From assembly GCA_013822345.1 (NCBI GenBank), contig PNKH01000005.1:59329-123328 (forward strand): a stretch of 64,000 bases of DNA. The letters are read 5' to 3'. Numbering within the stretch: the stretch's first letter is position 1; every line of letters begins with the position of its first letter. This document shows, piece by piece, positions 1-64,000 of this stretch. The notes beneath the pieces were generated by a model. That model had not been told where the DNA came from. It did no database searches and was given only the letters and a program-made list of their open reading frames with translations. Both the position numbers and the translations under genes were made by a program. The stretch is from Isosphaera sp. GTDB taxonomy: Bacteria; Planctomycetota; Planctomycetia; Gemmatales; Gemmataceae.

Positions 1-713
1 AGCTGTACAAGCAGTTCAAGCTCGACGAGCCGTGGGACTCGGAGCACAACAAGAAGCTGCTGGCGAAGATGCCGGACGTGTTCCGGGTCGGGTTCGAGCC
101 GAAGGATTCGGTGAAGACGTACTACCAGGGGTTCGCCGGGAAGGGGGCGGCGTTCGAGCCCGGGGCGAGGCTCATGGGAGTCGACGTCACCGACGGCACG
201 TCAAACACGATCGGCATTGTCGAGGCCGGCCCGCCGGTCGAGTGGACGAAGCCGGCCGACCTCCCGTTCGACCCGAACAAGCCGTTCCCGAAGCTCGCCC
301 GGCCGTTCAAGAACACCCTCATGGTGGGCATGCTCGACGGGTCCGCGCTCGCCCTGGACCCGGACCTCGACGCTGACGTCTTGAAGAACCTCGTCGGCCG
401 GGCCGACGGGCTGGTGACCCCGGAGCGGAAAAAGCTGGAGGCGAAGTTCGCGCTCTCCAACGAGGACGTGAAAATGGCCCGCGACCTGCTCGCCATGAGC
501 GAGAAGGCAGCCGGGAGGATCGCCGCCGAGCTCCGCGAGCAGCAGAAGCTGGTCGCGGAGCTGGAGAAGCGGGTGGGCGGGGACAACCCGCTCCGGGCGC
601 TAGACTTCGCCCGGCTCGCGAACGACGTAATCGTCCTCGAGGGAGTCCTGCAAGACCTCCAGAAGCAGACCGAGGGCCTGCGGGAGCTGGCCGAGGCGGC
701 GGGGAAGAAGTGA
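1..713 (+). CDS. DUF1559-family protein, C-terminal part (5' end outside window)
   Basis: The reading frame is already open at base 3 and runs to the TGA at 711-713, so only the C-terminal part is present. The segment DGTSNTIGIVEAG, followed by TLMVGMLDGSALAL, resembles the end of the planctomycete DUF1559 domain, where a conserved loop precedes a display-type DGS motif. After it come about 100 residues rich in K, E, A and L (near EKAAGRIAAELREQQKLVAELEKRV) that look like a coiled coil. DUF1559 proteins are pseudopilin-like, cell-envelope proteins of unknown role. A second DUF1559 gene starts 150 bp downstream on the same strand. The family call is good; the function is unknown. Confidence 0.8.
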   Translation, partial: LYKQFKLDEPWDSEHNKKLLAKMPDVFRVGFEPKDSVKTYYQGFAGKGAAFEPGARLMGVDVTDGTSNTIGIVEAGPPVEWTKPADLPFDPNKPFPKLARPFKNTLMVGMLDGSALALDPDLDADVLKNLVGRADGLVTPERKKLEAKFALSNEDVKMARDLLAMSEKAAGRIAAELREQQKLVAELEKRVGGDNPLRALDFARLANDVIVLEGVLQDLQKQTEGLRELAEAAGKK

Positions 714-865
714 CCGCGGGGGCGGTCGCTCGCGAAACCTGGTCCAAGAACGTTGCGGGCCGTCTCACTTCCGGTTAATCTTTGGGCGGCCCGCCGGACT
801 CGCACCGGCGCCCGCCCGGGCGCCGCCCCCGGCCCGGCCCCCACTCACCCGCCGGAGGCGTCCCC

Positions 866-1795
866 GTGACGACCCGCCCGCCCGCGTCCCGCCGCGCGTT
901 CACCCTGATCGAGCTGCTCGTCGTCGTCGCCATCATCATGGTCCTGGTCGCCCTGCTCATGCCCGGCGTCCAGAAGGTGCGCGAGGCGGCCGCCCGGGCC
1001 TCCTGCGCCAACAACCTGAAGCAGATCGGCCTCGGGTTCGCGCACCACGCCCACCTCCGGCTCGACTACCCGACCGCCGGGTCCGGCCCGTGGGCGACCC
1101 GGTCCCGCCACCCGGGCGGGGCGCCGAAGACCGGCGCCCAGCAGAACTGGGGGTGGGCGTACCAGATCCTCCCGTACGTCGAGCAGGACACCGTCTGGCG
1201 GAGCCCGAGCGACGACGAGGTGAAGCGGGCGGCCGTCGCCATCTACTTCTGCCCGAGCCGGCGGAAGCCGATGGTGGTGACCAGCACGAAGTGGGGCACC
1301 CGGGCGATGATGGACTACGCCGGGAACGGCGGGACGGACGGGGTCCCGCCGGCGGCCGACAACGGGGAGAACGGGCTGTTGGTCCGGAACAGCCTGGGCC
1401 GGACGATCCGGCCGCACGACACGGACCGGCAGCGGGGCATCCCGGACGGGACCTCGAACACCCTGCTGGTGTCGGAGAAGCAGTTGAACACGGCGATGTT
1501 CGGCCCGGACCAGTGGAACGACGACGAGGGGTGGACGGCCGGGTACGACCAGGACACGGTCTGCTGGGCGCTGCAGCCGCCGGTCCGGGACGAGCGGTAC
1601 CGGGCCGAGTACGCGAACCAGGGCGGGCAATTCGGGGCGTCGCACCCCGGCAACTTCAACGCCCTGTTCGCCGACGGGTCGGTCCGGCGCATCCGGTACG
1701 ACATCCAGTCGAACAACAGCCCGACCAACCCGGGGGTGTGGCAGCGCCTCTGCCGCCGAGAGGACGGCCAGGTGGTCACCGAGGGCGACCTCTGA
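866..1795 (+). CDS. DUF1559 prepilin-type protein
   Basis: 309 residues. The GTG start at 866 is preferred because GGAGGCG lies 7 bases upstream and translation then begins just before the type IV pilin-like cleavage/methylation motif (RRAFTLIELLVVVAII, about residues 9-24), which is also the only transmembrane segment. The N-terminal helix continues to the DUF1559 signature CANNLKQIGLGFAHHAH. The C-terminal end has the family's HPGNFNALFADGSVR motif (H, about nine residues, then DG). It is probably anchored in the cytoplasmic membrane or assembled as a pseudopilin. Members are greatly expanded in planctomycetes and none has a firmly known role. The partial gene upstream belongs to the same family, so this is a tandem pair. 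Confidence 0.93.
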   Translation: MTTRPPASRRAFTLIELLVVVAIIMVLVALLMPGVQKVREAAARASCANNLKQIGLGFAHHAHLRLDYPTAGSGPWATRSRHPGGAPKTGAQQNWGWAYQILPYVEQDTVWRSPSDDEVKRAAVAIYFCPSRRKPMVVTSTKWGTRAMMDYAGNGGTDGVPPAADNGENGLLVRNSLGRTIRPHDTDRQRGIPDGTSNTLLVSEKQLNTAMFGPDQWNDDEGWTAGYDQDTVCWALQPPVRDERYRAEYANQGGQFGASHPGNFNALFADGSVRRIRYDIQSNNSPTNPGVWQRLCRREDGQVVTEGDL

Positions 1796-1806
1796 CCGGC
1801 CGGCCG

Positions 1807-2370
1807 TCACCAGAACTTCCACCACGGCCGGCGCCGCGGCGGTGGTTCGGGCATCCTCAAGAGTCCAATCATCTCGAGGACCCGTGGGGCCGTCGGGTCG
1901 TGTCCCAGGTCGCCGGGGTGGCGGGCCACGCCCCCGGCGACCGCGACGCACGCCCCCCTCCGGGCGTGGCCGTACGCCTCCCAGAGGTCCCGGCAGTAGT
2001 GGACCGCCTTCCCGCAGGCGTCGCAGTGGCGGACGCCCGGGTCGTCGGTCCCCCTCAGCGCCTCCCACTTCTTCGGGCACCGGAACGCGAACAATTCGTC
2101 GCAGTTCTCGATCGGCGGGCGGTCGAAGACCGCCACCCAGTCCGGGTCGAGCGTCGGGCGGAGGTTCCCGAGTTCCCCCGTCACCCAGTACCGCTCGGCC
2201 TCGGTGAGGTCCGGGTCGTGGCGGCGGACCTCCAGCCGGATGAACCGGCCGCGCGGGTCGTCGTGCTCGTCCAGCCAGTCGGCGTAGACGAGCCACGCCG
2301 TCAGCTCGGCCGGGTTATTGAGGACGGCCCGGACGAACGCCGCGTCGGCGGCGGACAGGGGTGGGGACAT
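1807..2370 (-). CDS. TIGR02996 domain protein with C-terminal CxxC motif
   Basis: 187 residues. The first 45 residues match the TIGR02996 domain found in Gemmataceae and Myxococcota: AVLNNPAELTAWLVYADWLDEHDD, then GRFIRLE. The middle carries CDACGKAVHYC (about residues 120-130), a possible small zinc-binding knuckle, and the C-terminus is basic and tryptophan-rich (RRRPWWKFW). The domain often comes before leucine-rich repeats, but none is seen here. The ATG at 2370 is chosen because it starts the domain; a longer open frame upstream reads through an intergenic inverted repeat and is not credible. Its stop is 12 bp from the stop of the convergent DUF1559 gene. Function unknown. Confidence 0.85.
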   Translation of the reverse strand: MSPPLSAADAAFVRAVLNNPAELTAWLVYADWLDEHDDPRGRFIRLEVRRHDPDLTEAERYWVTGELGNLRPTLDPDWVAVFDRPPIENCDELFAFRCPKKWEALRGTDDPGVRHCDACGKAVHYCRDLWEAYGHARRGACVAVAGGVARHPGDLGHDPTAPRVLEMIGLLRMPEPPPRRRPWWKFW

Positions 2371-2443
2371 GACGGCCGCCTGGCGGGACGGGGCGACTCC
2401 ATCGTAACGTCGTCCGCCGCCGCCGGGCAACCGGCCTCGGTGT

Positions 2444-2503
2444 GGGAGGGCGAGGCTCCCGCCGAGCCGTGCGGCCCCGGCTCGGCGGGAGCCTCGCCCT
2501 CCC
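2444..2503. repeat. Inverted repeat, 26-bp perfect arms (GGGAGGGCGAGGCTCCCG family)
   Basis: Arms at 2444-2469 and 2478-2503 are perfect complements with an 8-base loop. It lies 17 bp beyond the stop codon of the transglutaminase gene and could end its transcript. The same arm sequence recurs at 14512, 23137 and 53062, so this is a dispersed family rather than a chance hairpin. Confidence 0.95.
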
Positions 2504-2519
2504 TCACCCAGACCCGGCC

Positions 2520-3491
2520 CTACTGCTGCTGCTGGCTCTGCTGCTGGCGGAACACCCGGTTCCGGGCCTGCTGGTTCAGCCGCTCGTTCCGCCCGCCGCC
2601 GTTCGCGGTCGCCAGCGCCGACCACGCCGGGGCGTCGGCCGGCTCCGCCAGGTCGGCCGGCACCTTGTCCGCCGGCTGAACGCCCACCGTCACCGCGATC
2701 GCCTCGTCCGCGTCCCCCTTCCACACCCCGCGGTTCGGCGGCACGTCCGAGAAGTCACGGCCGACGGCCGTCACCACGTGGTCCGCCCCGACCCACTTGC
2801 CGTGGGTCGGGTCGAGGTTCGCCCACCCGAGGTCCGGCCCGGCCCACACCTGCACCCAGGCGTGGGTGGCGATCTCCCCCGGCTGGTGGACGTACCCGCT
2901 GACGTACCGGGCCGGCAGCCCGCGGAGCCGGGCCGCCGCCAGGAACAGGTGGGCGATGTCCTGGCACACCCCGCTCCCCAACTCCAGCGCCTCCGACACC
3001 CGGGTGTGGGCCGCGGTCACCGCCTTCTCGTACCGCAGCCGGCTGCGCACCTCGACGGTGATCGCCTCGGCCACCGCCAGCACCGTCGTGCAGTCTTCGA
3101 GCGGGATGTCGGCGGCGAACGCCCGGACGGCCGGGGCGAAGTCGACCTGCGGGCTGGCCCGGAGGAACTCCAGGGCGTCGACGCTCGGGGGCGCGTCCGG
3201 GACCCACGGGACGGCCGCCAGCACCTCCGGGGCGGGGGTGCGGTGGACCCGGACGCACGCCGCCGCCCGGATCACCACCTCGCGGTGCGGGGGCGTGATG
3301 TTGAACAACTCGACCCGGTTGCCGAACCCGTCCCGGTAGGCGGTGACCGGGGCCGGCGGGGTGACCCGGAGCTTGTAACCGAGGACCGCCTGGTCGTCCT
3401 GCGACGGCGGGGCGGTCCGCACCTCGATGACGGACTCCGTCACCGGGGCCGAGTAGGTGAGCCGGGTCTCGTGGTCGATCCTTAGGAGCAT
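2520..3491 (-). CDS. Transglutaminase-like cysteine protease family protein
   Basis: 323 residues. An N-terminal beta-rich domain (about 1-115, beginning MLLRIDHETRLTYSAPV) precedes a transglutaminase core with the expected triad: Cys176 in GVCQDIAHLF, His210 in ATHAWVQV and Asp227 in NLDPTHG. The tail is glutamine-rich (QQQSQQQQ). The ATG at 3491 gives the canonical family start. Such proteins usually sit with an alpha-E protein and a circularly permuted ATP-grasp protein, a trio predicted from gene neighbourhoods to make or process peptide-like products. Here the alpha-E gene is present upstream, separated only by the four-helix-bundle cassette; no ATP-grasp partner lies in the group. It is likely cytoplasmic because no signal peptide is visible. 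The substrate is unknown. Confidence 0.92.
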   Translation of the reverse strand: MLLRIDHETRLTYSAPVTESVIEVRTAPPSQDDQAVLGYKLRVTPPAPVTAYRDGFGNRVELFNITPPHREVVIRAAACVRVHRTPAPEVLAAVPWVPDAPPSVDALEFLRASPQVDFAPAVRAFAADIPLEDCTTVLAVAEAITVEVRSRLRYEKAVTAAHTRVSEALELGSGVCQDIAHLFLAAARLRGLPARYVSGYVHQPGEIATHAWVQVWAGPDLGWANLDPTHGKWVGADHVVTAVGRDFSDVPPNRGVWKGDADEAIAVTVGVQPADKVPADLAEPADAPAWSALATANGGGRNERLNQQARNRVFRQQQSQQQQ

Positions 3492-4030
3492 TGCCAGTTG
3501 CCCGTGGCCAGTGGCCAGTTGTTGTTGACCTCGGGACCGCGCGGGGCAGCCGTCAACCTTTGGGAGGCGGGTCGGCGACCGGGACTCGGTCGTTCTGCTC
3601 ACCGATCCGGTGAAGGTACTCGTTCGAACTCGGCGCGAGCTCGTCGAGCAGCGGCTTCAAGGCCGCCACCTGGTCGGTGGTGAGGAGTTTCCGGGCGAAC
3701 GCCCGCCTCAGCCAGTGCTGAGTTTCATTGAGCGACCCGCGGGCGATCTTCACGAACCGGCGGTTCTCCTGGTAGCTCCCACGGCCGTGCCCTTCCGCGA
3801 TGTTCGCCCCGACGCTGCCGGCCGCCCGCACGAGTTGCTTGCCGATGGTATCCCGCTCGAAGTTCGGCCACGGGCGGACTATCTCCCAGATGGCGTCCGC
3901 CAACTGTTCGGCCCGTTGGTAGACCCGCAACTGTTGGAAGTTCGACTTCGCCATGGCGATCCCTCTCGCGGTCAATCTCTGATGTCCCCCCGCTGAAAAC
4001 AACTGGCCACTGGCGACCGGCAACTGGCAA
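3491..4030. mobile_element. Cassette: four-helix-bundle gene between 33-bp inverted repeats
   Basis: The segments 3491-3523 and 3998-4030 are inverted copies agreeing at 31 of 33 positions (the outer end reads TTGCCAGTTGCC, the inner end CCAGTGGCCAGTTGTT). Between them lies a single gene for a four-helix-bundle protein. The outer boundaries are exact: the left end shares one base with the ATG of the transglutaminase gene, and the right end abuts the stop codon of the alpha-E gene. That is what a cassette inserted into a tight intergenic joint would look like. No transposase is present, so mobility would need help from elsewhere. Mobility is inferred; the repeat structure is seen directly. Confidence 0.6.
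3553..3954 (-). CDS. Four-helix-bundle protein (23S rRNA intervening-sequence protein family)
   Basis: 133 residues. The sequence follows the family pattern of the proteins encoded inside 23S rRNA intervening sequences: an N-terminal FQQLRVYQRAEQLADAIW helix, then GKQLVRAAGSVGANIAEGHGR, then RFVKIARGSLNETQHWLRRA and a final helix. The length is at the family's usual 115-130 residues plus a short tail. The ATG at 3954 begins at the first helix. The role of stand-alone members is not established. This copy lies inside an inverted-repeat cassette that separates the alpha-E and transglutaminase genes, and it is not associated with any rRNA gene here. Confidence 0.9.
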   Translation of the reverse strand: MAKSNFQQLRVYQRAEQLADAIWEIVRPWPNFERDTIGKQLVRAAGSVGANIAEGHGRGSYQENRRFVKIARGSLNETQHWLRRAFARKLLTTDQVAALKPLLDELAPSSNEYLHRIGEQNDRVPVADPPPKG

Positions 4031-5002
4031 TCACGTCCGGAAGTACGCCTGGTGCACGTCCCGGCCGACGGCCGCGCACGTCTCCTGCACCCCGACCAGG
4101 AACTGGTCGACGCCGCGGCGGAACAGGTCGTCCACGTCCATGTACCGCAGCTCCGAGTCGAGCCGCCCGAGGTGCCGCTCGGCGTCCGTCCCGAACCCGC
4201 CACCCCCGGCCACGCACCGCAGCGACTCCAGGCACCGGGCCACCCCGAACCGCATGCTCCGGGGGAACTCGGCCTCCAGCAGCAGGTACCGGACCACCCC
4301 GACCGGGTCGACCCGCTCCCGGGCCTGCTTCTGGTACGCCTCGTACGCGGACGTGCCGCGGAGCAGGCTCGCCCAGTGGGCCGCCGAGAACGTCACGTCG
4401 GACCCGACCCCGGCGGGGACGAACGCGGCCGACGCGTAACAGTGGACGTTGATCACCCGGCTGAGCATGTCGACCCGCTCCAGGTGACGGCCGACCTGGA
4501 GGAAGTGGTACGCCTCGGTCCGCGGCAGGGTGCCGTCGACCAGGGCGGCGAACAGGACGCACTCCCGGCGGACGCGGTCGAGGAACCGGGACGGGCTGGC
4601 CGCGAACCGGGCGGCGGCGCGCGGGCTGTTCAGGAACAGGTGGAGCTTGTTCAGCTGGCTCCACGCCTCCCCGGACAGCGTCTCCTGGGTGCCGCGGGCG
4701 TTCTCCCGGGCGCCGGCGACGGTCTCCCGGATCGACACCCCGCCGGCCCGGCCGAAGGTCAGGAACCGGAGGACCGCCTCGCGCTGGTCGGGGGCGCCAT
4801 CGGGGTGCGGCGGGCGGGACCGGGCGAACGCCGCGCGGGCGCTGAGCATGAGCAGGACGTTGTCGAGCGGCCCGGCCCCGTCGGGCCGCGACCCCTCCTC
4901 GAGCTCCATCGAGAAGGCGTCGTCGAGGAGCCGGGCCAGGCCCTCGGCGCGCTCGACGTACCGGCTGATCCAGTAGAGGTTTTCCGCGACGCGGCTGAGC
5001 AT
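4031..5002 (-). CDS. Alpha-E domain-containing protein
   Basis: 323 residues, all helical in appearance, at the usual length of the alpha-E (DUF403) family. The start MLSRVAENLYWISRYVERAE and the later FLQVGRHLERVDMLSRV are diagnostic. The ATG at 5002 is the one that opens this signature. The family co-occurs with transglutaminase and circularly permuted ATP-grasp or amidoligase genes. Here the transglutaminase lies downstream in the same direction, after the four-helix-bundle cassette. The next gene upstream is a Gemmataceae hypothetical protein, not the expected ATP-grasp. The molecular function is not established; the neighbourhood suggests a part in peptide-bond chemistry. Confidence 0.92.
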   Translation of the reverse strand: MLSRVAENLYWISRYVERAEGLARLLDDAFSMELEEGSRPDGAGPLDNVLLMLSARAAFARSRPPHPDGAPDQREAVLRFLTFGRAGGVSIRETVAGARENARGTQETLSGEAWSQLNKLHLFLNSPRAAARFAASPSRFLDRVRRECVLFAALVDGTLPRTEAYHFLQVGRHLERVDMLSRVINVHCYASAAFVPAGVGSDVTFSAAHWASLLRGTSAYEAYQKQARERVDPVGVVRYLLLEAEFPRSMRFGVARCLESLRCVAGGGGFGTDAERHLGRLDSELRYMDVDDLFRRGVDQFLVGVQETCAAVGRDVHQAYFRT

Positions 5003-5058
5003 GGGCTCGCGCAGGTAAGGCGGAGAGGGGGACAATGTATCGGCGGGGCAGCCATCTT

Positions 5059-5112
5059 GTAGGGCGCGCACCGCGTGCCTCTTCGCAAGACGGCACGCGG
5101 TGCGCGCCCTAC
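5059..5112. repeat. Inverted repeat, 21-bp perfect arms
   Basis: Arms at 5059-5079 and 5092-5112 (GTAGGGCGCGCACCGCGTGCC and its complement) with a 12-base loop. The right arm contains the stop codon of the MTEAEWL-family gene (CTA at 5109-5111 on the + strand), so the hairpin would form at the very end of that transcript. It is a plausible terminator, without a T-tract. Confidence 0.93.
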
Positions 5113-5816
5113 GAAAGTCCGAGCACCAGGTCGACGACCCAGCACCCGCGGACGTGGGTCAACCGCGGGTCGCGGCAGTGGGTCAGCACGTCGTCGTGAT
5201 CGCACCCGGCGTCCTGCAGCGCGTCGGCGAGGATCGGCAGCCGGTCGAACGCCCGCTCGTCGTAGGCGCCGCGGGCGAGTTGCAACGCCGTGGACGTGAG
5301 CCACTCCGGTTCGGGCACGACGGGGCGGAACGGGTTGCCGACCACCTCCCGGATGAGCGAGAACTGCCACTGGATTCGAGAGTGCCAGGGGGGGATTGCG
5401 TCTCCCGGCCCAACTCGGAGCAGGGCCAGCCGCAACGAGCCGAGGTCTGTGCACCTGCAGCAATGGATCAAGAAGTCGTCGCTGTCCATCGTCAGGATTG
5501 CCGTCGCCTGAAGGGAGATTGAGGCCGCCTCCACCGGCAGCGGCACCTGGGTCTGAATCGCGGCCCGCGAAGGCAAATCGCTGTACGCGTCGAACGTCCG
5601 CGCCGAAGTTTCCAGCAAGAGGGCGCGGCTCGCTAACCCGTCGGCGTACTGCTCAGCCACCTCGATCGCCTCGCGGCCGGGGTTCGGAATCAACTCCCAC
5701 AAGTAGCGACAGAACGAGGCGGCGAGTAGGCGGGCCTTTCGACCCCCCAACCTCGGGGCCAGATACTCGATCAGCGTTTCCGGCTCCTCGCAGGCCAGCC
5801 ATTCCGCTTCGGTCAT
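5109..5816 (-). CDS. Gemmataceae MTEAEWL-family protein of unknown function
   Basis: 235 residues starting MTEAEWLACEEPETLIEYL. The C-terminal third carries the block that recurs in many Gemmataceae paralogues: REVVGNPFRPV, a W..TA.QLARGAYD segment, FDRLPILADALQDAGC, then HCRDPRLTHVRGCWVVDLVLG. The family has no assigned function that I know of; the conserved CDHDDVLTHCR region has Cys and His residues that could bind metal, which is speculation. The stop codon of DUF1501, the gene upstream in transcription, is 5 bp from this ATG, so the two are probably cotranscribed. An inverted repeat overlaps the stop codon. Confidence 0.88.
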   Translation of the reverse strand: MTEAEWLACEEPETLIEYLAPRLGGRKARLLAASFCRYLWELIPNPGREAIEVAEQYADGLASRALLLETSARTFDAYSDLPSRAAIQTQVPLPVEAASISLQATAILTMDSDDFLIHCCRCTDLGSLRLALLRVGPGDAIPPWHSRIQWQFSLIREVVGNPFRPVVPEPEWLTSTALQLARGAYDERAFDRLPILADALQDAGCDHDDVLTHCRDPRLTHVRGCWVVDLVLGLS

Positions 5817-5820
5817 CGGG

Positions 5821-7128
5821 TCACCGCAGGATCTGGCGGACCGGCTCCCCGCGGTAGACCGCGAGCGGGCGGCCGAGGCCGTCGCGGATCTCTGCGTCGC
5901 GCGGCACGCCGAGGCAGTGATAGATCGTCGCGTGCAGGTCCGGCGGGGTCACCCGGCCGTCCTTCGGGTACGCGGCCAGGCCGTCGCTCGCCCCGTACAC
6001 CGTCCCGCCCCGCACCCCGCCGCCGGCCAGCGCCACCGAGAACACCGGCCCCCAGTGGTCGCGGCCGCCGGCCCCGTTGATCTTCGGCGTCCGCCCGAAC
6101 TCCCCGCACCACACCACCAGCGTGTCGTCCAGCATCCCCCGGTCCGACAGGTCCTCCAGCAAAGCCGTGTACGCCGCGTCGAGGACCGGCATCAGCTTCC
6201 GCACGCCCTCGGTGTTCTTGCTGTGCGTGTCCCAGTGGCCGTTGTTCGGGGCGTTCGGCACCCGCGTCCAGTTCACCCGCACGAGCGGCACCCCCGCCTC
6301 CACCATCCGCCGGGCCAACAGGCACGACTGCCCGAACCGCGTCCGCCCGTACCGGTCGCGCGCCCGCACCGGCTCCGACTCCAGGTCGAAGGCCTGCCGG
6401 GCCGCCGGCGACGCGATCAGCTCTAGTGCCTTCCGGACGTGCGGGTCGGCCGGCCCGCGGTCGATCCGCTCCAGCAGGCCGCGGCGGTCGTCGAACCGCC
6501 CGGCCGGCACCTCCGGCGGCAGCGCCAGCCCGGGGATGTCGAACTTCCCCTTCTCCGGCTCGCAGGTGATCAGCCACGGGTCGGCGCCGCGGCCGAGGAA
6601 CCCGGCGTCCTGGCCCGGCCAGGTCAGGTTGCCATCGTTCGCCGACTGCTCCGGCAGCGTGACCGCGGCCGGGAGCTGGCGGCCGGGTTGTAGCACCTTG
6701 CGGACGACCGCCCCGAGGCTCGGCCAGTCGTTCGGGGCGCCGGGCTTGGCGTTCTCGACCCCGACCGGGGCGTGCGGCACCCCGGTCGTCATGTAGTACC
6801 CGCTGGACGAGTGCGAGCTGTCGTTCGTCGAGCACGCCCGCAGCACCGCGATGCTCTCGGTCCACCGGCTCGTCTTCACCATCGTCTCGCCGACGACCAG
6901 GCCGGGGGTGGCGGTGCGGATCACGCCCATGTCGCCGCGGGCCTCGGCCGGGGAGTTCGGCTTCGGGTCCCACGTCTCCTGCTGCGGCGGGGCGCCGAGC
7001 AGGAAGAGCATGATGCACGACTTCGGCCGGCGGGCGGTGTCGGTCGCGGCCAGGAGTTGCGGCAGCGTGAGGCCGAAGGCGCCGGCGGCGAGGGCGGCGC
7101 GGCGGGTCGGGCCGGGGCAGGGGGTCAT
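5821..7128 (-). CDS. DUF1501 domain-containing protein (Tat-exported, sulfatase-fold)
   Basis: 435 residues. The N-terminus PTRRAALAAGAFGLTLPQLLAA is a twin-arginine signal. Next comes KSCIMLFLLGAPPQQETWDPKPN, typical of DUF1501, and later NGHWDTHSKN and VVWCGEFGRTPKINGAGGRDHWG, with the His and Asp positions the family shares with alkaline-phosphatase-fold enzymes. DUF1501 genes are abundant in planctomycetes, often next to DUF1549/DUF1553 cytochrome-like genes; none is adjacent here. The ATG at 7128 is chosen because it begins the Tat signal. Probable location is the periplasm or paryphoplasm. The enzymatic activity is unproven. Confidence 0.92.
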   Translation of the reverse strand: MTPCPGPTRRAALAAGAFGLTLPQLLAATDTARRPKSCIMLFLLGAPPQQETWDPKPNSPAEARGDMGVIRTATPGLVVGETMVKTSRWTESIAVLRACSTNDSSHSSSGYYMTTGVPHAPVGVENAKPGAPNDWPSLGAVVRKVLQPGRQLPAAVTLPEQSANDGNLTWPGQDAGFLGRGADPWLITCEPEKGKFDIPGLALPPEVPAGRFDDRRGLLERIDRGPADPHVRKALELIASPAARQAFDLESEPVRARDRYGRTRFGQSCLLARRMVEAGVPLVRVNWTRVPNAPNNGHWDTHSKNTEGVRKLMPVLDAAYTALLEDLSDRGMLDDTLVVWCGEFGRTPKINGAGGRDHWGPVFSVALAGGGVRGGTVYGASDGLAAYPKDGRVTPPDLHATIYHCLGVPRDAEIRDGLGRPLAVYRGEPVRQILR

Positions 7129-7232
7129 GACGTGCCTTCGGGCAGGGAGGCGGAAGGCGGCGGGTTGGTGCATAGAGTATGGCGGACGGCGGCCCCGGGG
7201 TGAAGCGGAAACCGGCCATGGGCATCCCCGAA

Positions 7233-7256
7233 CGCCCGGGGTTTCAACCCCGGGCG
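7233..7256. repeat. Short palindrome with 11-bp arms before the ATP-grasp gene
   Basis: CGCCCGGGGTT and its complement are separated by two bases. The same CCCGGGGTT/AACCCCGGG core forms the tips of the larger repeat at 43169-43299. It lies 20 bp upstream of the ATP-grasp start codon. Confidence 0.75.
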
Positions 7257-7275
7257 CCACGCCGCGGGCCACGCA

Positions 7276-8190
7276 ATGCGCGTCTTCGTCTACGAGCACC
7301 TGACCGCCCACGGGACCGGCCGCGACCCCGGTTCGCCCGAACACGGCATGTACCGCGAGGGCCGGGCCATGCGCGACGCCCTGTCCGAAGACTTCGCGCG
7401 CGTCCCCGGGGTCGAGGTGGTCGCCACCCCGCGCGGCGCGGACTGGTCGGTGCTCATCGCCCCGGAAACCGGCGGGCTCCTCCTGACGCTCCGCGAAAAG
7501 ACTGTCGGGAGGGTACTCGTCCCGTCGGCCGACGCCATCCGCCTCACGTCCGACAAGCTCGGCCTCGCCGACCACTGGCGGGCCCGCGTCGTCCCGACGC
7601 CCGCCACCACCGACCGCGAGCCGACCGCGTGCGAGGCGTTCCCGGTCGTGTGGAAGCCGCGCGACGGGTGCGGCTCGACCGCCACCTTCCGGCTCGACTC
7701 GGCCCTCGACCTGGCCGGGGCGAAGGCCCGCCGCGCCGCCGAGGGCCACGCCGGCCCGATGATCCTCCAGGAGTTCGTCCCGGGGCGGGCGGCGAGCGTC
7801 GCGTTCCTGTGCGGCCCGGCCGGCAACCTCCCGCTCGTCCCGGCGTTCCAGCTCCTCAGCGACGACGGCCGGTTCACGTACCTCGGCGGCGAACTCCCGA
7901 TCCCCCCGGCCCTCGCCGACCGGGCCGTCCGGCTCGCGCAGCGGGCGGTCGACTGTGTTCCGGGCCTGCTCGGGTATGTCGGCGTCGACCTGGTGCTGGG
8001 CGACGCCGGGGACTTCGCGATCGAGATCAACCCGCGGCTCACCACCTCCTACGTCGGCCTCCGAGCCCTCGCCGACTTCAACCTCGCGGAAGCGATGCTC
8101 CGGGTCGCGGCCGGCGAACCGGTCGGCCCGCTCCGGTGGAAGGGGGGCGGGGTGCGGTTCCGGACGGACGGGTCGGTCGCGGCGTTCTGA
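7276..8190 (+). CDS. ATP-grasp ligase, similar to tyramine-glutamate ligase MfnD
   Basis: 304 residues. The N-terminal MRVFVYEHLT...REGRAMRDAL is like the MfnD group. The ATP-grasp core follows: WKPRDGCGS (phosphate/lysine-binding strand), ILQEFVPGR, and the metal-binding pair in DLVLGDAGDFAIEINPRLTTSY (Asp, then E-x-N near residue 250). Known MfnD joins tyramine to glutamate in methanofuran synthesis, and planctomycetes are known to carry tetrahydromethanopterin/methanofuran C1 genes, so this assignment is plausible. No other C1-pathway gene is in the window, so it stays tentative; it could equally be another carboxylate-amine ligase. It is transcribed away from DUF1501. Confidence 0.85.
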   Translation: MRVFVYEHLTAHGTGRDPGSPEHGMYREGRAMRDALSEDFARVPGVEVVATPRGADWSVLIAPETGGLLLTLREKTVGRVLVPSADAIRLTSDKLGLADHWRARVVPTPATTDREPTACEAFPVVWKPRDGCGSTATFRLDSALDLAGAKARRAAEGHAGPMILQEFVPGRAASVAFLCGPAGNLPLVPAFQLLSDDGRFTYLGGELPIPPALADRAVRLAQRAVDCVPGLLGYVGVDLVLGDAGDFAIEINPRLTTSYVGLRALADFNLAEAMLRVAAGEPVGPLRWKGGGVRFRTDGSVAAF

Positions 8191-8218
8191 CGGGGGGGAC
8201 GATTTCACGAATTTCCGC

Positions 8219-8246
8219 TTTGATTTTCCGCGGGGGTGCGTATAGT
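8219..8246 (+). promoter_or_regulatory. Putative housekeeping promoter with long leader for the RRM gene
   Basis: TTTGAT at 8219-8224 and TATAGT at 8241-8246 are 16 bases apart, in an AT-richer patch just after the ATP-grasp stop codon. This would give a leader of nearly 300 nt before the RRM start codon at 8546. No gene is seen in 8191-8545. Long structured leaders are common on cold-inducible RNA-binding protein genes, but no specific element could be identified here. Confidence 0.35.
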
Positions 8247-8545
8247 CCGGTTAGCCGTCGGGGGAGTGCCCCGGCGGGCAGGGAGACACCGAACCGGTCC
8301 CGTGTCCACGCCCCGGTCCCTCGGCGGATCGCTCGAAGCCTTGCGACAGCTCATCACTGCTCGTCAACCGCTCCAAGCTCCTCGGCCGTCCGGCCCCCGT
8401 CGTGCCACGCCGTCCGGGCGTCGCGCCGCCGCGTGCGGCCGGCCCCCGGCGCCGGGTCGAGTCGCCTCCCCGGTCGTGATGGCGCGACCGGTCCGAACGG
8501 GTGCCCGGCCGGGTCGGAGAAGGTGACCCGCCGGGGGGGAACGTC

Positions 8546-8950
8546 ATGGCCAGCAAGAATCTGTACGTCGGGAACCTGCCGTTCACGACCACCGAGCAGG
8601 AGTTGACCGACCTGTTCGCCCAGTACGGCACGGTCACCAAGGCCCAGGTCATCCAGGACCGGGAGACCGGCCGGAGCCGGGGCTTCGGGTTCGTCGAGAT
8701 GTCCAGCGGGACGGACGAGGCGATCCAGGCCCTGAACAACGCCGAGTACCAGGGCCGGCGGCTCACCGTGAACGAGGCCAAGCCGCGCGAGGACCGGCCC
8801 CGCGGGGGCGGCGGCGGGTACGGCGGCGGCGGGGGCGGCCGCGGGGGCTACGGCGGCGGGAGCGGCGGCCGCGGGGGCTACGGCGGCGGGGGCGGCGGGT
8901 ACGGCGGCGGCGGAGGGGGCGGCCGCGGCGGGTACGGCGACCGGTACTGA
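8546..8950 (+). CDS. Glycine-rich RNA-binding protein with one RRM
   Basis: 134 residues. A single RNA recognition motif occupies about residues 3-80, with RNP2 LYVGNL and RNP1 RGFGFVEM both intact. The remainder is a low-complexity tail of GGYGGGGGGRGG-type repeats ending GDRY. The ATG at 8546 follows a GGGGGGGAA Shine-Dalgarno-like stretch. This layout matches the bacterial cold-inducible Rbp proteins of cyanobacteria and planctomycetes, thought to bind RNA and possibly aid growth at low temperature. The gene stands alone, with a long upstream leader. The glycine-rich tail is a simple sequence that is likely to vary in length between strains. Confidence 0.95.
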   Translation: MASKNLYVGNLPFTTTEQELTDLFAQYGTVTKAQVIQDRETGRSRGFGFVEMSSGTDEAIQALNNAEYQGRRLTVNEAKPREDRPRGGGGGYGGGGGGRGGYGGGSGGRGGYGGGGGGYGGGGGGGRGGYGDRY

Positions 8951-9040
8951 CCGGTCCCCGGCGGGCACCCCGGAGACCGGCGGCCGACCCCGCGCCCCCG
9001 CGGGGCCGGCCGCGTGCGTTCCCCGCCGGAGGTGCCACCG

Positions 9041-9637
9041 ATGTCCGACCCCGTCCCCGACACCGCCGCCATCCAGGCGTGTCTCGACCGGTGGCGCGCC
9101 GGCGACCCGTCGGCCGCCGACGACCTGATCCGCCAGGCCCTGACCCGGCTCACCCGGCTCGCCCGCGGGATGCTCCGGTCGTTCCCGAACGTCCGCGCCT
9201 CGGCGGACACCGACGACGTCCTCCAGAGCAGCCTGATCCGCCTCCTCCGCACCCTCCGCACCCTCCGCCCCGACACCCCCCGGACGTTCTTCAACCTCGC
9301 CGCCGTGCAGGTCCGGCGGGAGTTGCTGGATCTGGCCCGGAAGGCCCGGGTGCGGCGGACGGTGCCGCTCGACCCGTCCGACTCGGACGACCGCGGGGTG
9401 CCCGAGCCGGCCGCCCCGGACGGCGGCCCGGACGCCGAGACGTGGGTGCGGTTCCACGAGGCGGTGGAGCAGCTGCCGGTCGAGGAGCGGGAGGTGGTCG
9501 GGCTGGCGTTCTACCACGACTGGACGCAGGAGCGGATCGCCGAGCTGTTCGGGGTGGACGAGCGGACCGTCCGGCGGTGGTGGAGCTCCGCCAAGCAGCG
9601 CCTCCGCGAGACCGCCGGGGACGTGTTCGACGAGTGA
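9041..9637 (+). CDS. ECF-family RNA polymerase sigma factor (planctomycete type)
   Basis: 198 residues. Region 2 is around ALTRLTRLARGMLRSFPNVRASADTDDVLQSSL, and region 4 is a clear helix-turn-helix: LPVEEREVVGLAFYHDWTQERIAELFGVDERTVRRWWSSAKQRL. The ATG at 9041 has GGAGGTG at the right distance. Sigma factors of this type are repeatedly found beside Ser/Thr kinases in planctomycetes, and here the convergent neighbour 30 bp away is a kinase-like gene. No anti-sigma gene is adjacent, so control through the kinase-like protein is a reasonable inference. The run TLRTLRP reflects a short DNA repeat in the gene. Confidence 0.93.
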   Translation: MSDPVPDTAAIQACLDRWRAGDPSAADDLIRQALTRLTRLARGMLRSFPNVRASADTDDVLQSSLIRLLRTLRTLRPDTPRTFFNLAAVQVRRELLDLARKARVRRTVPLDPSDSDDRGVPEPAAPDGGPDAETWVRFHEAVEQLPVEEREVVGLAFYHDWTQERIAELFGVDERTVRRWWSSAKQRLRETAGDVFDE

Positions 9638-9666
9638 CGGGTACGGGCCGTCACGGACGGCGGGCC

Positions 9667-11406
9667 CTACTTCCCGGGCCACTTCCCGGCCCGGGCGCCG
9701 GACACGACGACCTCCTCCGCCACCCGCCCCGCCTTGTTCCCCGGGCCCTCCAGCGCGTCGCGGACGGCCGCCGCCAGCCCCGCCTCCGCCTGCGGCGAGA
9801 AGGACGGGAACGTCTTGTAGACGCGGTCCGGCTTCACCTCGGACAGCCAGTCCCGCTCCGACGCGACCACGTACAGGGTCGGCGACCCGCCGACGGACCC
9901 GGCCGGCGGCAGGGCCGCGGCCGGGTCGTCCGGGACCGTCACCGTCTTCCCGCCCGCGACCAGGTTCCCCTTCTCCTTCCGGGTCGGGTAGACCAGCAGG
10001 CAGGTGTCCGGCCCGTTCGGGTCCGGCAGGGCGTAGAACACGGTGAGGTGGCAGTCGACCTGTGGGGTCACTTCCAGGCGGAACGGCTCCTTCCCGCCGG
10101 GGACCGCCGCCACCCGGAGGTCGAAGTCCTTCCGGACCGGCTGTCGGGCGAGGGACCGGCCGAACCGCTTCAGGTCCAGCACCGACTCGACGTAAGAGAG
10201 GGCCTGGTCGCGCCGCCCCTCGGCGTCGCGGAGGCTGTCGGCCGCCCGGTCCCGGTCCCGGTCGGCGGCGTCCCGCCTGGCCCGGGCGTCCGCCTCCGCC
10301 GCGTCCCGCTCCCGGACGGCCTCCCGGCGGTCGGCCGCGGCGTCCAGCCAGAGGTGGGTCAGCCCGACCAGGCCGAGGAGGACCGCGCCCGCCAGCGCGA
10401 CCAGCAGCACGGCCGCCGCCGGGTTGCGCCGCGCCCACCGCGCCGCCCGGGCGAGCGGGGACGCCGGCCGGGCGACGGCCGGCCGCCCGCCGCGGAGGAA
10501 CCGGGCGAGGTCGTCGGCCAGCGCCTCGGCGGTCGGGTACCGGTCCCGCGGGTCCTTCTCCAGGCACCTCAGGCAGACCGCCTCCAGGTCGGGCGGGATG
10601 TCCGGCTGCAGGACCCGCGGGGCCACCGGGTCCCGGTGGAGCACCTGCCGGAACGTGTCGGTCAGCGTCGCCGCCAGGAACGGCGGCCGGCCGGTCAGCA
10701 TCTCGTAGAGGATCGCCCCGAGGGCGTACACGTCGGCCGCCGGGCCGACCTCGCCGGTCCGGCCGGCGGCCTGCTCCGGGGCCAGGTAGCCGAACGGCCC
10801 GGTCACCGCGCGCGGCCCGGCCGGGCCGCCCGCCTCGTCACCCCGCCGCGCCAGCCCGAGGTCGGCCACCTTCGGGGTGCCGTCCGCCGCCAGCAGCACG
10901 TCGGCCGGCTTCAGCCCGCGGTGGACGACGTTCCGGTCGTGGGCGGCCTGGACCGCCCGGGCGAGCTGCTCGGCCGTCCGGGCGGCCTCGGGCGGGGCGA
11001 AGAGCCGGTCCCGGAGCTTGTCGGCGAGCGACCCGCCGGGGCAGAGTTCCAGGCACAGGTACGGCACCCCCTGGTGCTCGCCGATGTCGAGGATCTTGAC
11101 CAGCCCGGGGTGGTCGATCCGGGCGACCGCCTGGGCGTGGGTCCGGAACCGGGCGAGGTCGGCCCGGCCGGCGTAGTCCCCGAACACCATCAGCTTCAGG
11201 GCCACCTCCCGGGGCGGCTTCACCACGCGGGCCTTGTACACGATCCCCGTCGCGCCGCGGCCGAGTTCGCCCAGGACCTCGTACCCGGGGACGGCCCCGG
11301 CGGACGCCCCGAGCGGGGCGATCCCCTCCCACAGGGTGGAGGACGTGACCGAGTGGCCGCCGGCCGGGGCCGGCGGGGCTTCCTCGGGCTCGTTCGGTCC
11401 GCTCAC
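9667..11406 (-). CDS. Membrane Ser/Thr protein kinase homologue, probable pseudokinase, with C-terminal DUF4384-like domain
   Basis: 579 residues. The kinase-like domain spans about 42-310: glycine loop LGRGATGIVY and ATP-binding Lys71 (VALK) are normal. The catalytic loop, however, reads HRGLKPADVLL: Gly164 replaces the catalytic Asp of HRD, and Asp169 replaces the metal-binding Asn. By spacing, the C-helix Glu is His90. The metal-binding DLG (182-184) and YLAPEQA remain. One transmembrane helix follows (about 340-365, AVLLVALAGAVLLGLVGL), then a charged coiled coil, then a DUF4384-like outer domain (FRLEVTPQVDCHLTVFY to LYVVASERDW). The codon for Gly164 is GGG on the coding strand, so this is not a reading error of one ambiguous base. 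The protein may be a scaffold or ligand sensor acting with the adjacent ECF sigma factor. Confidence 0.92.
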   Translation of the reverse strand: MSGPNEPEEAPPAPAGGHSVTSSTLWEGIAPLGASAGAVPGYEVLGELGRGATGIVYKARVVKPPREVALKLMVFGDYAGRADLARFRTHAQAVARIDHPGLVKILDIGEHQGVPYLCLELCPGGSLADKLRDRLFAPPEAARTAEQLARAVQAAHDRNVVHRGLKPADVLLAADGTPKVADLGLARRGDEAGGPAGPRAVTGPFGYLAPEQAAGRTGEVGPAADVYALGAILYEMLTGRPPFLAATLTDTFRQVLHRDPVAPRVLQPDIPPDLEAVCLRCLEKDPRDRYPTAEALADDLARFLRGGRPAVARPASPLARAARWARRNPAAAVLLVALAGAVLLGLVGLTHLWLDAAADRREAVRERDAAEADARARRDAADRDRDRAADSLRDAEGRRDQALSYVESVLDLKRFGRSLARQPVRKDFDLRVAAVPGGKEPFRLEVTPQVDCHLTVFYALPDPNGPDTCLLVYPTRKEKGNLVAGGKTVTVPDDPAAALPPAGSVGGSPTLYVVASERDWLSEVKPDRVYKTFPSFSPQAEAGLAAAVRDALEGPGNKAGRVAEEVVVSGARAGKWPGK

Positions 11407-11479
11407 GGTGTGACCCTCCCCCGGCGCCGGGTTTCCCGTCGCACGACCGAGGACGGTCGGGCCGCGGGGAAGAACGCCC

Positions 11480-12682
11480 TCACCCCTCCTCGACCGTGGT
11501 CAGGAAGTCGGCGATCGCCCCGCGGAGCGCCCCGACCGCCCGCCAGTACAGCCCGACCACCAGCAGCCACCCGAGCATCACCCCGGCCTGCTCGTACATC
11601 AGCGTGTCCTCGGTCGCCGGGGCCGGCCGGTACTCGCTCACGTACAGCCGCCACCCGACCGTCGCCGCCAGGGCCGCCAGGGCGAACGCGAACCCGACCA
11701 CGCCGACCGCCCGGGCCGCCCGCGGCCGGCGCAGCGCCACCCCGGCCGCCGCCACCCCGGTCAGGAACCAGAACTCGGCGAGCAACAGCGCGGCCACGAA
11801 CCCGGCCGAGGTGTACAGGTAGGTCGGCCTGAACTGCAGCTTGTCGCTGACCGCCGCGACCGAGAGGGCGGCCAGGGCGAGGAACGTGAACAGCCCGCTG
11901 CACGCGAACAGCCCCTTCGCCCCGCTGCTCCGCGGGGCCGCCCCGCAGGTCGCCCGGCCGAACGCCACGAACACCAGCCCGAGCAGCACCGGCACCCCGT
12001 AGACGACCAGGTCGAGCAACTCCTCCTTCGACAGCCGGACCGCGTTCGGGTCGTCGGTGTTGACGTACCCGGAGATCTCGACCCAGTCCTTCCCCGGGCC
12101 GGTCGGCCACTCCGCCCCGGCCCGGGCGGACACCGCCTTGGCGAACCCGACGAACCCCGGCAGGGCGAGCAGCAGCACCCCGAGGAGCACCCAGAACAGC
12201 CCGGTCCGGGTCTTCCGCCACCCGGGGGCCGCGAGCTGGTCCGGGGTCTTCCCGGTGCCGTCGGCCGCCGGCCGGTCGCGCGGCCCGCGGCGGGCCGCGG
12301 CCGGCACGGGCGCCGGCCGCCCCGCCCGGCCGCCCGACCGGGGGCCGTCGGCGGGGGCCGGGAACGGCGACGCCGGCGCGGCCGGGACCGGCGGGGTCGG
12401 CGGGTCGGCGGCCCCCCAGTCGTCCGGGCTGGCGACCGGGGCCGGCCGGGCCGGCGGGACCGGGGCGGGCCTGGCGGGCGGGGGCGGCGGGTCGAGCGGC
12501 GGGGCCGGGCGCGGGGTCGGGGTCGGGATGGCGGCCGTCTGCGCCCGGGCGTTCGCCGCCTCGTCCGCCGACGGGACCGGGACCGCGGCCGCGCAGTACG
12601 GGCACTTCACCCGCTTGCCGGCGGACTCGTCCCGGGCCCGGAACCGCTTCCCGCAGCCCGGGCACCCCAGGGTGATCGGCAT
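11480..12682 (-). CDS. Zinc-ribbon membrane protein of unknown function
   Basis: 400 residues. The N-terminus has two CxxC pairs (CPGCGKRF and CPYCAAAVPVP), an MJ0042-type zinc ribbon. A proline/alanine-rich linker covers about 40-150, and the C-terminal half has five or so hydrophobic helices (for example GLFWVLLGVLLLALPGFVGF, VYGVPVLLGLVFVAF, LFTFLALAALSVAAV). The ATG at 12682 is preceded by GGAGGACGAC. It is 74 bp downstream, in the antisense direction, of the kinase-like gene start and on the same strand. The gene upstream, at 12864-14039, has the same architecture, as does the gene at 29734. Function unknown; the ribbon may bind protein or nucleic acid. Confidence 0.88.
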   Translation of the reverse strand: MPITLGCPGCGKRFRARDESAGKRVKCPYCAAAVPVPSADEAANARAQTAAIPTPTPRPAPPLDPPPPPARPAPVPPARPAPVASPDDWGAADPPTPPVPAAPASPFPAPADGPRSGGRAGRPAPVPAAARRGPRDRPAADGTGKTPDQLAAPGWRKTRTGLFWVLLGVLLLALPGFVGFAKAVSARAGAEWPTGPGKDWVEISGYVNTDDPNAVRLSKEELLDLVVYGVPVLLGLVFVAFGRATCGAAPRSSGAKGLFACSGLFTFLALAALSVAAVSDKLQFRPTYLYTSAGFVAALLLAEFWFLTGVAAAGVALRRPRAARAVGVVGFAFALAALAATVGWRLYVSEYRPAPATEDTLMYEQAGVMLGWLLVVGLYWRAVGALRGAIADFLTTVEEG

Positions 12683-12722
12683 GTCGTCCTCCGGCAGGGT
12701 GGGAGAGGGCCGGCGGCCCGGG

Positions 12723-12842
12723 TCACACGTCTTCGTCCGCGGCGTCCCGCCCGCCCAGGGCGGCGAGGCCGAGGTGTTCGGCGGCTGTCGCCGGGTGAGC
12801 GGACCGCCCCCCGCACCGCGGGCAGACGGGCGCGACCGCCAT
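12723..12842 (-). CDS. Small CxxC protein, 39 residues
   Basis: An ATG at 12842 opens a 39-codon frame ending in TGA at 12723-12725. Its product begins MAVAPVCPRCGGRSAHPATA and ends acidic (RDAADEDV). The start has an excellent GGAGG five bases upstream, in the same context (GGAGGACCGC) as the start of the following zinc-ribbon gene. It sits in a tight run, 21 bp after the stop of one zinc-ribbon membrane gene and about 40 bp before the start of the next. One CxxC pair could form half of a zinc site. No homologue is known to me; the ribosome-binding site and spacing are the main arguments that it is real. Confidence 0.55.
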   Translation of the reverse strand: MAVAPVCPRCGGRSAHPATAAEHLGLAALGGRDAADEDV

Positions 12843-12863
12843 GCGGTCCTCCGGCGGCCCGGG

Positions 12864-14039
12864 TCAGTCGTCGTCCTCGTCGGTCGCCCGGGCCTGCCGG
12901 ACGGCCCGGGCGGAGGCGGCGTACACCGAGGAGAACGTGAGCGTGTACAGGAGGTGGAGCAGGAGCAGGGCGCCGACCGTGGCCGCCTCCAGCAGCTCCG
13001 GCTCGACCGGGCCGACCGCCCCGGGCCGGCCGGCCCGGACGGCGTCCGCCTGGGAGTACACGTACGCGCCCCGGCCGACCAGCAGGAGCACGAACAGCAC
13101 CCCGACCACCTGGAGGAGGACGGCCGACCCGCCGGCCCGCTTGGACAGCGGGTAGTTCCGGAGGGCCGACCCGACCATGGCCGCCGCGGGCAGCACGGCC
13201 TGGTCGGCGACCACCCACAGCAGCGCCCCGACCAGCCACGCCAGGGCGGCCAGCCCGAGGTAGTTCTCGGCCGCCCGCCCGCCCGCGTCCTCGGTGAAGG
13301 ACAGGGCCAACAGGACCACGGCCGCCAGGACCGCGAACAGCCGGGCCAGGGTGACCAGGAACGACGCGACCAGCGCCCACTTCGCCCCGTTCCCGGCCGG
13401 CAGGCCCATCATCCGCGCCCGGCCGAGCCACGCCAGCCCGGCCCCGACCGCCGACCCGAGTACGAGCGGGACCAGGACGAGGTACTCGGGGAGCCCGTCG
13501 GCGGCCGCCCGGCCGAGGTCGTCCCGGGCCTCGAACAGGAGCTTGTACACGGCGAGGGTCGCCCCGACCGCGAACCCGACGAACTCCGCCCACGCCCCCC
13601 ACACGGCGACCCCGCAGCCGGCCCCGAACCCGGCCCACGCCCGGGCCGGGGACCGCCACGGGTCGCCCCGGCCCCGGGCGTGGAGCTGCCGCGGGCGGGG
13701 CCGGGCGCCCTCGTCCTCGTCGTCCCGGCCGTTGCCCTTCGCCTCGGTCAGCACCTCGTGGAGCCCGCTCTTCTTCGGGGCCGGCCGCGGCTCCGCCCCG
13801 GACCGCCCGCCGAACCCGAACGGGTTGGTCGTCTCCTCGTGCCGGGGCGGGGGCGGCGGGGGCGGCAGCGGGGCGTGGGCCGGGGCCTTCGGCGCCGCCG
13901 GGGCGGACGGCACCCGCTCCCCCGGGGCGACGAACACGCTCTTGCAGTCCGGGCACGACACCTTCCGACCGGCGTACTTGTCGGGAACCTGGAGGCGCTT
14001 CTGGCAGTTCGGATTCGTGCAGCGGAGCTTGATCGCCAC
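12864..14039 (-). CDS. Zinc-ribbon membrane protein of unknown function (paralogous architecture)
   Basis: 391 residues. The N-terminal ribbon has CTNPNCQKRLQVPDKYAGRKVSCPDC, followed by a proline-rich and charged linker to about residue 130, then roughly seven hydrophobic segments (VWGAWAEFVGFAVGATLAVY, YLVLVPLVLGSAVGAGLAWL, LVTLARLFAVLAAVVLLALSF and others). The C-terminus is acidic (ATDEDDD). It is first in a same-strand run that continues with the 39-residue CxxC protein, the second zinc-ribbon membrane protein and the kinase-like gene, so these may be cotranscribed. The membrane parts of the two ribbon proteins are not obviously similar. Function unknown. Confidence 0.88.
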   Translation of the reverse strand: MAIKLRCTNPNCQKRLQVPDKYAGRKVSCPDCKSVFVAPGERVPSAPAAPKAPAHAPLPPPPPPPRHEETTNPFGFGGRSGAEPRPAPKKSGLHEVLTEAKGNGRDDEDEGARPRPRQLHARGRGDPWRSPARAWAGFGAGCGVAVWGAWAEFVGFAVGATLAVYKLLFEARDDLGRAAADGLPEYLVLVPLVLGSAVGAGLAWLGRARMMGLPAGNGAKWALVASFLVTLARLFAVLAAVVLLALSFTEDAGGRAAENYLGLAALAWLVGALLWVVADQAVLPAAAMVGSALRNYPLSKRAGGSAVLLQVVGVLFVLLLVGRGAYVYSQADAVRAGRPGAVGPVEPELLEAATVGALLLLHLLYTLTFSSVYAASARAVRQARATDEDDD

Positions 14040-14193
14040 GCGGGTCTCCGGGGTGGGCGGGGTGGAGAGGTCGCGGTCGGTCGGGCCTTGCCGACATCGT
14101 AAGGTGGGCGGGGCCGGGGAGAAGCCCCGGGGCGCGAAAATGCCCCCGGCCCCCCGCCGGGCGGCCGGCGCGTCCGGACCCGCCGGCCGGCGG

Positions 14194-14454
14194 TCAGCCC
14201 CGCGGGGCCGGCCGGACCCAGTCCGGGTCGTAGGCCAGGGAGAACAGCCGCTGGACCAGTTCGGCCTTGTTCGGGGCGTCGGACCGCAGCACCCCGAGGG
14301 CCTCGGCCAGCTTCCCGGCCCGCGGGTCGGCCGCCGCGGCCGCCGCGTCCGCCCCCCGCCCGATCCGGTCCAGGATCGCGGCCAGGTCGAGCAGCCGGGC
14401 GCGGGCGTCGAGGAAGAACTGGTCGAGGGCGCGGGCGGCGGCGAGGGGTTGCAT
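14194..14454 (-). CDS. Small helical protein of unknown function
   Basis: 86 residues, starting MQPLAAARALDQFFLDARARLLDLAAILDRI and ending DPDWVRPAPRG. It looks fully alpha-helical, with an alanine-rich middle. The WVRP ending and acidic helix are unusual for a random high-GC frame, and the gene lies between two same-strand genes with no better candidate in the interval, so it is probably real. No family is recognised. It is 155 bp upstream, in transcription, of the zinc-ribbon gene. Confidence 0.65.
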   Translation of the reverse strand: MQPLAAARALDQFFLDARARLLDLAAILDRIGRGADAAAAAADPRAGKLAEALGVLRSDAPNKAELVQRLFSLAYDPDWVRPAPRG

Positions 14455-14511
14455 GGCGGTTACCGGTCGCTGGTCACGGTGCGGTGTCGGAACCGGGGGA
14501 GGCGGTGGGTC

Positions 14512-14569
14512 GGGAGGGCGAGGCTCCTGCCGGGTCTACACTTCGGCTCGGCAGGAGCCTCGCCCTCCC
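14512..14569. repeat. Inverted repeat, 21-bp arms (GGGAGGGCGAGGCTCC family)
   Basis: Arms at 14512-14532 and 14549-14569 are perfect complements around a 16-base loop. This copy differs from the others of its family by CTCCTGCCG in place of CTCCCGCCG, with the matching change in the other arm: a compensatory pair, so the hairpin itself is what is kept. It lies 34 bp beyond the larE stop codon. Confidence 0.93.
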
Positions 14570-14602
14570 ACGCCGAACGCCCCGGGCTCCAACACCGCAT
14601 GG

Positions 14603-15487
14603 TCACTGGTCACTCGTCGTCGGCACGCCGGGTCCGCCGTAGGCCCGGCGGACGTTCAGCGGGACGAGGTCGTTCAGGCTCCCGGACCGGAACCCGTCCA
14701 GGTCCAGGGTGACGAACCGGAACCCGAGCCGGCGGAACTCCCGGGCCAGGTCGGACCGGACAGGGTCGGCGGCGAGTCGGGCCACCTCCGCGGCCGGCAC
14801 CTCGACCCGGGCCAGGTCGCCCTCGTGGTGCCGCACCCGGCACTCCCGCAGCCCGAGGGTCCGGAGGTACGCCTCCGCCGCCTCGACCCGGGCCGTCCGC
14901 TCCGGGGTGACGGCCAGCCCGGGGGCGAGCCGACTCGACAGGCACGGGGCGGCCGGCTTGTCCCACGCCGGCAGGCCCCAGTGGCGGGCCAGCCCCCGGA
15001 CGTCCGCCTTGGTGAACCCCGCCTCCTGGAGCGGGTGCCGCACCCCGTGCTCGGCCGCCGCCGTCAGCCCGGGCCGGTAGTCCCCGAGGTCGTCCAGGTT
15101 CGCCCCGCTGGCGACCACCGGCACCCCCAGCTCGGGGAGCAGCCGGCCGACGACGGCGTACAGTTCCGTCTTGCAGTGGTAGCAGCGGGTGCCGTCGTTC
15201 CGCAGGTAGTCGGGGTTGTCGAACTCGGCCGTCGGGACGACGAGGTGGCGGATGCCGATGTGCCCGGCCAGGCGGCGGGCGTCGGCGAGTTCCGCCCGCG
15301 GCACGCTCGGGCTGTCGGCGGTCACCGCGACCGCCCGGCCGCCGAGGGCCTGGAACGCGGCCCGGGCGACGACCGTGCTGTCGACCCCGCCGCTGAACGC
15401 CACCGCCACCCCGGGCATCGCCCCGAGGACGGCGAGCAGGCGGTCGCGCTGGGCGGCGAGTTCGGGGGTGAGGTCGGGCGGTCCCAT
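14603..15487 (-). CDS. larE: LarE-type ATP-dependent sacrificial sulfur transferase
   Basis: 294 residues. The PP-loop SGGVDSTVV (32-40) activates a carboxylate with ATP, and the LarE motifs RCYHCK and PCLSSR follow. LarE supplies the sulfur atoms of the nickel-pincer cofactor of lactate racemase and related enzymes. Three cysteines are present (Cys102, Cys105, Cys182). Members with a single Cys give up their own side-chain sulfur; the three-Cys type is thought to hold an iron-sulfur cluster that carries the extra sulfur, and this protein belongs to that type. The ATG at 15487 precedes the first helix. LarB, LarC and a LarA-like racemase are not in the window. The upstream neighbour is a universal stress protein. 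Confidence 0.93.
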   Translation of the reverse strand: MGPPDLTPELAAQRDRLLAVLGAMPGVAVAFSGGVDSTVVARAAFQALGGRAVAVTADSPSVPRAELADARRLAGHIGIRHLVVPTAEFDNPDYLRNDGTRCYHCKTELYAVVGRLLPELGVPVVASGANLDDLGDYRPGLTAAAEHGVRHPLQEAGFTKADVRGLARHWGLPAWDKPAAPCLSSRLAPGLAVTPERTARVEAAEAYLRTLGLRECRVRHHEGDLARVEVPAAEVARLAADPVRSDLAREFRRLGFRFVTLDLDGFRSGSLNDLVPLNVRRAYGGPGVPTTSDQ

Positions 15488-15510
15488 ACCGGAAGTATAC
15501 CGGTTCCGTC

Positions 15511-15558
15511 GCCGCTTGCGGCGTTGCGGGCGGCACCACCCGCAACGCCGCAAGCGGC
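15511..15558. repeat. Inverted repeat, 20-bp perfect arms
   Basis: GCCGCTTGCGGCGTTGCGGG at 15511-15530 and its complement at 15539-15558, with an 8-base loop. It occupies the joint between the stop of the universal stress gene and the start of larE, so it could separate their transcripts. Confidence 0.93.
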
Positions 15559-15562
15559 GTCG

Positions 15563-16015
15563 CTACCCGTGCGGCGGCTTGACCGTCAGGACGGGGCAGG
15601 GCGACTCCCGCACCAGCCGCTCGGCCTGGCTCCCGAGGAGGAGGTGGGCCAGCCCGGTCCGGCCGTGGGTCCCGACGCACAGCATGTCGGCCTTCAGGTC
15701 GGCGGCCGCGGCGACGATCTCGGCCACAGGGGACCCGACCCGGACCTCGAGCTTCGGGGCGAACCGGCCCAGGTTCATCTTCGCCACGAGGTCGGCCAGC
15801 CCGGCCTTCCCGGACTCGACCAGCTCCCCGAGGTCCGGCCCCGGGACGGGCGTCGGCATCACCGCCTCGGGCATGACCAGGGCGGTGTCCTGGACGACGT
15901 GCAGGATGACCAGTTCGGCGTGGAACTTGTCCGCCAGCTGGGCCGCGAGCCGGACCGCCGGGGCGGACGAGTCGCCGAAGTCGGTCGGCACCAGGATGCG
16001 GCGGATCGTGGACAC
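15563..16015 (-). CDS. Universal stress protein, UspA family
   Basis: 150 residues, the normal length for a single-domain UspA protein. It begins MSTIRRILVPTDFGDSS, has the family's helix AVRLAAQLADKFHAELVILHVV, and ends with the ATP-binding signature GTHGRTGLAHLLLGSQAERLVRESPCPVLTV (G-x2-G-x9-G-S). The nucleotide-binding glycines are intact, so it is probably an ATP-binding member. It is a cytoplasmic protein whose role in stress responses is known only in general terms. It lies between the aminotransferase-like gene upstream and larE downstream, all on the minus strand; an inverted repeat follows its stop codon. Confidence 0.95.
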   Translation of the reverse strand: MSTIRRILVPTDFGDSSAPAVRLAAQLADKFHAELVILHVVQDTALVMPEAVMPTPVPGPDLGELVESGKAGLADLVAKMNLGRFAPKLEVRVGSPVAEIVAAAADLKADMLCVGTHGRTGLAHLLLGSQAERLVRESPCPVLTVKPPHG

Positions 16016-16066
16016 GGGTCACCTCGGGCCGGTGCCGTCAGTCTACTCGGGGTGCGGACCGGTAGT

Positions 16067-16912
16067 CTAGCTCCCGCCGCGGGCCAGCGCGAGCCACCGG
16101 TCCCGAATTTGCCGGGTGACCGGTCCCTGGGTCCCGGGGCCGATGTCCCGGCCGTCCAACCGGACGATCCCGATCACCCCGCACGCGGTCCCGGCCAGGA
16201 ACACCTCGTCGGCCGCCCGAACGCCGTCGAGCCGTGTCCCGGTGATCCGGAACGCCAGGCCGAGTTCCTGGGCGATTTCACGGACGACGCCGGCGGCCGC
16301 GTCCGGGGGAAAGCCGGGGTGGTCGACCACCGCACAGTCCTTGACGACGAACACGTGCCCCTCGGTCCCGCCGGCCAGGATGTCGGTGTTGGTCAGCAGC
16401 ACCGCCTCCAGGCACCCCTTCCGCAGGGCGTGCTGCTTCGCCAGCACGAGGTGGGGCCGGCCGAGGGTCCGCGCCCGGGCGGCCGGGTTCGCGATGTCCA
16501 CCCGGACGCCCGACGTGCCGGCGTGGAGCCCGTGGCCGTACAGCTCGGCCGGGAACGGCTGGTACTCCTCCGCGATGACGATCACCTGCGGCTCGATCTT
16601 CCGCGGGTCCGGGCCGATGGTGCCGGGGCCGCGGCTGACGATCACCCGGACGTACGCGTCGGTCCGGTCGTTCGCCTTCACGGTGGCTTCCACCGCCGCG
16701 AGCAGCTCGTCGCGCGACAGCGGGATGTCGATCCCGAGGACGGCGGCGGCGGCGGCGAGGCGGTCGAGGTGGTCGGCCGGGCGGAACAGCTTCCCGCCGA
16801 AGACGCGGAGCGGCTCCCACACCCCGTCCCCGTACAGGAACCCGTGGTCGAACGGGCTGACCGCGGCGCCCGCCTTGTCGACCAGGCGGCCGTTCATCCA
16901 GAGGAGGGACAT
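16067..16912 (-). CDS. Class IV aminotransferase homologue lacking the catalytic lysine
   Basis: 281 residues with the full BCAT/DAAT/ADCL fold: WMNGRLVDKAGAAVSPFDHGFLYGDGVWEPLR at the start and LFRPADHLDRL for the phosphate-binding region. The segment that normally reads K-(S/T)-L-N..NVLAK here reads R-T-L-G-R-P-H-L-V-L-A-K: Arg148 (codon CGG) stands at the pyridoxal-phosphate lysine. The following T-E-G-x-x-S-N loop is replaced by LAGGTEGH at 179-186, with the same spacing, so the Glu that contacts the pyridine nitrogen and the Asn are also lost. It should not work as an ordinary branched-chain aminotransferase. It may be inactive, regulatory, or bind another cofactor. The start at 16912 is good. 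Confidence 0.88.
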   Translation of the reverse strand: MSLLWMNGRLVDKAGAAVSPFDHGFLYGDGVWEPLRVFGGKLFRPADHLDRLAAAAAVLGIDIPLSRDELLAAVEATVKANDRTDAYVRVIVSRGPGTIGPDPRKIEPQVIVIAEEYQPFPAELYGHGLHAGTSGVRVDIANPAARARTLGRPHLVLAKQHALRKGCLEAVLLTNTDILAGGTEGHVFVVKDCAVVDHPGFPPDAAAGVVREIAQELGLAFRITGTRLDGVRAADEVFLAGTACGVIGIVRLDGRDIGPGTQGPVTRQIRDRWLALARGGS

Positions 16913-16943
16913 GAGGACGGAATACGGGAGGGCGGCCGTCCCG

Positions 16944-17043
16944 GCCGCCGTCTGACCTGGACCGCGGCCGTCCCGGCCGCCGCTACCCGGCCGGTGACGC
17001 CCCGGAGCGGCCGGGACGGCCGCGGTCCAGGTCAGACGGCGGC
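16944..17043. repeat. Inverted repeat, 37-bp perfect arms, overlapping the lolD 3' end
   Basis: Arms at 16944-16980 and 17007-17043 are perfect over 37 bp with a 26-base loop. The right arm contains the stop codon of the LolD-type gene (17032-17034) and encodes its last residues. The left arm lies upstream of the aminotransferase-like gene. The core (GCGGCCGTCCCGGCCGC) is itself self-complementary. Confidence 0.95.
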
Positions 17044-17766
17044 GAGCCGGGGGTGTGGAAACGGCCTCGGGGTGGCCGGGGTGTCTTCGGTCACCACCCC
17101 GCCGACCATCCGCACCACCCGGTCGGTCGCGGACACGATCTCCAGGTTGTGGGTGACCATCACGATCGTCACCCCGTCCTCCCGGTTCAGGTCGCGGAGG
17201 AGGCGGACGATCTCGCCGCCGGTGCCCGCGTCGAGGTTCCCGGTCGGCTCGTCGGCGAGCAGCACCCGCGGGTTGGTGAGCAGCGCCCGGGCGACCGCCG
17301 CCCGCTGCATCTCCCCGCCGGACAGCTCCCGCGGGCGGTGGGCCAGGCGGTGTGTCAGCCCGACCTTGCGGAGCAGCTCGAGGGCCCGCGCCCGCCACCG
17401 CGACCGCGACTTCCACCACCCGACGACCGAGTGCCCGATGTACGCCGGCATCAGCACGTTGTCGAGGACGTTCAGCTCCGGGAGGAGGTGGTAGAACTGG
17501 AAGATGTACCCGAACGTCCGGTTCCGCAGGGCGTCGCGCTCCCGCCCGGGGAGGTCGTCGACCCGCCGGCCGTCGAGCAGGACCCGGCCGGCGTCCGGGG
17601 CGTCGAGGGTGCCGAGGAGGTGGAGCAGGGTGCTCTTCCCGGACCCGGACGCCCCGACCACGCTCAGGAACTCGCCGGCCTTGACCTCCAGGTTCAGCCC
17701 GTTCAGGACCGGCACCCGGACCGCGTGCCGGCGGTACGTCTTGTGGAGGTTCTCGGCGACGAGCAT
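17032..17766 (-). CDS. lolD: ABC transporter ATP-binding protein, LolD type
   Basis: 244 residues. Walker A is GASGSGKST, the signature is LSGGE followed by MQRAAVARAL, Walker B is VLLADEPTGNLD and the switch His is in VMVTHN. The pattern FQFYHLLPELNVLDNVLMP is typical of the LolD/MacB/FtsE group. It should power the membrane protein encoded just upstream (17888-19477), which is LolC/E-like, to move lipoproteins from the inner membrane. Planctomycetes have many lipoproteins. The family's usual length is 225-235; the short extra tail comes from an inverted repeat. ATGs at 17766 and 17772 are both possible because the 5' side is repeat-derived. Confidence 0.92.
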   Translation of the reverse strand: MLVAENLHKTYRRHAVRVPVLNGLNLEVKAGEFLSVVGASGSGKSTLLHLLGTLDAPDAGRVLLDGRRVDDLPGRERDALRNRTFGYIFQFYHLLPELNVLDNVLMPAYIGHSVVGWWKSRSRWRARALELLRKVGLTHRLAHRPRELSGGEMQRAAVARALLTNPRVLLADEPTGNLDAGTGGEIVRLLRDLNREDGVTIVMVTHNLEIVSATDRVVRMVGGVVTEDTPATPRPFPHPRLAAV

Positions 17767-17769
17767 GGT

Positions 17770-17886
17770 CATTGGTCCTTGGTCACTAGTCATTAGTCCT
17801 TGGTCGTTCGTCATCCGTCCATTGCCAGGCTCGGGGCTGCGTGGTAGCTGCCGGCCAGGGACCGATGACGAATGACCACTGACCAA
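17770..17886. repeat. Degenerate GGTCATTGGTC-type repeat pair between lolD and the permease gene
   Basis: The stretch 17770-17815 repeats TTGGTC/TAGTCATTAGTC units, and 17850-17886 carries the inverse (GATGACGAATGACCACTGACCAA). Together they form an imperfect inverted repeat filling the 120-bp gap between the permease and LolD genes. Similar units occur near 14466 and 14600. They are AT-richer than the surroundings, and one arm overlaps the likely ribosome-binding region of lolD. Confidence 0.55.
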
Positions 17887-17887
17887 G

Positions 17888-19477
17888 TTACTCGAACCGC
17901 AGGGCCCGGACCGGGTGGAGGCGGGCCGCCCGCCACGCCGGCAGCAGGCTGAACACGACCGCGATCCCGACCGCCCCGAGGTTCACGAACAGCACCCGGA
18001 GCGGCTCGACGTTCGTCGGGATCTCCTTGAAGTAGTACACGTCCCGCGGGAACACCGCCTTCCCGGTCGCCTCCGTCAGGAACCGCTCGATCCCGTTGAT
18101 GTTGTCGGTGATGGCCAGGCCGAGGCCGGTCCCCAGGGCGCACCCGACCGCCCCGAGCAATAGCCCGTACCCGACGAAGATGCTCATCACCCCCGAACTG
18201 CTCGCCCCGAGCGACTTCATCACCCCGATGTCCCGGTACTTCTCCGACACGATCATGGTGAAGATCGCCAGGATGCTGAACCCGGCCACCCCGACGATCA
18301 GGAACAGGAGCAGGTTCAGGATCCCCTTCTCCACGTCGATCGCGGCCAGGAGCGACCCCTGCCGCTCCTCCCAGGTGGCGACCTGCGCCCCGCTCCGCGG
18401 GTGGAACAGCGCCCGCAGCTGGTCGGTCACGAACGCCTTGTCCCGGTCGTAGTCCTTGAGCCGGAGCTGGAACGCGGTGCACCGCCCCTGCATCGTCCGC
18501 ACCCGCTGCAGGTCCTCCAGCGGGACGTACACGAAGCTCTGGTCGTACTCGCTCATCTCGGTCTTTAGGTAGTCGGTCACCAGGAAGCTGCCCCACACCG
18601 GCCGCATCCCGCCGGCCTCCCCGCCGGGGGCGAACACCGTCACCCCGTCCCCCGGCTGGAGGGCGCGCTCCTCCACCACCTGCCCGGACGCGTCCTTGTA
18701 CCGGAAGTGGGCGATCGTGTACCCGAGAATGACCCCGGCCGGCCGGGCGTCCGGCATCTGGGCGTTCATCGCCGCCTGGTCCGGCGGGGGCGGTGCCAGC
18801 AGGTCGGCGACCGGCGGGGCCGGCGCCGGGAGGTCCGGGAAGCCGGGGAGCGGCGGGAGCTTCTTCGGCGGCGGGAAGTCGGGCACCTCGGTGACCCGGG
18901 ACCGGGCGGCCCGGTGGCGGTTCCAGTCGTGCCGGTCGAGGGCGTCGGTGGTGAGGTCGAACGACGGGGCTTCGGCCCCGGCCTGGCGGACGAGGTACTC
19001 GGAGAACCCGCCGACCGCGGCCCGCCCCTTCGGGTCGACCCCGATCAGCCGGACCGGCTTGGTCAGGGTCTGGCCGCGGAACTGGAACTGGAGGACGGCG
19101 AACGACTCGATGGTCGGGGTGACGGCGGCGATCCGGGGGCCGGCCGGGCTGGCCAGGATCCGCTCGATCGCCTTCTCGGGCGAGAGCGGGACCGGGACCG
19201 GGTTGCCGTCCGGGCCGAACACCACCCGGCCGTGCTCGTCGCGCTGCGGGACGGGGTAGCCGTCCGCGTCGCACTCGACGAACCCGTCGGGCCGGTCGGT
19301 GTCGACGACCACGTCGGACAGGACGCCGTGGAGGCGGTCCTTGAGCTTGGTGCTGAACCCGCTCATGACGGCGTTGACGACGATCAGGGTGGCGACCCCG
19401 AGCATCACGCTGACGATGCAGATGAACGCGAGGTACCGGGTGCGGAGGTAGCGGAGGCAGAGGAGCAGCTTGTACAC
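17888..19477 (-). CDS. LolC/E-type lipoprotein-releasing permease
   Basis: 529 residues, larger than the usual 400-415. The N-terminal helix is LAFICIVSVMLGVATLIVVNAVMSGF, with the family's SGFSTKLKDRLHG after it. A long periplasmic region (about 55-370) follows, and then three C-terminal helices typical of the MacB/LolC/E fold: LLLFLIVGVAGFSILAIFTMIVSEKYRDIGVMKSLGAS, GYGLLLGAVGCALGTGLGLAI and VNLGAVGIAVVFSLLPAWRAARLHPVRALRFE. The extra length is a proline-rich insertion near 205-240 and an acidic loop near 65-95. It pairs with the LolD-type ATPase downstream. One subunit gene is present, so it may act as a homodimer. Confidence 0.92.
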   Translation of the reverse strand: MYKLLLCLRYLRTRYLAFICIVSVMLGVATLIVVNAVMSGFSTKLKDRLHGVLSDVVVDTDRPDGFVECDADGYPVPQRDEHGRVVFGPDGNPVPVPLSPEKAIERILASPAGPRIAAVTPTIESFAVLQFQFRGQTLTKPVRLIGVDPKGRAAVGGFSEYLVRQAGAEAPSFDLTTDALDRHDWNRHRAARSRVTEVPDFPPPKKLPPLPGFPDLPAPAPPVADLLAPPPPDQAAMNAQMPDARPAGVILGYTIAHFRYKDASGQVVEERALQPGDGVTVFAPGGEAGGMRPVWGSFLVTDYLKTEMSEYDQSFVYVPLEDLQRVRTMQGRCTAFQLRLKDYDRDKAFVTDQLRALFHPRSGAQVATWEERQGSLLAAIDVEKGILNLLLFLIVGVAGFSILAIFTMIVSEKYRDIGVMKSLGASSSGVMSIFVGYGLLLGAVGCALGTGLGLAITDNINGIERFLTEATGKAVFPRDVYYFKEIPTNVEPLRVLFVNLGAVGIAVVFSLLPAWRAARLHPVRALRFE

Positions 19478-19963
19478 GGGGTCCTTCCCGGTGGTCGCGG
19501 GCGCACGCCGGCGGGGGCGGGCCGGCGGGTTGTATCAGCCCCGGGCGGGCGGGTAAAGGCGAAGTGGGGTGGCGAGGTGAGGTCCGCGGCCGGCAACCGG
19601 CCGCGGGCCGGGGCGGTTCGCGGACCGGCCGGAGGCGTGAGCGTGAGCCCGGTCTCGGTAACGCGCAAGTGGGGTGGGCGGTGCCCTGGCCGTCCGAACG
19701 ACCCGATGCGGTGTGCGGTGGGCACTTGCGGCGGAGGTTCGGCCCAGGTAGGCTGTGCGCGAGAGGTTGACCGGTGGATCAAGTCCGCGCGTGAGGTGTG
19801 ACCGCCCGGTCACACCTCACGCGCAACCTGGACCAAGCTAATTCCGAGTTCGGCCGCTCCCACGGTGTGAGGGGCCGGATCGGCCGCCGGAGACCTACGC
19901 CGTTCTGGAGTAGACACGCATTTCCTCGGCCACATTCATCCGCGAACGATCAGGGAGTCGCCC
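19478..19963. other. Divergent intergenic region
   Basis: This 486-bp gap separates the divergent permease and HEAT-repeat genes, so it must contain both promoters. I see no convincing -35/-10 pair and no coding potential in any frame. It holds a short palindrome (19787-19824) and is less GC-rich near the HEAT gene start. Confidence 0.6.
19787..19824. repeat. Palindrome with 18-bp arms
   Basis: GCGCGTGAGGTGTGACCG at 19787-19804 and its complement at 19807-19824, with a two-base centre. Unlike most repeats here it is between divergent genes, 140 bp upstream of the HEAT-protein start, so it is not a transcript end and might be a protein-binding site. Confidence 0.9.
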
Positions 19964-22003
19964 ATGACGACCTCTCGGCGCAAGGTTCTGATCGCGGTGG
20001 CGGCGGTCGCGCTCGTCGGCGGGAACGCGCTCGCGTGGTGGTGGGTGGGTCAGCGCGCCGAGCGCCGGCACCGCGACCACGAGGCCGCGCTGCGACAACA
20101 AGCGGAGCAGGCTGCGGCACATCAACGGCAAATTGAGGAGCAGCGTGAGGTCGATTTCCTGTTGCTGGCGCTGCGCACGTCTCCCGATGTTCGGAACGAG
20201 ACTGCGAAGCGGATCGCGGACGCGGTACAGAACAACGGGCCGTCGTCGAAAATGGGGCTGCTCGGGTGGCGGGCGCTGATCGCGGGGCTGAGCGAGCCGA
20301 ACGTGGAGGTCCGGCGCGTCGCGGCGACGACGCTCAGGGTGTACGGGAAGGCTGCGAAGGACGGCGTGCCCGATCTGGTGAAGGCGTCTTCCGACGCGGA
20401 CCACCAGGTTCGAGCGGCGGCAGTGTACACCCTCGGGTGGGTCGGGACGGAGTCGGCGGATGTGGTGGTGCCGACGGTGACCAAAGCCCTGCGCGACTCG
20501 AAGGCCGAGGTCCGGGAGGCGGCGGCGGAAGCTCTGCAGCAGTTCGGGCCGGATGCGGCCCCGGCGGTCTCGACACTGGTCGGCGCGTGGATTGACGACG
20601 AGGTGGTCCGCCACCGGTACAGTTCCGCCATCCGGAGCATTGGGGCGGGGGCGGTTCAAGGACTGATTCCGTTCCTGACGCACCGCCTGTCCGAAGTCCG
20701 GCAGCTGGCGGCCCAACTCCTTGAGCCCCTCGGGCCGGGTGCGAAGGACGCCGTTCCGGCGCTGGCGAAGGCACTGGACGACCCCGACTATGGAGTCCAG
20801 GGATCGGCGTCCGTCGCGCTCGCGAAGATCGGGGCGGACGCGGTGCCGGCACTCATCGCGGCCCTGAAGCACGAAAAGCCGGCCGTGCGAAAGCTGGTCA
20901 TCGGTTCCCTCAGCCGCTCGCCCGCCGTCGTGGAGGCTGTGCCGGTCATTGTCGGTGCCCTCGTGGACACGGACGTTGAAGTGCGACGGGCCGCGGCACA
21001 CGCCCTCACCCCGGAAGGGTCCGGTTTGACGCACAACCCGACGATGGTCTTGATTCAGGACCAGACCAAGGTACTCACGGACGCGGTTCCGGCGCTGGTG
21101 AAGGCGCTGGCCGATCCGGATGCCGTGGTGCGGCGGGACGCGGCGACGGTCCTGGGCAGGGTTGGGGCGAAGGCGGAGGTCGCAATCCCGCAACTGGAGA
21201 AACTTCTCCTGACCGACCCGGAAGCGTTCGTCCAGGAACGTGCGGCAAAGGCCCTCGGCTCAGTCGGGCCGGTGGCGGCACCTGCCCTTGTGAAGGCGCT
21301 GGCCGATCCAAACAACCGCGCCCGCGCGAGTGTGGTCGAGGCACTGAAGAAGGTCGGCCCGGCAGCGAAAGAGGTGGTCCCGGCGCTGGTGAAAGCCGTG
21401 AGTGACCCGCACATCGGTGCGAAGGCGGCGGAAGCACTGGGGTGGTTCGAGCCGAACGAGGTGAGTGTTTCGGCACTGGTCAAAGCCCTGACTGCAACCG
21501 ACGTCACGATCCGACGCACGGCGGCGGCCTCCCTCTATCGGTTCGGGTGGAAGTCGGAGTCAAAACCGCAGCCGAGCCTGATGAGAGTGGTGCCGCCACC
21601 GCCAGCTCTGACGGGAGCTGTGCCGGCACTGACGAAAGCCGTGACTGACGAAGACGTTTCCGTGCGGCGGCTGGCGGTGTGCGCGATCGAGAACATCGGG
21701 CCGGGGGCGAAGTCGGCCCTGCCAGCCCTGGCAAAGGCGGTGACGGACCCGGACTTCCACGTTCGGGCCGGGGCGCTGGACGCCCTGGGTGCGATCGGGG
21801 CGGACGCCGCAGCGGCGGTCCCCGACATCATCAACGCACTCGACGACCCAGACGTTCGGGAGAGAGCCGTAATAGTCTTGGGGCGGATCGGCCCCTGGGC
21901 GAAGGAAGCCGTCCCCGCGCTGGAACGAGTCCGCAACACCGGTGGCGGTTTCCTGCCGCTGTATGCGACGAGGGCCCTGGAAGCGATCCGCAAGCCGGAG
22001 TGA
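19964..22003 (+). CDS. Membrane-anchored HEAT-repeat protein
   Basis: 679 residues. An N-terminal anchor (VLIAVAAVALVGGNALAWWWV, about 8-28) is followed by a charged stretch rich in Q, H and E. From about residue 65 to the end it is built of roughly 37-residue HEAT/PBS-lyase-like units, seen as repeats of AVPALVKAL.DPD..VR..AA..LG..G (for instance AVPALAKALDDPDYGVQGSASVALAKIG and AVPALVKALADPDAVVRRDAATVLGRVG). Such arrays form curved solenoids that bind other proteins. The long ectodomain is probably outside the cytoplasm. The gene is monocistronic. Its codon use is less GC-extreme than its neighbours and shows internal repetition, as expected for recent unit duplication. Partner unknown. Confidence 0.9.
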   Translation: MTTSRRKVLIAVAAVALVGGNALAWWWVGQRAERRHRDHEAALRQQAEQAAAHQRQIEEQREVDFLLLALRTSPDVRNETAKRIADAVQNNGPSSKMGLLGWRALIAGLSEPNVEVRRVAATTLRVYGKAAKDGVPDLVKASSDADHQVRAAAVYTLGWVGTESADVVVPTVTKALRDSKAEVREAAAEALQQFGPDAAPAVSTLVGAWIDDEVVRHRYSSAIRSIGAGAVQGLIPFLTHRLSEVRQLAAQLLEPLGPGAKDAVPALAKALDDPDYGVQGSASVALAKIGADAVPALIAALKHEKPAVRKLVIGSLSRSPAVVEAVPVIVGALVDTDVEVRRAAAHALTPEGSGLTHNPTMVLIQDQTKVLTDAVPALVKALADPDAVVRRDAATVLGRVGAKAEVAIPQLEKLLLTDPEAFVQERAAKALGSVGPVAAPALVKALADPNNRARASVVEALKKVGPAAKEVVPALVKAVSDPHIGAKAAEALGWFEPNEVSVSALVKALTATDVTIRRTAAASLYRFGWKSESKPQPSLMRVVPPPPALTGAVPALTKAVTDEDVSVRRLAVCAIENIGPGAKSALPALAKAVTDPDFHVRAGALDALGAIGADAAAAVPDIINALDDPDVRERAVIVLGRIGPWAKEAVPALERVRNTGGGFLPLYATRALEAIRKPE

Positions 22004-22438
22004 GCGCGCGAGCATTCGGGCGGGCACGGGCGGGTTCCGCTCCCCTCCGAGCGCGAGTCGGTGGGCTCCGTCGTTCGGCCCGGAAGCCGAGGCGAAAGGA
22101 GTTGCCAAGCGGTGAGGGACTGACCTCGTACCGCTCGCCGCTCCTCCGCCGGCGTCGCCCGAAGAGGACGCCGTTGTGCGTGTGGTTGCAGAACCGCACA
22201 GGTGGCGAGCCGAACCGGACGCTGCACCTGACCTGGCCCGCGCGGTTGATTCGCAGTGGCTCACCGATCTCGTGTGTCGGCTTTGCGTGTCGCGGGCCGG
22301 GCAGGTGAGCGGTGTCGTTCGCGGAGGCTTCCGTTCGCGATAGCCGGCCGATACCAAACGGCTGGTCGGCCTCCGACCGCAGCAGCGGGAACATGATGAC
22401 ACCGCGGCTCGCCCGACCGTTGCCCTCCGGGACCCGGG
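22004..22438. other. Intergenic region without a gene
   Basis: 435 bp between convergent genes. No frame looks coding. The stretch 22195-22300 has a modest resemblance to non-coding repeats I associate with planctomycete genomes (one frame reads GGEPNRTLHLTWPA), but I cannot confirm a second copy in this window. No strong hairpin was seen after the HEAT gene stop. Confidence 0.5.
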
Positions 22439-23056
22439 TCAATCCTTCCCGGGGTCGAACGACTTGAGGACCCGCGACCACTCCTCCTGGTCGAGCTTCA
22501 CCAGGCCGACGTGCGGGGCGTACCAGCTCGTCGCCCGGTACGACCGCCCGTTGTACGTCAGCTCGCCGTCGATCCGGACCGCCCGGAACACCCCGGCCGG
22601 CACCTCCACCCGCTCCACCTTCGCCACCGTCCGCTTCGCCGTCAGGGTCAGCTCCGGGTCCGACCGGCCGTCGCCCCGGTCCCGCCGCCCGGTCACCTTC
22701 GTCTCCCACCGGTCGCCGACCCGCACCGGCACCCGGACGAGGTCGTCCGGACCGTCGAACGGCGTTTCCAGGTACTCGGTCCGGGTCACCCCGGCCGACG
22801 ACACCAGCACCTTCTGGTGCGGGCTCTTCCGGTCCCCGTCCACCCGGACCACGGTGACCGCCGCGCCCCCGACCTCCTCCGCCGAGGCCGACACCGTGTA
22901 GGTCAGCAGCTCGGTCCCCTGCTGGTACACCCACGTCGCCCCGACCCGGGTCGGGTGGTACGGCGGCGGCTTCATCAGGTGTTCGGGGACCGGCGCCGCC
23001 GGGGCGAGGGCGAGCGGCACGAGCAGGAACGCCGTGGCGACCAGGCGGCGCGGCAT
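22439..23056 (-). CDS. Exported protein of unknown function
   Basis: 205 residues. It starts with a signal peptide (MPRRLVATAFLLVPLALAPAAP). The rest is beta-rich: VGATWVYQQGTELLTYTVS, VRVGDRWETKV, VERVEVPAGVFRAVRIDGEL and WYAPHVGLVKLDQEEW. The order of these segments is that of DUF3108-like or related secreted domains in which a measured property is scaled before a WYAP.VGLVK motif; planctomycetes have many such proteins. It is not clearly a lipoprotein, as no Cys follows the signal. The downstream gene is the convergent HEAT protein. The role is unknown. Confidence 0.82.
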   Translation of the reverse strand: MPRRLVATAFLLVPLALAPAAPVPEHLMKPPPYHPTRVGATWVYQQGTELLTYTVSASAEEVGGAAVTVVRVDGDRKSPHQKVLVSSAGVTRTEYLETPFDGPDDLVRVPVRVGDRWETKVTGRRDRGDGRSDPELTLTAKRTVAKVERVEVPAGVFRAVRIDGELTYNGRSYRATSWYAPHVGLVKLDQEEWSRVLKSFDPGKD

Positions 23057-23136
23057 CGGGAGTCCTCCGCGGGTGGCACGCCCACCCTACCACGGCCGGC
23101 GGCCGGCCGCCAGCCGCGACCCGTCACGGTGTCGCC

Positions 23137-23210
23137 TCGGTGTGGGAGGGCGAGGCTCCCGCCGAGCCGCGCGCCTCCGGCTCGGCGGGAGCCTCGCCCT
23201 CCCACACCGA
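23137..23210. repeat. Inverted repeat, 33-bp perfect arms (GGGAGGGCGAGGCTCCCG family)
   Basis: Arms at 23137-23169 and 23178-23210 are perfect complements with an 8-base loop. It starts 12 bp beyond the lysS stop codon. This is the best-preserved copy of the family also found at 2444, 14512 and 53062. Confidence 0.95.
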
Positions 23211-23222
23211 GACACGACCCCG

Positions 23223-24719
23223 TCACCGGGCCTCCGGCCGCAGCAGCGGGAACAGGATCACGTCGCGGATCGTCTGCGTATTCGTCAGCAGCATCACCAG
23301 CCGGTCGATCCCGATCCCGAGCCCGCCGGCCGGCGGCATCCCGTGCCGCAGAGCCCGGATGAAGTCGCGGTCCATCTTCGCCATCGAGTCCTCGTCCGGC
23401 AGGCCGGCGAGCTGCTGGGTGAACGTCTGCTCCTGGGTGACCGGGTCGTTCAGCTCGGTGTACGCGTTCGCCAGCTCCATCCCGCGGACGTACAGCTCGA
23501 ACCGCTCCGCGACCGCCGGGTTGTCCCGCTTCCGCTTCGTCAGCGGGCAGAGCGACGCCGGGTAGTCGTGGACGAACACCGGGCCGACCAGGTGGTCCTC
23601 GACCAACCCCTCGAACAGCTCCTGCACCAGCACGTCGTGCGCCTTCGCCACCCGCGGCCCGCCCTTCGCCACCTCCACCTCGGTCGGGATGTCTTCGGCC
23701 CGGGCCGCCGCCCGCACCGCCACCTCGTCGTGCATGTCGCACCCGACGTACTGGCGGAACAGGTCGGCGTACTTCGCCCGCTGCCACGGCGGCTCGAAGT
23801 TCACCGTGTGCTCGCCGAACGGGATCGCCCGCCCGCCGCCCAGCGCGTCGACGCACGCCACGATCAGCCCCTCGGTGAGGTCCATCATCCCGCGGTAGTC
23901 GCTGTACGCGTGGTACAGCTCCAGCATCGTGAACTCCGGGTTGTGCCGCGGGCTGATCCCCTCGTTCCGGAAGACGCGGCCGATCTCGTACACCTTCTCG
24001 ATCCCGCCGACCAGGAGCCGCTTCAGCGGCAGCTCCAGGGCGATCCGGACGTACAGGTCGATGTCGAGGGCGTTGTGGTGCGTCTCGAACGGCCGGGCGG
24101 CGGCCCCGCCGGCGATGGCGTGGAGCGTCGGCGTCTCCACCTCCAGGTAGCCGAGGTTGTCGAGGTGGGTGCGGATGGTGCGGATGATCTTCACCCGCTG
24201 GTGCGCCCGCCGGAGGGTGTCCGGGGTGTAGATCATGTCGAGATACCGGTGCCGCAGCCGGTACTCGATGTCCCCGAGCCCGAACACGTCCTTCGGGTGC
24301 GGCTCCAGGCTCTTCGTCAGGAATGTCAGGGCCGTCACCTGGATCGTCAGCTCGCCGGTCCTCGTCTTCCCGAACTCGCCCTCGACCCCGACCAGGTCGC
24401 CGAGGTCGAGGAGCTGTGCGACCTTCCACTCGGTTTCCGTGACCTTGTTCACCCGGATCATCAGTTGGACCCGGCCGGTCTGGTCCCAGATCTCCAGGAA
24501 CAGCAGCTTTCCGCCGGTGCGATACCGCACGACGCGGCCGGCGGCGCGGACGGTCGGGGCGGGCTTGTCGTCGCTGAACGGCTCGGCCGGCAGGTTTCGG
24601 ATGTCGCCGATCGGGATGGTGTTGTCGAACCGGTGGCCCCACGGGTCGACGCCGAGGGCTTCGAGCTGGCGGAGCTTGTCGAGGCGGACTTCCGCCAGGT
24701 CGGGGGATTCGTCGGCCAC
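23223..24719 (-). CDS. lysS: Lysyl-tRNA synthetase, class II
   Basis: 498 residues, normal length. It joins lysine to tRNA-Lys using ATP. The N-terminal OB-fold includes AAGRVVRYRTGGKLLFLEIWDQTGRVQLMI. Class II motif 1 is near DNLGYLEVETPTL, motif 2 is VFRNEGISPRHNPEFTMLELYHAY, and motif 3 is GGLGIGIDRLVMLLTN. The GTG at 24719 (ADESPDLAEVRLDKLRQLEALG) is preferred; a GTG 63 bases upstream would add 21 residues of proline-rich sequence unlike any LysRS start. The gene stands alone, divergent from a DUF4337-like gene, and ends next to an inverted repeat. Confidence 0.97.
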   Translation of the reverse strand: MADESPDLAEVRLDKLRQLEALGVDPWGHRFDNTIPIGDIRNLPAEPFSDDKPAPTVRAAGRVVRYRTGGKLLFLEIWDQTGRVQLMIRVNKVTETEWKVAQLLDLGDLVGVEGEFGKTRTGELTIQVTALTFLTKSLEPHPKDVFGLGDIEYRLRHRYLDMIYTPDTLRRAHQRVKIIRTIRTHLDNLGYLEVETPTLHAIAGGAAARPFETHHNALDIDLYVRIALELPLKRLLVGGIEKVYEIGRVFRNEGISPRHNPEFTMLELYHAYSDYRGMMDLTEGLIVACVDALGGGRAIPFGEHTVNFEPPWQRAKYADLFRQYVGCDMHDEVAVRAAARAEDIPTEVEVAKGGPRVAKAHDVLVQELFEGLVEDHLVGPVFVHDYPASLCPLTKRKRDNPAVAERFELYVRGMELANAYTELNDPVTQEQTFTQQLAGLPDEDSMAKMDRDFIRALRHGMPPAGGLGIGIDRLVMLLTNTQTIRDVILFPLLRPEAR

Positions 24720-24783
24720 GGGTGGGGTTCCGTTCGGGGGGTGGGTGGGGGCGTTGTAGCCGCGCCGCGGAGGGAAGGACACC

Positions 24784-24972
24784 CGCCGGCCGGGGGTGTT
24801 CGGATTCGGCCCGTGACCCGTCGGCGGCCAGAACCCAGGCCGTTGGCCTGGGCTGAGGGAGGGTGGGCCTTCGGCCCTCAGACACCCCGAGCCCCGAAGG
24901 GGCGGCCTCCCTCAGCCCAGGCCAACGGCCTGGGTCCGCCGGCGGGGGTGTTCGGATTCGGCCCGTGACCCG
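24784..24972. repeat. Inverted repeat (30-bp arms) flanked by 36-bp direct repeats
   Basis: A palindromic element with arms at 24833-24862 and 24906-24935 (ACCCAGGCCGTTGGCCTGGG and onwards) is bracketed by direct copies of a 36-37 base segment (24784-24820 and 24937-24972; shared core GTGTTCGGATTCGGCCCGTG) that differ by one base. The loop carries a second hairpin around GCCCCGAAGGGGC, also seen in the 43169 element. The unit occupies the divergent promoter region of lysS and the DUF4337-like gene. Confidence 0.9.
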
Positions 24973-25028
24973 CCCGCGGCGGCGGTGTAGACTATCGCAC
25001 CGTCACCCCTTCCCCGGAGGACCGGCCC

Positions 25029-26015
25029 ATGTCGTCCGACCCGTCCGCCGTGCCGGCGCGTGAGGAGCGGAAGTCGCTGCTGGACAAGATCGGCCCGGCC
25101 GTGGCCGTCGGGCTGACCGCCCTCGCGGCGGTGTTCGGGTCGATGTCCGCCGCCGCCCTGCAGCAGGCGATGTACTGGAAGTCGCAGGCGGCCCAGGACC
25201 AGTCGAAGTCGACCAACCAGTGGACCCTGGCCGGGTTCAAGCGGGACCGGGCCCTCATCATGCAGGCGACGGCCGCCCAGATGCGGGCGGCGTCCGGGTA
25301 CGTGCCGGCGGCGTTCGCCGCCCCGCCGGCCCTGTCGGCGACGGCCGACGAGGCGCAGAAGAAGGCGCACGAGCTGCTGGTGAAGGCGCACGGGTGGCTG
25401 ACCGAGCTGAAGGGCGACAAGGCCGGGCCGCCGCGGGTGAACCTGCCGGAGATCTCCGACCCGGCGATCAAGGAGTTGCGGGACGCGATCGAGCGGCGGG
25501 AGCCGGAGGCGGACCAGCTGGCCAAGGCGGCGAAGGTCGACAAGGCCGCGATCAACCAGGCGATCGACGAGCTGGAGAAGGCCGTCGAGCAGGTGGACAA
25601 GGACTGGGACCCGGTGGTGAAGGCGGCCGCCCGGCTGGTCGAGGGGCAGGTGTCGTTCAAGGCGGACGGGGACGACGACCGGCGGAAGAAGGCCGGGCTG
25701 GCGGCCGCGGCGCAGGCGGTCGGGTTCGAGATGGAGCAGCGGCGGTACCGGGCGGAGTCGTTCTTCAACCAGTCGATCGGGTTCCTGTACGACGTGCGGG
25801 TGAAGGTGAGCACGGCCGAGAGCGACCGGCACCGGAAGAAGAGCCAGACCCTGGGGTACGCGATGCTGGTCGCCCAGATCGGGGCGGTGGCCGCGTCGTT
25901 GGCGCTGTCCCGGAGGAAGGGGTTCTCGCTGTGGCTCGTCGCCGGGGCGATCGGGGTCGTGGCGATCGGGTTCGGCGGGTACGCGTTCCTCCCGGCGTCG
26001 CTGCTGGGAGGCTGA
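25029..26015 (+). CDS. DUF4337-like membrane protein
   Basis: 328 residues. A hydrophobic helix near 25-45 (AVAVGLTALAAVFGSMSAAAL) is followed by a long soluble region with strong alpha-helical, charged character (AKAAKVDKAAINQAIDELEKAVEQVDKDW) and two C-terminal helices, TLGYAMLVAQIGAVAASLAL and LWLVAGAIGVVAIGFGGYAFL. This order, with the MYWKSQAAQDQSKSTNQW segment after the first helix, is like DUF4337, a family of unknown function. The ATG at 25029 follows GGAGGACCGGCCC. An inverted repeat lies just after its stop codon, and the methyltransferase gene follows. Confidence 0.82.
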   Translation: MSSDPSAVPAREERKSLLDKIGPAVAVGLTALAAVFGSMSAAALQQAMYWKSQAAQDQSKSTNQWTLAGFKRDRALIMQATAAQMRAASGYVPAAFAAPPALSATADEAQKKAHELLVKAHGWLTELKGDKAGPPRVNLPEISDPAIKELRDAIERREPEADQLAKAAKVDKAAINQAIDELEKAVEQVDKDWDPVVKAAARLVEGQVSFKADGDDDRRKKAGLAAAAQAVGFEMEQRRYRAESFFNQSIGFLYDVRVKVSTAESDRHRKKSQTLGYAMLVAQIGAVAASLALSRRKGFSLWLVAGAIGVVAIGFGGYAFLPASLLGG

Positions 26016-26019
26016 TCCG

Positions 26020-26087
26020 GGCGAACCCGGAGCGTCAGCGACGGGGTGCGGCCCGGACCACCCCGTCGCTGACGCTCCGGGTTCGCC
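26020..26087. repeat. Inverted repeat, 28-bp perfect arms
   Basis: Arms at 26020-26047 and 26060-26087 (GGCGAACCCGGAGCGTCAGC and onwards). It begins 5 bp after a stop codon. The arm shares the pattern GCGAACC..G..CGTCAG with the repeats at 31196 and 62558 but differs in detail, as a sister subfamily would. Confidence 0.95.
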
Positions 26088-26109
26088 AGTACAACGCACG
26101 GACGCACCC

Positions 26110-26874
26110 ATGACCGGCACGGACCGCCTGTCCGCCGAGCGCGAGTTCCACGACCGGCAGGCGGCCGACCGGGCCGCCGCGTTCCGCTCCGGGCGGGCCG
26201 ACCTCGCCTTCCCGGACGCCGCCTTCCTCGACCACGAGACGTGGGTCCGGCCGGCGGTCGCGGCACTCGGCGACCTGCGCGGCCGCCGCGCCCTCGACTA
26301 CGGGTGCGGGCACGGCATGGCGGCCGTGGTGCTCGCCCGGGCCGGGGCGGCGGTGACCGCGTTCGACCTGTCCCCGGGGTATATCGCCGAGGCCCGGGAG
26401 CGGGCGGCGGCGAACGGGGTGCGGGTCGACTTCCGGGTCGCCGACGGCGAGCACCTGCCGTTCCCGGACGCCGCGTTCGACGCCGTCTGGGGGAACGCGG
26501 TCCTGCACCACCTCGACCTGGCCCGGGCCGGGCGGGAGCTGTCCCGGGTGATGGCCCCGGGGGCGGTCGGGGTGTTCTGCGAGCCGTGGGGCGGGAACCC
26601 GCTGCTGGCGTTCGCCCGCCGCCGCCTGCCGTACCCCGGCAAGCACCGCACCCAGGACGAACACCCGCTCACCCGCCGCGACCTCGCCCCGCTCCGCGAC
26701 GTGTTCCCGGGGTTGGAGGTGCGCGGCTTCCAGTTGCTTGGGATGGTCCGGCGGGTGTGTAGGAACCCCGCCGTGTGCCGCGCCGCGGACCGGCTCGACG
26801 CCTGGCTGCTGCGGCGGCTGCCGGCGCTCCGGAACTGGTGCCGGTACGCGGTCGTCACGCTGCGGAAGGCGTAG
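26110..26874 (+). CDS. SAM-dependent methyltransferase, class I
   Basis: 254 residues. Motif I is ALDYGCGHGMAAVVLARAGAAVTAFDLS, with the acidic Asp that binds the SAM ribose; motif II/post-I is VADGEHLPFPDAAFDAVWGNAVLHHL. The C-terminal part has a conserved EPWGGNPLLAFARRRLPY that is like those of small-molecule or lipid methyltransferases (UbiE/Methyltransf_11 group). No substrate can be inferred. An ATG at 26110 is used. It lies between two inverted repeats and is not part of a clear operon. Confidence 0.9.
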   Translation: MTGTDRLSAEREFHDRQAADRAAAFRSGRADLAFPDAAFLDHETWVRPAVAALGDLRGRRALDYGCGHGMAAVVLARAGAAVTAFDLSPGYIAEARERAAANGVRVDFRVADGEHLPFPDAAFDAVWGNAVLHHLDLARAGRELSRVMAPGAVGVFCEPWGGNPLLAFARRRLPYPGKHRTQDEHPLTRRDLAPLRDVFPGLEVRGFQLLGMVRRVCRNPAVCRAADRLDAWLLRRLPALRNWCRYAVVTLRKA

Positions 26875-26878
26875 CGCA

Positions 26879-26935
26879 GTGGGGCAGGCATTCCTGCCTG
26901 CCGACCCAGACGGCAGGCAGGAATGCCTGCCCCAC
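26879..26935. repeat. Inverted repeat, 25-bp perfect arms
   Basis: GTGGGGCAGGCATTCCTGCC... at 26879-26903 and its complement at 26911-26935, around a 7-base loop. It starts 5 bp after the methyltransferase stop codon. Its arms are less GC-rich than the others and unrelated to the other families here. Confidence 0.95.
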
Positions 26936-26988
26936 CCGGAGGCCGACGGCCGCTTGACCGCCCCGCGGCGGCCCGGAACAATCGGGGG

Positions 26989-28191
26989 ATGGACACCCCC
27001 GACCGCCCGAAGCTCCGCCCCGGCCTCGCCGCCGACGCCCACGGCGACCACGACTTCGTCCTCTACGACCCCCGCCGGGTCGGTCAGCCGGTCGTCCTCT
27101 CGCCGGCGGCGCTCGCACTCGCCGAGCGGTTCGACGGACAATCTACCGCCGCCGAGATCTGCGCCGCGCTCGCCATCGACCTCCCCGGCGTTCGGGTGTC
27201 GCCCGACGCCGTCGCCGGCCTGGCCGCCGCCCTCGACGACGCCGGCCTCCTCGACTCCCCGCGGCTCCGCGCCCGGTTCACCGGCCCGGTCCGCGAGCCG
27301 ACCTGCGTCGGCAGCTACGCCGCGGACCCGGACGAACTCCGCGCCCAGCTCACCCGGCTGTTCACCGCCGACGGCGGCCCCGGTCTGCCGGGCGAGCCCC
27401 GGCCCGGCGAGAACCTGCGGGCCGTCCTCGCCCCGCACATGGACTACGGCCGCGGCGGCGTGACCTACGGCCACGCGTTCAAGGAACTGGTCGAGAACAG
27501 CCCGGCGACGGTGTTCGTCATCGTCGGCACGTCCCACTACTCGCCGGCCCGGTTCACCCTCAGCCGGCAGCACTTCGCCACCCCGCTCGGCGTCGCCGAG
27601 ACCGACACCGCCTACGTCGACCGGGTCGCCGCCGGCTACGGCGACGGGGCGTTCGGCGACCCGCTCGCCCACGTCCCGGAGCACTCGATCGAGCTCGAAG
27701 TGGTGCTGCTGCAGTTCCTCCTCGGCGGCCGCCGGCCGTTCCGGATCGTGCCGCTGTTGACCGGGTCGATCGAGGACCGGGTGCGCGAGAAGGCCGACCC
27801 GGCGGCGGCCCCGGACCTGGCCCGGATGGTCGACGCGCTGCGGGCGGCGGAGGCCGCGTGCCCGGACCCGGTCTGCTACCTCATCAGCGGCGACCTCGCC
27901 CACATCGGCCCGAAGTTCGGGCACAAGCGGCGGGCGGCCGGGGCGCGGCTCGCGGAGAGCCGGGAGAAGGACCGGGCCGTGCTGAAGACGCTGGAGGCGG
28001 CCGACCCGGGCGGGTTCTTCGAGGCGGTCGCGGCCGAGCGGGACCGGCGGAACATCTGCGGGCTGTCGCCGGCGTGGCTGACCCTGGCGGTCACCCGGCC
28101 GAGGGTCGGGCGGGTGCTCCACTACCAGCAGTTCGCCGACCCGCGCGGGCGGGAGAGCGTCAGCTTCGCCGCCGCCGCGTTCTACGGGTGA
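26989..28191 (+). CDS. amrB: AmmeMemoRadiSam system protein B (MEMO1 family) with PqqD-like N-terminal domain
   Basis: 400 residues. The C-terminal 290 are a MEMO1/AmrB domain: LAPHMDYGRGGVTYGHAF, FVIVGTSHYSP, EHSIELEVVLLQFLL and YLISGDLAHIGPKFG. The histidines and acidic residues of the dioxygenase-like fold are in place. The first 100 residues look like a small winged-helix domain (VLSPAALALAERFDGQSTAAEICAAL) of the kind seen in PqqD proteins. AmrB family members are found with AmrA and a radical SAM protein; neither partner is nearby. The function of the bacterial trio remains undefined. The ATG at 26989 is read against a GGGGG stretch immediately upstream. Confidence 0.9.
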   Translation: MDTPDRPKLRPGLAADAHGDHDFVLYDPRRVGQPVVLSPAALALAERFDGQSTAAEICAALAIDLPGVRVSPDAVAGLAAALDDAGLLDSPRLRARFTGPVREPTCVGSYAADPDELRAQLTRLFTADGGPGLPGEPRPGENLRAVLAPHMDYGRGGVTYGHAFKELVENSPATVFVIVGTSHYSPARFTLSRQHFATPLGVAETDTAYVDRVAAGYGDGAFGDPLAHVPEHSIELEVVLLQFLLGGRRPFRIVPLLTGSIEDRVREKADPAAAPDLARMVDALRAAEAACPDPVCYLISGDLAHIGPKFGHKRRAAGARLAESREKDRAVLKTLEAADPGGFFEAVAAERDRRNICGLSPAWLTLAVTRPRVGRVLHYQQFADPRGRESVSFAAAAFYG

Positions 28192-28327
28192 CGGGCCGCC
28201 CGCCGGGCGGGATGTGAAAAATCCCCCCGCCGGGTTGCGTTCGCGGCGTTCAGACGTTCTACTGTCTTGCACACATCCTGAGACGCCCACAACGGAATGA
28301 TGTCCGAACCCGCCGCGGAGGCGGCCG

Positions 28328-29624
28328 ATGACCGTGGCCCCCGACAGCTTCGAGACCGAGCCGCGCCACTGGCGGGCCCGCCTGGCCGCGAGCGTGGACG
28401 CCGTCCGCGAGCTGAGCCGGCACTCCGACCCGCAGGACGTGTACGCGGTGTTCGCCCGCCGGCTGAACGAGCTGTTCCCGGTCGGCCGGCAGTTGACCGT
28501 CTCCCGCCGCGGGCTCCGGGCCCCGCAGTACCGGGTCACCCGGTACAGCCTGTGGACCGACCCGGCCGACCCGTGGAAGGAGTTGCACCGGCTGCCGGTC
28601 CACGCCGGCGGGCTGCTGGCCGAGACGGTGTACGCCGGCCAGCCGCGGCTCGTCCCGGACCTCGCGCTCGGGTCGGACGACCCGGCCGCCGAGTACCTCG
28701 CCGGGCAGCGGTCGGTGCTGGCCGTCCCGCTGTTCGACCAGGGGACCGTCCAGAACATGCTGGTGCTGGCCCGGGAGGAGCCGGACGGGTTCCCGCGGGA
28801 CCGGATCCCGGACCTCGTCCTGCTCGGCAACCTGTTCGCCCGGGCGACCCGGACGCTGGCCCAGTCCCGGGCCGTCCGGGAGGCCCACGACGCGGTCGAC
28901 TACGAGCTGCGGACGGTCGCCGACATCCAGGCCTCGCTCCTCCCGGACCGGGTGCCGGCGGTGCCGGGGCTGGACGTGGCGGTCCACTACCAGGCGGCCG
29001 GGCGGGCCGGCGGGGACTACTACGACTTCTTCCCGCTCCCGGGCGGGCGGCTCGGGGTGCTGGTGGCGGACGCGAGCGGGCACGGGGCCCCGGCCGCGGT
29101 GCTCATGGCCATCGCCCACAGCGCCGCCCACGCCCGGCCCGACCCGCCGGACCGGCCGGGGGAGCTACTCACTCACCTGAACGGCCACCTGACCCGCCGG
29201 TACACCCAGAAGACCGGCAGCTTCATGACCGCGTTCTACGCGGTGTTCGACCCGGCCGCCGGCACCCTGGCGTACGCCAGCGCCGGGCACGACCCGGCCC
29301 GGCTGGCCCGGGCGGACGGGGCCCGGGCGGTGCTCAACCGGGCCCAGCGGCTGCCGCTCGGGATCAACCCGGACGAGGTGTACCCGGAGCAGGTGGTGCC
29401 GCTCCGGCCGGGCCGACCGGGTGGCCCTGTTCACCGACGGGGTGATCGAGGCGGTCGGGCCCGGCGGGGACGTGTACGGCCCGGACCGGCTCGACGCCGC
29501 CCTGCCGCCCGGCCCCGGGTCGGCCGCGGCGGCCGTCGACGCGGTGCTCCGCGACCTGAGGGCGTTCACCGCCGGCCGGCCGCCGGCGGACGACCGCACG
29601 GTCGTGGTGGTCGGGCGGGCCTGA
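28328..29624 (+). CDS. SpoIIE-type (PPM) serine phosphatase with GAF-like domain, frameshifted
   Basis: About 431 residues if one base is removed. An N-terminal sensory region (about 20-190, GAF-like) precedes the PPM phosphatase domain: metal-binding Asp in GGDYYDFF, then VLVADASGHGAPAAVLMA, YASAGHDPA and, after the break, VALFTDGVIEA with DDRTVVVV at the end. The sequence ...VPLRPG is followed at 29411-29418 by GGCCGACC; deleting one C of the pair at 29413-29414 restores LRPGDRVALFTDGVIEA in the third frame and leads to the TGA at 29624. Without this repair the frame runs to 29752 with unrelated residues. It is a real mutation or a sequencing error. The ATG at 28328 has GGAG upstream. The frameshift removes the last metal ligand region. 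Confidence 0.85.
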
Positions 29625-29733
29625 CCGCCGGGTGGTCGCCAACTCCCGGCCGCGAAGTCCGGCCGGGCGTGGTGTTTCCTCCGGGTCGGGCTACGATAGG
29701 GGGAGTCCCGACCCCGCCACTCCCCGGCCCACG

Positions 29734-31185
29734 ATGCCAGCGCAACCCCTGACCTTCCCGTGCCCGTTCTGCGGCCGCCGGATGGGCGTGGCCGCCGAGT
29801 GGGCGGGCCGCCGCGTCCGCTGCCCGCACTGCAAGCAGGTGGTCCAGGCCCCGCCCGCCGAGGCGCCGGCCGCGCCGCCGCCGCCCGCGCCCCCTCCCGC
29901 CCCGGCCCCGGCCGCCCCCGAGCCGGTGTTCAACCTGCCGGCGAAGGAGGCGGCGGACAGCATCCTGAGCGCCCCGGGGGAGTCCGAGGACGACGTGTTC
30001 GGGTCGCAGGAGGGCGGCCGGATGCCGGTCCTCCCGCCGCAGGACATCACCCCGGACGACCCGCTCCCGACCGCCCCGCCGGCACACTCCCCGCCGCTCA
30101 TCCTCCCGCCGCCGGAGCGGGTCCCGCCGGCCCCGGCCGGCAACCCGTTCGCGTTCGAGGCCACCCCCGCCCCGGCGCTCGCCACCCCGCCCCCGCCGCG
30201 GGTGCCGCCCTCGCCGCCGGCCGCCGCCCCGCGGCCCCGGCCCGCCCCGCCGCCGGACGGCGACGAGCCGATCGCGGTCGAGGAGCTGCCCGAGGAGGAC
30301 GACGAGCCGCCGCGGCGGCCGGACCGGCGCGGGCGGCCGGACCGGCGGGAGGAGCCGGAGCGGGCGGTCCGGCCGCCGCGCGCCGCCGGGCGGGCGGCCG
30401 AGGGCCGCGGCGGGGTGCCGTCGGCGGCGGTGTACGGCCTGGCCGGGTACGCGGTGCTGGCCACCGGGCTGGCGGTGTACGGGCTGTTCTTCAAGCCGGC
30501 GGACCTCCCCCCGGACCACCCGCTGTCGACCGTCCCGGACACCTACGGGGAGTTCGACCCGGCGGCCCGCAAGGGGGACAAGGGGAAGACGAGCGCGAAC
30601 CGGGTGCGCGGGGACAAGGAGTTGCCGGCCGAGCTGCGGGCCGGGTTGGGGGAGAAGGTGGCGGTCGGCGGGGTGGAGGTGGAGCCGCTGGAGGTGCGGC
30701 GGCGGCACCTCCACCTGTTCGCCGAAGGGAAGGGGGACGGGCCGCCGGTCAAGGCCGGCTCCCCGGGCCACGCGCTGGTCCTCCGGCTGAAGGTCCGGAA
30801 CGCGTCGGACGATCTGACGTTCTGCCCGCTCGACCCGGCGTTCAACCGGAAGACGGTGACCACCGACGACCGCCCGCTGACGCGGCTGGTGGTCGGGGGC
30901 GAGACGTTCGCCGGCGGGCCGGTCGCCTGGCCGTTCCGGGCGTCCCGGCAGTTCGAGCAGGAGCAGAAGGACGACGCGATCCCGCTCGGCCCGGGGGAGG
31001 CCCGGGAGTACGTCGTCTGCTCGCCGGCCGACCCGAAGGTGATCGCCGCGGTCCGGGCGGCGAAGGGGCCGGTGCTGTGGCGGGTGCAGGTCCGCCGCGG
31101 GCCGGTCGTGTTCCGCGACCGGGAGGTGCCGGTGACCGCGGTGGTCGGGGTCGAGTTCCGCAAGGAGGACGTGGCCGGGCTGTGA
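29734..31185 (+). CDS. Zinc-ribbon, proline-rich, single-pass membrane protein
   Basis: 483 residues. The N-terminus is a zinc ribbon (CPFCGRRMGVAAEWAGRRVRCPHC). The next 200 residues are an extreme proline/alanine-rich linker, then acidic and basic clusters, then one transmembrane helix (VYGLAGYAVLATGLAVYGLFF). The outer C-terminal domain (about 250-483) is beta-rich (VAVGGVEVEPLEVRRRHLHLF, ALVLRLKVRNASDDLTFCPLD). The ribbon resembles those at 11480 and 12864. The ATG at 29734 is preceded only by a weak ribosome site. Its function is unknown; it may tether a cytoplasmic ribbon to an external immunoglobulin-like domain. Confidence 0.87.
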   Translation: MPAQPLTFPCPFCGRRMGVAAEWAGRRVRCPHCKQVVQAPPAEAPAAPPPPAPPPAPAPAAPEPVFNLPAKEAADSILSAPGESEDDVFGSQEGGRMPVLPPQDITPDDPLPTAPPAHSPPLILPPPERVPPAPAGNPFAFEATPAPALATPPPPRVPPSPPAAAPRPRPAPPPDGDEPIAVEELPEEDDEPPRRPDRRGRPDRREEPERAVRPPRAAGRAAEGRGGVPSAAVYGLAGYAVLATGLAVYGLFFKPADLPPDHPLSTVPDTYGEFDPAARKGDKGKTSANRVRGDKELPAELRAGLGEKVAVGGVEVEPLEVRRRHLHLFAEGKGDGPPVKAGSPGHALVLRLKVRNASDDLTFCPLDPAFNRKTVTTDDRPLTRLVVGGETFAGGPVAWPFRASRQFEQEQKDDAIPLGPGEAREYVVCSPADPKVIAAVRAAKGPVLWRVQVRRGPVVFRDREVPVTAVVGVEFRKEDVAGL

Positions 31186-31195
31186 CACCCGGGTG

Positions 31196-31275
31196 CCGGG
31201 CGAACCGCGACCGTCAGGGAGCGGGTGTCAGGGAGCCACGCGGCACCCGCTCCCTGACGGTCGCGGTTCGCCCGG
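31196..31275. repeat. Inverted repeat, 32-bp perfect arms (CGGGCGAACCGCGACCGTCA family)
   Basis: Arms at 31196-31227 and 31244-31275 are perfect complements, 10 bp after a stop codon and between convergent genes. The outer 25 bases of each arm are identical to the repeat at 62558-62625. The short palindrome GTGACACCCGGGTGTCAC flanks it on the right (31282-31299) and GTGACACCCGGGTG on the left. Confidence 0.95.
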
Positions 31276-31296
31276 ACAGGTTGTGACACCCGGGTG

Positions 31297-32964
31297 TCAC
31301 TTCCGCTCGAACACCACCCGCCCGCCGACCACCGTCAGCGTCACCTTCGTGTCGGCGATCGCGTCGCGCTCCTTCGGGTCGAAGACGTCGCGCGACAGGG
31401 CGACGAAGTCGGCCAGCTTCCCGGCCGCGACCGACCCGCGGTCCTTGTCCTGCCCGGCCGCCGCGGCGCTCCCCAGGGTGTACGCGGCGACCGCCTCCGC
31501 GACCGTGATCCGCTGCGCCGGGAACCAGCCGTCCGGGTGCTTCCCGTCGAGCGTCCGGCGGTTGACCGCGGCGTCGATCCCGGCGAGCGGGTCGAGCGGG
31601 GCGACCGGCCAGTCGGAGCCGAACGCCAGTACCGCCCCGGCGTCGAGCAGCGACCGGAAGGCGTAAGAACTCTCGCACCGCTTCGCCCCGATCCGCCCCT
31701 CCGCCCACCGCCCGTCGTCGACCACGTGGTACGGCTGCATCGACGCGTACACCCCGTGCTGCTTGAACCGCGGGTAGTCCTGCGGGCGGAGGTGCTGGAC
31801 GTGCTCGACGCGGAACCGGCGGTCGCGCGGCCCGTTCTCCTTCGCGACCGCCTCGAAGATGTCGAGCAGGGCGGCGTTCGCCTGGTCGCCGATCGCGTGG
31901 ACGCAGACATCCAGCCCGGCCGCGTCCGCCGACCGGACCAGCGCCCGCATGTCGGTCGGCTCGGTGACGAACACGCCGGTGTTCTTCGGGTCGGCCTGGT
32001 ACGGGTCGAACATCTTCGCGGTGCTGCTGCCGAGCGACCCGTCCATGAACCCCTTCAGCCCGCCGACCCGGACGAAGTCGGTGCCGAAGTCGGCCGCGAC
32101 CCCGAGGGCGGCCAGCTCCTTGTGCAGCCCGATCGGCCAGCGGAGGTCGACCCGGCACGTCAGCCGTCCCTCCCGCGCTTCCCGTTGGAGGATGCGGAAC
32201 AGCCGGCGGCGGGTCGCGGGCGAACTCCCGTCCATGTCCTGGACGCTGGTGACGCCGCGCCCGGCGGCGTGCCGCTGGGCCGCCCGGACCGCCTCCGCCA
32301 CCTCCTCGTCGCCCGGCTCCGGCACGAGCCGCTCGACCAATGACATCGCGTTGTCACGGAGCAGCCCGGACGGGGTCTTGCCGTCGGCCAGGCGGTCGAT
32401 CACGCCGCCGGGCACGTCCTTCGTGTCGGCGGTGACGCCGGCGAGCTTCAGCGCCGCGGTGTTGGCCAGCGCCATGTGGCCGTCGTACCGGCGGACGAAG
32501 ACGGGGCGGTCCTTGACGTACTTGTCGATCGCCGCGGCGGTGGGCGGCTTGCCGCCGAACGTGCGGTCGTGGTCCCAGTTCCCGCCGACGATCCACCGGT
32601 CGCGGGACAGGTCTTTGTCGAACGCGGCGAGCCGCCGGCCGAACTCGGCCTCGTCCTTCGCGTCCTTCAGGTCGACGCGGGCCAGCGACAGCCCGCCGCC
32701 GAGGACGTGGACGTGCGAGTCGTAGAACCCCGGCACGACGCGCCGGCCGCCGAGGTCCACCACGTTCGTGGTCGGCCCGGCGAGGGCCTTCACCTCGGCG
32801 TCGGTGCCGACCGCGAGGACGCGGCCGCGCCAGACGGCGATGGCTTGCGCCTCGGGCTTGCGGACATCACCGGTCCACACCTTGCCGTTGACGAACACGG
32901 CGTCCGCGGCGACGGACAGCTCGGCGGCGGGGGCGAGGAGGGAGAGGACGAGCAGAGAAGACAT
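31297..32964 (-). CDS. Exported amidohydrolase, YtcJ-like (amidohydrolase family 3)
   Basis: 555 residues. A signal peptide (MSSLLVLSLLAPAAELSVA) is followed by the amidohydrolase entry DAVFVNGKVWTGD and the metal motif DSHVHV. Further features are GNWDHD, the CVHAIGDQAN histidine region, RVEHVQHL and the final acidic ligand in AFGSDWPV. Length and order match the YtcJ/AepA group, zinc or binuclear-metal hydrolases of unclear natural substrate, usually deacetylases or N-formyl hydrolases. The C-terminus ends with GKLADFVALSRDVF, typical of this group. It is probably periplasmic. The downstream side faces the zinc-ribbon gene convergently through an inverted repeat. Confidence 0.92.
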   Translation of the reverse strand: MSSLLVLSLLAPAAELSVAADAVFVNGKVWTGDVRKPEAQAIAVWRGRVLAVGTDAEVKALAGPTTNVVDLGGRRVVPGFYDSHVHVLGGGLSLARVDLKDAKDEAEFGRRLAAFDKDLSRDRWIVGGNWDHDRTFGGKPPTAAAIDKYVKDRPVFVRRYDGHMALANTAALKLAGVTADTKDVPGGVIDRLADGKTPSGLLRDNAMSLVERLVPEPGDEEVAEAVRAAQRHAAGRGVTSVQDMDGSSPATRRRLFRILQREAREGRLTCRVDLRWPIGLHKELAALGVAADFGTDFVRVGGLKGFMDGSLGSSTAKMFDPYQADPKNTGVFVTEPTDMRALVRSADAAGLDVCVHAIGDQANAALLDIFEAVAKENGPRDRRFRVEHVQHLRPQDYPRFKQHGVYASMQPYHVVDDGRWAEGRIGAKRCESSYAFRSLLDAGAVLAFGSDWPVAPLDPLAGIDAAVNRRTLDGKHPDGWFPAQRITVAEAVAAYTLGSAAAAGQDKDRGSVAAGKLADFVALSRDVFDPKERDAIADTKVTLTVVGGRVVFERK

Positions 32965-32974
32965 GAACCCCCCT

Positions 32975-33136
32975 GAGCCGCGGAGCGGCGACCGAGTTCA
33001 GCCGGGGGTGGAGCGACCGAAGGGAGCGCAACCCCTGGCGGGCGACGGCGGAGTTCGCGCGCGTCGCCCGCCGGTGTCACGTCGAGGCCGCCAGGGGTTT
33101 CACCCCTGGCTACACTCGGTCGCCGCTCCGCGGCTC
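32975..33136. repeat. Composite inverted repeat with nested palindromes
   Basis: Outer arms at 32975-32996 and 33115-33136 (GAGCCGCGGAGCGGCGACCG.. and its complement, 22 bp) enclose an inner pair around CCCCTGGCGGGCGAC. It lies between the stop of the oxidoreductase gene and the start of the amidohydrolase gene and covers nearly the whole joint. The structure may be two repeats inserted into each other. Confidence 0.85.
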
Positions 33137-33144
33137 CACCGCGC

Positions 33145-34596
33145 TCACGCCTTCTCCGGCACCTCGAACCCCTTGCGGTACGCCCGCGTCAGCAGGGCGT
33201 CGGCGTCCTTGTCGCCGACGAACCGCTCGGCCTTGGGGTCGAACGTCAGCTTCCGGCCGGCGAGCAGGTTCTTCCCGTCGAACTTGACCCCGCTCTCGCC
33301 GAGGTGCTCGGCCATCCGGGCCAGCGCCTCGGTCCCGAACTCGTTGCCGGCGAGCTTGCCGAGCTTCGGGTCGTACGCGGTCGGGGTGCCGAGCCGGTAG
33401 GAGATGTTCCCGAGGTGGCACAGCCCGCTCGACAGGTGCCCCTCCTCGATGTCGGCGTGCAGCTTCGTCAGGTCGCGGGTCCGGACGCAGTCGATGAAGT
33501 TGGCGAAGTGGTCCCCGCCGCGCCGCCGCTCGGCCGACGCCTTCGGCACCGCCTCCCCGTCGCCCTTCCCCTTCGGGTAGAACTTGCCGCCGGCGACCAC
33601 GCCCTCCTCGAAGTGGAGGACGTTGCCGACGTTCTGCCCGCGGAACCCCGGGGACTTCAGCCCGCGGGTCTCGAAGATGAGCTGGGTGTCGCCGTAGTCG
33701 AAGACGCTGACCAGGGCGTTCGGGGTCTGGCCCTGGTCGTTGTTCGCGTACCGCCCGCCCAAGCTGACCACCGACTTCGGCCACGTCGCGCCCGGGATCA
33801 CCCACCGGGCGATGTCCATCTGGTGGACGCCCTGGTTCCCGGCGTCGCCGTTCCCGAAGTCCCAGAACCAGTGCCACCGGTAGTGGACCAGGTTCTCGTG
33901 GTACGGCTGGTCCTTCGCCGGCCCGAGCCACAGGCTCCAGTCGAGTTCGGCGGGCGGGGCCTTGGCCGGCTTCGTCCCGATGTCCCCACGGGTGCTCCCG
34001 CCGGTCCCGCCGTCCTTGTAGCACAGCCCGCGGGACACGAGCAGCTTGCCGAGCTTGCCGCTCGCGGCGAGGGCCCGCAGGTCCTCCCATTGCTGGCTGC
34101 TGCGGCTCTGCGTCCCGTGCTGGACGACCCGCTTGTGCCGCCGGGCCGCCTCGACCGCGACCCGTCCCTCGTGGATGTTGTGCGAGCACGGCTTCTCGAC
34201 GTACACGTCCTTGCCCGCCTCGCAGGCCCAGATCGTCATCAGGCTGTGCCAGTGGTTCGGCGTGGCGATCGAGACGGCGTCCACGTCCTTGTCGGCGAGG
34301 GCCTTACGGACGTCGGTGACGGTCTTCGGGGCCGGCAGCCCGGCCTTCGCGGCGTTGTCGAGGTGCTTCTTGTACGTCCCGGTGTGCGGGTCCACCAGGT
34401 ACACGACCTGGACGTTCTTCATCCCGAAGAACGCCCCGGTGTGGGCGTGGCCGCGGCCGTTCAGCCCGGCGACGGCGACCCGGACGGTGTCGTTGGCCCC
34501 GAGGACGCGGCCGGACGACTTGGTGCCGGCGACGGTGACGGTCGCGCCGGCGGCGAGGGTGTGCTTAAGGAACGACCGGCGGGTGACGCGGGCCAT
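33145..34596 (-). CDS. Tat-exported Gfo/Idh/MocA-family oxidoreductase
   Basis: 483 residues. The twin-arginine signal is RVTRRSFLKHTLAAGATVTVA. The Rossmann fold begins at VRVAVAGLNGRGHAHTG, and the Gfo/Idh/MocA hallmark EKPCSHNIHEG carries the Lys that usually takes part in catalysis. Later HWFWDFGNGDAGNQGVHQMDIARWV is typical of the planctomycete secreted subfamily. These use a bound or soluble NAD(P) to oxidise sugars or sugar derivatives; many planctomycete members are exported folded. The ATG at 34596 opens the Tat motif; the longer upstream frame has no such feature. It is probably a stand-alone gene, separated from the amidohydrolase gene by a composite repeat. Confidence 0.94.
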   Translation of the reverse strand: MARVTRRSFLKHTLAAGATVTVAGTKSSGRVLGANDTVRVAVAGLNGRGHAHTGAFFGMKNVQVVYLVDPHTGTYKKHLDNAAKAGLPAPKTVTDVRKALADKDVDAVSIATPNHWHSLMTIWACEAGKDVYVEKPCSHNIHEGRVAVEAARRHKRVVQHGTQSRSSQQWEDLRALAASGKLGKLLVSRGLCYKDGGTGGSTRGDIGTKPAKAPPAELDWSLWLGPAKDQPYHENLVHYRWHWFWDFGNGDAGNQGVHQMDIARWVIPGATWPKSVVSLGGRYANNDQGQTPNALVSVFDYGDTQLIFETRGLKSPGFRGQNVGNVLHFEEGVVAGGKFYPKGKGDGEAVPKASAERRRGGDHFANFIDCVRTRDLTKLHADIEEGHLSSGLCHLGNISYRLGTPTAYDPKLGKLAGNEFGTEALARMAEHLGESGVKFDGKNLLAGRKLTFDPKAERFVGDKDADALLTRAYRKGFEVPEKA

Positions 34597-34718
34597 GTGG
34601 GAGGACCTCCGGGCGGCGGGGGAGGGGTCGGGAGGGAAGGCGATTGTTGACCATACCCGGCGGCGGGGCGGGGGGCAAACGGTTTCGGCCGGAAGCCACG
34701 CCGGAACCGCGCCCGGAC

Positions 34719-35147
34719 TCACCGCGGCGGCCGCGCCCACGCCGGCAGCGGCGTCCCCTTCTCCTCCCACGCCTGCCACGCGTTCGCCACGTCGTGGTAC
34801 TTCACCGCCCGCCCCGCCGGCAGGTGCGCCGGCGGCACCTTCCCCCCCGGCCGCCGCGCGATCGACACCGCCCGGCACACGTTCGCCCCGCCCGCGTACC
34901 CGCAGTGCACGCTCACCACGTCCCCCACCGCCACGTCCGACAGCCGGTACCGGTACCCGTCCACCTCGTCCGCCGGGAACCGGCCGGCCGCCAGGTCCGG
35001 CCCGACCGGGAACGTCCGCGGCGGCTCCGCCCCGCGCCGGATGGTGATCGACGACGCGGTCACCGACACCACCCGCCCGTCGTAGTCCGGGATCGGGAGC
35101 TCGGCCGCCGGCGGGGCGGCCATCACCAGCGGGAGGAAGAACGACAT
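34719..35147 (-). CDS. Exported protein of unknown function
   Basis: 142 residues. The N-terminus MSFFLPLVMAAPPAAEL looks like a short signal peptide. The mature part is a small beta-barrel-like domain: DYDGRVVSVTASSITIRRGAEPPRTF, RYRLSDVAVGDVVSVHC and ANVCRAVSIARRPGG. Two cysteines could pair. It follows the surface protein gene (35174-36655) by 27 bp on the same strand, so they are probably cotranscribed. No family is recognised. The tail HDVANAWQAWEEKGTPLP is unusual in composition compared with the rest. Confidence 0.8.
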   Translation of the reverse strand: MSFFLPLVMAAPPAAELPIPDYDGRVVSVTASSITIRRGAEPPRTFPVGPDLAAGRFPADEVDGYRYRLSDVAVGDVVSVHCGYAGGANVCRAVSIARRPGGKVPPAHLPAGRAVKYHDVANAWQAWEEKGTPLPAWARPPR

Positions 35148-35173
35148 GGGTGTGCCTCGGGCGACGGGGCGGG

Positions 35174-36655
35174 TCACGACACGCGGAGGAACCACTTCTT
35201 CACCGGGCCGGCGTTCGTCACGATCTCCCACCCGGCCGGCACCGCCGGCACCGACCCCTGGATCGCGACCCCGGCCTCCACCGCCAGCCACGACCGCCCG
35301 GTCGGCACCCCCCCGTAGGGCGGGTCGACCACCCCCGGCACCACCGCCACCCCCGCCCCCACCTCGAACGTCCCGGTGCAGTACCACAGGTCCCCGGCCG
35401 CCGACGCCGCCGACCCGTCCACGTCCGCGTGGTACGCCCCCGCCGTCCACCGGACGTTCCCGTTCACGTTCAGCCGGCCGATCCCGGGGGAGCCGTACAC
35501 GAACCCCGGCACCTCCGAGATGTGCACCGCCGCGCCGCTCACCACCAGGTTCCCGTCGACCGTCGCCGTCAGCTCCCCCGGTGCGGCGAACGTCTTCAGG
35601 TACCCGCCCCACAGCTCCACCCCGTTCGCCGCCCGCAGCGTCCCGCCGTTCTCGATCTCCACCCCGACCGCCGCGTCGTCCACCAGCACCGACGGCTTCG
35701 CCGGCCCCGGGGCCGCCGGCACCTGCCCGCCGAACGCCGCCGTCGCCCCGCCCGAGATGCGGAACTTCGCCCCGTCCGACACCACCATCGGCAGCCGGTC
35801 GCTGTCGAACGCCCCCGGCCCGATCACCTCGAAGAACCCGCCCCGGCGGACGTTCCACACCGCCGTGTTCCGGGACAAGACGTTCCGCATGTACAGCGTC
35901 GCCTCCGGCTGCGGGGCGGCGATCGTGAACGTCGCCCCGCCCCCGATCACCACCCCGTCCCCGCCGAGCAGGTCGATCACCCCCGGGTGGGCCAGGGCCG
36001 TCACCGACCCCCCGAACGCCTCGAACACCAGCGTGCTGCCGAGGACCAGGCCCTCCCCGCCCGGGGCGATGGCCGCCGCCCCGCCGCGGACGTTCACCGC
36101 CGAGTGGCTCATCACCCCGCCGGCCGTCCCGCCGAGCACCCCGCCGGTCCACTCGAACGCGCTCAAGGCGGTCAGCTCGGTCGCCCCCGGCAGCTGCGCC
36201 AGCGCCCCGCCGCGGACCTCCAGCACCCCGACCGCCACCCCCCGGTTCTCGACCCCGGCCGGGGACCGCGGGTCGGGCGCGGTGACGAGTCCGCGGGCCG
36301 GCTGCCGCGCACCCACGGACAGCCCGTCGTGCCCCACGGTCGCGGCCTCGTCCTCGGGGGCGAGGGTGACCGTGCCGGCGTACCCGGGGAGCAGCCGGAC
36401 GGCGGCGAAGTCGGCCTGGTCGTCCGGGAGGCCGAACCCGCGCACCCCGAAGCAGTCCGGGTTGACCGCCGAGGCGTCGAACACCAGCTCGTCCCCGGCC
36501 TCAGGGGCGCGGGCGGCCGGCGCCCCGTCGGCCCGCCAGTTCCCGGCCACGTCGAACGCGGTGCTCACCGCCCCGGTCCAGGTGAGGACCGCCGGGACCT
36601 CCCGGCCCTCCAGGGCCTCGACCCCGGGCTTCAGGCGGCGGAAGCTGGAGACCAT
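35174..36655 (-). CDS. Planctomycete surface or secreted protein with LEGREVPA signature
   Basis: 493 residues. The start MVSSFRRLKPGVEALEGREVPA is the N-terminal signature of large exported planctomycete proteins (R..P.VE.LE.R.VPA). The rest is low in charged residues and rich in G, A and V, with repeating beta-strand-turn elements (for example VLEVRGGALAQLPGATELTALSAFEWTGGVLGG, GGDGVVIGGGATFTI and GNLVVSGAAVHIS), a pattern of autotransporter-like beta-helices. No catalytic motif is seen. The ATG at 36655 has a possible promoter upstream. The longer open frame on this strand that extends to 38908 is an antisense artefact of the AAA gene. Its role may be surface attachment or structure. Confidence 0.85.
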   Translation of the reverse strand: MVSSFRRLKPGVEALEGREVPAVLTWTGAVSTAFDVAGNWRADGAPAARAPEAGDELVFDASAVNPDCFGVRGFGLPDDQADFAAVRLLPGYAGTVTLAPEDEAATVGHDGLSVGARQPARGLVTAPDPRSPAGVENRGVAVGVLEVRGGALAQLPGATELTALSAFEWTGGVLGGTAGGVMSHSAVNVRGGAAAIAPGGEGLVLGSTLVFEAFGGSVTALAHPGVIDLLGGDGVVIGGGATFTIAAPQPEATLYMRNVLSRNTAVWNVRRGGFFEVIGPGAFDSDRLPMVVSDGAKFRISGGATAAFGGQVPAAPGPAKPSVLVDDAAVGVEIENGGTLRAANGVELWGGYLKTFAAPGELTATVDGNLVVSGAAVHISEVPGFVYGSPGIGRLNVNGNVRWTAGAYHADVDGSAASAAGDLWYCTGTFEVGAGVAVVPGVVDPPYGGVPTGRSWLAVEAGVAIQGSVPAVPAGWEIVTNAGPVKKWFLRVS

Positions 36656-36713
36656 GCGCACGGCGGTCTTCCTCTGGCGGGCGGGTGCGGACGTTCGTGG
36701 GTCGGGTCCGGGG

Positions 36714-36741
36714 CTGATACCACGCCGCCCGGCGCGGTCAA
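36714..36741 (-). promoter_or_regulatory. Putative sigma-70 promoter of the surface protein gene
   Basis: Reading the minus strand, TTGACC (36741-36736) and TATCAG (36719-36714) are 16 bases apart, about 60 bp upstream of the ATG at 36655. Both hexamers match the housekeeping consensus at four positions or more. It lies in the divergent region between the surface protein and the AAA ATPase gene. Confidence 0.4.
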
Positions 36742-36916
36742 GCCGAGTGCGCGGCGGGAATAAATCCGCCCGCGGCGCGTCGTGCTGTCGGCCGCGCCCG
36801 CGCGGCCGTCGCGGTGCCGGCCGGCCGGCCGGTGCAACAACCCACCCGACCCCGACCGCCCCGAGAGGCGGACCGTGATCCACCCCCTCGCCCGGACCCC
36901 CGGGAGGAGACCACCC

Positions 36917-38440
36917 GTGCAAGACACCGCGTTCGGCCTGCTCGCCGGGGGCGCCGCCCTCGGCCTCGTCGCCAGCATGTGGACCAAGATCAAGGGCGTC
37001 GCGTGGCGACTCGTCGGCATGTTCGTCCAGCGGGTCGAGATCCCGACCGAGGCCGGGCACGACGCCGTCGTCGCGTACCTGATCGCCCACTACCGGCGGT
37101 CCCGGAACTACGACCGGATGTACGGCGCGAGCTGGGAGTACCAGCGGGACGGGCGGTACGGGCTCGTCCCGTACGAGGTGTACGGGAACCGCACCCTGAT
37201 CCTGTGGAATGGCTGGTTCCCGTTCCTGTTCTCGAACCAGGTCGAGAGCAAGGCCGCGTCCGGGAAGGGGGCGGCCGACGGGTCCTCGTCCGGCGGCGGG
37301 ATGAAGGTGTACTCGACCCTCACCTTCCTCCGCGGGACGCTCGACGTGGAGAGGATCCTGCGGGAGGCGTGCGCCGCCCGGAACGGCATCTCGTGGGCGA
37401 CCGAGGACGCGCAGGCGGCGACGAAGAACCGGTTCTGCATCCACCACGTCCCGCCGCGCGGGGACGGGAACGAGTCCGGCGGCGGGAGCGACGGGCTGGC
37501 GTGGTACCAGCAGGGGAACTACCGCCTCCTGTCGCACACCCCGGACCAGCTCGGGAAGGCCCGTGCGGCCGGCGGGCGGGCCCTCGACAACCTGATCTTC
37601 CCGCGGCGGGTGACGGACCTGATCCGGGAGATCGAGCTGTGGCGGAAGAGCCGGGACTGGTACCAGGAGCGCGGCATCCCGTGGAAGCGCGGGTGGCTGA
37701 TGTACGGCCCGCCGGGGACCGGCAAGACGGCCCTGGCCCGGGCGTTCGCCGAGGACCTGAACCTGCCGATCTACGTCTACAACCTGGCCGAGATGACGAA
37801 CCACGACCTGACCAAGGCGTGGACCGAGATGCAGACCAACACACCGTGCATCGCCCTGATCGAGGACATCGACAACGTGTTCCACGGGCGGGAGAACGTC
37901 GTCCGCCGGCCGGGGCTGTTCCCGATGGTGGTGCCGGACCCGAAGGCGGACGCCGCCGGGGCGGCGGCCGGCCGCAACCCGCTCGGCCCGCCGCTCACCT
38001 TCGACTGCCTCCTGAACTGCCTGGACGGGGTCGAGCGGGCGGACGGGATCTTCACCGTCGTCACCACCAACGACCTGTCGAAGATCGACCCGGCGCTCGG
38101 CCTGCCGCGGCAGCTGCCGGACGGCACGACGGAGTTCATCAGCACCCGGCCCGGGCGGGTGGACAAGGCGGTCGAGCTGACGTACCTGGAGGCGGCCGAC
38201 AAGAAGCGGATGGCCGCCCGCATCCTCGGGGCGTACGAGCCGGAGCACCTGGAGATGCTCGCGTTCATCGACCGGTACCCGGACCTGGCCGAGACCCCGG
38301 CCCAGTTCCAGGAGCGGTGCGCCCAGGTCGCCCTGAAGTGCTTCTGGCGCGAGGCGGCGGACGCCGAGGCCGGCGGCCGCCGGGGCTGGTTCGCGGACCT
38401 CGCCGCCCGCTTGGCCGGCGAACCCGCCCGGGCGGGCTGA
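36917..38440 (+). CDS. BCS1-like AAA ATPase with N-terminal membrane segment
   Basis: 507 residues. The GTG at 36917 is chosen because GGAGGAGA lies just upstream and the product then opens with one hydrophobic helix (TAFGLLAGGAALGLVASMW). The central part resembles the BCS1 N-domain. The AAA core is about 255-450: Walker A YGPPGTGKTALARAFAEDL, Walker B CIALIEDIDNVFHG, sensor 1 VTTNDLSKIDPAL, and the arginine finger in STRPGRVD. BCS1 extracts folded proteins across the mitochondrial inner membrane. Bacterial members are uncommon outside some phyla, and their substrates are unknown. A role in moving proteins across or out of the planctomycete membrane would be speculation. It is monocistronic, followed by a perfect 50-bp palindrome. 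Confidence 0.9.
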   Translation: MQDTAFGLLAGGAALGLVASMWTKIKGVAWRLVGMFVQRVEIPTEAGHDAVVAYLIAHYRRSRNYDRMYGASWEYQRDGRYGLVPYEVYGNRTLILWNGWFPFLFSNQVESKAASGKGAADGSSSGGGMKVYSTLTFLRGTLDVERILREACAARNGISWATEDAQAATKNRFCIHHVPPRGDGNESGGGSDGLAWYQQGNYRLLSHTPDQLGKARAAGGRALDNLIFPRRVTDLIREIELWRKSRDWYQERGIPWKRGWLMYGPPGTGKTALARAFAEDLNLPIYVYNLAEMTNHDLTKAWTEMQTNTPCIALIEDIDNVFHGRENVVRRPGLFPMVVPDPKADAAGAAAGRNPLGPPLTFDCLLNCLDGVERADGIFTVVTTNDLSKIDPALGLPRQLPDGTTEFISTRPGRVDKAVELTYLEAADKKRMAARILGAYEPEHLEMLAFIDRYPDLAETPAQFQERCAQVALKCFWREAADAEAGGRRGWFADLAARLAGEPARAG

Positions 38441-38457
38441 CGTAGACTTCAACGAGC

Positions 38458-38507
38458 CCCGGTTAGCGACGCGTCGCAGACGCGTCTGCGACGCGTCGCT
38501 AACCGGG
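38458..38507. repeat. Perfect 50-bp palindrome (25-bp arms, no loop)
   Basis: 38458-38482 and 38483-38507 are perfect complements with no spacer. Internal units of GCGACGCGTCGC make it doubly symmetrical. It follows the AAA gene stop by 17 bp, and a further gene begins 41 bp later. Confidence 0.97.
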
Positions 38508-38548
38508 ACGCGAGTAACCCGGGGGGCTAACCGAGGCATCGACCACCC

Positions 38549-39397
38549 ATGTCCCGCCGCGTCGCCGCCGCCCTCGTGCTCGTGGCCCTGGCCTTGGGGG
38601 TGGTGGCGGTCGCCGTCCCGCTGATCCAGCGGACCCGGCTGAACGCCAACCTCGCCGCGTCCCGGAACAACCTCCGCGACCTGTCCCTGTTCGCCGCCCA
38701 CCACGCCGCCCCCGACCCCCGCACCGACCCGGCGAAGCTGCCGACCGAGATCCCCGCGGCGACGGTCGTCCTCCCCGGCGTCGCCCCCGACGACCGGCTC
38801 AGTTGGGTCGTCGCCCTGATCCCGTCGCTCGACCAGCGGCGGCACCCGGTCGAGCAACTCCTCGCCGCGGTGAGGCCGGACCGGCCGTGGGCCGACGACG
38901 CGAACCAAGCGGCCGGCCGCACCCGGCTCGCCGTCCTGCTCTGCCCGGAGAACACACCCGAGGTCCCGCCGACCGCCCCGGCCGTCACCTGCTACGTCGG
39001 CATCGCCGGCCTCGGCCGGGACGCGGCCGCCATCCCGCTCGCGCCCGGGGTGGTGACCCCGCCGCGCGCCGGGGCGTTCCGGTACGACGGCCCGACGCCG
39101 TTCGCCCGGATCACCGACGGGCTGAGCCAGACGCTGCTGATGGCCGAGACGGCGGACGCCCCGGGGCCGTGGCTGCGCGGCGGGTTCTCGACCGCCCGCG
39201 GCCTCGACGACGGCCCGGAGGCGAAGCCGCCGATCGGGTTCGGGGGGCAGTTCGGCGGGTTCTTCCCGACCGGGGCGAACGCGGCGATGTGCGACGGGGC
39301 GGTGCGGACGTTCACCCCGGAGACGGACCGGCGGGTGCTGGACCGCCTGGCGACGATCGCGGGGGAGGGGGGCGACGCGGTGGGAGTGCCGGACTGA
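38549..39397 (+). CDS. DUF1559-like protein without a pilin motif
   Basis: 282 residues. It opens with a membrane helix (VAAALVLVALALGVVAVAVPLIQ), followed by RTRLNANLAASRNNLRDLSLFAAHH, which matches the second segment of DUF1559 (N.LKQ.GLA.HN), and ends with GANAAMCDGAVRTFTPE, the display loop. FTLIELLVV is missing: the pilin cleavage motif is replaced by a plain hydrophobic anchor. The ATG at 38549 lies 42 bp after the 50-bp palindrome. Like other family members its role is unknown. It is convergent with the next gene across a 39-bp-arm inverted repeat. Confidence 0.85.
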   Translation: MSRRVAAALVLVALALGVVAVAVPLIQRTRLNANLAASRNNLRDLSLFAAHHAAPDPRTDPAKLPTEIPAATVVLPGVAPDDRLSWVVALIPSLDQRRHPVEQLLAAVRPDRPWADDANQAAGRTRLAVLLCPENTPEVPPTAPAVTCYVGIAGLGRDAAAIPLAPGVVTPPRAGAFRYDGPTPFARITDGLSQTLLMAETADAPGPWLRGGFSTARGLDDGPEAKPPIGFGGQFGGFFPTGANAAMCDGAVRTFTPETDRRVLDRLATIAGEGGDAVGVPD

Positions 39398-39405
39398 GAT
39401 TGAAC

Positions 39406-39486
39406 CGTTTAGCCGCGACGCGGAGTCCGCGGAGGGGAGCGCGAGCGTCGCGCTCCCCTCCGCGGACTCCGCGTCGCGGCTAAACG
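39406..39486. repeat. Inverted repeat, 39-bp perfect arms
   Basis: Arms at 39406-39444 and 39448-39486 with a 3-base loop, the most compact long hairpin of the window. It lies exactly between the stops of two convergent genes (8 and 10 bp away) and could end both transcripts. Confidence 0.97.
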
Positions 39487-39496
39487 GGGACGCCGA

Positions 39497-40222
39497 TCAC
39501 TTCTCGCCATAGGCCTTGTAGGTGTACGGCCTGGCCGGGGTGGCCTTCGGCAGCGAGACCGGCAGGCCGGCCGGCGCCGGCCTGGCCTCCGGGGCGGGGA
39601 GCGGGACCGGGTTGGCCGGGCCGCCGTCGTACCGGAAGGTGCCGTCCGCCGGGGCGGCCGGGGCCGGCTCGCGGGCCGCCGTCGGGTTGTTCGCGACCTT
39701 CAGCCCGAGCGACACGACCGGGGCCGCGAGGTCGTCCTTGGTCCCGCTGATCCCGCAGTAGAACCCGTTGCCGAACCCGTACCCGAACCCGTTGTAGAAC
39801 CCGCCGAACCCCCCGTAGTACGGGTAGAACGAGCGGGAGTAGTACGACGTGTAGAACGCCGGCCGGAACCCGCCGTAGTAGCCGGGGTAGAACCCGCCGT
39901 ACCCGAACCCGCGGTTGAACCCGTACCCCGCGAAGCCCGGGGAGAACCCGCGGTAGCCGAACCCCCCGAACCCCGGGTAGAACCCGCGGTTGAACCCGTA
40001 CCCGCCGTACCCGAACCCGCCGTAGTAGCCGCCGTAGTACCGGCGGTATCCGGTCAGCTCGGTGTCGTCGGCCGCGGCCGCCTGGGCCGCGGTCCCCTGG
40101 CCGCCGAGCGTCATCGTCGTACCGAACCCGGCCTTCACCGGCCCGTCGTCCGCGGCCGCGCCGCCGCCCCACGCCAGCCCCGCCGCGACGGCGAGCGCCG
40201 GCACCCCGATCGTGCGAGCCAT
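39497..40222 (-). CDS. Exported tyrosine/glycine/phenylalanine-rich repeat protein
   Basis: 241 residues. A signal peptide (IGVPALAVAAGLAWGGGAAADD) is followed by about 100 residues of low-complexity GYGGYGFNRGFYPGFGGFGYRGF-like repeats dominated by G, Y and F, a short conserved part around one Cys (NGFYCGISGTKDD), and a proline-rich tail. Similar G/Y/F-rich exported proteins are frequent in planctomycetes, and aromatic-glycine repeats in general can form adhesive or phase-separating matrices. The ATG at 40222 begins the signal. It faces the preceding DUF1559-like gene convergently; the BON protein gene lies divergently 200 bp upstream. Confidence 0.87.
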   Translation of the reverse strand: MARTIGVPALAVAAGLAWGGGAAADDGPVKAGFGTTMTLGGQGTAAQAAAADDTELTGYRRYYGGYYGGFGYGGYGFNRGFYPGFGGFGYRGFSPGFAGYGFNRGFGYGGFYPGYYGGFRPAFYTSYYSRSFYPYYGGFGGFYNGFGYGFGNGFYCGISGTKDDLAAPVVSLGLKVANNPTAAREPAPAAPADGTFRYDGGPANPVPLPAPEARPAPAGLPVSLPKATPARPYTYKAYGEK

Positions 40223-40429
40223 GTTGTCCGTCCTCCGAATGGCTGTCGGTCCGGAGACCTCCGATCTCGATGGCGTCGGGTCCCGCTGGCGTGCCATCCG
40301 CACGGATTGTAGCGGCCGGGCAGGCGGGGTTAAAGCCGGCGCCGCCAGAACGTCGGCCCGCCGCCCGCGGCGCGGGGCGCGGTGGGTCAGGCTTTCCGGC
40401 CCGACCGATGTCGAAGCCCGGAGGCCGAC

Positions 40430-40825
40430 GTGCGCCCGTTCCTGCTGTTCCTGGTGCTGGTCGGCCTGTTCGTCGGCCTGGTCGGGAGCCGGTTCCGGGC
40501 GTCGGACGGGGAGCGGCTGGCGGCGGCGGCCCGGCGGGTCGGGGCGAAGGTGCGGGCCGCGCTGCCGCCGGCGCTGGACCCGGCCGCGCTGTCGGAGGCA
40601 CTGCGGCGCGAGTTGCCGTCGCGCACCGAGGATGCGGTCCGGGCGCGGCTGGCGGCCGACCGGCGGCTGGCCGGGTGCGGGGTGGCGGTGTCGGGGGAGG
40701 GCGGGGTGGTGACGCTGCGGGGCGTGGTGCCGGACGCGACCGCCCGGCGGGTGGCGGTGAGCCTGGCCGAGAACACCGCCGGGGTCGAGCGGGTGGTGGA
40801 CGAACTGGCCGTGCCCGTCGAGTAG
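40430..40825 (+). CDS. BON-domain protein with N-terminal anchor
   Basis: 131 residues. The GTG at 40430 is used because GGAGGCC lies upstream and the product then starts VRPFLLFLVLVGLFVGLVG, a membrane anchor or signal. The last 75 residues are a BON domain: VRARLAADRRLAGCGVAVSGEGGVVTLRGVVPDATARRVAVSLAENTAGVERVVDELAV, with the central V.L.G.V....... R..A...A....GV..V...L pattern. BON domains bind phospholipids or act at the cell envelope. Its stop is close to groEL, which is convergent. The gene is probably stress-related only by analogy; there is no direct evidence. Confidence 0.85.
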   Translation: MRPFLLFLVLVGLFVGLVGSRFRASDGERLAAAARRVGAKVRAALPPALDPAALSEALRRELPSRTEDAVRARLAADRRLAGCGVAVSGEGGVVTLRGVVPDATARRVAVSLAENTAGVERVVDELAVPVE

Positions 40826-40923
40826 TGGGCAGTGGTTAGTGGACAGTGGGCAGTTGAAAACCAAGCGGCCCGTGAACCGACCTGGTTCCCGGGCCGCGTC
40901 GTGCTTTTGATCACCCACTCTCG

Positions 40924-42597
40924 TCAGTACATGTCGTCGTACCCGCCGCCGGCGGCCCCGCCCTTCTTCTCGTCCTTCTTCTGCTCCTCGGCGATCATCG
41001 CGTCCGAGGTGAGCAGCAGGGTGGCGACGCTGGCCGCGTTCTGGAGGGCGCTGCGGACCACCTTGGTCGGGTCGATGATCCCCTTCTTCACCATGTCGGT
41101 GTACTCCCCGGCCCGGGCGTCGTACCCGTAGTTCCGGTCCGGGTTCTTCAGCACCTCGGCGGCCACCACGTTCCCGTCCTCGCCGGCGTTCTCGACGATC
41201 TGCCGGGCCGGGGCCTTGCACGCCCGGACCACGATCTTGTACCCGACCTCCTCGTCCGGGGTCAGCCCCTGCGGGGCCTTCAGCCCCTGGCTGGCCCGCA
41301 ACAGCGCGATCCCGCCGCCCGGCAGGATCCCCTCCTGGTGCGCGGCCTTGGTCGCGTGCATCGCGTCCTCGACCCGCATCTTCTTCTCCTTCACCTCGCT
41401 CTCGGTCGCCCCGCCGACGTTGATCTTCGCCACCCCGCCGGACAGCTTGGCGATCCGCTCGCTCAGCTTCTCCTTGTCGTAGTCGCTGGTGCTCTTGTCC
41501 AGCTCCTTCTGGATGCTCCCGATCCGGGCCTGGATCGCCTCCTTCCGGGCCTTGTCCTTGGCGTCCACGATCAGGGTGGTGTTGTCCTTGTCCACCTTGA
41601 TCTTCTTCGCCTGGCCGAGGTCCTCCAGGGTCACCCCCTCGAGCTTCACCCCCAGGTCCTCGAAGATCGCCTTCCCGCCGGTCAGGATGGCGATGTCCTG
41701 CAGCATCGCCTTGCGGCGGTCGCCGTACCCCGGGGCCTTGACCGCGCACACCTTGAACTGCCCCTGCGTCCGCAGGACGTTCACCACCAGCGTCGCCAGC
41801 GCCTCCCCGTCCACCTCCTCGGCGATGATCAGGAGCGGCTTCCGCTGCTCGACCACCTTCTCCAGGATCGGGATCAGGTCCCGGCTGCTGGAGATCTTCT
41901 TCTCGTACACCAGGACGTAGGCGTCCTCGAAGACGGTCTCCATCGCCTCGGCGTCGGTCACGAAGTACGGGGACAGGTACCCGCGGTCGAACTGCATCCC
42001 CTCGACGAACTCGTGGTCGGTGGCCATCGTCTTGGCCTCCTCCACGGTGATCACCCCGTCCTTCCCGACCTTGAACATGGCGTCGGCGATGATCTTCCCG
42101 ATCACCGCGTCCCCGTTCGCCGCGACGGTGGCGACGTTCTCCAGGTTCTGGCGCTCCTTGCCGCGGTCCTTCTCGTCCGACACCGGGATGCTCATCTTCT
42201 TCGAGAGCACCTCGACCACGTCCTCGACCGCCTTCTCGATCCCGCGCTTCATCAGCATCGGGTTGGTCCCGGCGACCACCGCCTTCAGCCCCTCGTTGAA
42301 GATCGCCTCGGCCAGCACGGTCGCGGTCGTGGTCCCGTCCCCGGCCACGTCGCTGGTCTTGGAGGCCACCTCCTTGACCATGCTCGCACCCATGTTCTCG
42401 TAGTGGTCCGGGAGCTGGATCTCCTTGGCCACCGTGACCCCGTCCTTGGTCACCGTCGGGCTGCCGAACGACTTCTGGATGATGACGTTCCGGCCCTTCG
42501 GCCCGAGGGTTACCTTCACCGCCCGGGCGAGCTTCGAGATCCCGCGCCTCATCGCCTCGCGGGCCTCCTGGTCGAACGCGATCTGCTTGGCGGCCAT
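40924..42597 (-). CDS. groL: Chaperonin GroEL
   Basis: 557 residues, slightly longer than typical because of its tail. All hallmarks are seen: [48 protein letters not shown] (ATP-binding Asp), the apical-domain region [17 protein letters not shown] and [21 protein letters not shown], and the equatorial [13 protein letters not shown]. The tail reads [14 protein letters not shown] rather than the GGM-repeat tail of the E. coli protein. It encloses unfolded proteins together with GroES, using ATP. groES lies 60 bp upstream on the same strand, so they form an operon. No CIRCE inverted repeat (TTAGCACTC-N9-GAGTGCTAA) is visible upstream. Confidence 0.98.
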
Positions 42598-42658
42598 CGG
42601 TACCTCGGGTATCGGGTGTAGGAGATGTCGGGTGTCGGTGTGTGACGCCGGGGCCGCG

Positions 42659-42958
42659 TCAGGCGATGACGCACATCACGTCGCCCTCGTGCATCACGAG
42701 GATCTCGCCGTCGGCCTTGCGGTCCTTGAACTCGTCCCCGGCCCAGGACGTGAACAGCACCCGGTCGCCGGCCTTCAGCTGCATCGCGGCGCGGGTGCCG
42801 TCCTTCTTCAGCTTGCCCGGGCCGACCGCCAGGACGGTGCCGCGCTGCGGCTTGTCCTTCGCCGTGTCCGGGAGCACGATCCCGCCGGCCGTCTTCTCGT
42901 CGGCCGCCTCCCGGCGGACGATGATCCGGTCGCCGATCGGCTTGAGGTTGAGCGCCAT
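42659..42958 (-). CDS. groS: Co-chaperonin GroES
   Basis: 99 residues. It begins [40 protein letters not shown], which contains the mobile loop that docks on GroEL, and continues with VLAVGPGKL. The ATG at 42958 is chosen; a GTG directly before it would add one residue. It is the first gene of the groES-groEL operon, on the minus strand. About 100 bp upstream is non-coding and GC-rich with no CIRCE element, so heat control by HrcA is not supported by the sequence. Confidence 0.97.
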
Positions 42959-43168
42959 CACCAGTCCTCGGGAACGCGGGCTCCGGTGGCGGCGCGTCGA
43001 AGCAAGAAGTGTGCCCCGCGGGGTCGGTGGCGGGAAGTCGTTGGCGCGTGACGGGTTGTGATCGGCTGGTGGGGCGGGCGGCGGGCGAATCCTGCCAGGT
43101 TTGCGGGGCAGCGAACGGGTGAGGTGACGGATTGGCAGGGGTCCGTCCGGCGCCCGACCGGTCCGTCC

Positions 43169-43299
43169 GCCCGGGGTTCACACCCCGGGCTATTACCTGC
43201 CCACCCCTTCGGGGTTCAAGACAGCCCTCAGCCCCGAAGGGGCGGCGAGGTAATAGCCCGGGGTGTGAACCCCGGGCATCGGGTGTGAACCCCGGGCGG
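43169..43299. repeat. Inverted repeat, 30-bp arms, with an extra copy of the arm tip
   Basis: Arms at 43169-43198 and 43248-43277 (GCCCGGGGTTCACACCCCGG.. and its complement). The spacer holds CCCCTTCGGGG and GCCCCGAAGGGGC hairpins, as in the 24784 element. A further partial copy of the arm (GGGTGTGAACCCCGGGC) follows at about 43281-43297. It lies between groES (upstream, divergent reading) and the TerC gene stop, a gap of 360 bp with no gene. Confidence 0.93.
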
Positions 43300-43318
43300 C
43301 GGGCCGGGGCGATTCACG

Positions 43319-44512
43319 TCACGGCCCGGCCGGCTCGGGGGCCCGCTTCGCCGGCTTCCGCAGCTGCATGTTGATCATCTCCACCACCACCGCGAACGCC
43401 ATCGCGGCGTAGATGTACCCCTTGTCCATGTGCTGGCCCAGCCCCTCGGCCACCAGCATCACCCCGATCAGGATCAGGAAGCTCAGCGCGAGCACCTTCA
43501 CCGTCGGGTGCTTGTCCACGAAGTCGCCGATCTGCTTCGCGAAGTACAGCATCACCAGCATCGCGATCGTCATCGCCACGATCATCACCCACACCTCCTC
43601 CACCATCCCGACGGCGGTGATGACGGAGTCGAGGGAGAAGACGATGTCGATGACGGCGATCGACAGGATGGTCCACCCGAACGTCGCCGGCCTGGCGGGG
43701 GTCGCGGCCGGCTCGCCGTCCCGCTCCTGCTTCGCGCTCTCCAGCTTCTCGTGCATCTCCCGGGTGCTCTTGCCGATCAGGAACAGCCCGCCGGCGAGCA
43801 GGATGATGTCCCGCCACGACACCTCCCGGGCCTCCACGTCGTACAGGAACCCGAGCGTCGGGAGGGTGAACACCGGGGCCGTCAGGCCGAGGATCCAGGA
43901 CAGGGTCAGGAGCAGCAGGATGCGGGTTCCCAGCGCCGCCCCGAGGCCGATCTTCCGGGCCTGGGCCTGCCGCTCCCGCGGCAGCTTGCCGACCACGATC
44001 GCCAGGAAGATGACGTTGTCCACCCCGAGGATCACCTCCATCGCGGTCAGGGCGAGGAGCCCGAACAGGATGGCGGTCAGCGGCAGCTTTTCCGAGGCGA
44101 CCACCCGGATCTCCCGGACCTCGGCCGCCTTCAGCTCCGTCCGCCCGCCGCCGTCCAGGTCGATCACCAGTACGTCCGCCGTCACCTCCCCGCGGTGGAC
44201 CGTCTTGTCGGCCAGTTGCACCAGGTCCTGCGCTCGGCCCTCGGAGTCCCGCTGGAAGGTGACCTTGCGGACGTGGTCGAACAGGTACGTGGCCGACCCG
44301 GTCTCGGTCTTGAGCGGGACGGCGGTCAGCCGGAGCGTCCCCTCGACCGCCGCCCCGCCGGCCACCTTCTCGACCCGCACCTTGGGGTATTTCGCCGGGT
44401 CGGGCGGGGCGGGGCCGGCGGCGGTCTGGGCGGCCGACGGGCGGAACAGCAGGACCAGGACGGCGACCGCCCCGGCGGCCAGGGCGATCCGGGGGAGCGG
44501 GCGGGGCGGCAT
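43319..44512 (-). CDS. TerC-family membrane protein fused to an exported N-terminal domain
   Basis: 397 residues. An N-terminal signal/anchor (IALAAGAVAVLVLLF) is followed by about 130 residues of soluble domain (VRVEKVAGGAAVEGTLRLTAVPLKTETGSATYLFDHVRKVTF). From about residue 165 comes a complete TerC (TMEM175-unrelated, seven-helix) domain: LTAMEVILGVDNVIFLAIV, GLGAALGTRILLLLTLSWI, WRDIILLAGGLFLIGKS, and the second half with TILSIAVIDIVFSLDSVITAVGM. The two D-N and D-S motifs in the repeat helices are characteristic of metal-related TerC proteins, which are linked to manganese export at the secretion machinery. The extra domain is a fusion not usual for TerC. Confidence 0.9.
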   Translation of the reverse strand: MPPRPLPRIALAAGAVAVLVLLFRPSAAQTAAGPAPPDPAKYPKVRVEKVAGGAAVEGTLRLTAVPLKTETGSATYLFDHVRKVTFQRDSEGRAQDLVQLADKTVHRGEVTADVLVIDLDGGGRTELKAAEVREIRVVASEKLPLTAILFGLLALTAMEVILGVDNVIFLAIVVGKLPRERQAQARKIGLGAALGTRILLLLTLSWILGLTAPVFTLPTLGFLYDVEAREVSWRDIILLAGGLFLIGKSTREMHEKLESAKQERDGEPAATPARPATFGWTILSIAVIDIVFSLDSVITAVGMVEEVWVMIVAMTIAMLVMLYFAKQIGDFVDKHPTVKVLALSFLILIGVMLVAEGLGQHMDKGYIYAAMAFAVVVEMINMQLRKPAKRAPEPAGP

Positions 44513-45302
44513 GGCGGCGGTGTCCGGTGGCGGCGGGCGACCGGGAAAGTGTACGGAAGGGCGGGCCGGAAAGGTGACCGGCCGGCCCGCGCCATCCTGG
44601 GCGGGCCGGCCGGGGCCTGTCGCGGGCATCCTTGCCCCAGGCCGCTACGCACGGTGGTCCGGGGGGTCACGGTGGGGCGTCCGGCCCCTGCGTCGTCTTG
44701 ACACCAGACCCGACGCGGTCCCTGCGGCGGGGTGTGGCTCGTGCCAGGCCCGGCCGTGCGCGCTCGGTGCCGACGCTCCTCCCGGTCCGGGCCGGGCGTC
44801 GGGTGTTCGAGGTCGAAGGGCCCCGCCGCGGCGGGGTGGGGTCGGGACGCCGGGGATGGGAGGGGGGCGAGGTCCCGGCGGCCCGTTCGGGTCACCGCCG
44901 CGGGGCGGGGAGTCCGGGACTGGTCGCCCGACGGGGTGCCACACGGGGAGCCACGAGGACGGTGACCGTGGGGGCGGTGTTCCGCGAGTTCATCCCGGTT
45001 CCTCGGGGCGAGTCGTGGCCGATCTGATGGGGGGAAAGGTACCGTCTGTGACCGGGATGTCAACGGTGCTTCGAGTGGCAACGGGTTGTCAATCGGGTCG
45101 TCCCGGAATGCGGTCCGGCGGCACAAGTTGCGCGCCGGCTCGGGGCGGCAAACCGACCCGTCAAGGGGGCACGCCCGGGCTCGCCGCCGGGGACGAGGTG
45201 CGCGACACAGTCGGCGCAAGAGACGCCGGGGCGGCGGGTTGTTCGGGGCCGAGAAAACGTGAAGAGGGCGAGAAGGGAAAAAGTGCGTGAGCGGAAAAAA
45301 AG
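44513..45302. other. Long intergenic region between terC and the 6S RNA gene
   Basis: About 790 bp with no frame that looks coding on either strand. It must contain the terC promoter. TTGACA occurs on the minus strand near 45056-45061 and on the plus strand at 44698, but neither has a good -10 partner. Its base composition is more variable than coding DNA here. No tmRNA, RNase P or SRP signature was found. Confidence 0.5.
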
Positions 45303-45514
45303 AAAAGTGCCCCCGCCTGTGCCGTGTGGGTCGCCCTTCGGGAACCCGCCTGGAAACTGGGTGCCTCTCGGGTGGGTTTCGGATCCCGCTGCAGTCGCCC
45401 CGGCGAGCGGGGCGGACGGGCTTGCGAGCGCCAACCGATTTAAATCAAGGCTCCCATGGCGAGTAGGTGTCGGTTCGCCAAAAGCACACGACCCATCACG
45501 AACACCGCAGGGGC
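45303..45514 (-). ncRNA. ssrS: 6S RNA
   Basis: Read on the minus strand, the transcript would begin CCCCTGCGGTGTTCGTGATGG, which matches the 5' segment of the 6S RNA consensus, and go on to GGGAGCCTTGATTTAAATCGG, as expected for the central bubble. The 3' end CACACGGCACAGGCGGGGGC pairs with the 5' end to make the closing stem. A T-tract (TTTTCTTTTTTT, minus strand, 45306-45295) directly follows. The length, about 210 nt, is normal. 6S RNA mimics an open promoter and binds the housekeeping sigma-70 RNA polymerase holoenzyme in stationary phase. The minus-strand promoter just upstream fits well. Both exact ends are inferred. Confidence 0.75.
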
Positions 45515-45519
45515 GTTTC

Positions 45520-45547
45520 ATCATACCCCACGCGGCCGCCGGGACAA
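45520..45547 (-). promoter_or_regulatory. Promoter of the 6S RNA gene
   Basis: On the minus strand TTGTCC (45547-45542) and TATGAT (45525-45520) are 16 bases apart. The predicted start, 6-7 bases beyond the -10 hexamer at about 45513-45514, coincides with the first base of the 6S closing stem. This is the best sigma-70-type promoter in the window, and its position supports the RNA call. Confidence 0.65.
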
Positions 45548-45669
45548 GTTGAACCACGTGTCCGGAGAAGGGGTGAGGTGGACCGCCCGGCACGATCCCG
45601 CAAACGCCCCGAACTCCCCGCACCCGCCCGGCCGATACACCCTCCGCCGCTTCCCGGCCGGAGGTGCTC

Positions 45670-47550
45670 ATGGACTGGTCGTTCTCGCGCCGCGGACTGC
45701 TGCAGGGGGCCGCGGCGGTCGGCGGGGCGGCCGCCGCCACGGCCGGGCCGTTCGGCGCGGTCCGGGCCGCCCGCCACCCGGGCTGGGTGTTCGGCCGGAT
45801 GACCGGGGCCGAGGCCCTGACCGAGGCCCTGCTGGCGGAGGGGACCGGGTGCGTCTACGGCATCCCCGGGGCGCAGGAGAACGAGCTGTGGGACGCGTTC
45901 AAGGAGCGGGGGCTGCCGTACCTGCTCGTGACCCACGAGTTCAGCGCCGCGTGCATGGCCGACGCCTACGGCCGGAGTACCGGCCGGCCGGGGGTGCTGT
46001 GCGTCGTCCCCGGCCCGGGGGTGACGAACTCGCTCACCGGGCTCGGCGAGGCCCTGCTCGACTCGTCCCCGGTGGTCGCGGTCGTCGGTGATGTCGGGGT
46101 CGGCGAGAAGGCCCGGCCGTTCCAGGTGCACGCCCTGAACCAGGTCGAGCTGTTGAAGCCGGTGTGCAAGTCTGTCTACCCGGTGCGGACGGTCGACCAG
46201 ATCCCGGCCGCGGTGCGGCAGGCGTTCGTGACGGCGGCGGCCGGCGAGCCGGGGCCGGTCGCGGTCGTGGTGCCGTACAACCTGTTCATCGAGGCCCACG
46301 ACTACCGGTGCCCGCCGCCGGCGGTCCCCGCCCCGCCGTTCGACGAGGCGGCGTTCCGCCGGGCCCTGCCGTACCTCGCCGACCCGAAGTCGCGCGTCGG
46401 CATCTACGCCGGGGCCGGGTGCATGGCGTTCGGGGCGGAGTTGGCGGCCGTCGCGGAGTTGCTCCAGGCCCCGGTGGCGACGAGCGTGTCGGGGAAGGGG
46501 GCGATCCCCGAGGCGCACCCGCTGGCGGTCGGGTGGGGGTTCGGGCCGCACGCCTCGGAGGTGGCCGAGCGGGTCTTCGCCGGGGACAAGCTCCACCCGC
46601 GGAAGACCGGGGTCGACACGCTGCTGGCGGTCGGGGTGAAGTTCGGCGAGGTGTCGACCGGGTGCGACAGCAACCCTCAGCCGAAGCACGTCGTCCATGT
46701 GGACGCGAACCCGGACAACCTCGGCCGGATCCTGCGGACGGACGTGTGCGTCCACGCCGACGCCGGGGTGTTCCTCGGCCGGCTGCTGGCGTCCGGGGAC
46801 CAGGTACGGCGGCCGGCCGACGCCGCACTGCTCGCCCGCATCCGCGAGCTGAAGGCCGCGGCCGCGCGGGAGTTGTGCGACGTGCCGCCGGCGAAGTGCG
46901 GGGTCGACCCGCTGGCGGTGGTCGCGGCGCTGCGGCGGGTGCTGCCGGACGACGCCCTGCTATTCACCGACGTGAGCGCGACGGAGCACCTGGCGGCGGA
47001 GCACTTCCGGGTGGCGCACCCGCGGACGTACTTCAACCCGGCGGACAACCAGGCGATGGGGTGGAGCATCCCGGCGGCGGTCGGGGCGGCGCGGGTGCAC
47101 CACGGGCGGGCGGTCGCCACCCTGACCGGGGACGGGTGCGCGCTGATGACGGCGCTGGAGATGGGGACCGCGGCCCGCGAGAACCTGGCGGTGACGTTCG
47201 TGGTGCTCGACGACCGGGCGTACCACTACATGCAGCTCTTGCAGCGGCCGGCGTACCTGCGGACGACGGCGAGTGTGCTGGCCCGGACGGACTACCGGGC
47301 GCTGGCCCAGGCGCTGGGGGTGGGGTACGCGGAGGTGCTGTCGGCCGCGGAGCTGGAGCCGAAGCTGCGCGGGGCGGTGGGTCACGGCGGGCCGGTGCTG
47401 GTGCGGGTGGCGACGGACTACGGGGCGCGGAAGATCCGGTGGGTGGAGGCGGTGCGGGACAAGTACGCGAAGGAGCTGACCCCGGCCCAGAAGGCCCGGT
47501 TCCTGGCCCGGATCGGCTCCCGGGCGCTGAAGCCGAAGGACAGCGATTAG
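45670..47550 (+). CDS. Thiamine-diphosphate-dependent enzyme (acetolactate synthase-like) with a Tat signal
   Basis: 626 residues. The ATG at 45670 follows GGAGGTG. The N-terminus MDWSFSRRGLLQGAAAVGGAAAATAGP is a twin-arginine export signal. The enzyme part has the three-domain ThDP fold: Pyr-domain catalytic Glu90 in VTHEFSAACMADAYGRSTGRPGV, middle domain (KSRVGIYAGAGCMAFGAELAAV) and PP domain with GDGCALMTALEMGTAAREN (Asp488) leading to VVLDDRAYHYMQ, where the usual Asn-Asn pair is Asp-Asp. It is similar to acetolactate synthase, benzoylformate decarboxylase and related large subunits, and probably decarboxylates a 2-oxo acid or carboligates, if ThDP is loaded before export. The stop overlaps that of the convergent next gene. 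Confidence 0.9.
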   Translation: MDWSFSRRGLLQGAAAVGGAAAATAGPFGAVRAARHPGWVFGRMTGAEALTEALLAEGTGCVYGIPGAQENELWDAFKERGLPYLLVTHEFSAACMADAYGRSTGRPGVLCVVPGPGVTNSLTGLGEALLDSSPVVAVVGDVGVGEKARPFQVHALNQVELLKPVCKSVYPVRTVDQIPAAVRQAFVTAAAGEPGPVAVVVPYNLFIEAHDYRCPPPAVPAPPFDEAAFRRALPYLADPKSRVGIYAGAGCMAFGAELAAVAELLQAPVATSVSGKGAIPEAHPLAVGWGFGPHASEVAERVFAGDKLHPRKTGVDTLLAVGVKFGEVSTGCDSNPQPKHVVHVDANPDNLGRILRTDVCVHADAGVFLGRLLASGDQVRRPADAALLARIRELKAAAARELCDVPPAKCGVDPLAVVAALRRVLPDDALLFTDVSATEHLAAEHFRVAHPRTYFNPADNQAMGWSIPAAVGAARVHHGRAVATLTGDGCALMTALEMGTAARENLAVTFVVLDDRAYHYMQLLQRPAYLRTTASVLARTDYRALAQALGVGYAEVLSAAELEPKLRGAVGHGGPVLVRVATDYGARKIRWVEAVRDKYAKELTPAQKARFLARIGSRALKPKDSD

Positions 47551-48350
47551 CGGCCGCCGCCGGCCTTGCGGATCTTGTCCGTCACTTCGACCCGGTACGG
47601 CCCCTCGGACCCGCGGAACACCCAGTACTCGCCCGGCCGGGTGATACCGAACCCGTCCGCCAAGTCGACCTCGTGCAGGTACGTGTCGCCCCTCGCGAAC
47701 ACCGCGGGGGCGCGCGTCCGCACGCCGGGCTTCTTGACCTCCAACACCTGCTTCCGTGTGAAGTCGATCACGTCGAAGTCCGCGGCGATCATGTTCCAGT
47801 GTTCACCCGTCCAAGACGCGGTCGCCAGGCGGGTGGCCGTGCGCCGGTACCGAACCGCCTCGCCCGGGGCGGCCACGCCGGGGAACACTTCGATCAGCCC
47901 GCGCCAGTCCTCCGAGGACGAGCGGACGCTGAGGGAGGCCGGCACCGGGAGGAAGTGCCAGGCGTAGTTGAGCCGGTGGAGGTTGCCGTCCTTCCCCTTC
48001 ACGAGGAATACCAGGTATTCGTCGCCCACCGCCGGGGCGTCCACCTCGATCGTCGTCAAGTCGCGGAACAGATCGCAACTCACGCCGAGTGTCTGCCAGA
48101 CGACCCGCAGGTCGGCCTTCGCGTCGCCCTTCAGCATCGAGACCGGCCTGGCGACCACGGTCGGCGGGGTGCTCGCGCGGAACCCGCCCTTCGGCGCCGG
48201 CGGCACCTCCGCGACCCTGACGATCCCGACGACATCCGACTTGTCGACGGCTTGCGCGAGGGTGCCGGCGTAACCGGGTCGGCCCCCGGACGGTGCCGGG
48301 CCGAGGAGTGCCAGGACGCCGGCGATGGCGAGTAACGGGGTGAGGCGCAT
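47547..48350 (-). CDS. Exported protein of unknown function
   Basis: 267 residues. A signal peptide (LTPLLAIAGVLALLGPAPSGG) precedes a mature domain with VVGIVRVAEVPPA, LRVVWQTLGVSCDLFRDLTTIEVD, VGDEYLVFLVKGKDGNLHRLNYAWHFLPV and, near the end, GEYWVFRGSEGPYRVEVTDKI. No family is recognised. The order, a short signal, then a region ending DEYLVFL, then a C-terminal YRVEVTDKIRK, is similar to secreted hypothetical proteins of planctomycetes that handle material passing the wall; this is only an impression. Its stop overlaps by four bases the stop of the ThDP-enzyme gene on the opposite strand. Confidence 0.82.
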   Translation of the reverse strand: MRLTPLLAIAGVLALLGPAPSGGRPGYAGTLAQAVDKSDVVGIVRVAEVPPAPKGGFRASTPPTVVARPVSMLKGDAKADLRVVWQTLGVSCDLFRDLTTIEVDAPAVGDEYLVFLVKGKDGNLHRLNYAWHFLPVPASLSVRSSSEDWRGLIEVFPGVAAPGEAVRYRRTATRLATASWTGEHWNMIAADFDVIDFTRKQVLEVKKPGVRTRAPAVFARGDTYLHEVDLADGFGITRPGEYWVFRGSEGPYRVEVTDKIRKAGGGR

Positions 48351-48420
48351 GACCGTCCTCCGCGTGGGTGACCCGTGGTCAGGTTACCCCGTCGGGCGGG
48401 CGGCGGGAATCGGGAGTCGG

Positions 48421-48945
48421 TCAGCCGAACAGCAGCAGGACGTTCCACGGCGGGGTCTTCTCGAACTCGCACCCGAGCTCGAAGTGGTCGCCGTTCCTCC
48501 GGCAGCTGCGGACCAGCAGGGTGACGTACCCGACCGTGTCGGGGGCGTTCGCGGCCCGGGCCTGCAGCGCCGTCCCGGGGGCGACCGCGGCCGCCGTCGC
48601 CACCCGCAGCCCGCCGGTCGACCGGTCCAGGACGTACCCCTCGTCCGCCCCGCCGCGGAGGTTCGGGGAGGCGAGCAGGACGCGGACCGGCTGGCCGTCC
48701 CGGCGGACCGCCCCGCGGCGGTCGGCGTACGACTGCTCCGGCGGGGCCCAGTGGGCCGCCTTCTCGTGATCCACCGCGGCCGGCGAGCCGGCCCCGGTCA
48801 GCTTCGCCGGGTCGAGCCGCCGCCGCCGGTTGACGACCACCAGGAGGGCGACGAGGACGACGAAGGCGACCGCCCCGCCGATCACGGCCGGGCGGTGTTC
48901 CGTCACCCACGCGGTGACGGCGCGGAGGAGTTCGGAGAACGACAT
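48421..48945 (-). CDS. Membrane-anchored PilZ domain protein
   Basis: 174 residues. One helix near the start (AVIGGAVAFVVLVALLVVVN, about 20-40) followed by RRRR anchors it. The soluble part has the pattern of a PilZ domain: RRGAVRRDGQPVRVLLA (R-x3-R), then GYVLDRSTGGLRVATAAAVAPGT (D-x-S-x-x-G) and a final GDHFELGCEFEKTP. PilZ domains bind cyclic di-GMP through exactly these Arg, Asp, Ser and Gly residues, so it probably reads that second messenger at the membrane. The ATG at 48945 is used. It is transcribed away from a large inverted repeat that separates it from the LptA-like gene. Confidence 0.85.
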   Translation of the reverse strand: MSFSELLRAVTAWVTEHRPAVIGGAVAFVVLVALLVVVNRRRRLDPAKLTGAGSPAAVDHEKAAHWAPPEQSYADRRGAVRRDGQPVRVLLASPNLRGGADEGYVLDRSTGGLRVATAAAVAPGTALQARAANAPDTVGYVTLLVRSCRRNGDHFELGCEFEKTPPWNVLLLFG

Positions 48946-49034
48946 CGGTGGCCCCCGGCCCGCGGCGCCCGGCGCCGCGGGGTTCACCAGGGACTCTAGC
49001 ACACGGGCGGGGTCGGCTGCCGGTGATCGCGACA

Positions 49035-49221
49035 GGTGGCGCCCCTCACCCGGCCCCGGCGAAGCGCCGGGGCCGACCTCTCCCCCGCGGGGAGAGGTGG
49101 GGGCCACCGGCCCCCTCGCCAGCTACCCGGGTCGGTAACCTCCCGAGGGCGGCAACCGCCCCCACCTCTCCCCGCGGGGGAGAGGTCGCCGGCGCTTCGC
49201 CGGCGGGTGAGGGGCGCCACC
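49035..49221. repeat. Large (187 bp) inverted repeat, three arm pairs
   Basis: The outer arms (49035-49051 and 49205-49221, GGTGGCGCCCCTCACCC) enclose further arms at about 49074-49102 and 49159-49187 (GACCTCTCCCCCGCGGGGAG.. and its complement), leaving a loop of about 56 bases. The repeat lies between the LptA-like gene stop (49274, minus) and the PilZ gene start, the longest palindromic unit here. GACCTCTCCC.GCGGGGAGAGGT resembles the core of the 56982 repeat (CTTCCACCTCTCCCC). Confidence 0.9.
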
Positions 49222-49273
49222 GACGGAGAAGACCGGCGGCCCACCCCAACCCGAAACATGCCGGCCGCGGGCC

Positions 49274-50170
49274 TCACGGCCGCAGCGCCCCGACCACCGC
49301 CGACCCGTCGATCTTGTACTTCATCGTCTCGGCCGACAGCTCCGACTCGACCCGCCCGAGCTTGTCCTTCACCTGCACCTTGACCGCCCCGGTCAGCACC
49401 ACCTCGCCGGTCCCGGCCAGGAACGACAGCCCGTCGCACGTCCCCTCGGCCCCGAACCCGACGAACCGGACCCGCCCGGCGGCGGTCACCGCCGACGGCC
49501 CGGCCCCGCGCTCCGGGGACTTCACGTCGACCCGCTCGCACACCACCTTCAGCACCAGGTCGTCCCCGCTCTTCACCTCGAACCGCGGCTCGCCCTCCCC
49601 GACCTGTAGCAGAATCCGGTACTTCCCGGCGGCCGGGGCCGGCCGGGCCTCCGCCCGCGCCTCGGCGACCGGCGGGGCTTCGGTGAGCGGGGGCGGCGGG
49701 AGCTGCCCGGCGGCCGGCGGGATCAGGTCCTGGACCCGCGGGGCGGTGCCGGCCGCCGGCCTGACCGCCGAGTCCTTCACCGGCACCGGCCTGACCGGGT
49801 CGGCGGGCAGGGCCGGGAGCGGCGGGATGGTCTTCGGCTCCGGGCTCGCCGCCGGGGCCGGGTCCACCTTCACCGGGACCGGCGGGAGGGCTGCCGGCAC
49901 CGACGGCGGCTCGGCCGGGGCGGGGGCCGGCACGTCGACCGGCGGGGCCGGGACGGCCGGGGCGCTCGGAGTGGGCAAGCCCTTCGGGGCCGTGCCGCCG
50001 CCGGTCGCCGGCGGGGTCGGGAGGCCGGGCAGCTCCGGGAGGGCGGGCGGGTCGGCCTGGCGGTTCGCCTGCCGCGGGCCGTCGGACTTCGGGCACTGGC
50101 TGGCGGCCGCCAGCCCGCCGAGCGACACGCCGAGCACGCCGGCCATCACCTTCCACCGGGACAACGACAT
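49274..50170 (-). CDS. LptA/OstA-like exported protein with proline-rich N-terminal region
   Basis: 298 residues. A signal or lipoprotein-like start (MSLSRWKVMAGVLGVSLGGLAAASQC) is followed by about 150 residues of P/A/V-rich linker. The C-terminal 110 residues have the alternating strands of an LptA/OstA fold: DDLVLKVVCERVDVKSPERGAGPSAVTAAGRVRFVGFGAEGTCDGLSFLAGTGEVVLTGAVKVQVKDKLGRVESELSAETMKYKI. LptA carries lipopolysaccharide across the periplasm; planctomycetes with lipid A genes (kdsA is in this window) need such a carrier. It may also be a structural protein. ATGs at 50170 or 15 bases upstream are possible. The long linker is unusual for LptA. Confidence 0.8.
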   Translation of the reverse strand: MSLSRWKVMAGVLGVSLGGLAAASQCPKSDGPRQANRQADPPALPELPGLPTPPATGGGTAPKGLPTPSAPAVPAPPVDVPAPAPAEPPSVPAALPPVPVKVDPAPAASPEPKTIPPLPALPADPVRPVPVKDSAVRPAAGTAPRVQDLIPPAAGQLPPPPLTEAPPVAEARAEARPAPAAGKYRILLQVGEGEPRFEVKSGDDLVLKVVCERVDVKSPERGAGPSAVTAAGRVRFVGFGAEGTCDGLSFLAGTGEVVLTGAVKVQVKDKLGRVESELSAETMKYKIDGSAVVGALRP

Positions 50171-50403
50171 GGTGTGGGTCTCCATACGTGCGGGGGCCGC
50201 CGGGGGAACCGCGGGCGTCCGAGCCCGCGGGGGGCCGATCCGCGACCGAACCGGGGACGCAGATACCCCCGACCGCTTCCCGCGTCTGCGCCACTTTCCC
50301 AGACCGGGGGGCCGCTTCACTCCGGACGTCCGACGCCTACAACCTCACCGGGCGCCGCGCTCCCCTTCCGGTCGCGGCTACACGTTGTCTAACCCCCGCC
50401 GCC

Positions 50404-51384
50404 ATGCGCGCTAAAGTGTTCGTCGCCCGCCGCATCCCGGACGCCGGCCTGGCCCCGATCGCCGCCGCCTGCGAGGTGGACGTGTGGCCGGAACGGCTCG
50501 CCCCGCCGCCGGACGTGCTCCGCGACCGGGTGAAGGACTGCGACGGGCTGGTGTCGCTGCTGACCGACCGGGTGGACGCGGCCCTGCTCGCGGCCGCCCC
50601 GCGGCTGAAGGTGGTGAGCAACTTCGCGGTCGGGTTCGACAACGTCGACGTGGCCGCGTGCGCCGCCCGCGGGGTGAAGGTCGGGAACACGCCCGAGGTG
50701 CTGACGGACGCGACCGCGGACATCGCGGTGACGCTGCTGCTGGCCGCCGCCCGGCGGCTCGGGGAGGCCGCCGCGGACGCCCGGGCAGGTCGCTGGCTGA
50801 CGTGGGAGCCGCTCGGCTGGCTCGGCCAGGACCTCGCCGGGCGGACGCTCGGGGTCGTCGGCATGGGCCGGATCGGGTTGGCGACGGCGCGGCGGCTGCA
50901 CCGCGGGTGGGGGATGAAGGTGCTTTACACCGACCAGGCGGACGTGCCGGTCGCCGACCGCGACCTCGGGGCGAAGCGCGTCGACCTGGACACGCTGCTG
51001 GCGGAGAGCGACTTCGTGTCGGTGCACGCGGCGCTGACGCTGGAGACGCGCGGGCTGTTCGGGGCGGACCGGTTCCGGCGGATGAAGCGGACGGCGGTGT
51101 TCGTGAACACGGCCCGCGGGCCGATCGTGGACCAGGTGGCGCTGGCGGAGGCGCTGCGGTCGGGGACGATCTTCGCGGCCGGGCTGGACGTGACCGACCC
51201 GGAGCCGCTGCCGGCCGGTCACGAGCTGTACGGGCTGCCGAACTGCGTGGTCGCCCCGCACGTCGCCAGCGCGACGGTCGGCACCCGGGACGCGATGGCG
51301 CGGCGGTGCGCCGACAACCTGTTGGCCGGGGTCCGCGGGGAGCCGCTGCCGCACGAGGTCCGGCCGGCGGGGAGCGGGGGGTGA
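50404..51384 (+). CDS. 2-hydroxyacid dehydrogenase (D-glycerate/glyoxylate reductase type)
   Basis: 326 residues. This is a complete D-isomer-specific 2-hydroxyacid dehydrogenase: substrate domain VFVARRIPDAGLAPI with SNFAVGFDNVDV; NAD-binding GVVGMGRIGLATARRLH (G-x-G-x2-G); catalytic Arg near VNTARGPIVDQ, Glu in LDVTDPEPLP, and His in VVAPHVASAT. The dimer-interface sequence PEVLTDATADIAVTLLLAAARR is like GyaR-type D-glycerate dehydrogenases, which reduce hydroxypyruvate or glyoxylate using NAD(P)H. The ATG at 50404 is used. It is not in an operon: the upstream gene is divergent and the downstream region is a pseudogene. Confidence 0.93.
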   Translation: MRAKVFVARRIPDAGLAPIAAACEVDVWPERLAPPPDVLRDRVKDCDGLVSLLTDRVDAALLAAAPRLKVVSNFAVGFDNVDVAACAARGVKVGNTPEVLTDATADIAVTLLLAAARRLGEAAADARAGRWLTWEPLGWLGQDLAGRTLGVVGMGRIGLATARRLHRGWGMKVLYTDQADVPVADRDLGAKRVDLDTLLAESDFVSVHAALTLETRGLFGADRFRRMKRTAVFVNTARGPIVDQVALAEALRSGTIFAAGLDVTDPEPLPAGHELYGLPNCVVAPHVASATVGTRDAMARRCADNLLAGVRGEPLPHEVRPAGSGG

Positions 51385-51485
51385 CGAGGTGGGGCCGACC
51401 CGAACGTGACGCGGTGTCCGGCGTAACCCGGTGGCGGCCGGGCTGCGTACACGGGAGCGTGCGAGCCGAGTTCGGATCGGACTCC

Positions 51486-51514
51486 TTGACCCGACGGGAG
51501 CTTCGGGTTACCGT
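51486..51514 (+). promoter_or_regulatory. Putative promoter upstream of the methyltransferase pseudogene
   Basis: TTGACC (51486-51491) and TACCGT (51509-51514) are 17 bases apart, just under 100 bp ahead of the ATG at 51612. The -35 match is good and the -10 match weak. If active it would now transcribe a broken gene and possibly the intact methyltransferase beyond it. Confidence 0.35.
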
Positions 51515-51611
51515 CCGGGCAGCCAGCCCGGTGTGACCCCGATCAGCGCCGGCCGCTTACCCAGGTCTGGTTGATCAGGAATCCGGCCACAGCAGGCAGA
51601 GGGTCGAGCCG

Positions 51612-52020
51612 ATGACAGGCGCCCTGACAGGGTTGAACCCTGTGGAAACCGTGCTGCAACTCGCCTGGGGTGCTGTCCTGCCGCGGTGCCGGCACGCGGT
51701 AGCGAACTTGAGCGTCGCGGATGCGTTGGGCGAGAGCCCCGATCGGCGGCTTCCCTCGCTGCGGCAACAGGAGCGCACCCCGGGGCGCTCGACCACGTGC
51801 TCCGACTCCTCTCGGCCCACGGCGTCTTTCAGAAGCGGTTCCGGAGGCCGATTCGGGGGGTGGAGCCCGGGCCGCCACGGGGGGCGGCCCCGACCGGGCC
51901 AACTTGCTCCGTAGGGGCCGCCCCCCGTGGCGGCCCGGGCCTGACTCGACGGGGGTTACGCCCACACCGCGGCGTCCCGCCTGCTCCGAGCGGACCATCG
52001 CCAGGCGTGCAGCGGGCGGC
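51612..52020 (+). pseudogene. Decayed O-methyltransferase, N-terminal domain, interrupted by an inverted repeat
   Basis: The frame starting at ATG 51612 reads NPVETVLQLAWGAVLPRCRHAVANLSVADALGESP, the dimerisation domain of a plant/bacterial O-methyltransferase. Around 51733 the sense moves to another frame: EPRSAASLAAATGAHPGALDHVLRLLSAHGVFQK. A perfect 26-bp-arm hairpin follows (51866-51939). Just beyond, sense resumes in the first frame with DGGYAHTAASRLLRADHRQ, the next expected part of the domain. So the gene has a frameshift and an inserted hairpin. The SAM-binding domain is not seen after about 52020. Whether the methyltransferase at 52201 once belonged to the same gene is uncertain. Confidence 0.75.
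51866..51939. mobile_element. Inverted-repeat element inserted in the methyltransferase pseudogene
   Basis: Arms at 51866-51891 and 51914-51939 are perfect complements over 26 bp (CCCGGGCCGCCACGGGGGGC.. ) with a 22-base loop. Homologous coding sense of an O-methyltransferase lies on both sides (ending GVFQK and resuming DGGYAHTAAS), which places the unit inside a former gene. This is the clearest case in the window that such hairpins arrive as insertions. No target duplication can be read with certainty. Confidence 0.7.
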
Positions 52021-52200
52021 GCGTCCAGGTGCGCTCGCCGCCGGGGGGCCGTACGCCGCCGTCGACCTCGCCGCCGCGGTGAACGCCGGGGTCGCCCACC
52101 GGACCCCATCGAGGGCGCCCAGACGGGCGGCGGTACCGACGCCTGCGAGGGCACCGAGTGCGTGGTCGGCGCCCCCGACCCGCCAGACCGGGGGCTCGCC

Positions 52201-53013
52201 GTGGACGACCGACTCTTCTCGCCGAGGTTCCCCCGCTCGAACGCGTACCACCCGGACTGGGTGCTCGCCGGCGTCGGCGGCGGGGCCAACCCGCTCTGGC
52301 TGACCGAGTGGCTCGCCGAGGGGCTCGACCTCCGACCCGAAATGCGGGTCCTCGACCTCGGCTGCGGGCGCGGCCTGTCGTCCGTCTTCCTGCGCCGCGA
52401 GTTCGGCGTGCGGGTCTGGGCGACGGACCTGTGGTTCGACCCGACCGAGAACCTCCACCGGGCCCGCGACGCCGGGGCCGCCGACGGCGTCTTCCCGGTC
52501 CGCGCCGACGCCCGGATGCTCCCGTTCCCCGCGGGGTTCTTCGACGCCGTCGTGTCCGTCGACTCCTTCATGTACTACGGCACGGACGACCTGTACCTGA
52601 ACTCCCTCGCCCGGTTCGTCCGGCCCGGCGGTCAGGTGGGCGTCGCCCTCGCCGGGTTCCTGACCGAGATCGACGACCCGGTCCCCGCGCACCTGGCCGG
52701 GTGGTGGGCGGCGGAAATGCCGTACTGCCTCCACTCGGCCGGGTGGTGGCGGCGGCACTGGGAGCGGACCGGGATCCTGGACGTGACGCTGGCCGACACC
52801 CTGCCCGACGGGTGGCAGTTCTGGCGGGACTGGTTGAAGCTCGCCGCCCCGGCGAACGAGACGGAGATCCGCGCCGTGGAGGCCGACGCCGGCCGGCACG
52901 TCGGGTACGTCCGGGCCGTGGGCCGCCGGCGGGCCGACGCCCAACTGTTCGACCCGTTGATGTCCGTGCCCGCGGAGTACGCACTACGGCCGCTACTCCG
53001 CGGGCCGGGGTGA
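52201..53013 (+). CDS. SAM-dependent methyltransferase
   Basis: About 270 residues. Motif I is RVLDLGCGRGLSSVFLRREFGVRVWATDLW, with a following acidic residue region (RADARMLPFPAGFFDAVVSVDSFMYYGTDDLYLNSLARFVRPGGQVGVAL). The unusual VDSFMYYGTDDLYL segment is like a group of methyltransferases that act on small molecules. The first ordered residues are DDRLFSPRFPRSNAYHPDWV. The start is uncertain: GTG at 52201 is chosen since the sequence before it has no family resemblance; an earlier GTG near 52160 is possible. It lies downstream of the pseudogene and is convergent with the large phosphatase gene. Confidence 0.85.
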   Translation: MDDRLFSPRFPRSNAYHPDWVLAGVGGGANPLWLTEWLAEGLDLRPEMRVLDLGCGRGLSSVFLRREFGVRVWATDLWFDPTENLHRARDAGAADGVFPVRADARMLPFPAGFFDAVVSVDSFMYYGTDDLYLNSLARFVRPGGQVGVALAGFLTEIDDPVPAHLAGWWAAEMPYCLHSAGWWRRHWERTGILDVTLADTLPDGWQFWRDWLKLAAPANETEIRAVEADAGRHVGYVRAVGRRRADAQLFDPLMSVPAEYALRPLLRGPG

Positions 53014-53061
53014 GCGGCCCGCGGCGCGGCCGCGCCCGGGGTCAGCCGACGGCGGGTGGCG

Positions 53062-53137
53062 CGGTTTGGGAGGGCGGGCGAGGCTCCCGCCGGGCCGGAC
53101 GCACGCGGCCCGGCGGGAGCCTCGCCCTCCCGAACCG
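53062..53137. repeat. Inverted repeat (GGGAGGGCGAGGCTCCCG family, imperfect)
   Basis: Right arm at 53107-53137 and left arm at 53062-53097; they pair over about 31 bp, with a 4-base GGGC duplication in the left arm that would bulge. The core GCGAGGCTCCCGCCGGGCC is shared with the repeats at 2444, 14512 and 23137. It fills the joint between two convergent stops. Confidence 0.9.
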
Positions 53138-53142
53138 GGACA

Positions 53143-56100
53143 CTACCCGCGGGTGCGGCCGGGCGTGCCGACATCGATCGGCAGGGTCATCAGCAGGAGC
53201 TGACCGCCCTCGACCAGCTCGGGGTCACCCGGGTTGAAGTGCGCCTGGACGTTGATCAGGAACGTCCCCTCCCCGAGGATGTCCGACACGTCGATCACCC
53301 CGGACGACTCCTCGTCCATGCTGAACGGCGCCCGGGCCGACACCCCCAGGTCGCCGAACAGGGCCGGGTTGTGCTGGGCCACCAGGGTCAGGGTGTCGGT
53401 CGCGATGTCGTACACCCAGACCTTGCTGTTGTGGGCCTGGTTCCCGACGTCCTCCTGCAGGATAATCCGGCCGTTGCGGTCGATCGTCATGTTGTCGTAC
53501 ATGTTCCCGGCCTCGGTCCCGTCCAGCACCGCGGTGATCGTCCCGCCGAGCAGCGGGTTGGTGATGTCGTCGAACCGGAGCCGGTACAGCCGGCTCCGCC
53601 CGACCTGGGTCCCGACCCCGTCCTTCACCTGGTCGTACTGGTCGGTGGTGACGAAGTAGAAGTCGTTCGGGTTGTTCGGGTCCCACTGCCCGTCCTCCGG
53701 CCGGAGGAACTGGGTCCCGCCCTTGCTGTCGCTCAGGGCCTCCAGCTGGGGGAGCGTCAGCCCGGACACGTCCCCCTCGTTCTCCAGCACGAACCGCCCG
53801 CCGACCGGGGCCCCCCGGGTCTCGTTCGTGGCCCCGGTGGCGTCCGGGGTCAGCCCCTCGACCCGCAGGACGAACAGGTTGTCCCGCTCGCTCTGCCGGG
53901 TCAGCCCGGCCCGCTCGACCACGTTCCCGGTCTGCTGCTTCTCACCGATCCAGAAGTAGATCTGCCCGCCGGTGCTGTCGTCCGTCCCGGCCACGACCGT
54001 CAGCCGCTGGGCGAACGGGCTGGCCAGGTTGTTCTCCCAGGTGAACAGCCCGGCGTGCGGCAACTCGTAGGCGGTCCGGGCCTCGTCCTCCGGGGTGTTC
54101 GGGTCGTCGGTGGCGACGAACACGAACTGCCGGCCGAAGTGGATCGAGCCCTCCGGCCCGAACGCGCTGCCGGCCGCCGCCGAGGTCGCGACCCCGCCCT
54201 GTTCCTCCCCGGTCTGGAACAGCCGGGCGGTCGTCCCGTACACCTCCCCGGTCTCCGGGTCGGTCCAGCTGTACGCGGACACCGGGGCGAGGTCGGCCGA
54301 GCACAGCCGGGCGAAGATGGTGGTGGCCGCCTCCAGGTAGGCGGTGTGGGCGGCCCCGGCCGATGGGTCGTTGTTGCTGAGGAACACCCGGGTGCCGTCC
54401 GCCAGGAAGTCCTCGACCCGGAGGACCTGCAGGGTGGCCTTGTCGATCGTCCAGAAGGACACGAACGCCCCGCCCGCACCGTGGGCCCGGACCGCCCCGA
54501 GCGGGGTGGCGACGCCGCCGGCGGCGACCGGGACCGGGATCTCGTGGTTCATCAGCAGGGTGAACGTCCCGTCCCCGTTGTCGTACGCCCCCATCCCGTC
54601 CGGGATGCCGACGAACCGGTTGTCCCCGCCCCGCACCCCCGGGAGCGCGTCCCCGACGGTCATGATCACCTGCGTCGTCACCCCGGCCGCGGCCGGGACG
54701 ACGTAGGCCGGCTCCAGGACGGTGTCGGCCCGGGCGGCCAGGTTCTGGATCCGCCGGTCGTTCGCCGCCCCGGTGTCGGCCCGCCGGTACGCGGCCTCGC
54801 CGTACCGGCTCGACAGGAACTTGGCCAGTGCGATCTGCTCCCCGACCCCGAGGTCGACCCGGCTGCCGGGGATCGTGTACAGCGGGATCGGGTAGTTGTC
54901 CCCGCCCAGCCCGTTCCCGTCCGGGTCGTCGGCCAGGAAGTTCAGGGTGACCATCCGGACCGCCCGGTCCGGGTCCCCGACCAGCTGCCCGTCCTGCACG
55001 ATCACGTCCAGGACGTTCCCGGCGCCGTCCTTGATCGCCAGGGTGCGGATCCGCTCGCCCTCCCGGAGCAGGTTACCGGAGGTCGGGTTCCCGGTGGTGG
55101 TGTCGTACAGGATCGAGGTCCGGGTCAGGTCGTAGCTGAACGCCAGCCCGCCGACCTGCGGGAACTGGCCGGGGGTGGCGGTCCCGCCGCTGGCCGCGAC
55201 CGAGTGCTCCAGGATCCGCCGGAAGTCCTCCGCCCGGACGCTCACGGCGACCAGCGAGTTGTTGAACCGCAGGGCGTTCTCGACGTCCAACAGGGAGATG
55301 TCGCCGGCCTCCTTCCCGGCGGCCGGGTTGGCGGCCGTCGGGGTCCGGGCCCCGGTGGTCGGGTCGATCGCCCCGATCGAGTCCCGGATCCCGCCGCCGT
55401 TCTTGAGGGACACCTGGACCGGGTCGCCGACCGCGCGGGCGATGAACAGGTTGGCGTCGGCGGTCAGGTTCCCGAGGTTTGTCTCCTGGGTCCGGACCTC
55501 CGCCCGCAGCCCGTTCAGGTACACGTCCGTCCGGCCGAAGATCGTCCCGTCCTTGGCGTCGATGACGGCGAACACGGCGTCCGTCACCTCCTGGACCGCG
55601 GCCGCCTTGGCACTGACCTCGGCGGCTACGGCGCCGGTGGTCCCGTACACCCGGTCGAGCCCGGCCTGGTCGGTCGCGTACGCCCCGTTGACCGCCGGGT
55701 CGAGGCTGTCGAGTTGGAGCACCCCGGCGTCGTCGAACGTGACCACCAGCCGGCCGACGTACCGGAACTGCTCGTCGGTGCTGACGATCACCGCCGGGGC
55801 GCCGTCGGCGCCGGCGGTCACGATCGGGTAGGTCCCCTGGCTCACGTCCCCGGCCCGGAGGACGTCGGTCGGGTCACTCAGCCGCGTGCTCGACCCGCCG
55901 GAGATGGAGATGTCGACCCCGGTCAGCAGCGGGATCAGGGCGATCTCGTTGTTGATGTCCTGGAGGTGCGAGACGAGGATGATGACGGTCACGTCGTCGG
56001 CCGTGCCGGCGAGGTTGTCCAGCCCGTTGCGGACGTCGTCGATGACCGGCTGGAGGACGGCGGCGAGGTTGGCGACCGGCCCGCCGCCCTGGATGCTCGC

Positions 56101-56745
56101 CCCGGCCCCCGGGGTCGAGATGCTCGCCAGCAGCGGGGTGGTCGCACCGACGACCCCGACCCGCTGCCCGGACGGCAGGGTGATGACGGTACTCGGGGCG
56201 AGCCGCCCGCGGATCGCGGTCGACTCCTGCTCCCGGGTTAGGGTCTGCCGCCCGGCGAGGTCGCTCGGAGCCGAGAAGGTGATGTTCGCCGACAGGTACG
56301 GGAACAGCGCCCCCTGCCACGCCCCGGCCGGCCCGATGACGTTCGCCGCCTCCCGGGCCCCGGCGTCCAGCTCGTGGTTGCCGAGGGCCGACGCCTGGAA
56401 CCCGATCCGGTTCATGATCTCGATGTTCGGCCGCCCGACGCTCGCGGCCCCGACCACGGCGTTCAGGGACGGGTCCCCGCCGGCGTTGAAGAACGGGCCG
56501 GGGATGTAGTTGTCGCCGGACGATAGGATGACGGTGTTCGCGAAGTCGTCCTCAAGCCGGTCGACCACGGCGGCGAAGTTCGGGGCGTCGGTGCGGGCGC
56601 TGAGCCCGGCCTCGAGGTCGGCGGCGTGGAGCACCTGGAGGGTGAACGCGGGCACGTCGCGGGCTTCGAGGGCCTCCACCCCGAGGCGGGCCGGCCGGGT
56701 GAGCGGGCGGGTCATGGTCCGGCGGCGGAGGCAGTCGCGGTTCAT
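53143..56745 (-). CDS. Large exported phosphatase: 5'-nucleotidase-like plus PhoX-like domains
   Basis: 1200 residues. The start has the planctomycete export signature (RPARLGVEALEARDVPAF). About 40-600 is a metallophosphatase/5'-nucleotidase: LQVLHAADLEAG, ILSSGDNYIPGPFF, ALGNHELDAG, VIILVSHLQD, then the C-terminal nucleotide-binding half with NGGGIRDSIG and FNNSLVAVSV. From about 670 to the end it looks like a PhoX/DUF839-type domain: VGIPDGMGAYDNGDGTFTLLMNHE, and later DGQWDPNNPNDFYFVTTDQYDQ and LYRLRFDDI. PhoX phosphatases use calcium and iron and release phosphate from esters. The first motif has D-L-E where the classical enzymes have D-x-H, as in one bacterial subfamily. Such a fusion would scavenge phosphate from several organic esters. 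ATG at 56745 chosen. Confidence 0.88.
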   Translation of the reverse strand: MNRDCLRRRTMTRPLTRPARLGVEALEARDVPAFTLQVLHAADLEAGLSARTDAPNFAAVVDRLEDDFANTVILSSGDNYIPGPFFNAGGDPSLNAVVGAASVGRPNIEIMNRIGFQASALGNHELDAGAREAANVIGPAGAWQGALFPYLSANITFSAPSDLAGRQTLTREQESTAIRGRLAPSTVITLPSGQRVGVVGATTPLLASISTPGAGASIQGGGPVANLAAVLQPVIDDVRNGLDNLAGTADDVTVIILVSHLQDINNEIALIPLLTGVDISISGGSSTRLSDPTDVLRAGDVSQGTYPIVTAGADGAPAVIVSTDEQFRYVGRLVVTFDDAGVLQLDSLDPAVNGAYATDQAGLDRVYGTTGAVAAEVSAKAAAVQEVTDAVFAVIDAKDGTIFGRTDVYLNGLRAEVRTQETNLGNLTADANLFIARAVGDPVQVSLKNGGGIRDSIGAIDPTTGARTPTAANPAAGKEAGDISLLDVENALRFNNSLVAVSVRAEDFRRILEHSVAASGGTATPGQFPQVGGLAFSYDLTRTSILYDTTTGNPTSGNLLREGERIRTLAIKDGAGNVLDVIVQDGQLVGDPDRAVRMVTLNFLADDPDGNGLGGDNYPIPLYTIPGSRVDLGVGEQIALAKFLSSRYGEAAYRRADTGAANDRRIQNLAARADTVLEPAYVVPAAAGVTTQVIMTVGDALPGVRGGDNRFVGIPDGMGAYDNGDGTFTLLMNHEIPVPVAAGGVATPLGAVRAHGAGGAFVSFWTIDKATLQVLRVEDFLADGTRVFLSNNDPSAGAAHTAYLEAATTIFARLCSADLAPVSAYSWTDPETGEVYGTTARLFQTGEEQGGVATSAAAGSAFGPEGSIHFGRQFVFVATDDPNTPEDEARTAYELPHAGLFTWENNLASPFAQRLTVVAGTDDSTGGQIYFWIGEKQQTGNVVERAGLTRQSERDNLFVLRVEGLTPDATGATNETRGAPVGGRFVLENEGDVSGLTLPQLEALSDSKGGTQFLRPEDGQWDPNNPNDFYFVTTDQYDQVKDGVGTQVGRSRLYRLRFDDITNPLLGGTITAVLDGTEAGNMYDNMTIDRNGRIILQEDVGNQAHNSKVWVYDIATDTLTLVAQHNPALFGDLGVSARAPFSMDEESSGVIDVSDILGEGTFLINVQAHFNPGDPELVEGGQLLLMTLPIDVGTPGRTRG

Positions 56746-57095
56746 CGGCGGGTGTCCTTCCACGGGAGGGGGTCAGTGCGGGGCCGGCGAGTGCGGCCCT
56801 GGGTCGACCGTCGACGGTGGACGTTCGGTCGCGGGGCGCGGGTGGAATTCGCACGACGGACGAGAACTCCGCACATCGGTGAACGGAGTCTAGAGAGGGG
56901 GCGCGAGGTTTCGGTGAAGGTCTGAAGAAGTGTCTGGTGCCGAAGGGCCCGGGAAGGTGTCGGGAAGCGCGGGCCGGGCTCGGGTCTTCCACCTCTCCCC
57001 GGTTTCGGGGAGAGGTGGAAGACCCCGGCCGCCCCGGTTTGGGAAGGCCGATTGAGGATTGTGGGGTGTCGGGCCCGGGCCGTGACCGCACCCGG
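56746..57095. other. Intergenic region upstream of the phosphatase gene
   Basis: 350 bp between the start of the phosphatase gene and the FHA gene stop, both minus-strand. It must hold the phosphatase promoter. TAGACT on the minus strand near 56890 could be a -10 element without a clear -35. No PHO box-like direct repeat could be recognised. It contains the inverted repeat at 56982 and no coding frame. Confidence 0.5.
56982..57025. repeat. Inverted repeat, 19-bp arms
   Basis: GGGTCTTCCACCTCTCCCC at 56982-57000 and its complement at 57007-57025, with a 6-base GGTTTC loop. It lies 71 bp beyond the FHA gene stop codon. The arm shares CCACCTCTCCCC with the large repeat at 49035. Confidence 0.93.
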
Positions 57096-57488
57096 TCAGC
57101 GGCCGTTCGGGGCGGAGTTGTGTTCCGGCGCGTCCGAGCGGTGGGGGCGGCGGAGCGGGGCGGTGACCGCGTCCGACAGGGCGGGGTTCAGTTCCCGCTC
57201 CAGCTCGATCCCGAACCGCACCGTGAACGGCAGGGCCGCGATCGCCAGGACGTCGTTCGGCAGCAGCGCCGCCCGCCGGACCGACTGGCCGTTCACCCGG
57301 GTGCCGTTCGTGCTCCCCAGGTCGCGGAGCAGGATCAGCCCGTCCGTCTTCACCAGCACGAGGTGCCGCTTCGACACGCTCCGGTGCGCCAGGCGGACGT
57401 CACAGTCCTCGTCCCGGCCGACCAGGGTCACGTCCTTCACCAGGTCGACCGGCGGGTCGCCGTTGGCGGGCACGAGCCGGGCGCGCAT
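57096..57488 (-). CDS. FHA domain protein
   Basis: 130 residues. The FHA signature is intact: VTLVGRDEDCDVRLAHRSVSKRHLVLV, then LRDLGSTNGTRVNGQ. FHA domains bind phosphothreonine peptides, with Arg, Ser, His and Asn at these positions. The C-terminal tail (ELERELNPALSDAVTAPLRRPHRSDAPEHNS) is probably disordered. It could read phosphorylation by planctomycete Ser/Thr kinases, but the only kinase-like gene in the window looks inactive. The ATG at 57488 opens the domain. It lies on the same strand as the lipoprotein gene upstream, which is separated by an inverted repeat. Confidence 0.93.
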   Translation of the reverse strand: MRARLVPANGDPPVDLVKDVTLVGRDEDCDVRLAHRSVSKRHLVLVKTDGLILLRDLGSTNGTRVNGQSVRRAALLPNDVLAIAALPFTVRFGIELERELNPALSDAVTAPLRRPHRSDAPEHNSAPNGR

Positions 57489-57571
57489 GGAAGCCTCGCG
57501 GGGCGGGGGCCACTTCCCACGCCCCCATTTTTCCCGCCGGACGCCCGGCGTGCAACCGCGCTCTGTTCCTC

Positions 57572-57640
57572 TCCGTCCGAGCCGGACGCGTGAGCGACGG
57601 CACACCTGGACCCGTCGCTCACGCGTCCGGCTCGGACGGA
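57572..57640. repeat. Inverted repeat, 29-bp perfect arms
   Basis: TCCGTCCGAGCCGGACGCGT.. at 57572-57600 and its complement at 57612-57640, with an 11-base loop, 7 bp beyond the lipoprotein gene stop. The arm is itself partly palindromic. A transcript end is likely. Confidence 0.95.
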
Positions 57641-57646
57641 CGACGG

Positions 57647-59512
57647 TCAGCCCCCCTTTCCGAACTGCTCCGCCCGGGCGGTCAGCCCCTGGACGTACGC
57701 CGCCCGGCCCGGGAACCCGGCCTGCGACCGCGACCACTCGGCGTACGTCCGCCACGCCGCCCGGGCGGCGACCCACGCGTCGGCCGCGTCCTTCCGCGCC
57801 GCCCCCGCGTCCGCCCCGCCGGCCCGGTCGGCCGCCGCCTGCGCCCGCTCCGCCTGCTCGTGCTTGCACCGGGCCAGCAGCAGCGTCGCCTCGGCCAGCC
57901 CGACCTCCGCCGCCACCCGGTCGACCATCAGCTGCACCACCAGGGCGTTCGCCCGCCAGTGGTTCTCGACCGCCGCCTCCGCCGCCGCCCGGTCCCCGGG
58001 CGGCCGGCCCGGCAGCGCCGCCAGGCCGACCTCCCCGTACAGCTCCCGCCCCTTCTCCGCCCACGCCCGCACCTGGGCGTCCGCGTCCGGGGTGTTCCGC
58101 AGCCTCTCCAGCCCCCGGGAGAACTGGTCCTGACGGGCCACGAGGTCCCGGGCCGCGTCCTGGAACTGCCCCCGGGCGATCCCCTCCCGCGGGTTCGGTG
58201 GGTTGTAGAACGCCCCCAGGTACGTCCCGGCGATCGCCGCGATCATCCGGTTCGCCGCCCCCTCGCTGTCCCGCAGCTCCGGCGGCGGCTGGAACACCTC
58301 CGCCGGGAGCTGCGCCCGGAGGAACGACTCGTACAGCCGGCCCGGACCGGGCGGGGCCCGGTCCGACCCCCCGTCCTCGGACGGGAGGAACACCCGGGCC
58401 GTCCGGCCGTACGCGAACCGGTCCGCCGGCGGGTTCCAGAACGCCGGCTTCGGGTCCGGGAACGCTGCCCGCAGCGCCTCCGGGTCGACCGACACTCTCG
58501 CCCCGAGGTCGGCCTTGAGCTGCCCCTCCAGGGTCGCCATCCGCGGGGCGAGGCTGTTCACCGGGACGGCCAGGAACGCCGCCGCCTTCCGGGCGTCGTC
58601 GGCCGTCACCCCGGACACGTTCTCCTTCGCCTCGAACCACCCCTTGTGGGCGTCCGGGTTCGCCCGCAGGGCCGACAGCGGGGCCGGGAACGGCACCCCG
58701 CGCCACGGGTCGTACAGCCGGACATCGTTCCCGACCCGCACCCCGGCCGCCCAGAACGGCCCGCGCGGCGACCCGGAGAGGACCTGCTTCCCGTCCGGCC
58801 CGCCGGTCGCCACGAACCCGGCCGGCTTGTCGCCGGCGTCCGGCGGGCCGACCAGGCAGCCGTCGAGCCCGGACTGCTGGAGCAGGGCGAGGAAGACGTA
58901 CATCCGCTCCAGCCCGGACCCGTACCCGCGGCGGAGGACGTGGGTCGGGGGGAGGGCGGAGGCCTGCACCCGCCCGTCCCCGGCCGGGACGAGCCACGGG
59001 TTGAGGTACACCTGCCGGCAGACCCAAGCGAAGGCGAGGTCGGCGCGGTCGGCCGCCTCCTGCTCCGGGGTCGGACCGGGCCCGGCCGGGACGGCGAGGG
59101 ACTGGGCGGCGTCGCGGAACAGGAGGCACTCGGCGACGTACACCGCGTCGTGCGGCGAGAACGCCGCCGGGCGGATCTCGGCCCGGTCCTCCGCGGAGAG
59201 CGGGACGAGGGCGGCGAGCTTCGCTTCGGCGTCCGGTGCGAGGGCCGCGGGCCGGGGGGCGGTCGGGGCGCCCGGCAGCTCGCTGTTCAGCCCGGCGAGG
59301 GCTGTCCGGACGGCCCCGACCTCGGCGTCCTTCTGCAGCCGACGCCCGGCCGCCTCCCACGGCTTCCCCTTGTCCCGCCCGCCGTCCTTCTCGTCGGACA
59401 GCCCGGGCGGCCGCCCGCACCCGGGCAGGAGCACGAGGCCGGCGGCGAGGAGCCCGGCGGCGGAGAGGGCGACCAGTGCGGGACCGGCCCGGCGGCGGAC
59501 ATCCGGCATCAT
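57647..59512 (-). CDS. Lipoprotein with a large helical domain, unknown function
   Basis: 621 residues. The N-terminus ([20 protein letters not shown]) has a lipobox LPGC: Cys is the lipid-modified residue. Mature sequence is helical, with [36 protein letters not shown] and [28 protein letters not shown], where the order Cys/Arg plus [13 protein letters not shown] is reminiscent of transglutaminase-like protein families that check external signals. The rest is charged and ends with EQFGKGG. The ATG at 59512 overlaps the stop of kdsA in the sequence ATGA, so it is translationally coupled to kdsA. The protein is likely anchored outside the cytoplasmic membrane. No activity can be proposed. Confidence 0.82.
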
Positions 59513-60351
59513 GAGGGGTGGCTCGGCGGTGAGGGAGAGGCGATCGCGGCGCGGACCCGCAGGCACAGGCGGACCAGGTCGGGGAGGCGGTCGAGGGGGA
59601 CCATGTTCGGCCCGTCGCTCGGGGCGTGGTCCGGGTCCGGGTGGGTCTCGACGAACACCCCGTCGCACCCGGCCGCGACCGCCGCCCGGGCCAGCACCGG
59701 GACCATCGCCCGGTCCCCGCCGGTCCGGTCCCCCAGCGCCGCCGGTCTCTGTACGCTGTGGGTGGCGTCGAAGATCACCGGGGCGCCGGTTTCCTGCATC
59801 CACGGCACCGCCCGCAGGTCGTTCACCAGCATCCCGTACCCGAACGTGGTGCCGCGCTCGGTCAGGAGCACCCGCCGGTTGCCGACCTCCGCCAGCTTCG
59901 CCACCACGTTCGCCATGTCCCACGGGGCCATGAACTGCCCCTTCTTCACGTTCACCACCCGGCCCGTCTTCCCGCACGCCTCCAGGAGGTCGGTCTGCCG
60001 GGCGAGGAACGCCGGCACCTGCAGCACCTCGCACACCTCGCCGACCGCCGCCGCCTGGCCCGGCTCGTGCACGTCGGTGGTGACCGGAAGCCCGGTCGCC
60101 CGGCGGACCGCGTCGAGCGTCTTCAGCCCCTCGTCGAGTCCGACTCCGCGGAACGACTTCCCGGACGTGCGGTTGGCCTTGTCGAACGACGCCTTGAACA
60201 CGAGCGGGACGCCGAGGTCGTCCGCCGTCCGCTGGAGCGTCTCGGCGACGCGGAGGGTGAAGTCGCGGCCCTCGATAACGCACGGCCCGCAGATCCACAG
60301 CAGCGGGCTTCCGCCGCCGACCCGGTAGCTGCCGACCTCGACGGGGTTCAT
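59509..60351 (-). CDS. kdsA: 3-deoxy-8-phosphooctulonate synthase
   Basis: 280 residues, at normal length. It joins phosphoenolpyruvate and arabinose 5-phosphate to make Kdo 8-phosphate. Motifs: [123 protein letters not shown]. The Cys in ICGPC is the metal-binding residue of the metal-dependent class, and the later [17 protein letters not shown] is also typical. It shows that the organism can make Kdo and so a lipopolysaccharide-like outer layer. The ATG at 60351 is used. It overlaps the downstream lipoprotein gene (ATGA). Confidence 0.96.
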
Positions 60352-60374
60352 GTCAGCCCTCCTGGCGGGGTCGA

Positions 60375-60466
60375 GGAGAAGGGGTGAACGGGTGAGGGGG
60401 TGAAGGGGTGACAAGACGGGGCGGGTTTGTCACCCCTTCACCCCCTCACCCGTTCACCCCTTCTCC
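60375..60466. repeat. Inverted repeat, 40-bp perfect arms, overlapping the dehydratase 3' end
   Basis: Arms at 60375-60414 and 60427-60466 are perfect over 40 bp with a 12-base loop; each arm is a purine/pyrimidine run of GGGGTGAACGGGTGAGGGGG.. type. The right arm includes the stop codon and last residues of the pterin dehydratase gene. The other arm lies just upstream of kdsA. Confidence 0.96.
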
Positions 60467-60801
60467 GACAGAGCGTCGATCTTGGCCGCCAGGATGAAGT
60501 CGTTCTCGGTCAGCCCGCCGGCCGCGTGCGTCAGCAGCTCGACCGTCACGTCCCGGTAGTTCGCCAGGTGCAGGTCCGGGTGGTGATCTTCGGCGTCGGC
60601 CACATCCCCGATCCGGCGGAAGAAGTCCAGCCCGGCCGCGAAGTCCTTCACCCGCCACGCCCGGACGATCCGCTTGCCGTCGGCCGCCAGCCGCCAGTCC
60701 GGGACGTGCCGGAGGAGTTCGCGGACCTTCTCGGAAGGGAGCGGGGGCGTGCCGCCGCCGCACGGGGTGCACGACTTGGCGGCGAGGTCGGCGGCGGTCA
60801 T
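60454..60801 (-). CDS. 4a-hydroxytetrahydrobiopterin dehydratase (PCD/DCoH family)
   Basis: About 115 residues. CTPCGGGTPPL, VPDWRLAADGKRIVRAWRVKDFAAGLDFFRRIGDVADAEDHHPDLHLANYRDVTVELLTHAAGGLTENDFILAAKI includes the catalytic (D/E)HHPD.H.. motif with three histidines. It recycles the pterin cofactor of aromatic amino acid hydroxylases, or may act on molybdopterin-related pterins. An alternative ATG 27 bases upstream (60828) would add nine residues; 60801 is preferred because a GGGGGG stretch precedes it. The gene's last codons come from an inverted repeat, and the downstream gene is kdsA. Confidence 0.93.
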   Translation of the reverse strand: MTAADLAAKSCTPCGGGTPPLPSEKVRELLRHVPDWRLAADGKRIVRAWRVKDFAAGLDFFRRIGDVADAEDHHPDLHLANYRDVTVELLTHAAGGLTENDFILAAKIDALSEKG

Positions 60802-60964
60802 CGGCGGCCCCCCGGGCGACGCGGTCATGATACGCCGGGCGTTGTAACTCCGTCCGCGGCGGCGGAAGAAAGTGCTCTCGTGTTGTAAGAACGCAACTGG
60901 TACAGTCCGGCCGCGCCACCCCCGCCCACGGACGGGCGGGCGGGGGCGGTCCGGAGGTGGTCCG

Positions 60965-62557
60965 GTGGCTCGTCCCCGCCCGCTGCGCTACAAGCTGATG
61001 CTCGGGCTCGGGCTGGTGGTCGGCACCCTCGGGCTGCTGGTCGTCGGCGTCCTGCTCGGCAGCCGGGCGTACTCCGCGACGGTCAAGACGACGGAGCAGA
61101 AGACCAAGGAGCTGCAGCTCGTCCACCAGCTGATCGAGCGGCTCCTCGGGCCGGACGAGCCGGACCTGAAGACCGATGTCACCGACTTCCAGGCGTCCCT
61201 GGCCGCCGCCCACCAGCTGATCGACCAGTTCAAGGAGGAGAACCAGCGGACGGTCGAGTCCGGGTTCGACCCGGACGACGGGCGGGACGAGGCCGGTTTG
61301 GTCAAGCACCTGGAGGACGACCTCCGCAAGCTCGACGACGAGAGCCGCCGGCGGCCGGTCGGGGACGACGACCGGAGCACGCTGGTCCGCCAGTGGCCGA
61401 ACGTCCGCCCGGTGTACGAGGACGCCCGGCGGTGCGCCGAGCACCTCCGCCTCGCCGTCATCCACGACATCCAGACCGGGATCGAGCAGTCGAACCGGGC
61501 GGTCCACCGGAGCAAGTGGGTGATCCGGGCCGCCACCTTCTGGGCCATCGTCCTCGTCCTCGCCCTCCTGTACTACTTCCGCGTCTGGATGTTCACCCCG
61601 ATCCGCCAGCTCCAGGCCGGGGTCCACCGGGTCCACACCGGGGACTTCGGCCACCCGATCGCGCTCACCTCCGGCGACGAGCTGCAGGAACTCGCGGACG
61701 AGTTCAACGCCATGACCGCCCGGCTCGCGGCCATCTACGCCGACCTCGCCCGGCAGGTGAACGAGCGCTCCCGGCAGCTCGTCCGGAGCGAGCGGATGGT
61801 GTCGGTCGGGTTCCTGGCCGCCGGGGTGGCGCACGAGATCAACAACCCGCTGGCGAGCATCCTGTTCTGCTCCGAGGCGCTGGAGCGGCGGCTGGCCGAG
61901 GTGCTGGCCGGCGGGGCCGAACCGGCCGACGCCGAGGTGCTGACCCGGTACCTGAAGATGGTCCAGCAAGAGGCCCTGCGGTGCAAGGACATCACCCAAA
62001 AGCTGCTGGACTTCAGCCGGACCGGGGAGCGGAAGAAGGAGCCGACCGACCTCGCCGGCCTGGTCCGCGGGGTGCTGGAGGTGGCCCGCCACCTGCCGAA
62101 CTGCCGGGGGAAGAACATCTCGTTCGAGCCGGCCGGGTACGTGGTCGCCGCGGTCAACGCCCAGGACCTGAAGAGCGTGATCCTGAACCTGGTGGTGAAC
62201 GCCCTGGACAGCATGGACGAGGACGGCCGGCTGGCGATCTCGCTGTCGGCGGCCGGCGGGCGGGCCGAGCTGGTGTTCGCGGACACCGGCTGCGGCATGA
62301 CCCCGGACGTGCTGCAGAACATCTTCGAGCCGTTCTTCACCAAGAGCCGGACCGGGAAGGGGACCGGGCTGGGGCTGTTCATCAGCCACCAGATCATCGA
62401 CCAGCACGGCGGGACGATCGAGGCGGCGAGCCCCGGGCCGGGGTACGGGAGCACGTTCACGGTGCGGGTCCCGCTGACCGCCGCCGGGGCCGACGCGGCC
62501 GACGGCGCCGACCCGGTGACGCTGCCGTTCCCGGCCGGCGGGCGGGTGGCGGCGTGA
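60965..62557 (+). CDS. Membrane sensor histidine kinase
   Basis: 530 residues. The GTG at 60965 follows GGAGGTGG. TM1 is about 9-33 (LMLGLGLVVGTLGLLVVGVLLG), a helical sensor region follows to about 180, and TM2 (ATFWAIVLVLALLYYFRV) leads to a HAMP domain (TPIRQLQAGVHRVHTGDFGHPIALTSGDELQELADEFNAM). The HisKA box has phospho-accepting His290 in GVAHEINNPLASIL. HATPase features are NLVVNALDSMDEDG (N box), DTGCGM (G1), EPFFTKSRTGKGTGLGLF (F and G2). It autophosphorylates and passes the phosphate to the response regulator encoded 155 bp downstream. A 25-bp-arm hairpin separates the two genes but starts right after the stop, so expression of the pair may be attenuated. Confidence 0.95.
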   Translation: MARPRPLRYKLMLGLGLVVGTLGLLVVGVLLGSRAYSATVKTTEQKTKELQLVHQLIERLLGPDEPDLKTDVTDFQASLAAAHQLIDQFKEENQRTVESGFDPDDGRDEAGLVKHLEDDLRKLDDESRRRPVGDDDRSTLVRQWPNVRPVYEDARRCAEHLRLAVIHDIQTGIEQSNRAVHRSKWVIRAATFWAIVLVLALLYYFRVWMFTPIRQLQAGVHRVHTGDFGHPIALTSGDELQELADEFNAMTARLAAIYADLARQVNERSRQLVRSERMVSVGFLAAGVAHEINNPLASILFCSEALERRLAEVLAGGAEPADAEVLTRYLKMVQQEALRCKDITQKLLDFSRTGERKKEPTDLAGLVRGVLEVARHLPNCRGKNISFEPAGYVVAAVNAQDLKSVILNLVVNALDSMDEDGRLAISLSAAGGRAELVFADTGCGMTPDVLQNIFEPFFTKSRTGKGTGLGLFISHQIIDQHGGTIEAASPGPGYGSTFTVRVPLTAAGADAADGADPVTLPFPAGGRVAA

Positions 62558-62625
62558 GCGGGCGAACCGCGACCGTCAGGGAGTCGGGTCGCAGGCACCC
62601 GCTCCCTGACGGTCGCGGTTCGCCC
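62558..62625. repeat. Inverted repeat, 25-bp perfect arms (CGGGCGAACCGCGACCGTCA family)
   Basis: Arms at 62558-62582 and 62601-62625; the arm sequence is identical over 25 bases with the outer part of the repeat at 31196-31275. It begins immediately after the histidine kinase stop codon and lies between the kinase gene and its response regulator gene. Confidence 0.95.
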
Positions 62626-62711
62626 GGCAGGTAGCCCGGCAGATTGGCGGTGACAGGAGGCCGGGCCGCGGGTAGGGTCCCGCCCCCGAGCCGAGGATAC
62701 GGAGAGACCGA

Positions 62712-64000
62712 GTGGCGACGCCGGCACACAACCGTCTGCGCATCCTGTTCGTGGACGACGAGGCCCACCTGCGCGAGTTCATGCGGACCGAGTTGCCCCG
62801 GCTCGGGCACGAGGTGACCGTCTGCCCGGACAGCAAGAGCGGGATCGAGGCGGTGAAGAAGGGGGTGTTCGACGCCGCCATCCTCGACCTGCGGATGGAG
62901 CACGACCGGGCCGGGCTGCAGGTGCTGGCGGCGCTCAAGCAGGTGTCGCCGGACACCGAGGCCGTCATCATGACCGGGTACGGGAGCACCGACACCGCGG
63001 TCGAGGCCCTGCGGCTCGGGGCGTTCGACTACCTGACCAAGCCGTGCAAGCTGACCGACATCGAGGCCCTGCTGATCCGCGTCCAGGAGAAGCGGCGGCT
63101 GAAGCACAAGACGGCGGCGCTGGAGAGCCGGGTGCAGGCGGCCGAGGGGCCGGGCGGCCTGGTCGGGGCGAGCCCGGCGATGCTGCCGGTGCAGCAGTTC
63201 ATCGACCGGATCGGGCCGACCGACGGGCGGGTGCTGATCACCGGGGAGACCGGGACCGGGAAAGAAGTGGTCGCCCGGGCCCTGTTCGACCGGAGCAAGC
63301 GGGCGGACATGCCGTTCGTCCCGGTGAACTGCGGGTCGCTGAACCAGAACCTGGCCGAGAGCCAACTGTTCGGGCACAAGAAGGGGGCGTTCACCGGGGC
63401 CGACCGCGACCACAAGGGATTCTTCGAGGTCGCCAACGGCGGCACCGTGTTCCTCGACGAACTCGGGGAGTTGGACAAGAACATCCAGGTCAAGCTGCTC
63501 CGGTTCCTGGAGTCGGGCGAGATCCAGCGGCTGGGCGACAGCCACCCGATCGTGGTCGACGTGCGGGTGATCTGCGCCACCCACCGCGACCTGCGGCGGA
63601 TGATCGCCGACGGCCAGTTCCGCGAGGACCTGCTGTTCCGGCTGAACATGTTCCACGTCCACCTGCCGCCGCTGCGGGACCGGCGGGAGGACGTGCCGGA
63701 CCTGGCCCGGCACCTGCTGGCGCGGGCGGCGAAGCGGCCGGCCGAGGCGGTCGCCCACCTGCTGACGCCGGAGGCGCTGCAGGTGCTGGTGAACTACCAC
63801 TGGCAGGGGAACGTGCGGGAGGTGGCGAACGCGATGGAGTACGCGTGGATCGTGTCGGGGGGTTCGCCGATCACCGCGGCGCACCTGCCGCACGACGTGC
63901 GGAACCCGCGGCTCGCGTCCGTCCCGCTGGGCGTGCCGGCGGCCCCGGCGTACCCCGCCCCGCCCGGCCCGACGCTGCCGTTCCCGGCGGCGCCCGCCCC
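62712..64000 (+). CDS. Sigma-54-dependent response regulator (3' end outside window)
   Basis: At least 429 residues; the window ends inside it. The GTG at 62712 has GGAGAG upstream. A receiver domain (RLRILFVDDEAHLREF, phospho-accepting Asp59 in AILDLRM, TKPCK) is followed by a sigma-54 AAA domain: Walker A GETGTGKE, GAFTGA loop at 225-230, Walker B GGTVFLDELGEL, and R-finger region FREDLLFRLNMFHVHLPPLRDRREDVPDL. The C-terminal helix-turn-helix (Fis-like) is not yet reached; the visible end is proline-rich. It is an NtrC-type activator of sigma-54 promoters, acting with the kinase just upstream. The target genes cannot be told from the sequence. Confidence 0.95.
   Translation, partial: MATPAHNRLRILFVDDEAHLREFMRTELPRLGHEVTVCPDSKSGIEAVKKGVFDAAILDLRMEHDRAGLQVLAALKQVSPDTEAVIMTGYGSTDTAVEALRLGAFDYLTKPCKLTDIEALLIRVQEKRRLKHKTAALESRVQAAEGPGGLVGASPAMLPVQQFIDRIGPTDGRVLITGETGTGKEVVARALFDRSKRADMPFVPVNCGSLNQNLAESQLFGHKKGAFTGADRDHKGFFEVANGGTVFLDELGELDKNIQVKLLRFLESGEIQRLGDSHPIVVDVRVICATHRDLRRMIADGQFREDLLFRLNMFHVHLPPLRDRREDVPDLARHLLARAAKRPAEAVAHLLTPEALQVLVNYHWQGNVREVANAMEYAWIVSGGSPITAAHLPHDVRNPRLASVPLGVPAAPAYPAPPGPTLPFPAAPA

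Follow-up and report, generated by a model that had tools for sequence, protein, structure and literature searches.

The closest described systems are the intervening sequences of 23S rRNA genes and several families of heptanucleotide repeats. The intervening sequence of Coxiella burnetii is about 430 nt long, carries an S23p gene, has terminal inverted repeats that form a stem, and bears tandem heptamers (GACAGAT) just upstream of the S23p gene; sequences of this kind have long been suspected to be mobile or selfish (PMC4990558). GGGNATC heptanucleotide repeats were found in Xanthomonas and Nostoc, those of Xanthomonas forming convergent pairs in 70 and 75 cases (GGGAATC in Xanthomonas campestris with 70), and heptamers were generally seen without association to insertion sequences or transposable elements (PMC4692102). 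The TAACTGA repeats of Beggiatoaceae are found in ribosomal-protein operons, and a repeat-binding protein was considered as the possible mobile element behind them (PMC4679880). In addition, the P6b stem of the Nostoc tRNA-Leu intron is built on one of two 7-nt motifs, and entire stems have been swapped for the other motif in independent lineages (PMC4476775). In the accessible text of these reports, the heptanucleotide repeats of Cyanobacteria, Xanthomonas and Beggiatoaceae have no agreed origin or partner protein, and the 23S rRNA intervening sequences have no known way of moving.

The window analysed here, a stretch of DNA of 64,000 nt, contains a cassette at 3490-4031 that bears likenesses to these systems. 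Its left arm (3490..3523, plus strand), delimited by inverted-repeat search and by reading of the sequence, is an array of the 7-mer GCCAGTT reading inward, with the units ATTGCC AGTTGCC CGTGGCC AGTGGCC AGTTGTT, and its right arm (3998..4031, minus strand) holds the GCCAGTT array in the opposite orientation, each arm being a tandem array of the 7-bp unit AACTGGC/GCCAGTT. The arms measure 34 nt each, are 94% complementary and lie 474 nt apart, and a 22-base arm pattern has four overlapping matches in the window, all of them in the two arms, against a shuffle mean of 0.00 (n=100). The first-pass annotation had proposed inverted repeats around a four-helix-bundle gene, and these repeats are real; it had taken them for one fixed terminal sequence, whereas they are arrays of 7-bp units, a tandem structure that it had missed. 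Between the arms lies a gene for a protein of 133 aa (3553..3954, minus strand), whose assignment as a four-helix bundle was confirmed by profile searches (PF05635, E 5e-31, 107.4 bits at a curated cut-off of 33.8; TIGR02436, 98.7 bits at a curated cut-off of 24). The outer edge of the left arm meets the ATG (complement of 3489-3491) of a transglutaminase gene (2520..3491, minus strand), a host gene outside the element, and that of the right arm meets the TGA stop codon (complement of 4031-4033) of the host gene alpha-E (4031..5003, minus strand); both contacts had been claimed before and can be read directly from the sequence. The name alpha-E is that of the first-pass annotation, the gene itself having no Pfam or NCBIfam match. 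No transposase or recombinase was found in the scanned cassette ORF, the one for PF05635, which matched only PF05635 and four-helix or hypothetical-protein families; the remaining listed ORFs of the cassette overlap it or the host genes.

Like the 23S rRNA intervening sequences, the window element combines an S23p-family protein, a terminal complementary stem and heptamers beside the gene, and the link to those sequences that had been drawn earlier, together with the idea of a non-transposase helical protein between inverted repeats, is borne out. Unlike the intervening sequences, which the accessible text describes inside 23S rRNA, the window element sits between two protein genes and not within a 23S rRNA gene, gene-less elements occur even in frame within genes, and the elements come in many 7-mer families. 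We regard it as fairly probable that the cassette at 3490-4031 belongs to a class of inserted elements bounded by inverted 7-bp arrays and carrying a four-helix gene only, whose protein would bind the arrays while host enzymes would insert the element. The known 23S rRNA intervening sequences look like the ribosomal-RNA members of such a class of hairpin elements.

The genome of the window has three PF05635 genes, all between inverted arrays of 7-bp units, the unit being GCCAGTT in the window, GGTCCTT at the second locus (L002) and ATTTCAG/ATTTGTG at the third (L003). The 7-mer of the second locus recurs in the window itself as a gene-less hairpin between two minus-strand ORFs, with its left arm at 17793..17826 (plus strand) and its right arm at 17853..17886 (minus strand), which the first-pass annotation had also overlooked. 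Its expectation that matching repeats would occur elsewhere in the genome held many times over: the window array pattern has 48 matches in its own genome and 0-8 in each of 40 relatives, the latter comparable to the reversed-pattern control there, so that the window 7-mer is expanded only in the genome of the window among the 41 genomes. The GGTCCTT pattern likewise has 110 matches in this genome versus 6 for its reversed control. Many of the arms found with the window pattern are paired within about 140 bp, leaving no room for a four-helix gene. The ten gene-less pairs that were read have one polarity throughout, the left arm reading GCCAGTT inward and the right arm bearing the complement, and have loops that look mutually unrelated. 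Two of these gene-less GCCAGTT hairpins lie in ribosomal operons, at rplN-rplX (L14/L24) and rpsM-rpsK (S13/S11), a third is embedded in frame in rsgA, and a fourth in a UbiD-family ORF, past the last domain recognised there. Besides the ten pairs, the genome holds further 7-mer arrays (e.g. on contigs C43, C37, C77 and C6).

The ten pairs are MITE-like, as they are short, multi-copy and have terminal inverted repeats matching a longer gene-bearing element. In REPIN/RAYT systems, the RAYT is a transposase. Similar to REPINs and MITEs, the short palindromic gene-less copies correspond to the ends of a gene-bearing copy that is less common; unlike REPIN/RAYT systems, the gene between the arms encodes a PF05635 four-helix bundle, not a RAYT transposase, and the ends are 7-mer arrays. 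We surmise that the gene-less hairpins were moved in trans, or are remnants. They outnumber the three four-helix genes of the genome, which, along with the apparently unrelated loops, would also suit an alternative in which the basic unit would be the gene-less 7-mer hairpin, produced when replication slips and templates are switched at palindromes, with the four-helix gene as a passenger that simply enters such hairpins or persists in them. We consider this alternative unlikely, although the number of units per arm varies as it would predict, with arms of up to 240 bp in one cyanobacterium (L076).

Against the gene as a mere passenger stands its presence between such arms at most tested loci in several phyla. 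Two sets were assembled: 41 planctomycete genomes chosen by kinship, in which PF05635 loci were found by profile (70 rows, reduced to 68 after the contig-edge fragment G003:C370 was dropped and two G022:C213 pieces of one gene were merged), and 80 loci found via similarity to the window protein (77 after L090, L118 and L133 were dropped for too little flank), the latter spanning Cyanobacteria, Planctomycetes, Acidobacteria, Chloroflexi, Bacteroidetes, a Verrucomicrobium, Magasanikbacteria and a Thiotrichales bin. Inverted arms were present at 118 of the 145 PF05635 loci, and the best period was 7 in 100 of these 118. In the planctomycete set, 56/68 loci have inverted arms (score of at least 14) and 44/68 also have a best period of 7; the corresponding figures for the other set are 62/77 and 56/77. 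Of the remaining 18 armed loci, 12 have a best period of 8 and four of 6; arm units of apparently 8 bp were noted at L047, L125, L128 and L136, and of 6 bp at L157 and L158. By comparison, arms with period 7 were seen at 1/29 ParE toxin loci from the same genomes (30 loci, with L201 dropped for too little flank) and at 1/360 random placements in the same loci, where an inverted pair alone occurred three times in 360. No inverted arms at a score of at least 14 were found at 27 of the 145 PF05635 loci, which counts against our main explanation. The inward-reading strand of the arms has more G than C in 107 of the 118 armed loci and more C than G in nine. The arm-gene-arm anatomy in several phyla, as well as the gene-less hairpins sharing 7-mer and polarity within a genome, are direct observations.

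The same anatomy was observed on plasmids. Two four-helix members matched 18 and 33 of 72,556 plasmid records, respectively; nine of the 18 were fetched, and viral contigs gave one further locus. Nine of these ten plasmid or viral loci, among which two pairs represent the same block on sister plasmids, have an inverted pair with a score of at least 15, with 7-mer arrays visible by eye, the sole exception being the plasmid locus L429 with no inverted pair. One cyanobacterial member had no match in 50,697 phage records; this result, the plasmid record counts and the armless locus L429 weigh against our main explanation.

The plasmids also allow the same junctions to be compared with and without an element, and thereby show insertion. 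One operon is conserved among plasmids of Nostoc. Its overlapping stop-start junction GGTAATGGGATTTG is uninterrupted in L436, L438, L425 and L441, and three other loci have slightly different junctions at this position that are likewise empty, while in L442 (Nostoc ATCC 53789) a four-helix element with GGGAAAA-type arms splits the junction, with a tail of about 36 nt outside the right arm. One gene upstream, the neighbouring genes are 3 nt apart in L436-L439 and L442, and another four-helix element with GGAGTCA arms lies between them in L425, L426 and L441. Two different four-helix elements have therefore entered two neighbouring junctions of one Nostoc operon, and no gene was broken. At a third site, behind an integrase gene, the element is present on two Calothrix plasmids sharing the whole block, and a 3-nt gap is found in Tolypothrix, Aulosira and Nostoc carneum. 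A fourth four-helix element lies in the CRISPR type I-D operon of Anabaena 90; a Dolichospermum plasmid with aligned flanks 98.9% identical to it has no element there and, by eye, a different palindrome. In Anabaena 90 (pANA02, L431 2900-2990), the right arm is apparently read as part of the annotated Cas4 N-terminus, replacing the start seen in Dolichospermum (L432). Besides, a second gene of the L442 type occurs in the same strain on another plasmid (L466 2001-2679, pieces 82.8% identical); about 180 bp divide it into two parts, and by eye it has similar repeats on either side. At the empty plasmid junctions, arms and gene are missing together, which again disfavours hairpins that merely picked up a gene.

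These filled and empty sites lend support to the earlier reading of the window sequence as an inserted cassette. A relative without the cassette was found as well: the same-genus genome G016 (locus L163), with an alpha-E 63% identical, has the alpha-E/transglutaminase pair alone. In G016, the transglutaminase ATG and the alpha-E stop are separated by 202 nt, within which lies another inverted pair, of 20 bp and not built as a 7-mer array; this genome hence demonstrates the gene pair without the cassette and not the edges of insertion. Among the 41 genomes, only G016 adds a full-length alpha-E match, and a clean empty site for the window cassette was not found. In view of the inverted pair in G016, insertions of other kinds may also be drawn to the alpha-E/transglutaminase junction.

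Terminal inverted repeats and MITE-like gene-less copies might also be taken to indicate that a known transposase (e.g. IS200/IS605-like or DDE) moves the arms as its terminal inverted repeats, with the four-helix gene as cargo. This appears very improbable to us, given that a constant target duplication was not found at three plasmid sites (possible duplications being ATG, 3 bp, at the first and TTCTA, 5 bp, at the second, with none clear at the third) and that the arms are 7-mer arrays which differ between families. The lack of a constant duplication also tells against our main explanation. Most likely, the element inserts without encoding its own recombinase and ends in 7-mer arrays. The first-pass annotation had gone further and envisaged a helical protein moving between inverted repeats; its carriage between such repeats stands, while movement through the activity of the protein itself finds no support in a catalytic motif known to us or in a constant target duplication, and gene-less copies exceed gene-bearing ones in the genome of the window.

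What lies between the arms is not stable. Two Nostocales sites were followed, with 31 genomes searched for each. At the first, 28 genomes have both flanks, and the four-helix gene is in one orientation in eight, inverted in six and absent from 14; in the gene-less genomes, the arrays look similar by eye and enclose other sequence or nothing, and no armless genome was seen, all 28 keeping 7-mer arms or similar arrays by eye. At the second, both flanks are present in 17 of the 30 fetched loci and the gene in 15 of these 17, always oriented alike; in L411 (G068), the flanks are 252 nt apart with neither a gene nor clear 7-mer arms between them, and L419 (G063) has an apparent gene remnant. The four-helix gene is thus inverted and lost between the arms. 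Such swapping, inversion and loss of content at the first site is in line with hairpins as the primary unit and the gene as their passenger. Since the two sites are occupied in many genomes, movement of the element may be rare, a point against our main explanation.

With regard to specificity, the 7-mer tends to follow the protein clade, another point that tells against a passenger gene. Among 87 loci (those of the 118 usable proteins with period-7 arms), protein identity and 7-mer similarity correlate with a Mantel r of 0.56 (0/2000 permutations), and in the 42 planctomycete loci alone with an r of 0.30 (0/2000 permutations). Because arms and gene travel together, covariation can stem from shared descent, and part of the correlation must do so. 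In cross-phylum pairs (n=390), however, where the proteins are 64% identical and third codon positions agree at 0.24, 4.56 of the 7 bases are shared, compared with 3.32/7 for other clades and 3.75/7 for shuffled letters; this modest excess would speak against descent alone. On the basis of the covariation, we infer that the protein recognises the 7-mer and likely binds the arrays of its own arms.

The protein sequences contain near-invariant polar positions, namely E70 (1.00), S40 (0.99), Q33 (0.98), N44 (0.97), R36 (0.92) and E47 (0.91) across the 118 proteins, numbered as in the matched region. To our knowledge, the PF05635 family has no catalytic motif. Avd of diversity-generating retroelements is a four-helix bundle related to PF05635 that works with a reverse transcriptase. 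The window protein is a four-helix bundle as well, but no reverse transcriptase was found among its scanned neighbours, the transglutaminase and a protein without a Pfam match. Its nearest solved structure is 2gsc (XCC0516, E 3e-9), and the S23p structure of Xanthomonas campestris is a homopentamer (PMC4990558). Xanthomonas campestris, the species bearing GGGAATC, also encodes a member of the four-helix family, XCC0516. Similar to the elements described here, the published heptanucleotide repeats are 7-bp tandem units in mostly intergenic positions; unlike them, they are without a tie to a four-helix protein in the accessible text of the two reports (PMC4692102, PMC4679880). The four-helix protein is a candidate for the repeat-binding mobile element considered for the TAACTGA repeats.

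Ribosomal operons stand out among the sites of the gene-less hairpins. Within the genus, 13 of 17 genomes have a period-7 hairpin at the rplN-rplX junction, each scoring above all 50 letter shuffles, and these 13 hairpins are of about seven kinds of 7-mer by eye; no period-7 hairpin was found at this junction in G011, G012, G017 and G018. Outside the genus, 0/9 measurable gaps (from 13 loci) have one, five of the gaps being at most 23 nt long. The in-frame rsgA position has a period-7 hairpin that passes the scan in 5/18 genus loci, with differing 7-mers, and L288 and L289 have a 9-residue linker only. Within 1.5 kb of rplX, 27 period-7 hairpins were counted in 54 kb (17 genus genomes; 12/17 loci, at several junctions), whereas other stretches from nine genus genomes, 1477 kb in total, gave 12, which corresponds to a roughly 60-fold higher density around rplX; the other stretches include the window, are first or spaced contig pieces and not a random draw, and omit the G000 stretches of C7 and C10, which had been picked for known matches. 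Chance pairing of GC-rich sequence may account for part of these 12 hairpins. Two period-7 hairpins were seen in 94 kb of ParE neighbourhoods, and one in 43 kb around rplX outside the genus. The variation of the hairpin at rplN-rplX between genomes of the genus resembles the stem swaps in Nostoc P6b, a stem which, in the accessible text, is described as an intron variant with no protein gene reported (PMC4476775).

The enrichment around rplX, and the fact that the hairpins which were read sit flush with stop and start codons, would also be expected if the hairpins were retained for function, as mRNA stems at stop-start junctions that set the stability or translation of the neighbouring genes with the four-helix protein as a regulator, mobility being incidental. 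A regulatory role has indeed been proposed for the TAACTGA repeats in ribosomal operons (PMC4679880). Nevertheless, the 7-mer at the rplN-rplX junction varies by genome and is missing in four of 17, and rsgA and a UbiD-family gene contain in-frame hairpins, for which a role of this kind would be superfluous, so that we hold this explanation to be quite unlikely. Selection for harmless or useful sites could equally yield the concentration at rplX.

Returning to mobile hairpins served by the four-helix protein, the gene-less relatives give a mixed picture. Of the three genus genomes without a four-helix gene, two have no period-7 hairpins in 375 kb, which does not fit hairpins that grow independently of the gene; the third, G004, has hairpins in spite of having no PF05635 match, and counts against our main explanation. 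In several relatives, the rplN-rplX hairpin is by eye unlike the arms of any resident four-helix gene. As the match between genome hairpins and resident genes (by eye) is only partly seen, mobilisation in trans remains an inference.

We propose that host enzymes would cut and join the DNA, with the bound four-helix protein helping them to insert the element, and that the targets would probably be transcribed gene junctions. The concentration at rplX, together with the published 7-mer stems in the Coxiella 23S rRNA and the Nostoc tRNA-Leu intron, suggests abundant transcripts or heavily transcribed DNA as targets, and leads us to guess that insertion may be coupled to transcription or proceed via RNA. 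The predicted RNA fold of the window cassette has a z of -6.46; the arms would pair in RNA as one long stem, which could account for the tolerated insertion. A bolder and more tentative reading, which we put forward as possible, is that of a transposase-free mobile class in which a pentameric four-helix protein would recognise its own 7-bp arrays and drive hairpins, whether or not they contain the gene, into strongly transcribed RNAs or the corresponding genes, such as ribosomal-protein operons, 23S rRNA and the tRNA-Leu intron, making heptanucleotide repeats and 23S intervening sequences one phenomenon. Hairpin elements are probably a little-recognised kind of mobile element that would tie together several unexplained bacterial repeats. 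If so, a mobile element without a known recombinase would enter stop-start junctions, ribosomal operons and even reading frames while leaving genes unbroken, and a shared element, a named protein and a clade-following 7-mer make both the origin of the heptamers and the movement of the intervening sequences testable. Outside rRNA, no description of a four-helix gene in inverted 7-mer arrays as an element was found in searches of the open-access full-text literature, subscription papers being mostly outside the scope of that search.

Two further palindromes were noted in the window. The palindrome TAGGGCGCGCACCGCGTGC, with a 14-nt spacer, occurs as one pair at 5060-5111, upstream of alpha-E. Another family of palindromic repeats, with the sequence GGGCGAGGCTCC.GCCGAGC and its complement, forms four pairs at 2448-2499, 14516-14565, 23148-23199 and 53076-53127, with nine matches in the window compared with 0.35 expected, and a palindrome similar to this family is also present within the four-helix cassette of L002.
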